DNA of 41,311 nt from Opitutaceae bacterium. GTDB taxonomy: Bacteria; Verrucomicrobiota; Verrucomicrobiia; Opitutales; Opitutaceae. Below the pieces are notes generated by a model that did no database searches, was not told the origin of the DNA, and worked only from the letters and a program-made list of their open reading frames with translations. The translations under genes and the position numbers were made by a program. Shown in pieces: positions 1 through 41,311 of this stretch. The stretch spans positions 1 through 41,311 of the forward strand of contig JANQSC010000005.1 in NCBI GenBank assembly GCA_028284235.1, in the 5' to 3' direction. The number at the start of each line of letters is the position of its first letter. Position 1 is the first letter of the stretch.

Positions 1-1207
<1,207 letters not shown>

Positions 1208-1230
1208 GGCGCTGGCGAATGTTATTTTCG

Positions 1231-1271
1231 AAGCCGGATTCCGCGGAGCGCGGGATTCGGCTTTTTCTTTT
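1231..1271 (+). terminator. Rho-independent terminator after the oxidoreductase gene
   Basis: A 15-bp stem (1231-1245 with 1249-1263, only G.T wobbles breaking it) with a three-base GAG loop is followed by a T-rich tract (CTTTTTCTTTT). It lies 24 bases after the stop codon and 57 bases before ribE, so it should separate the two units. Confidence 0.85.
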
Positions 1272-1327
1272 CTGGTTCGCGTAAAATCCATTGCGCTCGC
1301 GATTCGAATACCGATTAATTCCGTTCA

Positions 1328-1936
1328 ATGTTCACCGGTCTGGTAGAAGAAAAAGGCGAAGTATTGAGTTTTCATCCCCACGACGAGGCTTGGCGTCTCA
1401 AGCTCAGGGCGAATGCGGCGAGCAAGGGGTTGAAGCTGGGAGACAGCGTCGCGGTCAATGGCTGCTGTTTGTCAGTGGTTCGCCAGACGGGAGGCGCATT
1501 GGAATTCGACGTTTTGGAGGAGACGATCCGGCTTACCAATTTAAAGTACGTCGGAATGAGCTCGTCGGTGAATCTCGAGCGGAGCCTTCGATTCGACGGT
1601 CGCGTTGGCGGCCACTTTCTTACGGGCCACATCGACGGAATGGGGAAAATCCTGGAGCTGGCCCACAAAGGGAACGACGTTCTGCTGCGGGTGGAAGCGC
1701 CGGATTCGTTTCTCCAGTACCTCGTTTACAAGGGATGCATTGCCATTGACGGAATCTCCCTGACCGTGGCGGAAGTACAGGGGAACGTGTTGAGCGTCTG
1801 GTTGATTCCTCACACGCTCCAAGTCACGAATCTGGGAACGCGCAAGAAGGGGGACTGGGTCAATCTCGAGTTCGACTTGCTGGCGAAGTACGCCGAGAAG
1901 ATCTTAATGCAACAGGAGCGGAGCGATGCGGTCTGA
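1328..1936 (+). CDS. ribE: Riboflavin synthase, alpha chain
   Basis: Catalyses dismutation of two 6,7-dimethyl-8-ribityllumazine molecules to riboflavin plus a pyrimidinedione, the last step of riboflavin synthesis, in the cytoplasm. The product is 202 residues, the usual size. It opens with the diagnostic MFTGLVEEKG and has two lumazine-binding repeats (about 1-97 and 98-193). NGCCLSV holds the conserved Cys48, and GHFLTGHIDG (about 96-104) marks the start of the second repeat. No good Shine-Dalgarno sequence precedes the ATG, but the family-typical N-terminus fixes the start. No FMN riboswitch-like sequence is seen in the 57 bases between the upstream terminator and the gene. It overlaps the next gene by 11 bases, so the two are probably co-transcribed. 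No other rib gene is in the window. Confidence 0.95.
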   Translation: MFTGLVEEKGEVLSFHPHDEAWRLKLRANAASKGLKLGDSVAVNGCCLSVVRQTGGALEFDVLEETIRLTNLKYVGMSSSVNLERSLRFDGRVGGHFLTGHIDGMGKILELAHKGNDVLLRVEAPDSFLQYLVYKGCIAIDGISLTVAEVQGNVLSVWLIPHTLQVTNLGTRKKGDWVNLEFDLLAKYAEKILMQQERSDAV

Positions 1937-2855
1937 ACTGGAATCGGTGGTCGACGAACTCAAGCGTCTTCGTAAAGACGGCGTGAGCCATGTGTATGTA
2001 TCCGATGAGTCTATACGATTGTTAGATCAGAGGATAAAAAGCGCGTCACTCGCGGGCGGCGCAGGCGGGCAGTCCGAGGCTCAATCCGCGGTGGAGTCGA
2101 TTCCTGACAAGATTCGTTCGGCAACACCGGAGGAATTCGATAGGATTTTGAAGGAGGAGCCGGCGAAGGTGGAAGCGAAGAAGCCGGCCGCTCAATCGTC
2201 GCTCGGCCCGCCGCCGGATGTCGTGCTTCCGGAGGGAAGCAAGCAAGAGCGTTGGGACGTGCTGCGCGAACAAGTATTCAATTGCCCGGTATGCAAGAAG
2301 AACACGCGTCCTGGATACAAGACGGTGCTGGGAGTGGGCGACCTCGACGCGGATATTTTCTTTTGCGGCGAAGCGCCCGGCGCGGACGAAGAGGAACAAG
2401 GGGAGCCTTTTGTGGGAAAAGCGGGACAGCTCCTGAACAAGATGATCAAGGCGATGGGCTTGGAGCGCGAGCAGGTCTACATCGGCAATATCATGAACTG
2501 GAGACCGCAACTGCCGACCCGAGTCGGGAATCGGCCGCCGACCCCGGAAGAAATCGAATTCTGTCTGCCTTATTTGAAGGCGCAAGTGGCGGTGGTTCAA
2601 CCGAAGTTGATCGTGGCCCTCGGCGCAACTGCTGCGAAAGGCCTCCTTGGAGCGGGCTCTTTTCGAAGCTTGCGCGAGATTAAAGGGGAGTGGAAAACGT
2701 TCGAAGGTATTCCAACCTTGGCGACCTATCATCCGTCGTATTTGCTTCGCAATGACAGCAAGCGCGACAAGCGATCCGCTTGGGAGGACTTGCTAAAAGT
2801 GATGGAGCGAAGCGGGCTGCCAATCAGCGACAAGCAACGCGGGTATTTCTTGTAG
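1926..2855 (+). CDS. Uracil-DNA glycosylase, family 4-like, with one Fe-S cysteine replaced
   Basis: Removes uracil from DNA to start base-excision repair. The catalytic domain is about residues 108-309, preceded by about 105 residues of charged, Ala/Pro/Lys-rich linker with no recognisable fold. [20 protein letters not shown] (148-167) and TYHPSYLLR (267-275) are the two active-site motifs of family 4/5 enzymes. Of the four cysteines that hold the 4Fe-4S cluster in classical family 4, C120 and C123 (CPVC) and C213 (EFCLPY) are present. The third, normally in a KCRPP motif, is W192 here (NWRPQ), followed by a small insertion before the NRPPTPEE stretch. I recall tryptophan at this site in some alphaproteobacterial relatives that lack the cluster. 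The start is supported by AGGAGCGG about 6 bases upstream and overlaps ribE. Confidence 0.85.
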
Positions 2856-2881
2856 TTCTCAGTAGACGAAACCGCAAAAGG

Positions 2882-3063
2882 GTCCTGTTCCCGCCCTGGC
2901 GGGATCGTGTTGTCGCGAAGCGACATTTCGCCGCAAGGCGACTGTTGAAAACACCCTGATTAAAGCTCTAGCAGGACTATCTATTAACAGTGATCTCTTC
3001 GAGATCAAATTCCATCCCGCCGAGCGTAATGGAAACAGGATCCCGCCAGGGCGGGAGCAGGAC
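2882..3063. repeat. Palindromic repeat element A (MITE-like, 182 bp)
   Basis: The 253-base gap between convergent genes is almost filled by nested palindromes. The ends are 25-bp terminal inverted repeats (2882-2906 and 3039-3063, one mismatch), each containing its own smaller hairpin (CCCGCC/GGCGGG). Inside lie TGTCGC-GAA-GCGACA (2911-2925), TCGCC-GCAA-GGCGA (2928-2941), a long-range ACTGTT/AACAGT pairing (2941-2946 with 2986-2991), TGATCTC-TTC-GAGATCA (2991-3007) and TTCCAT/ATGGAA (3010-3015 with 3029-3034). A related copy in inverted orientation is element B at 32851-33016. No coding capacity is seen. It may also serve as a bidirectional terminator for the two converging genes. Confidence 0.8.
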
Positions 3064-3108
3064 TTCTGAAGTGAAACTGGTTGGAACCTCGCTTGTATCC
3101 CCAGCAAA

Positions 3109-5049
3109 CTAGTTGAGCTTGCGGGAGGTGAGCTCTAGGAGCTTTTTGTTGAGGAGGTCGAGGGGGACCGGTTTCGCGAGTACGAGATCGACCGGGGATT
3201 TGGCGTTCCCGGAATCGTCGGCGGTCTCTCCAAAGCCAGTGGCCATGATGACGGGAGTTTCGGGATTGATTGCCTTGATGGCGCTGGCGAGTTGCTCCCC
3301 GCTCATGTTGGGCATGGCACGGTCGGTGATAACGAGATCGTAGGACGACTTTCGAAACGCGTCCAGGGCGGCCTCGGCGGACTCGAATTTGTCTACATCG
3401 TGTCCCCCGCTTCCGAGGAGTTCGGAGGTGACTTCAAGAAGCACCGCTTCGTCGTCGACGAGCAGGATTCGCAGCGCGTCGCTCGGGGCGCTCGCCGCAG
3501 GCAGGGGTTCTTCGACGTTTTCAGAACTGGCTTCCACGGCGGGAAGGGTGATGGTGATCGTAGTGCCGACACCTTCTTCCGAGTCTACTTCGATTTCACC
3601 GCCATGCCGTTTCACCACGCCGGTCACGATGGAAAGACCCAGTCCGGTTCCGAGATTGCCTTTGGTGGTGTAGAAAGGGTTGAGGCATTGAGAGCGAATC
3701 TCTTCAGGCATGCCTTTGCCTGTATCCGAAATTTGGATCTTTACGTTCTCGTCTTGGTCGGTGATGGCGAGCGTAATTGTTCCGTCGGATTCGATGGCGT
3801 CTGCGGAGTTGATCACTAGGTTCGAGAGGGCTTGGCGAAGTTCGGGCTCGTTTCCATGGATGCGCCGGCGCGAACGGATTTTGGAAATGTATTTGATTTG
3901 GACGCCTCTAGCTTCCGCCTGGGTTTTCCAACGATGCTGCGTGAGGTCGCTCACTTGTGTGGCGAGCGTCTCGAGGTCGACGTCGGAGAGGGTTCCGTGG
4001 TCTTGGTCTTGGGAACTGTAGAATTCTCGCAAGCGTCCGACGACCGCGGCTCCATCTTGGGCGGCGACTTTGATTTTCTCGAGGAAGGTGACGAGTTTTC
4101 GGTCGTCGCGGCCTTCCGAAGGCATGTTGAGGAGCAATTCAGAGAAGCCGAGAATCGGGGCGAGGAGGTTGTTGAAGTCGTGGGCGATGCCGCTGGCCAT
4201 TTGCCCGAGGGAGCGGAGATTCTCTTGTTGGATGGCGATTTTCTGCGCCTCTTTTTGCGAGGAGATATCTTCGATTGAGAGGGCGGTGTAGGGCGTATGC
4301 CCGTTCGGGTCTCGAATTGGGACGATGGATACGGAGGCCCAGAACTGGTCGCCGTTTCTCCGGTACAGAATGATCTCCGCTTCGTAGAGGTGTCCGTTGT
4401 CGATTGCCGATACAATCGTGTCGGTTTGCCCGGCGTCGCTGTCTTCGCCGAAGAGTTGAGTTACGCGTAGTGACTGCAAGTCGGATTGCCGGAATCCGGT
4501 CGTGGTCTCGAACGCGAGATTGGCGAGGGCGAATTGGCCGGCGGGGCGAGAGGTGTCCAAGAGGGCGATTGCGGTGGATCCGAGTTCGGCCAGAGCCACT
4601 TGCAACCCGGGAAGGGCGTTGGCGGGGTCGATGGTGAGGTCGCGTGCGGCGATGGAAAGACTGTCCTTGGAGAATTGAGCTTGGATCCGAAACGTTCGGG
4701 TTTGGCCGTCTCGGGCGAGAAAGGGGACGACTTGCAGGGTTTGGCTCTCTTTCTGATCGAGGAAACGGAGGAAGGACTGAGGGGCGTCCGGATGGAGAGT
4801 TTCCGTCAGGAGGATCGCTTCGAGCTCGCGTTCGTCGTAGCCGAGGGCCTGGCGCCAGTCGGCATTGGAGGAGCGGTAGCGACCGTCGGCACCGTATTCA
4901 GCGAACAGCTGCCAAGGAGGGTTGGCGATGGGGTCGGGCGCGGAGTCGCTTCGGGGCGACTGGGGAACGCGGGGAGATCGAGCGCGCCCGGTTGCGCGCG
5001 CATCTACGGGCTGTAGGCCGCCAGTAGCCGCTGGTCGTTTACCATCCAT
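3109..5049 (-). CDS. Hybrid sensor histidine kinase (PAS-PAS-HisKA-HATPase-REC)
   Basis: Two-component sensor of 646 residues with no membrane segment, so probably cytoplasmic. After a low-complexity Pro/Ser/Arg-rich N-terminus (1-43) come a PAS-like domain (about 45-138) and a second PAS/PAC domain (about 150-268). The NtrB-like dimerisation box MASGIAHDFNNLLAP holds phosphoacceptor H290. The ATPase domain shows an N box (LSNLVINSADAIE), G1 (DTGKGMP) and G2 (GTGLGLSIV). A C-terminal receiver has LLVDDE, phosphoacceptor D576 (VITDRAMPNMSG) and the conserved lysine in LAKPVP. The fused receiver suggests a phosphorelay or feedback. It follows the NarL-type regulator gene on the same strand after a hairpin-rich gap, and the two are likely partners. 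The sensed signal is unknown. Confidence 0.92.
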   Translation of the reverse strand: MDGKRPAATGGLQPVDARATGRARSPRVPQSPRSDSAPDPIANPPWQLFAEYGADGRYRSSNADWRQALGYDERELEAILLTETLHPDAPQSFLRFLDQKESQTLQVVPFLARDGQTRTFRIQAQFSKDSLSIAARDLTIDPANALPGLQVALAELGSTAIALLDTSRPAGQFALANLAFETTTGFRQSDLQSLRVTQLFGEDSDAGQTDTIVSAIDNGHLYEAEIILYRRNGDQFWASVSIVPIRDPNGHTPYTALSIEDISSQKEAQKIAIQQENLRSLGQMASGIAHDFNNLLAPILGFSELLLNMPSEGRDDRKLVTFLEKIKVAAQDGAAVVGRLREFYSSQDQDHGTLSDVDLETLATQVSDLTQHRWKTQAEARGVQIKYISKIRSRRRIHGNEPELRQALSNLVINSADAIESDGTITLAITDQDENVKIQISDTGKGMPEEIRSQCLNPFYTTKGNLGTGLGLSIVTGVVKRHGGEIEVDSEEGVGTTITITLPAVEASSENVEEPLPAASAPSDALRILLVDDEAVLLEVTSELLGSGGHDVDKFESAEAALDAFRKSSYDLVITDRAMPNMSGEQLASAIKAINPETPVIMATGFGETADDSGNAKSPVDLVLAKPVPLDLLNKKLLELTSRKLN

Positions 5050-5068
5050 GGAATTGAGTTGTTGACTG

Positions 5069-5157
5069 GGGCTGAGTCCTTTCAGCCCGAAGTCGCGCCG
5101 CGAGATTGTCCCGGGGCGCGACTTGAAGGAAAAAGCTACCTTCGCTCGCGAGAGCGA
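5069..5157. repeat. Cluster of hairpins between response regulator and kinase genes
   Basis: Three hairpins stand in a row in the 156-base spacer: GGGCTGA/TCAGCCC (5069-5075 with 5082-5088), a perfect 10-bp stem AAGTCGCGCC/GGCGCGACTT (5090-5099 with 5115-5124), and TCGCTC-GCGA-GAGCGA (5142-5157) with a GNRA loop. A GAAGG/CCTTC pairing also fits between the last two. There is no T tract in the minus-strand direction that would make a classical terminator. It could attenuate transcription, process the mRNA, or be a repetitive extragenic palindrome unrelated in sequence to elements A and B. Confidence 0.6.
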
Positions 5158-5205
5158 GTGGCAGGAAAAAGGGTCTGTGTGTTTTTTGGAATAGGGTGTC
5201 GCTGT

Positions 5206-5844
5206 TTAGGCGAGCGAGATGAGGTCATTCTTGATCGCGTACCGTGTAAGGGCCGCGACATCGTGGAGATTGAGCTTCCTCATGATATTGGTGCGGTGGT
5301 TGTCCACGGTGCGAACCGATATGTTGAGGCGGGCTGCAATTTCCTTAGTTGAGTAACTTTCGGCTACGAGCTGGAGAATTTGCTTCTCGCGGTCGGAAAG
5401 GGGGATCTCGCTAGAGCTAGAATCGGGGTTGAGAATAAGAGAGCGCATGACGCTTGCCATCTTGGGGCCGATGAACGTTCCGCCGCCAGAGATGATGTCG
5501 AGAGCCTTCTTGAACTCGTCGAAGCCGTCCATTTTGTCCACGTACCCTTGAGCGCCAGCAGACAGCAGTTCTCGGATGTTCGCGGAGCTCGCTTTTCCAG
5601 AGAAAATAAGCACTTTGACACCGGGCACGTGCAACGTCAGTCCGCGAAGGACCTCAGTACCGCTGAGTTCAGGGAGGCCGACATCAAGTATGACGGTATC
5701 CGGTTTTAGCTTTATGCATCCCTGCAATCCTTCCTCGCCGTTGCCGAACGAACCCACAATTTCGTATCCTGGTAAAAGAGTGATAAACTCGGACACCATT
5801 TCCCGAATTGCAGTTTGATCTTCTATAATTACGACGCTTTTCAT
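5206..5844 (-). CDS. Response regulator, NarL/LuxR family
   Basis: DNA-binding response regulator of 212 residues. The N-terminal receiver (1-120) has the acidic pair in VVIIEDQ, phosphoacceptor D54 (VILDVGLPELSG) and a lysine in YVDKMDG. The C-terminal LuxR-type helix-turn-helix (about 145-208) has the family signature LSDREKQILQLVAE followed by YSTKEIAARLNISVRTVDNH. An AGGAAG ribosome-binding sequence lies about 10 bases before the ATG. It is the first gene of a probable pair with the downstream hybrid kinase on the minus strand. Target genes cannot be told; no repeated operator is evident in the upstream region. Confidence 0.93.
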   Translation of the reverse strand: MKSVVIIEDQTAIREMVSEFITLLPGYEIVGSFGNGEEGLQGCIKLKPDTVILDVGLPELSGTEVLRGLTLHVPGVKVLIFSGKASSANIRELLSAGAQGYVDKMDGFDEFKKALDIISGGGTFIGPKMASVMRSLILNPDSSSSEIPLSDREKQILQLVAESYSTKEIAARLNISVRTVDNHRTNIMRKLNLHDVAALTRYAIKNDLISLA

Positions 5845-6125
5845 GTATTTGAACTTCCTGTTGCTCCCTACAAATACGGTTACGGGGTATTTTTCTTAAG
5901 TAGCAATTGTTCGTGAACTCATCGCTTGGGCGCTTTTGCGTAAATTGGCTTAGAGAGCGGACGGCGCCGCACTCGATTCTGAATCCTGCGTGAACCGCTG
6001 TTTCCCGAGGGGTGGACGCGGAAAGACGGGCCCCGATAAATCGGAGCCCGCCATCCTATTCCTGCACCACAAAGTGGTCCTGGGTTCGAACCTACCCCTA
6101 GGTCCGAATATACCTACAAACTACA
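5845..6125. other. Intergenic region upstream of the response regulator
   Basis: This 281-base gap holds the minus-strand terminator of the actin-like gene (see 6022-6050) and presumably the promoter of the response regulator. The 100 bases nearest the regulator are AT-rich on the minus strand, but I see no convincing -35/-10 pair. A GGTTCGAACC palindrome and a short ACCAC/GTGGT hairpin lie near 6067-6095 and resemble a tRNA T-arm, but no tRNA can be folded around them. Confidence 0.5.
6022..6050 (-). terminator. Probable terminator after the MamK-like gene
   Basis: An 11-bp stem with one mismatch (6027-6037 paired with 6040-6050) reads on the minus strand as a GC-rich hairpin followed by TCTTTCC. 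It lies 76 bases beyond the stop codon of the actin-like gene. The T tract is short, so efficiency is uncertain. Confidence 0.6.
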
Positions 6126-7367
6126 CTAACGTAAAAGATTCTGCCATTGACGTTCGTCCGCTTGCTGGGCGGCCTCGAGAGCCCCGGCGGCGACGCGCGT
6201 CTTGTATGCGTCGCCCACGCGGTTGACTGTGCACCCTTCGAACCCGTCTTCGGTCAGGCGATTCTCCAGGGCTTCGCACAAGCCGGGAATCATGCTGCCG
6301 CCCCCGGTGAGGATGACGTTCTGGAGCAATTCAGGAATGCTGTCGGGCTCCGCTCTCATGATAAGAGCCCGGGTGGCTTCGTAAATTCGGTCGAGGAGGG
6401 CGTTGCACGCGAGCTCGATGGCGTTGGCGACTTCGAGTCGCTTGACGCGTCCCTGAACCATGACGGGTGCGAGGACGGATTCTTCGGCCCCGTTGACGAA
6501 CGCGTTCCCTTCTTTGATCTCCTGGCACTTGTGGAGCGAAACGCGGGCGTCGGGATAGGCGGAGGCGAGGGCGGTCTGGATGATTTGGTCGAGGGCGTCT
6601 CCAGCAAAGGCGATGCTGATTTGGTCGTCGCTTGAGGGGAAGTAGCCTTGGATGAGGCAGGCGTCGGTCGAGCCGGCCCCGATGTCTACGAAAATGGAAT
6701 TGGAGATGGGGTCGACTGTGGAGTCGCCGCCGCGGCTGCCGAGGGCCGCGAGAAAGGGCTCGGGGATGAGGATGACTTTGTCAAAGATCCCGGTGGCCGC
6801 GAGCCGGGTGTTCTCCCGGGATTGAGCGTCGGCGTTGGCGGGCATACCGATGACTGCGCGGTATTCGGTGTCTTCCGAGCTGCCGATCCGGTCTTTGACG
6901 TGGGCGAGAAAGTCGCAGGCGGCGTCGAGATCGCTTACGATTCCGTCCTGCAAGGGACGAACGAGATCGAGATGCAACCTGTGGTCGAGGGCGTCTTGTC
7001 CGAAAAGGGTCGATTGGTTGTCGGGGAGGACTCCGGGGAGAATGCCAGGGCGAGCGTAGCCGACGACGGTCGGGATCGTTTCGGTGGCTTCAACGGTGGT
7101 CGCTCCTGGTTCGGCGATTTGCACGCAAGTCGTATTGGTCCCGAGGTCAAGTCCGACGAGCAAAGTCTGGAGCGCGGGCCGGCGAGTGGCGCGGGCCTTT
7201 TTTCGAGGACTCTTCGCGGCGCTCGGTGTTTTCGGAAGTGGAGCGGGGGCCGGTTCCTCGAAATCGGGATCGGCGGTGGAAATGAGTCCCTGAGAACTGG
7301 GATATCCCATGAAGGGGGCTTCTTGAGGGTCGTTCTTGGGTTCGTGGGTTGTAATTGCGCGGGTCAT
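6126..7367 (-). CDS. MamK-like bacterial actin
   Basis: Actin-fold ATPase of 413 residues, expected to polymerise into cytoplasmic filaments. Phosphate-1 (VGLDLGTNTT, 71-80), phosphate-2 (FVDIGAGSTD, 226-235) and the adenosine motif (VILTGGGSMIPGL, 351-363) are all present. Several stretches recall the magnetosome actin MamK rather than MreB: VRPLQDGIV, DDQISIAFAGDALD, YPDAR, EIKEGNAFV and LLQNVILTGGGS. The N-terminus carries about 68 extra residues, Pro-rich then basic (KSPRKKARATRRP), absent from MreB; a second Met at residue 20 is an alternative start. It lies 37 bases after a small coiled-coil gene on the same strand, so the pair is likely an operon. No magnetosome genes are nearby, so a role in magnetotaxis is not supported. 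The actin fold is secure; the MamK subfamily is from remembered motifs. Confidence 0.82.
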   Translation of the reverse strand: MTRAITTHEPKNDPQEAPFMGYPSSQGLISTADPDFEEPAPAPLPKTPSAAKSPRKKARATRRPALQTLLVGLDLGTNTTCVQIAEPGATTVEATETIPTVVGYARPGILPGVLPDNQSTLFGQDALDHRLHLDLVRPLQDGIVSDLDAACDFLAHVKDRIGSSEDTEYRAVIGMPANADAQSRENTRLAATGIFDKVILIPEPFLAALGSRGGDSTVDPISNSIFVDIGAGSTDACLIQGYFPSSDDQISIAFAGDALDQIIQTALASAYPDARVSLHKCQEIKEGNAFVNGAEESVLAPVMVQGRVKRLEVANAIELACNALLDRIYEATRALIMRAEPDSIPELLQNVILTGGGSMIPGLCEALENRLTEDGFEGCTVNRVGDAYKTRVAAGALEAAQQADERQWQNLLR

Positions 7368-7404
7368 TTTGCGTGCGGTAGGATTGTCTGTGGTTTGGAG
7401 TCGA

Positions 7405-7989
7405 TCAGGCGTCGGCCAGAATCGCTCCGATTTTGGCTTTGTTCAAAGTGGAGACGATCTCCTCGAGCGAGAGCATAGAGCGTGAGAGCAGTTCGCTTTC
7501 GTCGCGCTGGGAGGCGTCGATCATCCCGCCAACGTTGTCGAGGGGAACGCGCTCGCGACCATTGGCGGCGTTCGCGGCGTTGCCTGTGCGGACCCAGGGT
7601 CGTTTGCGAGCGGCTTCGATCTCGGCGGCTCGCTTTTTCTGCTCTTTTAAATAGAGGGCGCGGTATTTCGCCGCGACTTGCTCCTCGACTTGGGGAATGA
7701 TCCGTTTGACGAGGGTTTCCTTGAAAACGTTCTGCAGTCGCATCCCTTGGTCGACGAGCGATTGCTCCCGCGTAAACATGTCGCGGAGATCCGCTTTCGC
7801 GTCGTCTTTCAGAGCAGTGGGGAGCAGTTTGATCCAGGCTTTGATCAATTCGGGAAGCTCTTCCTTGATGATGCGTTTGGACTCCGTTTCGCGATTTTCA
7901 CGATGAAGCACGCAGGCCGCCCGGAAGCGTTCGACGATTTCCGTCCAACGGTTCTCCGCTTGCTCTGTAACTTTGCCGGATGCGATCAT
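7405..7989 (-). CDS. Hypothetical coiled-coil protein paired with the actin-like gene
   Basis: 194 residues, family not recognised. The sequence is strongly charged and predicted mostly helical, with a likely coiled coil at about 100-140 (KYRALYLKEQKKRAAEIEAA), a short Asn/Ala-rich hinge (GNAANAANGRE), then a helical acidic C-terminus ending in LNKAKIGAILADA. There is no signal peptide, membrane segment or enzyme motif. It is the first gene of the minus-strand pair with the MamK-like actin. By analogy with other bacterial actins, which often sit next to a small filament-regulating or adaptor protein, it may modulate or anchor the filament; that is inference from position only. Confidence 0.75.
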   Translation of the reverse strand: MIASGKVTEQAENRWTEIVERFRAACVLHRENRETESKRIIKEELPELIKAWIKLLPTALKDDAKADLRDMFTREQSLVDQGMRLQNVFKETLVKRIIPQVEEQVAAKYRALYLKEQKKRAAEIEAARKRPWVRTGNAANAANGRERVPLDNVGGMIDASQRDESELLSRSMLSLEEIVSTLNKAKIGAILADA

Positions 7990-8311
7990 GGGATTGTTGG
8001 CCCTTGCATAGCGTATTGCGTGCCAATTTTGTAAGTCATTGATTTTCAGTGACTAATTTATTCGTTGTTTTTGCGAACCCGCTTCAGGGCCATGTGTGGC
8101 CTGAAATTGCCTACTTGGGCGGTCGAATTTTGCCGGGGCGCGGGCGGGATGAACGGCGATTGTCTAGACGAAGCGACCTGTGGGCGGCGTTAAGAGCGGG
8201 CGGGCTTTGCCGCCGGAAAGACAAAAATGAAACCGCAGGATTGCATAGGGCGTTCAAGACTTGTTAGCGTTGCCCTCGTTTTCCTTCCGCTGAAACCGCC
8301 AACTTTATAGA
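7990..8311. other. Divergent promoter region, actin pair and type II secretion operon
   Basis: This 322-base gap separates the minus-strand actin pair from the plus-strand gsp operon, so both promoters should be here. The 70 bases next to the actin pair are AT-rich. The middle (8110-8215) is GC-rich with loose GGCGGC/GCCGCC pairing. TTATAGAATGATG directly abuts the gspG start. No confident promoter, operator or small gene was identified, and the short open frame at 8049-8267 has no credible protein character. Confidence 0.5.
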
Positions 8312-8755
8312 ATGATGACTGACCAAAAGAAAAGAAGCCGCGCGCTTTCGAGCCGACGCGGATTTACCCTGATTGAAATTATGCTCGTTATCGGGCTCAT
8401 GGTTCTCCTGGTGGGGCTGGTCGTCACGAACGTGGACAATTTGTTCGGCAACAATCAAGCGACTCTCGTGCAATTCAAAGTTAAGGAATCGTTCAAAACG
8501 CCTTTGACCAGCTATCGGATTCACATGGGGAATTTTCCGACCACCCAGCAGGGGCTGAAGGCGTTGATACAGCGTCCGGAAAACGACGGCGGTCGCTGGA
8601 GGGGGCCCTACATTGAAGGCGAGGAGAACCTGATCGACGCATGGGGCAACCCGCTGCAGTACCGATATCCGGGCACCAACAATCCCACTTCCTACGACTT
8701 GTTTTCGCTGGGGCCGGACGGGACGGAGTCGGGAGACGACATCACCAATTGGTAG
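8312..8755 (+). CDS. gspG: Type II secretion major pseudopilin GspG
   Basis: Major pseudopilin, whose polymer is thought to push folded exoproteins through the secretin. It is 147 residues, normal for GspG. The prepilin peptidase site is RRG|FTLIEIML, with cleavage after G17 and the conserved +5 glutamate E22, followed by one hydrophobic helix. The C-terminal half has family features (NFPTTQQGLKALIQRP, WGNPLQYRYPG, YDLFSLGPDG, ending DDITNW). No Shine-Dalgarno sequence is visible; ATGATG gives two possible starts three bases apart. It heads an eleven-gene operon. The prepilin peptidase (GspO/PilD) is not in the window. Confidence 0.95.
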   Translation: MMTDQKKRSRALSSRRGFTLIEIMLVIGLMVLLVGLVVTNVDNLFGNNQATLVQFKVKESFKTPLTSYRIHMGNFPTTQQGLKALIQRPENDGGRWRGPYIEGEENLIDAWGNPLQYRYPGTNNPTSYDLFSLGPDGTESGDDITNW

Positions 8756-8830
8756 CGTCTGCTCATTGGCTGGCGGATTTCGCGCTGGGTGAGCGACGAC
8801 AAAGGTTTTTATGCCTGATCGGCGACTGGA

Positions 8831-9376
8831 ATGGGAAAGCGATTGATGGTCTTTGACGAGAGCGCGTTCCGACAGCGCTCGGGATTCACCTTGATCGAGC
8901 TGATGCTGACCTTGGCGTTGATCGCTCTGCTGTCGTCGATTTTCGTTTGGAACATCAATGCGCTCTTGAAGCAGGGCGAATTAGAGGCGCTGCAGAATGA
9001 AATGTGGAGCGCGGTCGAGAAGGCGAAACAGAGCGCGGTGTTCACGCGCACGCCGCACCGGATTCGTTTCGACGACGAGCAGCAAGCATTCATGGTGTCG
9101 GCGGGGGGCGAGGAAGTGCCGTTTAAGGTGGATACAAGCGGAATGGGCGAAGGCGTCGAAATCGAGGTGGTCTTCAAAGTTGTTCTACCGAGGGACGGCT
9201 ACCGTTTGGTGCGCGGGGAATTGGTGACTCATCGGGAGATCGAGTCGGTCACGTTCTATCCGGATGGAACCTGCACGCCGTTTTCCGTAGACTTGAAGAT
9301 CGCGGAGTACGAGAGCGTCTACCAAATCGACCCGTGGACGGGGTCGCAGCTCACGCGTCCGGAGGAGGAGGGCTGA
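8831..9376 (+). CDS. gspH: Type II secretion minor pseudopilin, GspH-like
   Basis: 181 residues. It has a prepilin site RSG|FTLIELML (cleavage after G18, +5 glutamate E23), a transmembrane/polymerisation helix to about residue 42, then a beta-rich globular domain containing FYPDGTCTPFSV, reminiscent of the GspH/FimT C-terminus. It follows gspG after 75 bases with no other gene and lies 1 base before gspI. In other systems GspH sits near the pseudopilus tip or shaft. The type of minor pseudopilin is inferred from order and size. Confidence 0.8.
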   Translation: MGKRLMVFDESAFRQRSGFTLIELMLTLALIALLSSIFVWNINALLKQGELEALQNEMWSAVEKAKQSAVFTRTPHRIRFDDEQQAFMVSAGGEEVPFKVDTSGMGEGVEIEVVFKVVLPRDGYRLVRGELVTHREIESVTFYPDGTCTPFSVDLKIAEYESVYQIDPWTGSQLTRPEEEG

Positions 9377-9377
9377 T

Positions 9378-9848
9378 ATGACGCGTCCGCCGAATCGATC
9401 GAATTCGAAAGGGTTCACGATTATAGAAGTCATGCTCGCGCTGGCGTTGTTCGGCGTGGCGGTTACGACGTTTACCGCGTCCTACCTGAACATTATCAAC
9501 GCTCTCGACGCGATCCAGGTCGACCAGCCTTACGAGCAGGATATCTCGATGATTCGGCTGGCCGCGTTTTCGACGGAAACGGTGGAAGAACTTGAGGAAG
9601 GCGGCGAAGTGTTCACAGGGAGCCATGGCGAGGCGTATTGGAGAGTTGAATACGAGCCGACGCTCGTTGCGGACTTGTTCAAAGTCTGGCTCTTTGTGGA
9701 GATACTCGACAAGGAGACGGACGAGATGAAGGAAGTTCAGGAGATCCACTACTTGACGCGCCCGACTTGGTCGGACCCCGTCGAGCGATCGGATTTGCGG
9801 GCGGACACGCGCGATCGCCTCCTGGAAAAACAGTCGGGGCTGAGATAA
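9378..9848 (+). CDS. gspI: Type II secretion minor pseudopilin, GspI-like
   Basis: 156 residues. The prepilin site is SKG|FTIIEVML with cleavage after G12 and +5 glutamate E17, then a hydrophobic helix and an acidic soluble domain. A strong Shine-Dalgarno sequence (GGAGGAGG) lies about 8 bases upstream, just inside the end of gspH. The position between GspH- and GspJ-like genes fits GspI, part of the I-J-K tip complex. Sequence divergence means the letter is based mainly on gene order. Confidence 0.75.
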   Translation: MTRPPNRSNSKGFTIIEVMLALALFGVAVTTFTASYLNIINALDAIQVDQPYEQDISMIRLAAFSTETVEELEEGGEVFTGSHGEAYWRVEYEPTLVADLFKVWLFVEILDKETDEMKEVQEIHYLTRPTWSDPVERSDLRADTRDRLLEKQSGLR

Positions 9849-9852
9849 GGGG

Positions 9853-10536
9853 ATGAGGGGATTGGTTCACAGGCGCTCTGCCCGACGGTCGAAGGGGGGC
9901 TTCACGCTGATCGAAGTGATGTTCGCTGTATTCATGGGAGCCACGCTCCTAGTCGCGGCGACGACGTTCGTTTTCGCCTTGGGGGAACTCTGGGGGAAGG
10001 GAGCGAATGTGTGGCTGTTCCAAAAGCACGTGCGCGGGGTGTCGCGATTTTTGGAGGAGTCGTTCCAGACCTCCGGTTGGAGACTGCCGCAGGGTGAGTC
10101 GGAAACCCCTGTCTATTGGTCCACGCGGGGGGGGCGGACGTATCAAAATACGGAATTGCTCACTTTTGAGTTGGACGAGAGTCCGGGCGTTCTGGTTTGG
10201 CCCGACGACTTGCGACTGCCGTTTGTCGTCTGTTCGTTAGAAGTCGATGACGAGGAGGGTTTGTACTTGCTGTGGCGATCCCGATTGGAGGACGACTTCG
10301 AGGAGGAAGAACCGCGCAAGACGTTGATCTCCCCGTTTGTCACGGGAATAAATTACTATTATTTGGATACAGAGGACGAAGACGCGGAATGGGAAGTCGA
10401 GGAAGACCCGGAGCGGGAAGCGAGCGGGGAGTTTGTTCTGCCCCAGCGGATTGAATTAGTTTTCGAATACGAGGGGAATACGGAGAAGCGTCAGATTCCG
10501 TTGCCGACCTTGTTTGACGGCGTCCCGATTTTCTAG
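9853..10536 (+). CDS. gspJ: Type II secretion minor pseudopilin, GspJ-like
   Basis: 227 residues. The prepilin site is KGG|FTLIEVMF with cleavage after G16 and +5 glutamate E21, then a hydrophobic helix and a long soluble domain that is very acidic in the middle (EDDFEEEEP, DTEDEDAEWEVEEDPE). Size and position before GspK match GspJ, one of the three tip pseudopilins. A run of eight G bases lies inside the gene at 10127-10134. AAGGGG upstream of the ATG is a plausible ribosome-binding site. Confidence 0.8.
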   Translation: MRGLVHRRSARRSKGGFTLIEVMFAVFMGATLLVAATTFVFALGELWGKGANVWLFQKHVRGVSRFLEESFQTSGWRLPQGESETPVYWSTRGGRTYQNTELLTFELDESPGVLVWPDDLRLPFVVCSLEVDDEEGLYLLWRSRLEDDFEEEEPRKTLISPFVTGINYYYLDTEDEDAEWEVEEDPEREASGEFVLPQRIELVFEYEGNTEKRQIPLPTLFDGVPIF

Positions 10537-10537
10537 C

Positions 10538-11575
10538 ATGAGACGAGCGAGGAAAGACAGGTTTCGAAGTCGGCGCGGGTCCATTTTGCTGATGGTTCTG
10601 GTGCTTATTATCGTCGTCAGCTACGTGCTGACCAAATTCGTCGAGCGGGCCCAGGTGGAAGTGGAAGGGGAAGGCTACTACGTGGAGCGGGCTCGACTTC
10701 GCTTGCAGGCTTGGTCTATGCTCGAGGTGGCCGTAGCGGTGCTGGCGGATGTCAAAGCGATTGACGAGGCGCTCTACGCGCCGGCCCAGGGTTGGGGGGA
10801 TCCATTGGACTACGCTCAGATCGAGGTTCCTGAAGGGATGAACGTGACATTCGAGTTCATCGATGAATCCTCCAAGCTGGGTATCAACGAATTAGATGAG
10901 GGATCCTTGTTTCTTCTTTTCGACGAGATGGGATTTGATTTAGACGTGAGCCAGACACTGACCAACGCGTTGCTGGATTGGATCGACGAGGACGACGAGG
11001 CGCGCATAGACGGCGGGGAGTCGAGGGAGTACAGCACCTCGGAGATGGAGATGAGCGCGTCCAACAGCCCGGTTACCTCGATGGAGGAATTGTCTTCGGT
11101 CATCGGGTTTCGCGACCACTTTTTCGACGAGTACGGTTTCCCGAACAACAATTTTGAACGGTTGAACGAAGTGGTGACGTATCATCCAGTAGTGCAAATG
11201 AACGTAAACTCCGCTTCGCCCTTGGCGCTGCAGGCCCTCGCCGGCCTGAACGAAATCCAGATCGACACGATCGAGGACTACCTCTCTGGTTTTGACGGGG
11301 AGCTGGGCACGGAAGACGACAACTACTTCGCGACAATGGGCGAAGTTTCCGACGTCATTGGCGAAGTCGAGCGAGGCGTCCCGATTACTCAGCAGATCAC
11401 AGTCATGACCATTAAAGTCACGGTTCAGGAAAGCGGGAGCGCCTACACATTGATCGGCACGTTTAGCGCCGATACGGAAACAACTGAGAATGGTGAAACC
11501 GGAGATCTTGAATATCCGTTCCTTTTCCTTGAGCTGAAAGAGGAGCCCGGTATGAATAACGCCCGCTCTTCCTGA
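10538..11575 (+). CDS. gspK: Type II secretion minor pseudopilin GspK
   Basis: Large tip pseudopilin of 345 residues. I start it at the ATG at 10538, directly after the gspJ stop, rather than at the upstream in-frame TTG at 10514, because this gives the usual short basic leader. The prepilin site RRG|SILLMVLVL (after G14) lacks the +5 glutamate (M19 instead), which is the normal GspK hallmark. A helical insertion and a helix-hairpin-helix-like segment (MNVNSASPLALQALAGLNEI) are also typical. In the family it caps the pseudopilus with GspI and GspJ. Confidence 0.88.
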   Translation: MRRARKDRFRSRRGSILLMVLVLIIVVSYVLTKFVERAQVEVEGEGYYVERARLRLQAWSMLEVAVAVLADVKAIDEALYAPAQGWGDPLDYAQIEVPEGMNVTFEFIDESSKLGINELDEGSLFLLFDEMGFDLDVSQTLTNALLDWIDEDDEARIDGGESREYSTSEMEMSASNSPVTSMEELSSVIGFRDHFFDEYGFPNNNFERLNEVVTYHPVVQMNVNSASPLALQALAGLNEIQIDTIEDYLSGFDGELGTEDDNYFATMGEVSDVIGEVERGVPITQQITVMTIKVTVQESGSAYTLIGTFSADTETTENGETGDLEYPFLFLELKEEPGMNNARSS

Positions 11576-11591
11576 GCAAACCAGAAATCAC

Positions 11592-12767
11592 GTGGCAGAA
11601 ACATCAATCGAACCGGAAAACGACAAGCGCCTGACTCTTCAAGTCGCTCCCGCTCAGGGCCAGGCGTTCTTTTGTCGGCGCGTCGAGATTCCCGCAGACG
11701 TCGGGGACGACGAGCGAGAAGGATTCCTGCAGCTACAGTTGGAAGGCATGTCGCCATTTCCCTTGGAGCACCTTCAGTTCGGGTTTGTCGTCGATTCCGC
11801 CAAGCGGTACGCGTTTCTCTACGCCGGATACCGACGCACCTTCGAAAACGGGACGGTTTCGCAGTGGGAGAAAAAAGAAGCGGTCATCCCGGAGTTCAGC
11901 ATCGGCGTACTTGCGGGACGATCGGACTCGGCGAGCCCGCTACTGCTGCTGACGGAGACGTCGATTACCTATTTCGAATTCGACGAGTTGTCGGAACTGC
12001 CCTGCTACTTCGAGGCCTTTCCGCGTAGCGCCGACGAATCGGGCGAATTTGCCAGCCCGTCAGACGATATCGAGAGCGCCAAAGCGAGTTTGGCCGAGCG
12101 TGGACGCGACGGGAACGCGCGTATTTGGACTGCGACTACAGCGATTTCAATCGAGCAAAAACGATTCGCCCTGCGAGCCAGCGAAGCGGGGCGTCCGATA
12201 GTCGTCGAGGTGGATCGCGACGCGTTGTGGATGATGGATCTACGGGAGCCGGAACACATCGAAGTGGCGAAGCAGGAGGAGCAGAGAAACAATCTCGTTT
12301 GGCGGGTGGCTTTGGGAATGGTCGCCGCGTTCGTCTTGCTGATCCTGGGCGAACTCGTCTGGTTTGGCGAATTGACGTACTTGAAATTACGCAACGATTG
12401 GAACGCCGACAACGCGCCCGCTGTGGAGCAGGTGATTTCGCAGCAGACCACGATCAACGAGCTGCTCAGTTTTCAAGATTCGGATTTGGTGCCCTTCGAT
12501 ATGCTGGTCGCCATCCAGCCGTTTTTGACGGATTCGGTTTGGTTTACGAAAGTTGAGACCAACGGGCCGAATAGTCTGAAGGTGTTCGCGAACGCGACAA
12601 ATAATGGGCAAGCGAATCAGTTCAAAGCCCGTCTCGACCGTTTCCCGAAGATCGAGTCGGTCGAACTGAACGACATCAAGGGCTCGGCGAGCGGAACGAC
12701 CTTCATCGCGTTCTTGAATTTCAAAATCGGCGCGTTCGCGAGCGCGGGAGGGGCGATCGATGAATAA
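11592..12767 (+). CDS. gspL: Type II secretion inner-membrane platform protein, GspL-like
   Basis: 391 residues from a GTG start. A cytoplasmic N-terminal part (1-232), probably the divergent actin-like fold of GspL/PilM, begins with sequence such as VEIPADVGDDEREGFLQLQLEGMSPFP, split by acidic loops. One transmembrane helix follows (about 237-258, VALGMVAAFVLLILGELVW). The periplasmic part contains a coiled-coil stretch and a ferredoxin-like fold resembling PilN/GspL. GspL links the GspE ATPase to the membrane platform. It overlaps the next gene by 8 bases. Sequence similarity to model GspL proteins is low, so the assignment rests on layout and operon position. Confidence 0.75.
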   Translation: MAETSIEPENDKRLTLQVAPAQGQAFFCRRVEIPADVGDDEREGFLQLQLEGMSPFPLEHLQFGFVVDSAKRYAFLYAGYRRTFENGTVSQWEKKEAVIPEFSIGVLAGRSDSASPLLLLTETSITYFEFDELSELPCYFEAFPRSADESGEFASPSDDIESAKASLAERGRDGNARIWTATTAISIEQKRFALRASEAGRPIVVEVDRDALWMMDLREPEHIEVAKQEEQRNNLVWRVALGMVAAFVLLILGELVWFGELTYLKLRNDWNADNAPAVEQVISQQTTINELLSFQDSDLVPFDMLVAIQPFLTDSVWFTKVETNGPNSLKVFANATNNGQANQFKARLDRFPKIESVELNDIKGSASGTTFIAFLNFKIGAFASAGGAIDE

Positions 12768-13335
12768 GCGACTCGCCTTGCCGAAAAACATCGAATTCTG
12801 GCTCGCCAACGCGCGAATCCGGTTCTTCCGGCTGTCCTACCGCGAGAAACTTCTGATCTGCCTCTTTGTCGCCGCGCTGCTCGGCGTTTGGTTCTCCTCG
12901 CAGATGAACCGACACGGGGTAGCCAAAAACGAGATCACCACGGCGAACTTTCGCGCTCGCGAAGACGGCAAGCAACTTTTGCAGTTGGACGAAACCGCTC
13001 GGAACTACAACGACCTCATCCAGGACATCAACTTGGGAGAACTTCCCTCCGTGAACGAGGTCAATGCTCGTATCGACAATATGATACGCAAGTACGGATT
13101 TGGGGATTTCAAAATCAATCCGCCCAAGTCCAACGGGGGAAACCCGCTCACGTTTCACACGTTTACCATCGATCTTGGAAGAGCGAACTACAACAAGCTA
13201 ATTGAGTTTACCAACGACATTAAAACCAGTCTGCCTTATGTCAGCCTGCGCCAAATAACGATACAGGCCCAGCGCCGGACGCCACAGTTTCTCGATGTGA
13301 AGCTGGAATTGAAATCCATCGAATACACGCCATGA
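12760..13335 (+). CDS. gspM: Type II secretion platform protein, GspM/PilO-like
   Basis: 191 residues. There is a short basic cytoplasmic end with a LSYREKLLI motif seen in GspM proteins, one transmembrane helix (about 31-47), then a periplasmic helix and ferredoxin-like domain (from about 75). It overlaps gspL by 8 bases and gspD by 4 (ATGA), indicating translational coupling. GspM forms a membrane complex with GspL. Assignment is by topology and place in the operon. Confidence 0.75.
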   Translation: MNKRLALPKNIEFWLANARIRFFRLSYREKLLICLFVAALLGVWFSSQMNRHGVAKNEITTANFRAREDGKQLLQLDETARNYNDLIQDINLGELPSVNEVNARIDNMIRKYGFGDFKINPPKSNGGNPLTFHTFTIDLGRANYNKLIEFTNDIKTSLPYVSLRQITIQAQRRTPQFLDVKLELKSIEYTP

Positions 13336-15605
13336 ATAATTGGATACGAAGAGCGAAACTGCTCGCAACATTTTTAAGCCTCTGCTCGGGACTGGGGTTC
13401 GGGCCGCTTGCTCAAGGGCAAGACGCCGATGAGCCCGTTTCCGTCGACGAAGACGGCACCGTGAGAATTCTCTGGAGGGGGGAACCGCTCGTGAGCGTCC
13501 TTCACCATTTGGAGACATTGACCGGACGCTCCGTTATCCGGCCCATGGCCCTACCGACACCGGAGTTTTTCTTCGACAGTCGAGGGGACATGACATTGGA
13601 CGAGGCGATACTGGCGATCGAAAGTTTGTTGAGCATTAACAATATCGGCGTGGCTCCGCTCGGGGACCGATTCATGAATGTTGTCGATGTCAATTCGATC
13701 CGGACGCAGGCCCCCGAGTTGGAAACAGGAACTCTCGTGGACCGCGCTCCTAGCGGCAAAGTCGTTAGTAAGCTCTTTCGCCTCCAGTATTTGGACTCCC
13801 AGAGTTTCCAGACGCAAATTCAACAGTTCTTGAGCCCCGGATTCAGTACAATCATCCCCTTTCAAAATTCCAACGCAGTACTCGTTACCGACACGATTAG
13901 CAATCTGCAGCGACTCGAGTATGTCGTGTCCGAGGTGGACAAGCCGAGCCGTCTCAATGTCAAAACCCAGTTCTACACTCTGCAATACGCTCAAGCGAGC
14001 GAAGTGGCGGAACAACTACAAGGTTTGATCGACGAGGCCCGGGCCAATTTCGGGGAGCAGAACAACACGGGAACGAACGCCAACAATCGAAACGCGGCGC
14101 GCACCACCCGCGCCGGCGCTGACGGCCCGGCCCGGCCGACCGTCGTCCCGGCGTCCACCGGAGAAGGGGCGATTCCCAACCAGATTCTCTTTGGCTCGAA
14201 CACGGCCATCGCTTCGGACGACCGGACCAATCAGATCATCATTATGTCGGAGCCTTCCAATATGGTGTTCTTCGACGAGATCATCGAAAAGCTCGACATC
14301 AAGTCCGATCCGGCGACGCGGATCGAAGTGATTATTCTCAATCACGCTCAAGCTACGGAAGTGGCGGGACTGCTCAGCAGTTTCGTCAGCGGAGCCAACG
14401 ATGCGGAGTCTGGTGATCGCTCGCAGGCAAACGTGAACAATGCCAACGTGCAAAACCAGCGAAATCCCCAAAGCGTCAATCAAAACGCCAACCGGCCGAC
14501 GCTGCAGAACCAGGCACTGCAGCGACAGGTGAACAACGCGCTGAACTCGACGCTCGAGGATCGCGACAGCCAATTCAGCGAGTTCATGACGATCGAGGCG
14601 GACGAGCGAAGCAACTCGCTTATCATTTCCGGGACGCGCAGCGATCTGGAGCTGATGACCGAGTTGATCGCCAAGATCGACGTATTGCTCCCACAAGTAC
14701 GGATTGAGGTAATCATTGCAGAAGTAAATCTCGGCAAGGAATCGGACCGCGGTATGGACGCCATTTCCGGCACCTATGTGCAAAACGAAGCGGCTGGTGA
14801 GCCAAATATCACGAACATACAGGGATTGGATTTATTTGGAGTGGGAGCTAACAATGTCTCTTTCAATTTGGACGCAACTACGGGTGTTATCAGCAATCTG
14901 AGTTTCGATGCGATTCTCCAAGCGGCCCGCACCGATAGCAATGTACGAATACTCTCGATACCGACGCTCCTGACGACGCACAACCAGGAGGCGACATTCA
15001 CGGTTGGCCAGCAACGGCCTATTGTTACCGGTACGACGACAGACAACACTTTGAGCACTTCGGTGCGGGAGACCGTTCAGTACCAGGACATCGCGATCGA
15101 GTTGGTTGTGAAGCCGCTGATCGGGCCGAACGACATCATCCAACTGGAAATCGACCAGTCAGTGAACGACATTGACGGCTTTGTCACGGTCAATGGAAAC
15201 GAGCAGCCTATCATCGGCAGACGTCAAATGGTTTCCTTCGTGAGTGTCAAAAACGACGGTCTCGTCGTGCTGGGGGGAATGCAGCGCAGCAAGGAGACAA
15301 TCAACAAGGGGCGTACAGCGGTGCTCGGCGACATTCCGCTGTTGGGCAACTTGTTCCGAAGTCGGGATGTCGAATACGAGAAGCGCGAGCTGATTGTTTT
15401 TATCCGCCCGAAAGTAATCCGGGATTCGGATGAAGCGAACGCGGACGCGATCGAAAAAATGAACGTTCACCCGCTCGAGGACAAGGTTCAGGACTACCTA
15501 GAGGAGGGCACCTTCGACTTGAACGAGAAATCGAACAAGAAATCGAAGTCGGACGAAAGCGATTCCGACAAAGATGGAGTTGTCAGAAAGCGTTTTAAGC
15601 GATAA
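13332..15605 (+). CDS. gspD: Type II secretion secretin GspD
   Basis: Outer-membrane gated channel, 757 residues. A signal peptide ends near GPLAQGQDA. It is followed by an N0 domain (about 36-122), an N1 domain (about 140-205), and N2 and N3 domains (about 207-455), each split by Asn/Gln/Ala-rich insertions. The secretin beta-barrel domain runs from VRIEVIIAEVNLG (about 457) to VLGDIPLLGNLFRS and ELIVFIRPKVIRD (about 690-697). The C-terminus is a Lys/Ser/Asp-rich tail. No lipobox is seen, so pilotin use is uncertain. It overlaps gspM at ATGA, in one operon with the platform and ATPase genes. Confidence 0.95.
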   Translation: MNNWIRRAKLLATFLSLCSGLGFGPLAQGQDADEPVSVDEDGTVRILWRGEPLVSVLHHLETLTGRSVIRPMALPTPEFFFDSRGDMTLDEAILAIESLLSINNIGVAPLGDRFMNVVDVNSIRTQAPELETGTLVDRAPSGKVVSKLFRLQYLDSQSFQTQIQQFLSPGFSTIIPFQNSNAVLVTDTISNLQRLEYVVSEVDKPSRLNVKTQFYTLQYAQASEVAEQLQGLIDEARANFGEQNNTGTNANNRNAARTTRAGADGPARPTVVPASTGEGAIPNQILFGSNTAIASDDRTNQIIIMSEPSNMVFFDEIIEKLDIKSDPATRIEVIILNHAQATEVAGLLSSFVSGANDAESGDRSQANVNNANVQNQRNPQSVNQNANRPTLQNQALQRQVNNALNSTLEDRDSQFSEFMTIEADERSNSLIISGTRSDLELMTELIAKIDVLLPQVRIEVIIAEVNLGKESDRGMDAISGTYVQNEAAGEPNITNIQGLDLFGVGANNVSFNLDATTGVISNLSFDAILQAARTDSNVRILSIPTLLTTHNQEATFTVGQQRPIVTGTTTDNTLSTSVRETVQYQDIAIELVVKPLIGPNDIIQLEIDQSVNDIDGFVTVNGNEQPIIGRRQMVSFVSVKNDGLVVLGGMQRSKETINKGRTAVLGDIPLLGNLFRSRDVEYEKRELIVFIRPKVIRDSDEANADAIEKMNVHPLEDKVQDYLEEGTFDLNEKSNKKSKSDESDSDKDGVVRKRFKR

Positions 15606-15615
15606 GGGATTGGAT

Positions 15616-16206
15616 ATGAAAAGGGCGATATTCACAGCGCTGGCGCTCTGCGTTCTCCTCGTCCCGGGCTGGGCCCAGGGGGACGACCGCGAATCGCCGT
15701 TCGTGCGCAAATCGGACGCGAAGCCGCCCGCTCCGCCGGCGAAGATTCCGGCGTCGCCGCTTGACAACATAGAATTTAGAGGCGTGACGGTGATCGGAGG
15801 CGTCGCCTGGTTCAGCTTGTGGGACCCGAAAAATAAGAAAAGCTATCGAGTTAGCGAAGGTGTCGATGGCGAAGATGGATTTTCACTCGTGAGCTACGAT
15901 CCGGGAAACAAGCCGGGAGAAGAGACCATCGTTGTGCGCAATTCGGGCCTTTCGAAAAAGCTCAGTCTCAAGGACGCGGACATTATTGCTCTGGCTGCCC
16001 CGAGACCGGTCGCCCAACCCGCGACACAACAGTCGGCTCCTCGCGCCCCAGGGCCACCTCGCCCGGCTCAGCCCGCCAACCCGAGTATTCAAGCCGCCAG
16101 CGACGAAGAAGTCAGAGAACGCATGCAGCGCGTGGCCGAAGAAATACGCCGCCGCCGTTCCTTGCGCCGCGACATAATCGAGGACGGCTCCTCGGGTAGC
16201 AATTAG
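15616..16206 (+). CDS. Secreted protein with GspC/PilP-like region
   Basis: 196 residues from the ATG at 15616; an upstream in-frame ATG at 15574 would overlap gspD and bury the signal peptide, so I reject it. A clear signal peptide (MKRAIFTALALCVLLVPGWA) precedes a Pro-rich linker. A small beta-rich domain (about 50-126; FRGVTVIGGVAWFSLWDP through ETIVVRNS, KLSLKDADIIAL) resembles the homology region of GspC or PilP in pattern. The tail is Pro/Ala/Gln-rich and ends in a charged helix. It sits exactly between gspD and gspE, where the secretin-platform connector is missing from this operon, so a GspC-like connecting role is plausible. Unlike classical GspC it has no retained N-terminal anchor. 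Function is inferred. Confidence 0.65.
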   Translation: MKRAIFTALALCVLLVPGWAQGDDRESPFVRKSDAKPPAPPAKIPASPLDNIEFRGVTVIGGVAWFSLWDPKNKKSYRVSEGVDGEDGFSLVSYDPGNKPGEETIVVRNSGLSKKLSLKDADIIALAAPRPVAQPATQQSAPRAPGPPRPAQPANPSIQAASDEEVRERMQRVAEEIRRRRSLRRDIIEDGSSGSN

Positions 16207-17903
16207 TGGGCGAAATGGAGTTAGCGGAAATCGATTTTCTGGATACGCTCGAGCTGACGGAAGAACAGCGCGAGGAAATTGACGGCTTGCGGCGTTCCGA
16301 GCGCTTGGAGCGCTTGGCGGAGTGGAAGACGCGCGACTTAAGCGAAATGGTCGAGGCCTTGTCCACGCATTTGGGTATGCCGGTCGCTCCGCCCGAGCGA
16401 TTCGACTTGGACCGACTCAATTCGATCCCCTTGCGCATTTTGCACGAGTTTCACTGCGTCCCCATTCGCTCGGAGAGCGACGAGGACGAGAATGGACCGT
16501 TGGTACTCGCGACGGGATGGCCGGTCGAGGCGATCATGGACGACTGGATCTACGCTACTTGCGGCCAGCGGCCTGTATGGCAATTGGGCAATCCGGATCG
16601 TATTTCAAAATTCATTACGCAAAACCTCGGAGTCGGGGCGGAAAGTTTAGACGAGTCCTTCGACATCGACGACGATTTGGTCGGGATCGAAATCGAGGAC
16701 GAGGAGGACGAGGACGCAGCCATCATTCGATTCGTCAACGAAGTCTTCAGCCAAGCCGTGGACGACGGGGCGACCGATATCCATTTCGAGCCCATGGAGG
16801 AGGAGCTGCGGATTCGCTACCGGATCGACGGCTTGCTCGTTTCCGTCCCTGTGCCGGACAATCTTCGCAAGTTCCAGGACGCAATCGTTTCCCGGCTCAA
16901 GATCATGGCCAAGCTCAACATCTCCGAGCGACGGTTGCCGCAGGATGGGCGGATCAATTTGAAATCGGGCGACACCACTTTGGATATTCGCCTCTCTACG
17001 ATGCCGGTCATGTACGGGGAGAGCATCAGCTTGCGTTTGCTCAACAAGAAGAGCGCCCCGTTGAGCTTGCAGCAGTTGGGAATGTCGGAGCAGGACCAGG
17101 ATAAAGTGGATCGCGTGCTCGGGCTCCCGCACGGGATCATTCTCGTGACCGGGCCAACCGGCTCCGGAAAGTCGACCTCGCTCAACGCCTTCATCCGAAA
17201 GATCAACTCTGAAGATCGTCGCATCATCACCGTCGAGGACCCGATCGAGTACGAGGTGCCCGGCGTGAACCAAATCCAAGTGAAGCAGGAGATCGGTTTC
17301 GGCTTCGCGGAAGCGCTGCGCCATGTGCTGCGGCAAGACCCCAACGTAATAATGGTGGGGGAGATTCGCGACCGGGAAACTGCGGACATCGCCATTCGGG
17401 CGTCCCTGACCGGTCATTTGGTCTTCAGTACGCTCCACACGAACGACGCCCCGGGAGCCATTACGCGACTGACTGACATGGGGATCGAGCCCTTTTTGAT
17501 CGCGTCGGGTGTGGAGCTCGTAATCGCCCAGCGATTGCTGCGCCGGCTCTGCCCGGATTGCTATACCTTGCGGCCGATTGAACGCGCTAGCGTGCTCGAT
17601 TCGCTCACGGTTCTGGACATGCCGGAATCGGCGATTGGAGAGGTGACCGAACTTCCGGTCGCGGGTGGCTGCGAGCGGTGTCGAAATCTCGGATACAAGG
17701 GACGAATCGGAATCTATGAAATCCTGCGCGTGACAGAGGCCTTGCACGATCCAATCGTCAACCGGGAAGCGGCGCCTCTGATGAGGGAAATCGGCCGCAC
17801 GGGAGGAATGGTGACTCTCGGCGAATCGGGCTGGAACCTGGCCTGCAAGCGCCTCACGACCTTGGAGGAAGTCGTACGCACGATTTCCGTGAAAGAAGGA
17901 TGA
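16206..17903 (+). CDS. gspE: Type II secretion ATPase GspE
   Basis: Cytoplasmic ATPase that powers pseudopilus assembly, 565 residues. The N-terminal domain (1-150) is GspE N1E/N2E-like, followed by an acidic linker (IEIEDEEDEDA) and the catalytic core. Visible motifs are DGATDIHFEP, Walker A GPTGSGKS with K322, the Asp box (VEDPIEYEVPGVNQIQ), Walker B (VIMVGEIRD) and the His box (HLVFSTLHTNDA). A tetracysteine zinc domain (CPDC ... CERC) is followed by GYKGRIGIYEI. The GTG start overlaps the previous stop (TAGTG); an ATG at 16215 is an alternative giving three fewer residues. Confidence 0.96.
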   Translation: MGEMELAEIDFLDTLELTEEQREEIDGLRRSERLERLAEWKTRDLSEMVEALSTHLGMPVAPPERFDLDRLNSIPLRILHEFHCVPIRSESDEDENGPLVLATGWPVEAIMDDWIYATCGQRPVWQLGNPDRISKFITQNLGVGAESLDESFDIDDDLVGIEIEDEEDEDAAIIRFVNEVFSQAVDDGATDIHFEPMEEELRIRYRIDGLLVSVPVPDNLRKFQDAIVSRLKIMAKLNISERRLPQDGRINLKSGDTTLDIRLSTMPVMYGESISLRLLNKKSAPLSLQQLGMSEQDQDKVDRVLGLPHGIILVTGPTGSGKSTSLNAFIRKINSEDRRIITVEDPIEYEVPGVNQIQVKQEIGFGFAEALRHVLRQDPNVIMVGEIRDRETADIAIRASLTGHLVFSTLHTNDAPGAITRLTDMGIEPFLIASGVELVIAQRLLRRLCPDCYTLRPIERASVLDSLTVLDMPESAIGEVTELPVAGGCERCRNLGYKGRIGIYEILRVTEALHDPIVNREAAPLMREIGRTGGMVTLGESGWNLACKRLTTLEEVVRTISVKEG

Positions 17904-17910
17904 TTTGAAT

Positions 17911-18008
17911 GAAGAAGGAAGAATTAAGAATGAAGAAGTGGATACGGGCGATTGAAGGTCGTTTGATTCATTCAAATCCAACTTCTTAATTCTTAATTCT
18001 TCCTTCTT
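17911..18008. repeat. Long inverted repeat between gspE and gspF
   Basis: Two 28-29-base arms (17911-17939 and 17981-18008) are near-perfect reverse complements. One arm is all purine except for three T bases. They are separated by about 41 bases. A second pair, TTTGAATGAA (17904-17913) and TTCATTCAAA (17967-17976), is interleaved with the first rather than nested. The result is a hairpin able to form in the middle of the operon mRNA. AT content is far above that of the flanking genes, pointing to an inserted repeat. Confidence 0.75.
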
Positions 18009-18018
18009 AACTTAAACA

Positions 18019-19275
18019 ATGCCGAGTTTCACCTACAACGCTAAAGACGCGCAAGGACAGTCCGTCAGTGGTTCGGTCGAAGCGGGGAGCCGTCGAGCCG
18101 CCTTGCAAAAGCTCTCGGCCCGCAAGCTCCGGCCGTTTTCGGTAAAGGTAAGCGGCGCTTCGGCCGGTGGGGTGAAAAAAGGGGAGAGCCTTTCGGCTCT
18201 TTTAGGATTCGCAGGAAGGAAACGGGAAGCAAAACCGCCCAATAGGAGCGTCGCCTTGCCGTTTCTATCGGGGATTCGGGAATTGCTCGTAAGCGGTATC
18301 CAATCTGCGGATGCATTGAGAATGATGAGCGCCCGTTTGACGGACCCGAGACAAAAACAGCTGGCGACGACTTTGTGGGACGAGTTGAAACAGGGGCGGT
18401 CTTTGTCGGAAAGCTTCCGCAAGCAGCCTAAGGTTTTTCGCGAAAGCGTGGTCAGCCTGGTGGAAGCGGGCGAGGCGACCGGCAGCTTGACCAATGTGTT
18501 GACGCGACTGGTGGAAAGCATGGAGGAGCAAAAGGAGATCCGCGGCAAACTGGTTGCGGCCCTTTCGTATCCGTGTTTTCTGACCACGGTCGCAATCGGG
18601 CTCGTCCTCTTGTTCTTGTTTGTTCTTCTGCCCCGCATCGAAGGGCTCCTCGCCTCGCTGGGCGGAAACCTGCCGGCCTCTACGAAAATTCTCATTGGCG
18701 TTTCCAACGGCATGCTGAGCTATGGATGGATCGCGGCGATCGGGATCGCCTTGGCGGTTGCGGCCACGGTTTCCTGGAGAAACACGTCGAAGGGGCGTCA
18801 CGCGTTCGATCGCATGTTGTTGAGGCTGCCGGGTTTTGGGCGGGTCATTCGGGACATGCAGGTACTGCAGTTTACCCAGACGCTCTCGCTTCTGCTCGAA
18901 AACGGGATCATCATGGTGCAGGCCCTGGCCATGGCGGAACGGTCGCTCGCCAATGTGGCGATGCGGGAGTCGTTCGCCGAGGCGCGGGTGAAAGTGACCG
19001 AGGGCGTGGCATTGTCCACGGCGTTCAAGTCGACGGGCTACTTCGACAACATGGCTCTGGATGTTTTTACCGTCGGCGAGAACACGGGAAACGTAGTTCC
19101 CGGATTGAGACAAATGTCGCAGCAGTACACAGAGATGATCGACAAGTTCGTGAAGACCTTTCTCGGGATCGTGTCGACGGGAGTTCTCCTAGGCGTATTC
19201 GCCCTCGTGGGCATGATCGCCTTCGGCATTATTTCCGCCGTGTTCCAGCTGAGCAGTTCGCTGTCCGCGGGCTGA
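18019..19275 (+). CDS. gspF: Type II secretion membrane platform protein GspF
   Basis: Polytopic inner-membrane protein at the base of the pseudopilus, 418 residues. It starts with the GspF/PilC-typical MPSFTYNAKDAQGQSVSG. Two GspF domains follow, with LFLSGIRELL-like and FREAL-like motifs recognisable as SGIRELLVSGIQSADALRMM and TQTLSLLLENGIIMVQALAM. There are three membrane segments (about 185-215, 235-258 and 385-412), and VGENTGNVV marks the second domain. It is last in the operon and separated from gspE by the inverted repeat, which could lower its expression. A run of eight G bases follows the stop codon. Confidence 0.94.
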   Translation: MPSFTYNAKDAQGQSVSGSVEAGSRRAALQKLSARKLRPFSVKVSGASAGGVKKGESLSALLGFAGRKREAKPPNRSVALPFLSGIRELLVSGIQSADALRMMSARLTDPRQKQLATTLWDELKQGRSLSESFRKQPKVFRESVVSLVEAGEATGSLTNVLTRLVESMEEQKEIRGKLVAALSYPCFLTTVAIGLVLLFLFVLLPRIEGLLASLGGNLPASTKILIGVSNGMLSYGWIAAIGIALAVAATVSWRNTSKGRHAFDRMLLRLPGFGRVIRDMQVLQFTQTLSLLLENGIIMVQALAMAERSLANVAMRESFAEARVKVTEGVALSTAFKSTGYFDNMALDVFTVGENTGNVVPGLRQMSQQYTEMIDKFVKTFLGIVSTGVLLGVFALVGMIAFGIISAVFQLSSSLSAG

Positions 19276-19399
19276 TGGGGGGGGTCCGGTTTCAATTGGC
19301 GCTGCTCAGTGAAGGCGAATGACGTTAGAATTGGCTTGTCGTTTACCGGTGGGCGCGGTGGCTTCGTTGCGTTGGTAAATCGTAAGGCCCGGAAGGCGA

Positions 19400-20653
19400 A
19401 TGTCCCCAAATTTTAGAATAGCGGTTAGATTCTTGCTCGCGAAGAAGCGTTCGATGCTGATGAGCCTTGCGGGCATCGTGTTCGGAGTGGGTTTCTTTAT
19501 TTCCACGCAGGCTCAATTGAGCGGCTACCAGAACTTGTTTATCGACACGATTCTGGGGACGGACGGAGCCATTCGTATCGAGGACCGTATTCAAGATGTG
19601 AATGTTTTTCTGGCCGCTCCGACTACGGACGGAGGGGACACGGGGTTCTTCACGACCGACAAGGAAAATCGTCGATTCGTAGAAGGCATCGAGCATCCTG
19701 AGACGGTCATCGAGTCGATCATGGAGCTCAGCAACGTCGAGGCGGCGTCTCCAGTTATCAAAGGCAACATTCAATTGCAGAGTCCGCTGCGTGAAGACAA
19801 CGGGCAGGTCTACGGCATTTTCGTCGACCCGCACATCGCGGTGTCCGCGTTGGAGGACCAGATCAGATCCGGCTCCATCGCGGCGTTCCGAGCCGCCCCG
19901 ATGGGCATTATCATGGGGCATAAAATGGCGACTCGCCTGGATGTTGCGGTGGGCGACTCGGTCGTGGTTCGCGCCGTTGACCAGCAACGTCGCTTTTCGA
20001 TCGCGGCGATTTTCGAGACGGGCGTCTCCGAGATCGACAAGTCCCGTGTGTTCATGCACATGAGCGCGACGCGTTCGCTTTTGAAGAAGCCGCACGGGGT
20101 CAGTTTTGTGCAAGTAAGCGTTTACGACCGCGATCGCGCGATCGCGGATGCGTTGGTGATCGAGAATGTGGCCGAGCACTTCGCCGCGGCGTGGCAGGAG
20201 CGGGAGAAGTCTTGGATGCAACTTTTCAAAACGCTGAAGATTTCGGCGGCGATCACCGTATCGACGATTATTATCGTGTCGGGCCTGGGCATGTTCAGCA
20301 CGCTTTTCATGATCGTCATGGATAAGACGCGCGAGATCGCCATTCTGAGATCGATGGGGTACACGCGTAACGATATTTCGAATATATTTCTGTGGCAGGG
20401 TTTCATCGTCCTGGTCTGCGGAACGATTCTCGGTTGCGGGATGGGCGCCTTGATCACTTTCGGCATCGAGAGCTTGCCGATGCCGTTGTCCGGGATTTTC
20501 GCGACGGAGCATTTTGTGGTGACTTGGTCGCACTGGCACTACGTGCAGGCGGTGTTCGCGGCGGTGGTGATTGTCATGGTCGCCAGTGTCGCCCCCGCTC
20601 GGCGAGCCAGCAAACTCGTGCCGGGCGACGTGATACGGGGGACGGCCTCGTGA
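19400..20653 (+). CDS. lolC: ABC transporter permease, LolC/LolE (FtsX) family
   Basis: Inner-membrane permease of 417 residues, probably part of the complex that extracts outer-membrane lipoproteins from the inner membrane. There is a first transmembrane helix near residues 17-37 (MLMSLAGIVFGVGFFIS), a large periplasmic domain, and three C-terminal helices (about 275-305, 325-350 and 375-400) with the FtsX-type coupling motif MDKTREIAILRSMGYTRNDI. It overlaps the ATPase gene at GTGA. Only one permease gene is present, so a homodimer (LolF-like) is possible, and a MacB-like exporter cannot be excluded. The 124-base gap before it holds no clear terminator for the gsp operon. Confidence 0.82.
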   Translation: MSPNFRIAVRFLLAKKRSMLMSLAGIVFGVGFFISTQAQLSGYQNLFIDTILGTDGAIRIEDRIQDVNVFLAAPTTDGGDTGFFTTDKENRRFVEGIEHPETVIESIMELSNVEAASPVIKGNIQLQSPLREDNGQVYGIFVDPHIAVSALEDQIRSGSIAAFRAAPMGIIMGHKMATRLDVAVGDSVVVRAVDQQRRFSIAAIFETGVSEIDKSRVFMHMSATRSLLKKPHGVSFVQVSVYDRDRAIADALVIENVAEHFAAAWQEREKSWMQLFKTLKISAAITVSTIIIVSGLGMFSTLFMIVMDKTREIAILRSMGYTRNDISNIFLWQGFIVLVCGTILGCGMGALITFGIESLPMPLSGIFATEHFVVTWSHWHYVQAVFAAVVIVMVASVAPARRASKLVPGDVIRGTAS

Positions 20654-21354
20654 GCGCGACGGAGCAGTCGGACGAGCGCGAGATCGCGCTGGAGTGTCGC
20701 GATCTGCACAAGCACTTGGGCGAGGGCGCCATGCGTGTTCACGTGCTGCGCGGCGTAAACCTCAAACTCTATCGAGGCGAGGTTTCCGCCATCGTCGGCC
20801 CGTCGGGTTGCGGGAAGAGCACGCTTCTCTATCTGCTCGGATTGCTGGATCGCCAGGATTCGGGCTCGATTATCGTCGGCGGGACGGAAGCGCCCCCGGG
20901 CGAGGATGGATCGCTCACGCGATTGCGTGGCGAGAACATCGGATTTGTGTTTCAATTCCACTTCCTGTTGCCCGAGTTCAGCGCGGCGGAGAACGTGATA
21001 CTTCCGATGCGGAAACTGGGTCGGCTGAGCGAATCGGAAATGCAAGAACGGGCCAAGGCTCTGCTGGAAGAGGTCGGGCTGGGCGGTAAGACGCATCGCC
21101 TCCCGTCTCAGCTTTCTGGAGGCGAGCAGCAACGCGTGGCGATCGCTCGATCGCTGGCCAATATGCCCGGGGTTTTGCTCGCGGACGAGCCCACTGGCAA
21201 CTTGGACGTCAAAAACTCGCTAATGGTTTTCGAGTCGCTAACGCGGCTTGCAAAAGAGAAGGGGCAGGCTGTTCTTATCGTTACCCACAATCCGGATCTG
21301 GCAGAGAAGTGCGACCGGATACTCCGCATGCAGGACGGTCAGTTCATCGACTGA
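20650..21354 (+). CDS. lolD: ABC transporter ATP-binding protein LolD
   Basis: ATPase partner of the upstream permease, 234 residues from the GTG at 20650, which overlaps the permease stop. The longer open frame upstream lies inside the permease gene and is not coding. Walker A is GPSGCGKST, the Q-loop region is GFVFQFHFLLPEFSAAENV, which is characteristic of LolD, the signature is LSGGEQQR, Walker B is VLLADEPTGNLD and the H-loop is VTHNPDLA. Together with the permease it should drive lipoprotein release to LolA; no lolA or lolB is in the window. Confidence 0.9.
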   Translation: MSATEQSDEREIALECRDLHKHLGEGAMRVHVLRGVNLKLYRGEVSAIVGPSGCGKSTLLYLLGLLDRQDSGSIIVGGTEAPPGEDGSLTRLRGENIGFVFQFHFLLPEFSAAENVILPMRKLGRLSESEMQERAKALLEEVGLGGKTHRLPSQLSGGEQQRVAIARSLANMPGVLLADEPTGNLDVKNSLMVFESLTRLAKEKGQAVLIVTHNPDLAEKCDRILRMQDGQFID

Positions 21355-21770
21355 GTCGAGCTTCCTTTCGGACGAGTCGGTCCGCGTTTTCAACGCGTCG
21401 CTATTAGTTTTCCAAAACTGATTCGAGCGCCATTCTAATAACCGATGCGTGTGGACGGAAAAGCGTCCAAATTTTATTTGCTATTTAGGTACGCTTTCCT
21501 TCACTCGCGAAGGTCGAAGCCGACCACCCTTCCTCCAGTGAGTTCCAAAAATTCCCGAAAATCTTTCCTTATTGTTGCGCTGGCTGCCGTGTCCGCGCTG
21601 ATCGCCTGGCCCAGATCGCGGGTTCGGCGGCGAACCCAAGTTTCGAATCCGTCGAAAGTCGCGTCGAGCGTCGGACTGCGGCCGGATCCGAATGCCGTTT
21701 CGAGGAGAGACTCAGGCTTAGCATAGGTCGCCTCTGTTATTAGGAGAGCGACGACAACGAAAACCGCGTC
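21355..21770. other. Leader region of the alternative complex III operon
   Basis: This 416-base gap should contain the act operon promoter, since lolD and actA are unlikely to share one transcript across it. Small hairpins CGGAC/GTCCG and GCGTT/AACGC (about 21370-21395) follow lolD but lack a T tract. An open frame at 21445-21726 (93 codons, Ser/Arg-rich with one hydrophobic stretch SFLIVALAAVSALIAW) is possible but has no recognisable family or good ribosome-binding site; I give it about 0.2. No confident promoter was found. Confidence 0.45.
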
Positions 21771-22427
21771 ATGTCAGAAGTGTTCCCAAAGTGGTCTAAC
21801 GCGTTGCCGCTAAAAATAATCGTTTTTATTTTTATCCTAGCGGCGGCGATCGTATCCGGAGTCACCTACTATGCGACTCCAAGCTACACGCGAGTGGGCT
21901 ATCAACCCGAGCAGCCGGTTCCCTACGACCACAGTTTTCATGTGGGCGAACTGGGATTGGATTGTCGCTACTGCCACAGCGACGTCGAGAAGTCGGGGCA
22001 CGCGAATATTCCGGCAGCGAGCACGTGTATGTCGTGCCACAGCATGATCAAGACCGACAGCGAGGCGCTCGAGCCCATCCGCGCCAGCTACGCGTCGGGC
22101 GACCCGGTGAAGTGGGTGCGGGTGCATGAGACTCCTGACTACGTCTACTTCAATCACGCCGTCCACGTGAACCGCGGCGTTTCCTGCGTCGAGTGCCACG
22201 GGAAGGTGAACGAGATGGAAGTCGTCTCCCACGATCAGTCGCTCAGCATGGGCTGGTGTTTGGAATGCCACCGCAATCCGGAGGAACATATTCGTCCTGT
22301 CGACCTGGTGACCGACCTCGATTGGGTCCACCCGGGCGGCGAGAAAGGCCAGATCGAAGACGGACTTAAGTTTGTCGAAGAGTGGAAAATCAATCCGCCG
22401 CAAAGTTGCTCAGGCTGCCACCGATGA
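21771..22427 (+). CDS. actA: Alternative complex III pentahaem cytochrome c ActA
   Basis: Membrane-anchored multihaem cytochrome c of the quinol-oxidising alternative complex III, 218 residues. One transmembrane anchor (about 15-34) is followed by a periplasmic domain with exactly five CxxCH haem sites (C65-H69, C86-H90, C139-H143, C163-H167, C213-H217), as expected for ActA. Further histidines (HSFH, FNHAVH, SHDQS) can serve as distal ligands. It is first in the act operon, and its stop overlaps the actB start (ATGA). It carries electrons from ActB to the monohaem cytochrome or next acceptor. Confidence 0.95.
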   Translation: MSEVFPKWSNALPLKIIVFIFILAAAIVSGVTYYATPSYTRVGYQPEQPVPYDHSFHVGELGLDCRYCHSDVEKSGHANIPAASTCMSCHSMIKTDSEALEPIRASYASGDPVKWVRVHETPDYVYFNHAVHVNRGVSCVECHGKVNEMEVVSHDQSLSMGWCLECHRNPEEHIRPVDLVTDLDWVHPGGEKGQIEDGLKFVEEWKINPPQSCSGCHR

Positions 22428-25400
22428 AACCGATAAACTCAACACCCTCCACTCAGTCGGCGCAAAGCGGGCCGCGTTACTGGCGCAGCCTCGACGAACT
22501 GTCACAGTCGCCTGAATTCCTAGAGCAAGTCCAACGCGAATTCGGACCGGAAGCTTCCGAGATGAACGAAGTGGACCGTCGCCACTTCTTCAAGATTATG
22601 GCGGCCTCGTTCGCTCTAGGAGGAATCGGCTTCACCGGCTGCCGTCGCCCCGAGTCGAAGATCATGCCGCACTCGAAGGCGCCGGAGTACCAAGTCCCCG
22701 GCCAGCCACTTTATTACGCGACCCAGTTTTCGCTGCGCGGCGAGAGCATTCCGCTCCTCGTCGAGACGCACGCCGGACGACCAACCAAGGTCGAAGGCAA
22801 TAGCGACTTCGCCCTCTACAACGGCGGCACGGGCCTGAAGGCCCAAGGATCGATCCTCGAGTTGTACGATCCCGACCGCTCGACACGCTACACACGCGAC
22901 GGGGCGAATCTCTCCAAAGAAGAAGCCTTGGATGTTCTGGACGGTCTCAAGGGCGACTTCGGCGGCTCGAAAGGGAAGGGCGTTGCCGTGCTGACCGAAA
23001 AGTCGTCGTCCCCCACGCGACTGCGTTTAAAGAAGGAGTTCTTGAAGCAGTTTCCCAACGCGCGTTGGGCGGAGTATGAGCCGGTAAAAACCGGTAACGG
23101 TAAAGCGGCGGCTGAAATTGTAGCTGGCGAGGATTTGGAGCCGAAGTACGACCTTTCCGGAGCGGAGCGCATTTTGAGCGTCGGCGGCGACTTTCTCGGT
23201 GACAACCCGGGAGGGCTCAGCTTGACCAAGCAGTTTTCCGACGGGCGACGCGTTCGTTCGTCTCACGACACCATGAACCGGCTCTACGTAGCCGAGAGCG
23301 GCTTCAGCCTGACCGGCGCCATGGCAGACCACCGCAAGCGCATCGCCACCAGCCGCATGACTGCGCTCTTGGCGGCAGCGGCGCTGGAAATCGAGCTCGG
23401 CGTGGAAGGGGAAGCCCTTCAGCCGATCTTCGACAAGCTTGCTTCCGGCCTCGACGCGGACACGAAAGCGTGGATCGCGGCTGCGATGGCGGACATCGCC
23501 AACTTTAAAGGCAAGAGCCTGGTTTACGCCGGTCCGCAGTTGGGCAAAGAGGCGCAGGGAATCGCTTTGCTGATCAACGAAAAGCTCAGCAACCTTGGCA
23601 AAACCGTTTCTCTGGTCGAGGTAGATGCGGACGCGTCGAACTCGCTGGACGAACTCGCCGACGCGATCGACGCGGGCGAGATTCAAACCTTGATCGTTTC
23701 CGGCGGAAATCCGGTTTACAACGCGCCGGCGAATATCGATTTTGGCGCCAAGATCGAAAAAGTGGATACGGTCCTGCGCCTGGGCTACTACGACGACGAA
23801 ACGTCCGAAAAGTCCACCTACCATTTCGTGCAGGCCCACTACTTGGAGTCTTGGGGCGACGGTCGGGCTTACAACGGCTCGGTTCTCGCCCAGCAGCCGA
23901 TGATCCTGCCCCTGTTCGACGGCATTTCGGAGATCGAAATGCTTGGTCGTCTTCTGGGAGCGGAAAATGCGGACGGTCACAGTCTCGTCTACGAGACTTA
24001 CCAGAAGATCGGCGAAAAAGGGAAACGGGCCTTCGACAAGTTTCTTCACAACGGCTTTGCCAGCGATACCGAATACAAGTCGAGTCGCTCGCTCATCTCC
24101 GGTATGAAACTCGCTGAGGCGCTGGAAGGAACAACCCTTCCGGCGGCTCCCACGGGAAAAGACAATTTGGAAGTCCTATTCACGGCCGACCCGTGCATCG
24201 ACGATGGCCGCTTCAACAACAACGGCTGGCTGCAAGAGTGTCCGGACCCGATGACCAAGATGACTTGGGACAACGCCATCTACGTCAGCCCGGCGCTGGC
24301 CAAGGATCTCGATATCATCGCTCCTGATTCCGTCCTACAGATCACGCGCAAGAATCCGAACCGCGTCAGGGACGGCCGATCCTACTCGCCCGTTGCCAAG
24401 ATAAACGTCGGAGGGCGCGAAGTGACCGGAGGCGTTCAAATCCTCCCGGGGCTTGACAGTTACTCGATCATTCTCCCGCTCGGATATGGGCGTTCCCGCA
24501 CGGGACGCGTAGGTGAGAATTCTGGATACAACGCGTACTCTGTTCGTTCTTCGGATGGAGCGGTGTTCTCTTCCGGCGCTACGCTGGAACTGACTGGCGA
24601 CGTTATCCAACTTGCGAATACGCAAGAGCACTGGTCGATGGAAGGACGCGCGATTATTCGCGAGTCCAATTTCGACGACTATGCGGCGGATCCGAAATGG
24701 GTCGACAAGATGGGAATGGAGAGCCATTCGCCGCCGGTTCTCGGAGAAGACAAAGGCATGTCGGTGCAAGAGCGTTCGATGTCGACTCCGCGCGGCGGCT
24801 CCGCGTACGAGCACCCCAACTACACGGGCGAGCACCAGTGGGGAATGTCGATCGACTTGAATATTTGCTCCGGCTGCAACGCGTGCGTGGTCGCCTGTCA
24901 GAGCGAAAACAACATTCCGATCGTCGGGCGCGACCAAGTGCGTCGCGGACGCGAAATGCACTGGATTCGCTTGGACCGCTACTATTCGTCCAACGACGTC
25001 AAGCGCGACGCGAACGGCGACCCGATCCTGAACGAGTACGGTGAAACGGAGCTCGATTTGGCCGCCGTTCCAGAAGACCCGCAAGTTTCCATTCAGCCGA
25101 TCGCGTGTATGCACTGCGAGACCGCTCCGTGTGAGACGGTTTGCCCGGTCAACGCCACGGTCCACGACGAGGATGGCCTCAACACGATGGCCTACAACCG
25201 CTGTATCGGCACGCGCTACTGCGCCAACAACTGCCCATACAAAGTGCGCCGTTTCAACTTCCTCGACTACCAGCAGCGTCCTTTGGACCGCCTCTACGAA
25301 GGTCCGCTCGCCCCCAAGGGCATGCCGGAGCTCACGCAAATGGCCCAGAACCCCGACGTGTCGATTCGGATGCGCGGCGTGATGGAAAAGTGCACCTACT

Positions 25401-25809
25401 GCGTGCAGCGTATCCAGCAGGCCAAGATTGCTCAGAAGGTGAAGGCTCAAGACAGCAACGACACTCGCATCCCCGACGGGACGATCAAGGTGGCTTGCCA
25501 GCAGGTTTGCTCGTCGGACGCGATCGTATTTGGCGACGTCAGCGACCCGGAAAGCGAAGTCTCCAAGCTGCAGGCGAACGAGCGCAACTATTCCGTTCTC
25601 GGCTACACCAACACGCGGCCGCGCACTACTTACCTGGCGAAACTCCGCAATCCGAATCCGGAAATGCCCGACTACCATGACATGCCATTCTCGAAAGGGG
25701 AGTACAAGGCGGGGAAGCCGCATCAAAAAAGCGGCTACGATTCACACGATGACCATGGTCACGATGCAGCTCACTCTGATGCCCATTCTGAAAAAGGAGG
25801 ATCGCACTA

Positions 25810-25810
<1 letters not shown>
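22424..25810 (+). CDS. actB: Alternative complex III iron-sulfur/molybdopterin-like subunit ActB
   Basis: Fused subunit of 1128 residues. I start at 22424, overlapping actA by ATGA; the longer frame from 22382 lies inside act[21 protein letters not shown] is typical of ActB. A twin-arginine signal ([11 protein letters not shown]52-R53) leads into a lipobox-like GFTGC (C73). The first about 780 residues resemble a molybdopterin oxidoreductase, but ActB is known to lack the cofactor. The C-terminal part is a ferredoxin-type domain with four cysteine groups ([46 protein letters not shown]), consistent with three 4Fe-4S and one 3Fe-4S clusters. The last 29 residues hold seven histidines. Confidence 0.95.
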
Positions 25811-27222
<1,412 letters not shown>

Positions 27223-27245
27223 CCTGAACGCGACACTTTCCGACA

Positions 27246-27800
27246 ATGGCTAAACAACACGGACTTATCGCTAAATTCGAAACCCCTGCCGACATCATGC
27301 ACGCGGCGGAGAAGGTGAGAGATGCAGGCTTTAAAAAATGGGACGTCATTTCGCCGTTCCCGATCCACGGAATGGACCCGGCAATGGGGATCAAACGCTC
27401 GCTCGTCGGTCGATTCACTATTTGCGGCGGCGCGCTGGGTCTCACCACCGGAATGCTGATGATCTGGTTCACCGGTGGTTCCGACCTGAGCGTGCCCTTG
27501 ATGGATGGATACAAGCTGATCGTAGGCGGCAAGCCGTTCTTCAGCCCGCAGTTCGCGTTCCCGGTGTCCTACGAACTCACGATTCTCTTTTCGGCCTTCG
27601 CGTCGATCGGCGGCATGTTCATTCTGAACAAGCTCCCCACGCATTATCATCCAGTTCTCAAGTACAAGGACGTGGCGGCCAGCTCGGACGACAAGTTCTT
27701 CCTGTACATCGAAAACGAAGACCCCCAGTTCGACGACGAGAAGACGCGCGTGTTTCTCAACGAGCTGCAACCCGTCGAAATAGGAGAGTTGGAGGAATAG
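27246..27800 (+). CDS. actD: Alternative complex III subunit ActD
   Basis: 184 residues, DUF3341-type. The cytoplasmic N-terminus (IAKFETPADIMHAAEKVRDAGFKKWDVISPFPIHGMD) is the family signature. Two transmembrane helices follow (about 60-82 and 105-130), then FILNKLPTHYHPVLKY and a cytoplasmic C-terminal domain. It has no cofactor motif. In known complexes ActD is a structural membrane subunit packed against ActC and ActF. It lies 23 bases after actC and 4 before actE. Confidence 0.93.
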   Translation: MAKQHGLIAKFETPADIMHAAEKVRDAGFKKWDVISPFPIHGMDPAMGIKRSLVGRFTICGGALGLTTGMLMIWFTGGSDLSVPLMDGYKLIVGGKPFFSPQFAFPVSYELTILFSAFASIGGMFILNKLPTHYHPVLKYKDVAASSDDKFFLYIENEDPQFDDEKTRVFLNELQPVEIGELEE

Positions 27801-27804
27801 TTCG

Positions 27805-28413
27805 ATGCGTTACGTATATCTAATCTTTATTGTCGGCGTTGTCGGGACTCTCGCGATTCTCGGGCCGCGCGGCTCCAAAACGACTCGGCCGCCGCTGGAA
27901 GTGTTCCCGGACATGGATCGCATGCCGAAGTACCACCCCCAGGCGGAAAGCGCCTTTTTCGCGGACGGGCGCACCGACCGGCTCCCCGTGGACGGCACGG
28001 TCGCTCGCGGCACGTATTACGAGGATGAATACCTCGCCACTGGCAAAAACGGCGAAGCGTTCGGGAAAGGCTTTCCGATCGACGTCACCAATGACGCGAT
28101 GGCCCGCGGCGAAGACCGCTACAATATCTACTGCGCGATTTGCCACGGAGCGGCGGGCGACGGCGACAGCATGACCAAGAAGTACGGCATGCTCACCGTG
28201 GCGAGTTTGACCGACCAGCGGCTGGTGGACTACACCGACGGCCAGCTTTACGATGTCGTTAAGAACGGCAAAGGCTTGATGCTTGGATACGCGGATCGGC
28301 TCTCCGTCGAGGACCGCTGGAACGTAGTGCTTTACCTTCGCGCCTTGCAGCGCGCCGCCAATGGAACTGTGGAAGATCTAACGCCCGCTAAACGAGAGGA
28401 GCTCGGACTATGA
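27805..28413 (+). CDS. actE: Alternative complex III monohaem cytochrome c ActE
   Basis: 202 residues. An N-terminal hydrophobic segment (about 3-20) lacks a lipobox cysteine, so it is probably a membrane anchor rather than a lipoprotein signal. One haem c site is CAICHGAAGDG (C110-H114), and M159 (KGLMLGYADRLS) is the likely axial ligand. GGAGGAAT upstream gives a good ribosome-binding site. Its stop overlaps the actF start (ATGA). ActE receives electrons from ActA and passes them to a soluble or oxidase-bound acceptor. Confidence 0.93.
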   Translation: MRYVYLIFIVGVVGTLAILGPRGSKTTRPPLEVFPDMDRMPKYHPQAESAFFADGRTDRLPVDGTVARGTYYEDEYLATGKNGEAFGKGFPIDVTNDAMARGEDRYNIYCAICHGAAGDGDSMTKKYGMLTVASLTDQRLVDYTDGQLYDVVKNGKGLMLGYADRLSVEDRWNVVLYLRALQRAANGTVEDLTPAKREELGL

Positions 28414-29630
28414 GCGCTGACTACACGCCCAATCCTACCAAGTGGCTATTGATGGGGATCGCGGGAATCGCGATTTCGTTCATCGGCTTTTTCGTCGCCC
28501 CGCAAATCGCGGCCTGGTCTTACTTGATCGGTCTGATCTTTGCCACGTCCATCGCCATTGGGATGCTCTTCCTGGTGATGATCCACCATATTTTCGACGC
28601 CCAGTGGTCGGTGATCGTGCGTCGTCAAGCGGAGCACTACATTTCGGCCCTGCCATACATGGGCATTCTGTTCATTCCCTTGTTCGGTCTCACTTACCTG
28701 AAGGACCAAGGCCTGATCTGGCTGTGGATGAACGACGCCGCTTCGCTGCATGGGCACGGAACCGTCGGTTCGGACGTGCTCTACCAAAAGAAAACCTGGT
28801 GGCTCTCGGAGCCGTTTTTCTGGGGTCGCGTGGTGTTCTGTTTCGCGATCTGGAGCTACTTCGCCTGGGCCTTCCGCCGAAACTCGTTTTCGCAAGACGA
28901 GGACGGGGCGGCCAAGCACACGTTTTCGAGCCGCAAACACGCTGCGGGCGGGCTTATCCTGGTCGCTCTCACCTGGACCGCCGCCGGTTTCGACTGGATC
29001 ATGGGTCTGGAGTACCACTGGTTCTCGACGATGTTCGGCGTCTGGATTTTCGCCAGCGCTATGCGGGCGGCCCTGGCGGTGATGCTGCTTACCTGCGCGT
29101 TCCTCGTCGCCAAGGGGCCGCTTAAGGGAATTTTCAATACAAAGCACTTGCACGACGTGGCTACCTTGGCGTTCGCCTTCACGGTGTTCTGGGCCTACAT
29201 CACCTTCTCGCAGTATTTCTTGATCTGGAATGCAAATATCCCGGAAGAGACCTTCTGGTTCAACGATCGCGAGGAGGGCATCTGGTGGCCGATCTCGATG
29301 ATCCTCATTTTCGGTTACTTCCTGTTTCCTTTCCTCTACATGCTGCAGTTCCCGCTGAAGACGAACTACACGTCCATGACCTTCATGGCGATCTGGTTGT
29401 TGTCCATGAATGTTCTCGACGTCTTCTTCAACGTGCTACCGTCGCTGAAAGACCATGATGGTCATGTTTTCCAGATGTTCTCCAGTCCTTTGAACGTGCT
29501 CTGGTACATTGGCGGGATCTCCGGAGCGTTGGGAATACTGCTCTGGTCGTACTGGTCCAGCTACCAGAAAACGAAGATCATTCCGATCCGCGATCCGCGT
29601 ATCCAGGAATGCCTGAACCACAATCATTAA
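28410..29630 (+). CDS. actF: Alternative complex III membrane subunit ActF
   Basis: Second large membrane subunit, a divergent NrfD-like protein with about ten transmembrane helices, 406 residues. Helpful landmarks are FLVMIHHIFDAQWSVIVRRQAEH, YFAWAFRRNSFSQDEDG, WTAAGFDWIMGLEYHWFSTMFGVW and FSQYFLIWNANIPEETFWF, all typical of the family. AGGAG precedes the start. In solved complexes ActF mirrors ActC; whether it moves protons is debated. It is followed after 10 bases by a small membrane protein gene. Confidence 0.94.
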   Translation: MSADYTPNPTKWLLMGIAGIAISFIGFFVAPQIAAWSYLIGLIFATSIAIGMLFLVMIHHIFDAQWSVIVRRQAEHYISALPYMGILFIPLFGLTYLKDQGLIWLWMNDAASLHGHGTVGSDVLYQKKTWWLSEPFFWGRVVFCFAIWSYFAWAFRRNSFSQDEDGAAKHTFSSRKHAAGGLILVALTWTAAGFDWIMGLEYHWFSTMFGVWIFASAMRAALAVMLLTCAFLVAKGPLKGIFNTKHLHDVATLAFAFTVFWAYITFSQYFLIWNANIPEETFWFNDREEGIWWPISMILIFGYFLFPFLYMLQFPLKTNYTSMTFMAIWLLSMNVLDVFFNVLPSLKDHDGHVFQMFSSPLNVLWYIGGISGALGILLWSYWSSYQKTKIIPIRDPRIQECLNHNH

Positions 29631-29640
29631 GAGACGAACG

Positions 29641-29919
29641 ATGAGTGAAACCGCGCAAACGCCGACACGAAGCTCCTTCCCGATGGTAGTCGCTATCCTG
29701 GGAGCGTTCCTGATTTTCTATTTCCTAGTCAACTGGACGTTCGTAAATTCCGATCCCGCTCCGGAGGCTCCGGCGATCGAACGCCCCTCCTTGGCGGAAC
29801 ACGAAGCGGCGGGAGCGGCGAAGCTCTCGGAGTTCGCGGTCGTGGACGCGGCGTCGGGCAAGGTCCGCTTGCCGATCAGCGAGGCGAAAGAGCTCGTCGT
29901 TTCCGAAAACGCCAAGTAA
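29641..29919 (+). CDS. Small single-span membrane protein in the act operon
   Basis: 92 residues, not firmly recognised. A short polar N-terminus precedes one transmembrane helix (about 14-32, MVVAILGAFLIFYFLVNW). After that come a Pro/Ala-rich linker (PAPEAPAIERPS) and a small C-terminal domain ending KVRLPISEAKELVVSENAK. There are no cysteines or haem sites. It sits between actF and the CcoN-like gene, 10 bases after the former. It could be an accessory subunit comparable to the small ActG or the CcoQ/CcoH class, but nothing in the sequence decides this. Confidence 0.75.
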   Translation: MSETAQTPTRSSFPMVVAILGAFLIFYFLVNWTFVNSDPAPEAPAIERPSLAEHEAAGAAKLSEFAVVDAASGKVRLPISEAKELVVSENAK

Positions 29920-29957
29920 GCGCGGCCGGATTCTGGAGTTATTGAATTGGCAAAAAT

Positions 29958-31442
29958 ATGAACGTGATTGGCAACCTCTGGTCTTCGCTTTTTCCCGATC
30001 TTTCCGGCGATTTGAAGAATCGTGAATCGGAGCGGGCGATTGACGCGTCGATTCGTTTCCCGCTGCTGTCTCTCATCAAGTCGTCGATCGTCTGGCTGAT
30101 CCTCTCGATCGTCTTCGGCCTGATTGCTTCCATCAAACTGCACACGCCGTCGTTTTTCGCGGAGTATTCTCTTTTTACCTACGGCAAGGTTGAGCCGATT
30201 TTCTGGAACACGCTCGTTTACGGTTGGCTTTTCAACGCGGGATTCGCTTGCGCGATCTTTCTGCTGAGCCGCCTCGGAGGAGCCACGGCGGGAATGGGGC
30301 TGTTTCTGACAATCTCCATCGTCGTTTGGAACACGGCGGTCATGGCCGGCGTGGTCGGAATCATGGCGGGCGAGCAACTGCCTTACGAATGGCTGGAGTT
30401 CCCTGCCTTCGTCGGTCCGGTGCTGTTTACCGCGTTCGTGGGAATCGGGTTTTGGTGTCTTTTGACGTTTCGCAATCGCGTCCATCGCTCGAGTTTCGCG
30501 TCCCAGTGGTGGATCATCGCGGCCCTGTTTTCGTTTGCCTGGATTTACACAGCGGCCCAAGTCGCTCTGGTTTGCATGCCGGCACAAGGCGCCATGCAGA
30601 CGCTGATCAATAGCTGGTACGCGGAGAACGTGTTTGGCCTGTTCGTCGCTCCATTGACGTTCGCGACGTTGCTCTACCTCCTGCCGAAGACGCTGGGAGC
30701 CCCGATCGTGGGGCACAAGTACAACACTTTTATCGCGTTCTGGACGTGGATTCTCTTCTCCAGCTTCGCGGGGGCGAGCGAGCTGGTGTTCGGTCCGGTA
30801 CCGGTTTGGGTTTCGTCGGTAGGCGTCATCGCCATGTTCGGACTGCTGCTTCCGGCAACTGCGTTGTCGGTCCAGTTTCTTTCCAGCCTCATTCGCCGTT
30901 TCAGCGCGATTTGGGACGCGGCGACGCCTCGTTTTCTGTTGGGCGGAAGCATCGCTTTCGTCTTCCTCATGTACTTCAAGGTATTCGGAGCGCTGCGCGA
31001 CTCGGCGAGCGTCACCCAGTTCTCGCTCTACGATTCCGGTGTGAACTGCCTGGCGCTGTTCGGTTTCGCGGGGATGGTGTTTTCCGGAGCGACCTATTTC
31101 ATGCTGCCTCGCTTGCTCAACAAGGAACTCCCGTCCCCGACTTTAGTCGATCTCCATTTCTGGTCCCAGTTGATGGGCGTAATTCTCGTATCCATTGGAT
31201 TGATATCCGGCGGCGAGCAGATGGGAGCGCTCATGAATGGCAGTACTGCGGATGCAATCGCTGTGGTCGCGGCTATGAGAAGCAGCTACTTTATGACAAC
31301 GATCGGGCTCGTATTCCTGCTCATGGGAGCGGTTTTCAGCGCGACGACTTATTTCTGGCTGATGGTGTCGAACCGTACGGACGCGGAGCAGTCGGCAGAT
31401 TTGATCAAGGAGGCTCCCGAGTTGGAGTATACCGCCTCATGA
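29958..31442 (+). CDS. CcoN-like membrane protein lacking all haem and copper ligands
   Basis: 494 residues with about 12 transmembrane helices, aligning by eye over most of its length with subunit I of cbb3 oxidase (CcoN). Landmarks: SWYAENVFGLFV for the CuB helix, LLPKTLGAPI, FSSFAGASELVFGPVP, AATPRFLLGG, GATYFMLPRLL, VDLHFWSQ. Every ligand histidine I expect is replaced: F82 (low-spin haem), E223 (CuB), S274 and E275 (the HH pair), V362 and C364 (the HxH motif); the cross-linked tyrosine position is Ser268. The whole protein has only four histidines (62, 176, 253, 400), none in the ligand helices' active positions, so it cannot be a haem-copper oxidase. The frame is intact and coupled by ATGA to a CcoO-like gene. 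Role probably structural or in electron or proton coupling. Confidence 0.85.
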   Translation: MNVIGNLWSSLFPDLSGDLKNRESERAIDASIRFPLLSLIKSSIVWLILSIVFGLIASIKLHTPSFFAEYSLFTYGKVEPIFWNTLVYGWLFNAGFACAIFLLSRLGGATAGMGLFLTISIVVWNTAVMAGVVGIMAGEQLPYEWLEFPAFVGPVLFTAFVGIGFWCLLTFRNRVHRSSFASQWWIIAALFSFAWIYTAAQVALVCMPAQGAMQTLINSWYAENVFGLFVAPLTFATLLYLLPKTLGAPIVGHKYNTFIAFWTWILFSSFAGASELVFGPVPVWVSSVGVIAMFGLLLPATALSVQFLSSLIRRFSAIWDAATPRFLLGGSIAFVFLMYFKVFGALRDSASVTQFSLYDSGVNCLALFGFAGMVFSGATYFMLPRLLNKELPSPTLVDLHFWSQLMGVILVSIGLISGGEQMGALMNGSTADAIAVVAAMRSSYFMTTIGLVFLLMGAVFSATTYFWLMVSNRTDAEQSADLIKEAPELEYTAS

Positions 31443-32101
31443 ATCGCGGACCGTTCCTATTTCTTGGCTTGTTTTTGATATTGGCGTCTTCGTGGACGTT
31501 TCTATTGAAACAGTCTAACGAGGAGTTTGGCAAGCTGACCGCCCTCGTCGACGAAGAGCAAGGCGGACTGCTCCCGCGCGGCGTCAAAGGCCCGGCCGCT
31601 CATGGCAAAGAGCTGTATCAAGAGTTGGGATGCATCGCTTGCCACACGCAGCAAGTGCGGGTGGCTGCAGGGTCCGACATCGAACGCGGCTGGGGTGAAC
31701 GGCAATCCGTCGCCCGCGACTACATCGACCAAGGACGCGTGCTGATCGGCAACATGCGTATTGGGCCGGACTTGACGAACGTGGGGCAACGCCGTTCGGA
31801 CGAGGACTGGCACCTGCTGCATTTCTATAATCCGCAAATCACGTCCGAGGGTTCGAATATGCCGTCGTATCCATTTTTGTTCGAGACGCGCGAGATTGTC
31901 GGTGAACCGAGCGCCAATGCGTTGTCGTTGCCAGAGGAATACGCTGTTGAAGCGGGCTATGAAGTGGTGCCGTTGCGGGAAGCGGAGTCTCTCGCCGCGT
32001 ACATGACGAGCTTGAAGGTGGACTACGATTTGGACGAGGCTCCGAAATCGAACGAAGTTATGGCCGAGGAATTGGCCGTTGCGTTGGAGAATGCGCAATA
32101 A
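31439..32101 (+). CDS. CcoO-like monohaem cytochrome c
   Basis: 220 residues, starting at an ATG that overlaps the CcoN-like stop; the longer frame upstream lies within that gene. An N-terminal membrane anchor (about 5-23) is followed by a periplasmic cytochrome c domain. The haem site is CIACHTQQVR (C65-H69), with axial M141 in SNMPSYPFLF. IGPDLTNVGQRRSDEDWHLLHFYNP closely follows the pattern of CcoO/FixO, the cbb3 subunit II. The haem site is intact, unlike the catalytic positions in its presumed partner. It is coupled by TAATG to the next cytochrome gene. Confidence 0.88.
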   Translation: MNRGPFLFLGLFLILASSWTFLLKQSNEEFGKLTALVDEEQGGLLPRGVKGPAAHGKELYQELGCIACHTQQVRVAAGSDIERGWGERQSVARDYIDQGRVLIGNMRIGPDLTNVGQRRSDEDWHLLHFYNPQITSEGSNMPSYPFLFETREIVGEPSANALSLPEEYAVEAGYEVVPLREAESLAAYMTSLKVDYDLDEAPKSNEVMAEELAVALENAQ

Positions 32102-32769
32102 TGAGTAACGAATTCCAAGATCGAAATTTGCCCGGCATCGACGAGGGCCAGGCCAGCGACGAGAGCATTCTCAAAACGCATGCTCGACTGTGCCGCGAAC
32201 CGATCGGCGCTTCTCCTGTGTTTTTCTTCACTTGTCTAGCGCTGCTGACGGTGACGACCTTCAGTTGGTTCTACGTGCGTCGCTACATGGCGGAATACGA
32301 TTCCCAGACGTATTTGCACGAACGGACGGAGATTGCCTTGTATCAGGATTGGATGGATCGTCCTCGCGGTCCGATCGAGTACGACTATTTTGCCATCGGC
32401 CAGAATCTCTACGCAAGTATGCAGTGTGTTGGCTGCCACATGGCCGAAGGTGAAGGGAAACCGGGCGAATTCCCACCACTGACCGCTTCCGAATACGTCA
32501 TTCATGAAGATCCGGCTTTGCCCACCAAGATCTTGCTCTCGGGCCTAGTAGGCCCGATAACCGTGAGTGGAAACGAGTACAACGGCAATATGGCCGCGTA
32601 TGGTCCCGCGCTCAAAGATCACGAGATCGCGGGTCTGGTGACCTTCATTCGCCAAAGCTGGGGCAACGAAGCCAGTGGAGTTACCGCGGAGGACGTGGCG
32701 GCGGTACGAGCGGACATCGGCGACCGAGCTCAGTGGACCGCCGACGAGCTCCAGAGCTACTTCGAGTAA
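32101..32769 (+). CDS. Membrane-anchored monohaem cytochrome c (CcoP-position)
   Basis: 222 residues. A polar N-terminus (1-37) comes before one transmembrane helix (about 39-59, PVFFFTCLALLTVTTFSWFY), then a periplasmic cytochrome c domain with CVGCHMAEGEG (C109-H113) and likely axial M164 (NGNMAAYGP). PTKILLSGLVGPITV is typical of oxidase-associated cytochromes c. It occupies the place of CcoP but carries one haem instead of two and is not a clear CcoP homologue. It is the last gene of the act operon; the stop is followed by the palindromic element B. Confidence 0.85.
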   Translation: MSNEFQDRNLPGIDEGQASDESILKTHARLCREPIGASPVFFFTCLALLTVTTFSWFYVRRYMAEYDSQTYLHERTEIALYQDWMDRPRGPIEYDYFAIGQNLYASMQCVGCHMAEGEGKPGEFPPLTASEYVIHEDPALPTKILLSGLVGPITVSGNEYNGNMAAYGPALKDHEIAGLVTFIRQSWGNEASGVTAEDVAAVRADIGDRAQWTADELQSYFE

Positions 32770-32850
32770 GAAGCTCTGGGTTTGCTGATCAAAACGTGTT
32801 TGCAAATATATCGCTTCCCGCTCCGCGTGATCGCTAGGTCCTGTTGGAAT

Positions 32851-33016
32851 GAGATCCTTGTCCCGCTTGCGGGATCTTTGTCGCGTCCCGCTAGACGGGA
32901 CGAGATTTGATCTCGAAGAGATCACTGTTTAAAAAGATACAGTTTTAAACAGTCGCCTTGCGGCGAAATGACGCGCTGCGTCACAAGGATCCCGTCTTTG
33001 ACGGGACAAAGATCTC
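32851..33016. repeat. Palindromic repeat element B (inverted copy of element A)
   Basis: This 166-bp stretch is built like element A read on the other strand. It has terminal inverted repeats (32851-32881 and 32983-33016, differing mainly in the central loop). Inside are GTCCCG/CGGGAC (32885-32890 with 32896-32901), TGATCTC-GAA-GAGATCA (32908-32924), an 11-bp stem ACTGTTTAAAA/TTTTAAACAGT (32924-32934 with 32943-32953), TCGCC-TTGC-GGCGA (32953-32966) and TGACGC-GCT-GCGTCA (32969-32983). The order matches element A, and differing stems keep their pairing. GGTCCTGTT at 32837-32845 also occurs at the edge of element A. It lies after the act operon and may terminate it; the rest of the 328-base gap (32770-33097) shows no gene. 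Confidence 0.8.
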
Positions 33017-33097
33017 AATCGTGTTGAGGGTCTCGGTCTGCGCAGTTGGGGAACCGATTTCTTGATTTGCGCGGGTTCTTCGGGTAGCACTTTTTCA

Positions 33098-33931
33098 ATG
33101 GAAGCCGTGAATATTACGTTCGAGTCTTTGTGCGATACGCCCCCGGACGAGGCCTTGCCTCCCTTGGATCGAGCGGAGATTGGCCAAGATGCGGTCGTGA
33201 ACGAGGAAACGCGGTTTTGGAGAGAGAACGGATACTTGATTCTCCCTCGTTTCTTTTCGGACGACTTGCTCGACGCGTACGCGCGTTCCTGTGTCGAAGC
33301 GGGAGTGACTCCCCATGGCTGGCGCGAGCCTTGCCCCTTTACCCATCAACCGGCGATGCGGGATCTCGCCTGTCATCGTTCTTTGATGGACAAGCTGGAG
33401 ATGCTAATCGGGACCCCGATGGGGTTGAACTTGGCCCTGACGGGTTGGCGATCGTCGTCTCGAACGTGGCACCAGGACGACTACTTGAATCCCCCGTATA
33501 TAAATTGCCACTACGCAGCGGTTTGGATCGCTCTCGAAGACACTCATCCAGATAGTGGCCTTTTTGAATACGTTCCGGGCTCGCACAAATGGCCGTTGAT
33601 GCGCGGTTCGAAGGTGCGCGAGCATTTGCCGGAAGACAAACTGGATGGCAATTGGCCTCTGGAGGCGGAGAAACTGGTGACCGGGATTTTCGACCGGAAA
33701 ATCGAAGAGACGGGATTGCCGATCGAAGCGTTCCATGCTCGCAAAGGCGACGTTTTGATTTGGCACGGTCGGCTCGCCCATCGCGGGTCGATCCCGAACG
33801 ACCCGGAGCGGGAACGCCGGTCGTTGATTACCCACTACTCGTCGATTTTGAAGCGAAAGGATCTGCCACGCCACAAGCGACATGGCAATCAGGGCTGGTA
33901 CTTCCTCCTTCCTGATTCGGTGGAAGCGTAG
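33098..33931 (+). CDS. Phytanoyl-CoA dioxygenase (PhyH) family protein
   Basis: Fe(II)/2-oxoglutarate-dependent oxygenase of unknown substrate, 277 residues. I use the ATG at 33098; an in-frame TTG at 33062 would add 12 residues that overlap nothing and have no support. FWRENGYLILPRFF is the typical N-terminal strand. The iron site is WHQDDYLNP (H125, D127) with the distal H228 in LAHRGSIPN, and R240/R241 (ERERRSLITHY) is the probable 2-oxoglutarate-binding arginine. EYVPGSHKWP is another family hallmark. It is convergent with proC, 15 bases away, and not part of any operon in the window. Substrate cannot be predicted. Confidence 0.86.
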   Translation: MEAVNITFESLCDTPPDEALPPLDRAEIGQDAVVNEETRFWRENGYLILPRFFSDDLLDAYARSCVEAGVTPHGWREPCPFTHQPAMRDLACHRSLMDKLEMLIGTPMGLNLALTGWRSSSRTWHQDDYLNPPYINCHYAAVWIALEDTHPDSGLFEYVPGSHKWPLMRGSKVREHLPEDKLDGNWPLEAEKLVTGIFDRKIEETGLPIEAFHARKGDVLIWHGRLAHRGSIPNDPERERRSLITHYSSILKRKDLPRHKRHGNQGWYFLLPDSVEA

Positions 33932-33946
33932 GCGGCTTGCGACCGG

Positions 33947-34750
33947 TCAGCTGGGCTGGGAAAGTTCGATGGATCGGCGCACGGCGGCTTCGATCCCGGT
34001 ATCCAGAATATTGGCCCATTCGTCATCGGCCAACTGAGTGAGCAGGGCGTGGGTGACTCCGTTGGGCGACACGACTTCGTCGACGAGTTCGGAGGGGAGC
34101 TGCCCGCTTTGTTTCATGAGTTCGAGCGAGCCGATTCCGGTGCCGATGGCGAGACGCGTGGCCAGAGCGTGATCGAGTCCGCGTTTTTCCGCGGCTTGGG
34201 CGATAAAGTCGATAAACTGGAAGAAAACGGCAGGGCCGCAGCCGCTGACCGCGGTGACGATGTGCATTTGCGATTCTTGAACCTCGTAGCGCTCGCCGAG
34301 GGCGCCGAGCAAGGATTCTAAAAGGGACCGGTCCGCGTCGGTCGGTTCGGATTGAAAGCAGTAGGCGCTGACTCCCTTGCCGATACGGGAAGGCGTGTTG
34401 GGCATGACCCGGACGACGTTGCGGGCGGAGGGGAAGGCGGCGCGGAGCGAGTCGAGCGTTCGTCCGGCGAGGACGGAAATGACTAGGCTCCCTTTGGCGG
34501 CGTCGCCTTCTTCAGGCGTGACTGTGTCGAGGTGTTGGGGTTTGAACGCGAGCACGAGCGTGTCGGCTTGCGCGACGAGTTCGAGTCGCGAGTGGCTAAC
34601 CGCGATGCCGGTTTCATTCGACAACTGGGACGCCGTTGCTCCCGATCCGGATACGCAAGCGATGTCCTCTTTCGCGACGACTTTCTTTTCGAGCATTCCG
34701 AGAACGATGGCTCGAGCCAGATTGCCTGCGCCGATGAATCCGATGCTCAT
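33947..34750 (-). CDS. proC: Pyrroline-5-carboxylate reductase
   Basis: Last step of proline synthesis: NAD(P)H-dependent reduction of 1-pyrroline-5-carboxylate. It has 267 residues, the usual length. The N-terminal Rossmann motif is IGFIGAGNLARAIVLGM (G7, G9). FKPQHLD, VRVMPNTPSRIGKG and TAVSGCGPAVFFQFID (helical dimerisation domain) are family hallmarks, and DEVVSPNGVT replaces the more common SPGGTT. It is the last gene of a five-gene minus-strand cluster, and its start overlaps the receiver-kinase stop at ATGA. Confidence 0.95.
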   Translation of the reverse strand: MSIGFIGAGNLARAIVLGMLEKKVVAKEDIACVSGSGATASQLSNETGIAVSHSRLELVAQADTLVLAFKPQHLDTVTPEEGDAAKGSLVISVLAGRTLDSLRAAFPSARNVVRVMPNTPSRIGKGVSAYCFQSEPTDADRSLLESLLGALGERYEVQESQMHIVTAVSGCGPAVFFQFIDFIAQAAEKRGLDHALATRLAIGTGIGSLELMKQSGQLPSELVDEVVSPNGVTHALLTQLADDEWANILDTGIEAAVRRSIELSQPS

Positions 34751-35877
34751 TTCTTCGAGTTTCCTTCGCTTTTCAGGGGGTGTGTGAAGGTGGCGACGAC
34801 TCCGCCTTCCGGATTGGCGGCGACTTGGATTTCACCTCCAAGGGTTCGAATCGCGTGACGAGCGATGGTGAGACCCATTCCGACGCCGACGGTGTTCTTG
34901 GTGCTGACGAAAGGCTCGAACATGTTGTCTTCGACTTCAGGATCGATGCCGTTGCCTTCGTCGACCACCTTGAATTCGATCCACTCCTTGTCGTCGGTGA
35001 CGCGCGTGGAAAGATAGATGGGACGCTCGCCATCGCCGACTGTGTGGTAGCTTTCCCAGGCGTTGACGATGATTTTGGAAAGGGCGTCTTCGAAGGCCTC
35101 GATATTGGTCCGGATCGGTTCGTCTTCGAGGGGATTGTCGATCGTCACGGCGATCTGGATTTCCTTTGCTTCGTTCGCGCGTTCGATGCTGTTTTCGATG
35201 AGTTTGTCGACGGGCATGCTGTGTAGCGACAGCCTCGTGGTGAAGGCGACGGTGCTGAGTTGCTTGATTATGCTGACGATGCGGTTGCCGGCGTTTTCGA
35301 CTCGGTTGATATTGCGCAGCACTTTTTCCGGATCGTTGTGGTTTACTTTCGCCAGTTCGACGTAGCCCATGACGACGCCGAGCAGATTGTTGAGGTTGTG
35401 GGCGATCCCTTGGGTCAGGGCTCCGATCGACGCGGCCCGGCGCGACTCTCCGAGTCGCTTGGTCAGTTCGACGTTCGCTTCGTTGATCGCCAAGTAGTTG
35501 AGCTGCGCTCGCACGCGGGCAGCAGTCTCGTCGAGGTCGATGGGCTTGGTGATGTAGTCGACGGCGCCGGCTTCGAGGCCTTCCAATTTCCCTTGTTTCG
35601 AATTCTGAGCGGTGACGAATATGACGGGGATGGACTTAGTTTGATCGTCTTCGCGCAGTTTTTGGCACACTTCGAACCCGTCCATTCCCGGCATCATAAT
35701 ATCGAGGAGAATGAGGTCGGGTTCCCCGGATTTCGCGAGCTCAATTCCGTCGCTTCCGTTGCTGGCGGACAGGACTGAGTGGCCTTCCCACTCCAGTTTG
35801 CGTCGCAACAGCTGGATATTCACTGGTTCGTCGTCGATGACCAGTATGGTGCGGTCGGGCTTCGCTTGCTCGGTCAT
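34747..35877 (-). CDS. Response regulator-histidine kinase fusion (REC-HisKA-HATPase)
   Basis: 376-residue soluble two-component protein with an N-terminal receiver (1-125; LVIDDEP, phosphoacceptor D59 in LILLDIMMPGMDGFEV, lysine in YITKPID). The kinase core follows, with dimerisation box GALTQGIAHNLNNLLGVVMG holding H160. The residue after the histidine is Asn161, where Glu or Asp usually acts as catalytic base. The ATPase domain has an N box (LSKIIVNAWESY), G1 (VDEGNGIDPE) and G2 (GVGMGLTIARHAI). There is no DNA-binding output or sensor domain, so it probably receives phosphate from, or responds to, another kinase. It is translationally coupled to proC, an unusual pairing with no obvious logic. 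Confidence 0.9.
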   Translation of the reverse strand: MTEQAKPDRTILVIDDEPVNIQLLRRKLEWEGHSVLSASNGSDGIELAKSGEPDLILLDIMMPGMDGFEVCQKLREDDQTKSIPVIFVTAQNSKQGKLEGLEAGAVDYITKPIDLDETAARVRAQLNYLAINEANVELTKRLGESRRAASIGALTQGIAHNLNNLLGVVMGYVELAKVNHNDPEKVLRNINRVENAGNRIVSIIKQLSTVAFTTRLSLHSMPVDKLIENSIERANEAKEIQIAVTIDNPLEDEPIRTNIEAFEDALSKIIVNAWESYHTVGDGERPIYLSTRVTDDKEWIEFKVVDEGNGIDPEVEDNMFEPFVSTKNTVGVGMGLTIARHAIRTLGGEIQVAANPEGGVVATFTHPLKSEGNSKK

Positions 35878-35908
35878 GGCGTGGGGATTTGGGAATCTGC
35901 GAAAGGAA

Positions 35909-36781
35909 TTAAGCGTTCTGCAATTCGAAGGCTTTGACTGTGTTCTTCATTAAAAGGGCGACGGTCATGGGGCCGACTCCTCCGGGCACGGGCGTGATTT
36001 TCGAGGCGATGGGCGCGGCCTGGTCGAAATTCACGTCGCCTACGAGCCGGTATCCACGTTTTCGTGTCGCGTCTTCGATACGATTGATGCCGACGTCGAT
36101 TACGACAGCGCCCTCCTTGATCATGTCTCTGGTGACCATTTCCGGGCGTCCGATCGCGGCGACGAGCACGTCGGCTTGGCGAGTGATTTTCTTTAGATTT
36201 TGGGTACGCGAGTGGCAAACGGTTACAGTCGCGTTGGCGTGCGGCCCTTTTTGCATGGCGAGAAGGGAGAAGGTTTTACCGACGATCAAGCTCCGCCCGA
36301 GAACGACCACGTGCTTTCCTTCCAGAGAGATGCCTTCGCGTCGGCAGATTTCGATGATGCCGGCGGGAGTGCAGGACACGAATCCGTCCGGATCCTCTTG
36401 CACGACTCGGCCCGCATTTACCACGTGAAACCCGTCGACATCTTTGTCGGGATGGATGCGGTTGAAGGCGTCTTGTTCGTTCAAGTGGGCCGGCAGCGGC
36501 GACTGTATCAGGATTCCGTTGACGGAATCGTCGGCATTCAATGCGTCAATCTGGGCGAAGAGTTCGTCTTGGGTAATCGACTCGTCGAAGGTGAAAAGCA
36601 GCGGTTTGATACCGATTTTTTCGGCAGTGCGGTTTTTGCTTTTGACGTAGGACACGGAGGCCGGGTCTTCGCCCACGCGGATAAACGCGATGCAGGGTTT
36701 GGAGCCTTCCATGCTAGCGACTTTGTCTGTCAGTTCGTCAACGAGCGCGCTCGCGATTTGTTTGCCGTCGATTAGATTCAT
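35909..36781 (-). CDS. folD: Methylenetetrahydrofolate dehydrogenase/cyclohydrolase
   Basis: Bifunctional cytosolic enzyme interconverting 5,10-methylene- and 10-formyl-tetrahydrofolate through the methenyl form, with NADP. It has 290 residues. The catalytic [15 protein letters not shown] gives the Tyr45-Lys49 pair. [20 protein letters not shown] and [13 protein letters not shown] are the classical folate-site motifs, and [16 protein letters not shown] plus the C-terminal [18 protein letters not shown] are also diagnostic. It lies 31 bases before the receiver-kinase gene in the same minus-strand cluster. Confidence 0.96.
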
Positions 36782-36828
36782 CGAGTGTTGTGAGGTGAGG
36801 AGGGAGTGGGTTCGTAATTGCGATTGGT

Positions 36829-37581
36829 TTAGCTCTTCTTTTTGAGCGACGATGCGTTGAGAACGATGAAAGCGGCTCCGTCGGGTTTCACGATGGTACC
36901 GTATGCGGTCAGCTGGGTGTTTACGTATTCCACTACAGCTTCCGCGGTCAGGATGCTGGAATGGTCGAGGTAGGCCAGCGTTTCGTTATTGGTGTTGATG
37001 ATCTTGAAATCGTATCCAGTTTTTCGTGTTTCAGAAGCGTTGGTGGAAACGAGTATTCCGTCGATTTTCTCGACGGGAGGCGATCCGGGAGCGGTTTGAG
37101 GCGCTTTCACTGGGGCGACTGGCGGCGGAGCGGTTTGAACCGCGGGTGGAGCGACGGTGGTATTGTCTTCGATGTAGCCGAGGACGATTGTCTCCAGGTT
37201 GACATGACAGTAGCGGGGGTCGATCGAGACGATTTCCGCTTTGTCGGTTTCGGTCGCGATCGCGAGCGTGGGAGCGCTGGGCGACGGGCTGAGGAGGTAC
37301 TTCGACCCAGGGAGGGGGAGGAAGTTCTTTCCGAGATCCTCGCTGTCGAGATAAACGAAAAATTGGCCTCGGTAGTGGATGGGTTTCCATCCGGGGACGG
37401 GCTCGGTCGATTCCGGCCAGCTGGCGTCGACGGCGAGGGAGCGGGCTTCGAGCTCCCCGATGATGGTGGATTCGCTATTGGGGCTGATACGAACTTCGAT
37501 GCGGTCTTGGGCCAGAGCGGCGATGCTCGATCCGGTGATCGCGAATCCAGCGAGAGTCTGTAAGATGCGTTTGATTTTCAT
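36829..37581 (-). CDS. Hypothetical secreted protein
   Basis: 250 residues, family not recognised. A signal peptide ([25 protein letters not shown]) is followed by a small beta-rich N-terminal region (about 26-90; [40 protein letters not shown]) that could be an SH3-like fold. A Pro/Ala-rich linker (about 140-170) leads to a C-terminal domain that repeatedly uses Asn/Thr ([20 protein letters not shown]) and ends with [13 protein letters not shown]. It is probably periplasmic or outer-membrane associated. Its start overlaps the pseudouridine synthase stop (ATGA), implying co-expression, but no functional link is evident. Confidence 0.8.
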
Positions 37582-38330
37582 TGTACCGGGTCTTGTTTGA
37601 ATAGCTTTCGTATTTCGTTTTTCTGGAGAATCATTCCCACTCCCTTGGGCATGCCTTTGATGCTGAAGGAGCCGATCTGGTAGCGCTTTAGTCGTTTCAC
37701 GTCGTAGCCGAGAACGGTGAACAGATTGCGAATCTCGCGCTTTTTGCCGTGGTGCATAGATACGTCGATCTCTTTGGAGGCGTCCTTGCTTTGGCTGCCG
37801 AGCAAGGTCGCGGTTTCGACTTTCATCCGTTCCCCTTCAAATTGAATGCCCTTGATGAGTTTGGGGACGTGTTTTTTCGGGAAAGGCTGTTTGAGCGAGA
37901 CGTGATAGCGTTTCACGACCACGCTGGAGGGGTGCATCAGTTGGTTGGCCAAGTCGCCGTCGTTGGTGAGGATGACCAGTCCTTCGCTATCCTTGTCGAG
38001 GCGTCCGGCGCAGAAAAGACGCAGGCTTTGATAGTCTCTCGGAACGAGGTCGAACACGGTCCGGTCGTTGTGCGGGTCGTCGTTGCTGCAGATGTAGCCT
38101 TTGGGCTTGTTGAGGGCGAAGACGACTTGGCTTTGCTTGCGATGCCGGACTTTCTGCCCTTCGAACACGACTACGTCGACGCCGGGTTCGATCTTCTCGC
38201 CGATTTGGGCGGTCTTTCCATTGACGGTGATCGATCCTTCCCGGATGTGGGCCTCGGCCGCTCGTCGCGAACACACGCCCATATCGGCGAGGTACTTCTG
38301 GATGCGTAGGAGATTTTCGGTTGATGCCAT
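37578..38330 (-). CDS. rluB: Pseudouridine synthase, RluB/RsuA family
   Basis: Modifies a uridine in ribosomal RNA, most likely 23S. I begin at the ATG at 38330 (250 residues), because the protein from there opens with the S4 RNA-binding domain (LLRIQKYLADMGVCSRRAAEAHI, about 7-55). The longer frame from 38594 adds 88 residues of no recognisable character across the divergent promoter region. The catalytic motif is CAGRLDKDSEGLVILTNDG with D112. FALNKPKGYICSN and HHGKKREIRNLF are further family motifs. RluB rather than RsuA or RluE is a guess from size and the S4 domain. It is first in the minus-strand cluster ending with proC. Confidence 0.88.
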   Translation of the reverse strand: MASTENLLRIQKYLADMGVCSRRAAEAHIREGSITVNGKTAQIGEKIEPGVDVVVFEGQKVRHRKQSQVVFALNKPKGYICSNDDPHNDRTVFDLVPRDYQSLRLFCAGRLDKDSEGLVILTNDGDLANQLMHPSSVVVKRYHVSLKQPFPKKHVPKLIKGIQFEGERMKVETATLLGSQSKDASKEIDVSMHHGKKREIRNLFTVLGYDVKRLKRYQIGSFSIKGMPKGVGMILQKNEIRKLFKQDPVQ

Positions 38331-38603
38331 GTTCGGTGGGGCGATCGGACGGCGGCCGGCAACGGTGTTTAAAACCCGAAGCGACTGCCGTTTGTTCGCC
38401 GTCTCCGCTGTGAAAATAGCGCTGAGCGTATGGCTGTGATAAAGATCGACCGGAATTGAGAGGGCAAGCGCAAGGTGGATTTGATCAAAATTTCGCTGAA
38501 AACTAACATTGCGTCGCGATTCGGACGCGATAGGACTGTTGGTTTTGGCGCGTTTAGGGGGCAATTCGGCTCTCTCGGCGCCATTTCGATCCAAGTAATC
38601 ACT
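38331..38603. other. Divergent promoter region of rluB-like gene and fab cluster
   Basis: This 273-base gap separates the two divergent operons. A perfect 10-bp palindrome TTTGATCAAA (38480-38489) overlaps the proposed -35 element of the fab promoter and could be an operator. No gene is credible here: the extra N-terminal codons that could be added to either flanking gene have no protein family character. Confidence 0.5.
38481..38509 (+). promoter_or_regulatory. Possible sigma-70-type promoter of fabG
   Basis: TTGATC (38481-38486), a 17-base spacer, then TAACAT (38504-38509): each hexamer matches four of six consensus positions. It would give a leader of about 85-90 bases before the fabG ATG. 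The -35 lies inside the TTTGATCAAA palindrome, so binding of a regulator there could repress it. By eye only. Confidence 0.35.
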
Positions 38604-39350
38604 ATGAGTCTAACATTTGAAAACAAAGTCGCTTTGGTGACGGGGGCGGGTCGCGGCATTGGCAGAGCGATCGCGGAGGAACTGGGACGTTCGGGCGTTA
38701 CGGTGATTTGCGTTTCCTATTCGGAGTCGTCTTGCGGGGCGGCCGCAGCGGCGATCAACGAGTCCGGCGGTAAAGCGGTTGCCAAGGCGGTCGATGTCGC
38801 CGACGCCGCGGCGGTCGCCCAAGCGAGTGAAGAGCTCCTGGCCGAGTACGAGAATATCGATATTCTGGTGAACAACGCGGGGATAACGAAGGACAATCTG
38901 CTCTTTCGCATGAGCGAGGAGGACTGGACTAGCGTCATCGACACCAATCTCAACAGTTGCTTTTACTGGGTCAAAGGGCTCGCTCGGCCGATGACCCGCA
39001 AGCGCTGGGGGAGGGTGATCAATATCTCCTCGGTTTCCGGTATCATGGGCAATGCGGGTCAGACCAACTACGCGGCGGCCAAGGCGGGAATGATCGGGTT
39101 TACCAAGAGCCTTGCCAAGGAGCTTGCCTCGCGGAGCGTCACGGTCAATTGCGTGGCCCCGGGCTTCATAAAAACCGACATGACTTCGGATTTGGCGGAA
39201 GCGGCGCTCGACAAGATTTTGCCCATGATTCCGCTCAAACGAATGGGGGAGTCCAGCGATATCGCCAATATGGTGGCCTATCTCGCATCCGAAGAGGCAA
39301 ATTATGTTACAGGCCAAGTTTTTACCGTTGACGGCGGCATGGCTATGTGA
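38604..39350 (+). CDS. fabG: 3-oxoacyl-ACP reductase FabG
   Basis: Reduces 3-oxoacyl-ACP with NADPH in fatty-acid elongation. It has 248 residues from the ATG at 38604; an upstream in-frame ATG at 38475 would add 43 atypical residues through the promoter region. The short-chain dehydrogenase motifs are complete: cofactor loop TGAGRGIG (13-20), NNAG (90-93), N115, and the catalytic S143-Y156-K160 in ISSVSGIMGNAGQTNYAAAK. The start has no clear Shine-Dalgarno sequence. It leads the fab gene group with acpP 39 bases downstream. Confidence 0.95.
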   Translation: MSLTFENKVALVTGAGRGIGRAIAEELGRSGVTVICVSYSESSCGAAAAAINESGGKAVAKAVDVADAAAVAQASEELLAEYENIDILVNNAGITKDNLLFRMSEEDWTSVIDTNLNSCFYWVKGLARPMTRKRWGRVINISSVSGIMGNAGQTNYAAAKAGMIGFTKSLAKELASRSVTVNCVAPGFIKTDMTSDLAEAALDKILPMIPLKRMGESSDIANMVAYLASEEANYVTGQVFTVDGGMAM

Positions 39351-39389
39351 TGCCTCCTGAATTCAATTTACTAATAATCTGTCTACAAA

Positions 39390-39650
39390 ATGGCCGACGA
39401 AAAAAGCATCGAACAAAGAGTCTCAGAGATCATCGTTAACCAGCTCAACGTCAATGAAGAGCAGATCACGCCAGAGGCGTCCTTCTTGGATGATCTCGGA
39501 GCGGATTCCCTCGACACCGTAGAGTTGATCATGGCCTTTGAAGAGGAATTCAAAGACGAGATCCAAGGCGAAATCCCTGAGTCGGACGCAGAGAAGCTGC
39601 AGACCGTCGGAGACGTGATTTCCTACATTAAGGAGAAGGCGGGAGCGTAA
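39390..39650 (+). CDS. acpP: Acyl carrier protein
   Basis: 86-residue acidic carrier protein that holds growing acyl chains. The phosphopantetheine attachment serine is S40 in [13 protein letters not shown], the canonical DSL motif. It lies between fabG and fabF, the commonest bacterial arrangement. A hairpin directly after the gene (39676-39697) probably sets its expression apart from fabF. Confidence 0.97.
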
Positions 39651-39675
39651 CCGCTCTCACTTCCCAGAACCAAGC

Positions 39676-39702
39676 GGCTTGGGCGAACGCCCGAGCCTTT
39701 CC
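39676..39702 (+). terminator. Hairpin between acpP and fabF (attenuator)
   Basis: A 9-bp stem with one G.T wobble (39676-39684 with 39689-39697) and a GAAC loop is followed by TTTCC. It lies 26 bases after the acpP stop and before fabF. The weak T run suggests partial termination or an mRNA 3'-end stabiliser, which would keep acpP transcripts more abundant than fabF. Confidence 0.55.
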
Positions 39703-39722
39703 AATTTTCGCGAGACGTACGT

Positions 39723-40973
39723 ATGACCGAGCTGGCGGATAGCCAACGCATAGTTGTAACCGGACTAGGGGCGGTCACGCCGTTGGGCCTGGATGTGAAC
39801 TCATTCTACCAAGGCCTGCTCGAGGGCCGCAACGGCATCAGCGCCGTCGAGTCCTTCGACACGGAGAAGTATACCTGCAAGATCGGGGGCGAGATCAAGG
39901 ACTTCGATCCGACGGTTCATATGGATCCTAAAGAGGCGCGTCGAAACGACCGCTTTGTCCACTTTGCGGTCGCCGCCTGCAACGAGGCGGTGGCGGACGC
40001 GGGATTGGACATGGACAAGGAAGATCCCGACCGCGTCGGCGTATTCATCGGCTCCGGCATCGGTGGAATGGATACGATCGAGAAGAATTGCCGGAAACTG
40101 GTCGAATCGGGTCCCCGCAAGGTTTCCCCGTTCATGATCCCCGCCCTTATTTCGAACATGGCGTCGGGCGTCATTGGGATTCATCTCGGCGCTATGGGGC
40201 CGAATTTCTCAATCGTCAGCGCCTGCGCGACCGGCGCTCACGCCATCGGCGAATCGCTGAAAACGCTCCGGTTGGGAGAAGCGGACGTCATGATCGCGGG
40301 TGGCAGCGAGGCGACCATTACCGGATTGAGCTACGCTGGATTCTGCTCGATGAAGGCGATGTCGACGAACAACGACGATCCCGAGCACGCCAGCCGGCCG
40401 TTCGACGCCGACCGCGACGGATTCGTCATGGGCGAAGGCGCGGGAATCCTGGTATTGGAGACGCTCGAGCACGCAAAGGCGCGCGGCGCGTCGATCCACT
40501 GTGAGCTGGTCGGTTACGGAGCGTCCTGCGACGCAAATCACATCACTGCCCCGCATCCGGAAGGGAAGGGTCTCACGGGCGCTATGAAGCGAGCGTTGCA
40601 TTCCGCCCGATTGAATTCGGATTCGGTCGACTACATCAACGCCCATGGCACTTCGACCCCTTACAACGACAAGTTTGAGACGATGGCGGTGAAAACGCTG
40701 TTTGGCGATCACGCGAAGTCGCTTCCGATGAGCTCGACCAAGTCAATGACGGGGCATTTGCTTGGAGCCGCGGGCGGAGTGGAAAGCGTGGCGTGTATTC
40801 GGATGCTGGAAACGGGAACGCTCGCGCCGACCATCAACTACCAAACACCCGACCCCGATTGCGATCTCGACTACGTGCCGAACGAAGCTCGGGAGGCCAA
40901 GTTGAACGTGGCCATGAGCAACAGCCTCGGTTTTGGCGGTCAAAACGCCTCCCTCGTCTTTAAGACTTTCTAG
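39723..40973 (+). CDS. fabF: 3-oxoacyl-ACP synthase II (FabF)
   Basis: Condensing enzyme that extends acyl-ACP with malonyl-ACP, 416 residues. The Cys-His-His triad is complete: C168 in SIVSACATGAHAIGE, H308 in INAHGTSTPYND and H345 in SSTKSMTGHLLGAAG. RIVVTGLGAVTPLG at the N-terminus and NSLGFGGQNASLVF at the C-terminus are also diagnostic. It follows acpP after 72 bases that contain a hairpin. The regular length and intact motifs leave little doubt. Confidence 0.97.
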   Translation: MTELADSQRIVVTGLGAVTPLGLDVNSFYQGLLEGRNGISAVESFDTEKYTCKIGGEIKDFDPTVHMDPKEARRNDRFVHFAVAACNEAVADAGLDMDKEDPDRVGVFIGSGIGGMDTIEKNCRKLVESGPRKVSPFMIPALISNMASGVIGIHLGAMGPNFSIVSACATGAHAIGESLKTLRLGEADVMIAGGSEATITGLSYAGFCSMKAMSTNNDDPEHASRPFDADRDGFVMGEGAGILVLETLEHAKARGASIHCELVGYGASCDANHITAPHPEGKGLTGAMKRALHSARLNSDSVDYINAHGTSTPYNDKFETMAVKTLFGDHAKSLPMSSTKSMTGHLLGAAGGVESVACIRMLETGTLAPTINYQTPDPDCDLDYVPNEAREAKLNVAMSNSLGFGGQNASLVFKTF

Positions 40974-40982
40974 AACGAATTT

Positions 40983-40995
40983 GCCCCGTTGGGGC
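40983..40995 (+). other. Small hairpin after fabF
   Basis: GCCCC-GTT-GGGGC forms a 5-bp GC stem ten bases after the fabF stop. There is no T tract, so it is not a standard terminator; fabF and ndk may be co-transcribed with processing at this point. Confidence 0.35.
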
Positions 40996-41030
40996 GTTGG
41001 GACACAAATTCAGAAAACGGATACGATTCG

Positions 41031-41311
41031 ATGGAAAAGACGTTTATCATTCTTAAGCCCGACTGCATGGAGAAGGGCTTGGCAGGACAGGTTCTGCAAC
41101 GCTTCGAAAGCGAAGGCTTCTCTATTGTGGCCACGAAAATGGCTCGGCTGGAATCGCCCATCCTGCGCGAGCACTACGCCCACGTGGCGGACTTGCCGTT
41201 TTTCCCGGACATCGAAGAGTTCATGAGCTCCCGCCCGGTAGTTCTGGCCGCTTTGGAAGGGGAAAACGTGATCCAACGCGTGCGCGACCTGCTCGGGCCG
41301 ACTGATTCGTC
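41031..41311 (+). CDS. ndk: Nucleoside diphosphate kinase, 3' end outside window
   Basis: Transfers the gamma phosphate of ATP to nucleoside diphosphates. Only the first 93 codons are in the window. MEKTFIILKPDCMEKG is the classical start (IKPD-like motif), followed by RFESEGFSIVATKMARLE, FFPDIEEFMSSRPVVLAALEGENVIQRVRDLLGPTDS. This is the region before the catalytic histidine, which lies beyond the right edge. It is 57 bases after fabF on the same strand. Confidence 0.93.
   Translation, partial: MEKTFIILKPDCMEKGLAGQVLQRFESEGFSIVATKMARLESPILREHYAHVADLPFFPDIEEFMSSRPVVLAALEGENVIQRVRDLLGPTDS

Follow-up and report, generated by a model that had tools for sequence, protein, structure and literature searches.

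Haem-copper oxidases form a textbook superfamily defined by its metal ligands, and some of them are partners of alternative complex III (ACIII). In Rhodothermus marinus, ActE is described as handing electrons directly to the oxidase within an ACIII-caa3 supercomplex (excerpts of PMC5928083). In Flavobacterium johnsoniae, ActE was reported to be dispensable for electron transfer to the oxidase (excerpts of PMC8552683), so the routes from ACIII to the oxidase appear to vary. For Opitutaceae and methanotrophs, genes of C-type oxidases next to ACIII have also been described before (excerpt of PMC8498564, which cites Refojo 2010).

The window analysed here, a 41,311-nucleotide stretch of an Opitutaceae bacterium genome (contig JANQSC010000005.1), carries an act operon of this general kind. 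Its CcoN-like gene, called pseudo-CcoN below, codes for a protein in which the predicted haem and copper ligands are all replaced. We describe this gene and its relatives, and consider what a CcoN without ligands may be doing next to ACIII.

Pseudo-CcoN and its operon

The operon has the order actABCDEF, a small open reading frame, pseudo-CcoN, CcoO and CcoP, all on the forward strand, and the six act genes follow each other in order in the window. ActA (21771..22427) is a multihaem cytochrome c with five CxxCH motifs. ActB (22382..25810, 1142 aa) is an iron-sulfur/molybdopterin-oxidoreductase-like protein according to profile matches, ActC (25810..27222) belongs to the NrfD family (Pfam) and ActD (27246..27800) matches PF11821 with E 9.9e-58. 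ActE (27805..28413) is a mono-haem cytochrome c, as indicated by a profile match and one CxxCH. ActF (28410..29630) has no Pfam or NCBIfam match and is named from its position in the act cluster only. The next gene (29641..29919) codes for a small protein of 92 aa with one likely membrane helix by sequence reading and no family match; weak relatives of this protein occur at the equivalent place in many operons. Genes for type II secretion-like T2SSE and T2SSF and for an ABC/FtsX transporter pair are located upstream of actA (16206-21354), and a PhyH-family dioxygenase gene (33062-33931) lies directly after CcoP.

Pseudo-CcoN (29958..31442) is an open frame of 494 aa with no internal stop. The initial annotation described the protein as following CcoN along most of its length, and this was borne out by the searches: the Pfam COX1 profile (PF00115) covers residues 42-452 (E 2.7e-23), and phmmer against the PDB returned five distinct sequences, every one from cbb3-type entries (9g6b, 8smr, 3mk7, 6xkw and 9g83). 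The NCBIfam ccoN profile TIGR00780 matches with E 1.7e-24, but at 86.6 bits its cut-off of 583.15 is not reached. Superposition on a cbb3 oxidase had also been proposed. The AlphaFold2 model built from 11 sequences is poor (pLDDT 48.8, pTM 0.48) and was used solely for helix order and a Foldseek search; it has 12 long helices, and the seven PDB hits with E <= 0.001 are all chains of cbb3 entries (TM 0.54-0.59).

The same genome also encodes L066, a true CcoN fused to CcoO in which every ligand is in place, and the ligand columns of pseudo-CcoN were read by alignment to it. We take His63 and His350 of L066 to be the ligands of the low-spin haem, His210 and His260/261 those of CuB, His348 that of haem b3, and Tyr254 the cross-link tyrosine. 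A cross-linked tyrosine is a feature of C-type oxidases. In pseudo-CcoN the His63 column is occupied by F82, His210 by E223, Tyr254 by S268, His260/261 by S274/E275, His348 by V362 and His350 by C364. None of the six histidine ligands of haem b, haem b3 and CuB is left (0/6), the cross-link tyrosine is replaced by the serine, and three phmmer alignments give the same ligand columns. These are the replacements that had been listed initially, and the count of four histidines in the whole protein (62, 176, 253 and 400) is likewise correct. The alignments confirm pseudo-CcoN as a CcoN homologue in which all six predicted haem and copper histidines and the predicted cross-link tyrosine are replaced, and the missing ligands make O2 reduction by this protein unlikely. 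Sequencing error is an unlikely cause, since full-length stripped orthologues with 48-75% identity are found in nine other genomes of the window's genus and in two more of its family (G018 and G022); a tenth genome of the genus (G009) contains CcoN fragments only.

The stop codon of pseudo-CcoN overlaps the start codon of CcoO (ATGA, 31439-31442), in agreement with the translational coupling proposed initially, and the CcoO stop overlaps the CcoP start in turn. The CcoO-like protein (31439..32101) is a mono-haem cytochrome c of the FixO family (PF02433, E 3.2e-21) with CIACH as its CxxCH. The CcoP-like cytochrome c (32101..32769) has a single CxxCH (CVGCH), and its score with TIGR00782, 23.7 bits, does not reach the cut-off of 179.95. 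CcoP of a typical cbb3 oxidase is a di-haem protein.

Intact and stripped CcoN in the class

Thirty-eight genomes, the window's included, were searched as relatives, and 34 of them had a match. ACIII-linked CcoN comes after the act genes in 37 fetched regions, some of these CcoN having all ligands and others few or none. When 387 genomes were sampled across the phylum, 92 matched at E <= 1e-30, and three of these 92 lay outside the window's class. Among the matches listed for 384 genomes of the class, ActD is matched in 329 and P0001 (E <= 1e-15, true CcoN included) in 308.

Across this class of Verrucomicrobiota, CcoN linked to ACIII occurs in two states, intact and stripped. All six histidines are present in 34 of the 110 genomes with ACIII-linked CcoN, four or five in none, and the remaining 76 are stripped, with three histidines in three genomes, two in five, one in 39 and zero in 29. 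The cross-link tyrosine is kept in every intact copy (34/34). As to whether stripped CcoN would lie near act genes in relatives, ActE was found in 76/76 stripped and 33/34 intact loci. Forty more CcoN of the class, typed from the gene alone (flanks not fetched), comprise 14 with six histidines, one with five and 25 with 0-3, and family f21, treated below, contributes ten extra stripped copies. The total of 160 typed CcoN is therefore made up of 48 with 6/6 histidines, one with 5/6 and 111 stripped (0-3). These counts take in G340 as intact (its contig ends before actF) and the f21 copy L230 as stripped (cut by a contig end, five of seven positions visible); they leave out G009 and G033 (fragments), L045 (unlinked paralogue of G023), G121 (not fetched), and L181 and L182, CcoN from other classes.

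Three single genes deserve mention. The sole 5/6 member, L191 of G461, has one CuB histidine replaced by arginine and the rest intact; it may have only just begun to lose its ligands, or the change may be an error of the MAG. L045 (G023:C1) is a second CcoN-like gene with all ligands, in an open frame of 999 aa with 46 histidines, and no act genes were found beside it. A weak COX1-family match at G007:C799:3128-4375 contains one in-frame TAA.

Family f22 (loci L134, L139, L196, L198, L222, L190 and L201) represents partly stripped forms. The low-spin haem histidine pair alone is kept in five of its seven typed members (G048, G198, G641, G511 and G529), one low-spin histidine is kept in G564 and neither in G526. 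Read from present-day sequences, this series suggests that the oxygen-reducing site may go first during loss. The f22 pair, together with single ligands kept in some other stripped lineages, is also what could be expected if stripped CcoN still bound a redox cofactor through other ligands, be it a haem held elsewhere or a quinone, and within the window's clade H62 is conserved in 11/12 and C98 in 12/12 members. However, H62 is the sole histidine position conserved at 11/12 or more in the clade, which leaves no conserved histidine pair, and we regard a retained cofactor as very unlikely.

The two acidic residues at former CuB positions, E223 and E275, were initially thought to suit a proton path. 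The E275 part of this proposal was rejected: the position is E, S, N, D, K or A among the 12 clade members and acidic in only 7/111 stripped CcoN. A role of E223 may still be considered. Glutamate is found there in 10/12 clade members, including all ten genomes typed in the window's genus, and an acid in 23/111 stripped CcoN from four lineages (ten from the window's genus, all 11 f21 copies, G053 and G651). ACIII itself is proposed to pump protons via ActC and ActF (PMC5928083, in excerpt), so one could imagine an ion-translocating subunit whose emptied haem pocket serves as a proton path, via E223 or other residues, and adds to the ActC/ActF half-channels. Yet E223 is lost in G018, G022 and G652, and 88/111 stripped CcoN have no acid at this position but S, Q, H, N, G, A, R or F. 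We consider such a subunit quite improbable, and the case for a path through E223 and E275 together weak.

Selection on the gene was evaluated by Nei-Gojobori dN/dS. For pseudo-CcoN the ratio is 0.06-0.11 in four pairs from the window's genus with dS under 1 and 0.05 in two pairs with saturated dS, the window's own pair among them; these values are higher than those of ActC and ActF and close to that of CcoO. Among six further stripped pairs, five have ratios of 0.10-0.29 and one is saturated; intact pairs have 0.01-0.08 (four of six). By these ratios pseudo-CcoN is under purifying selection, which together with the intact frame upholds the initial view of a maintained gene.

The constraint is nevertheless weaker than in working enzymes. 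When pairs are matched for ActC identity (65-75%), their CcoN are 59% identical in intact pairs (221), 34% in stripped pairs (356) and 36% in mixed pairs (682), the pairs not being independent. Of 171 columns conserved in intact CcoN, 120 are gone from stripped CcoN and 51 are kept. Judging from the identity drop and the kept columns, constraint on CcoN was relaxed after loss yet has not disappeared. The drop and the missing columns could point to a decaying relic, i.e., a gene that rides in the act operon without a function of its own after the active oxidase was lost. We find this unlikely, as dN/dS is well below 1 both in the window's genus and in five of the six other stripped pairs, no internal stops occur among the listed matches to pseudo-CcoN, the 51 columns are retained, and the haem motifs of CcoO and CcoP persist in every stripped operon where the gene was found. 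CxxCH is present in CcoO and ActE of all stripped loci (76/76 each) and in CcoP of 74/74; no CcoP gene was found in the other two, G024 and G198.

Conflicting trees and the number of losses

The tree of concatenated ActB and ActC (97 rows, 30 intact and 67 stripped) requires at least 13 state changes, or 15 losses if loss is one-way. When branches with support below 80, 90, 95 or 99 are collapsed, at least 15, 14, 13 or 9 losses are needed, respectively, and the AU test rejects one common clade of the stripped rows (p 0.00055, 41 of the 97 rows). Single-gene trees with 41 rows each give 12 changes for ActF, 12 for ActE, 11 for ActC and nine for CcoO. The window's clade (its genus with G018 and G022) corresponds to one loss in the ActB+ActC tree and has the intact G023 as its sister.

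The CcoN tree tells a different story. With 37 rows, 23/23 stripped sequences fall in one group (support 99/91). With 41 rows there are three changes, the stripped sequences being placed as 18 of the window's order, four from elsewhere in the class, and G204 within an intact family. CcoN data reject the grouping of the window's clade with intact G023 (p 0.00095), of G011 with intact g33 (p 0.0006) and of family f1 as a single clade (p 0.0065); these three mixed groups are the ones favoured by taxonomy or by ActB+ActC. Stripped CcoN occupy long branches in this tree. Since long stripped branches attract each other, and since the flanking ActF and CcoO agree with ActB+ActC, we take 9-15 ligand losses to be likelier, with three as the floor. 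The alternative is that CcoN alone was replaced by a stripped copy.

Partner oxidases and the possible role of pseudo-CcoN

Genes of an A-type oxidase (COX1, COX2 and COX3) are present in the window's genome on a different contig, C12. An additional COX1-family gene is located at G000:C41:45691-46893 (215 bits). At least one further COX1-family match exists in each of the 76 stripped genomes, while 3/34 intact genomes (G034, G178 and the 80% complete G029) show no other COX1-family gene than the ACIII-linked CcoN among the matches listed. An A-type oxidase is present in 73/76 stripped versus 28/34 intact genomes (p 0.024, relatedness ignored). A-type COX1 genes, picked by high PF00115 score, lie within 6 kb of 22/76 stripped versus 1/34 intact loci; the 22 cases belong to four family codes and cannot be counted as independent. 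In G077, pseudo-CcoN is followed by CcoO, CcoP, COX1, COX3, a COX4-like gene scoring slightly below Pfam's cut-off, two unnamed frames and COX2. CxxCH is absent from COX2 in G077, in G296 and in the genome of the window, so an outside cytochrome c should be needed by these oxidases.

We think it rather likely that pseudo-CcoN is a haem-b-free membrane subunit of an ACIII-associated complex which does not reduce O2 and acts as a scaffold for two c-type cytochromes, a role suggested by gene order and conservation. The protein would be made and located beside ACIII, where it could anchor the CcoO and CcoP cytochromes. ACIII oxidises menaquinol, with electrons travelling via iron-sulfur clusters and haems c; the presumed path would lead from menaquinol through ActB, ActA and ActE to the c haems of CcoO and CcoP, bypassing the haem b of CcoN. 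From there the electrons may go to a soluble cytochrome c or to CuA of an A-type oxidase. For the window's operon an A-type acceptor is inferred from relatives, given that its own A-type genes are on C12 and a PhyH gene comes after CcoP. The arrangement probably descends from a functional ACIII-cbb3 supercomplex. After a different oxidase had taken over the electrons, the active site of CcoN could have degenerated, with the scaffold being retained.

Other observations speak against the scaffold. Stripped CcoN evolves much faster than intact CcoN, which also fits slow decay, and the CcoN tree disagrees with the many-loss picture given by the neighbouring genes. Taken as a whole, the initial interpretation of pseudo-CcoN is partly supported.

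A scaffold of this kind would suggest a concrete electron path from ACIII to A-type oxidases whose subunit II has no haem c. Repeated stripping with retention of the protein would constitute a natural experiment, separating the oxidase parts that serve supercomplex assembly from those that serve catalysis.

Methanotrophs and comparison with known systems

pmoB (PF04744) was found in 12/12 f21 genomes searched, with fragments only in G443. As these genomes also have 2.2-2.5 Mb and belong to the window's class, we infer that f21 represents verrucomicrobial methanotrophs. Eleven of the 12 have one pseudo-CcoN match (E <= 1e-5), G044 being without. All 11 copies (L225-L235, one of them cut by a contig end) are stripped and have one of the six histidines left; CcoO and CcoP accompany 10/11, and ActF 10/11. 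The PF00115 search covered six f21 genomes, five of them with the stripped gene, and the motifs of their other COX1-family genes are those we take to be A-type, ba3-like or NOR-like. No intact CcoN was seen among the COX1-family genes of these five genomes, nor by NCBIfam in eight f21 genomes, where the best CcoN score was 30.5 bits versus 583.

The ACIII-adjacent cluster of strain Kam1 was called a cbb3 oxidase and tied to growth at low oxygen and to a high oxygen affinity (PMC6688271), and a review gives the cluster of methanotrophs under the same name (PMC8498564). In strain IT6, cbb3 and aa3 genes adjoin ACIII (PMC11102522). The methanotroph cbb3 is also counted among the terminal oxidases (PMC8498564, PMC10205796), all as stated in excerpts of these papers. 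Judging from the f21 sequences, this "cbb3 oxidase" is apparently the stripped form. "Candidatus M. pantelleriae" is described, in the excerpt of PMC8170126, as having aa3- and ba3-type oxidases only, a set that would agree with G044, in which no match to the gene was found. That a gene next to ACIII is annotated as a "cbb3 oxidase" is no proof of microaerobic respiration, and the gene of the pMMO-bearing family should not encode an oxidase; if so, the high oxygen affinity of methanotrophs must come from their other oxidases.

Overall, we lean slightly towards the broad proposition that ACIII of Verrucomicrobiota has repeatedly turned its cbb3 partner into a redox-inert scaffold for two c cytochromes, with three origins at the minimum and 9-15 if the neighbouring genes are trusted, and that the methanotroph cbb3 is likewise a pseudo-oxidase. 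In the open PMC literature, represented partly by excerpts, we found neither a ligand-free CcoN or other haem-copper oxidase subunit I beside ACIII nor a report of recurrent ligand loss in ACIII-linked CcoN; an earlier report is possible in subscription journals, which lay outside this search. A haem-copper-oxidase pseudoenzyme as a probable ACIII partner seems to be new here.

CcoN of cbb3 oxidases (3mk7, 8smr, 9g6b) is homologous to pseudo-CcoN over nearly its full length and is likewise followed by CcoO- and CcoP-like genes, but pseudo-CcoN is without the six histidines and the tyrosine, scores 86.6 rather than 583 bits with TIGR00780, and has a CcoP with one haem motif. Intact ACIII-linked CcoN of other Verrucomicrobiota, such as L042/G023, L046/G014 and L105/G302, share the place after actABCDEF, and these three have 33-35% identity with pseudo-CcoN; unlike it, they have the complete set of ligands and may be functional oxidases.

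ACIII-caa3 of R. marinus resembles the locus in having oxidase genes downstream of act and in electron transfer without a soluble carrier (PMC5928083), and in F. johnsoniae the aa3 partner receives its electrons from ACIII alone (PMC8552683). In both cases the partner is a working A-type enzyme, whereas a CcoNOP unit is not described in the excerpts of these reports. The gene neighbourhood is shared by the methanotroph "cbb3 oxidase" beside ACIII (PMC6688271, PMC8498564, PMC11102522), and the f21 gene appears to be of the same kind as pseudo-CcoN. In the excerpts of these papers it stands as a cbb3-type oxidase, while the f21 copies are, all 11 of them, stripped.
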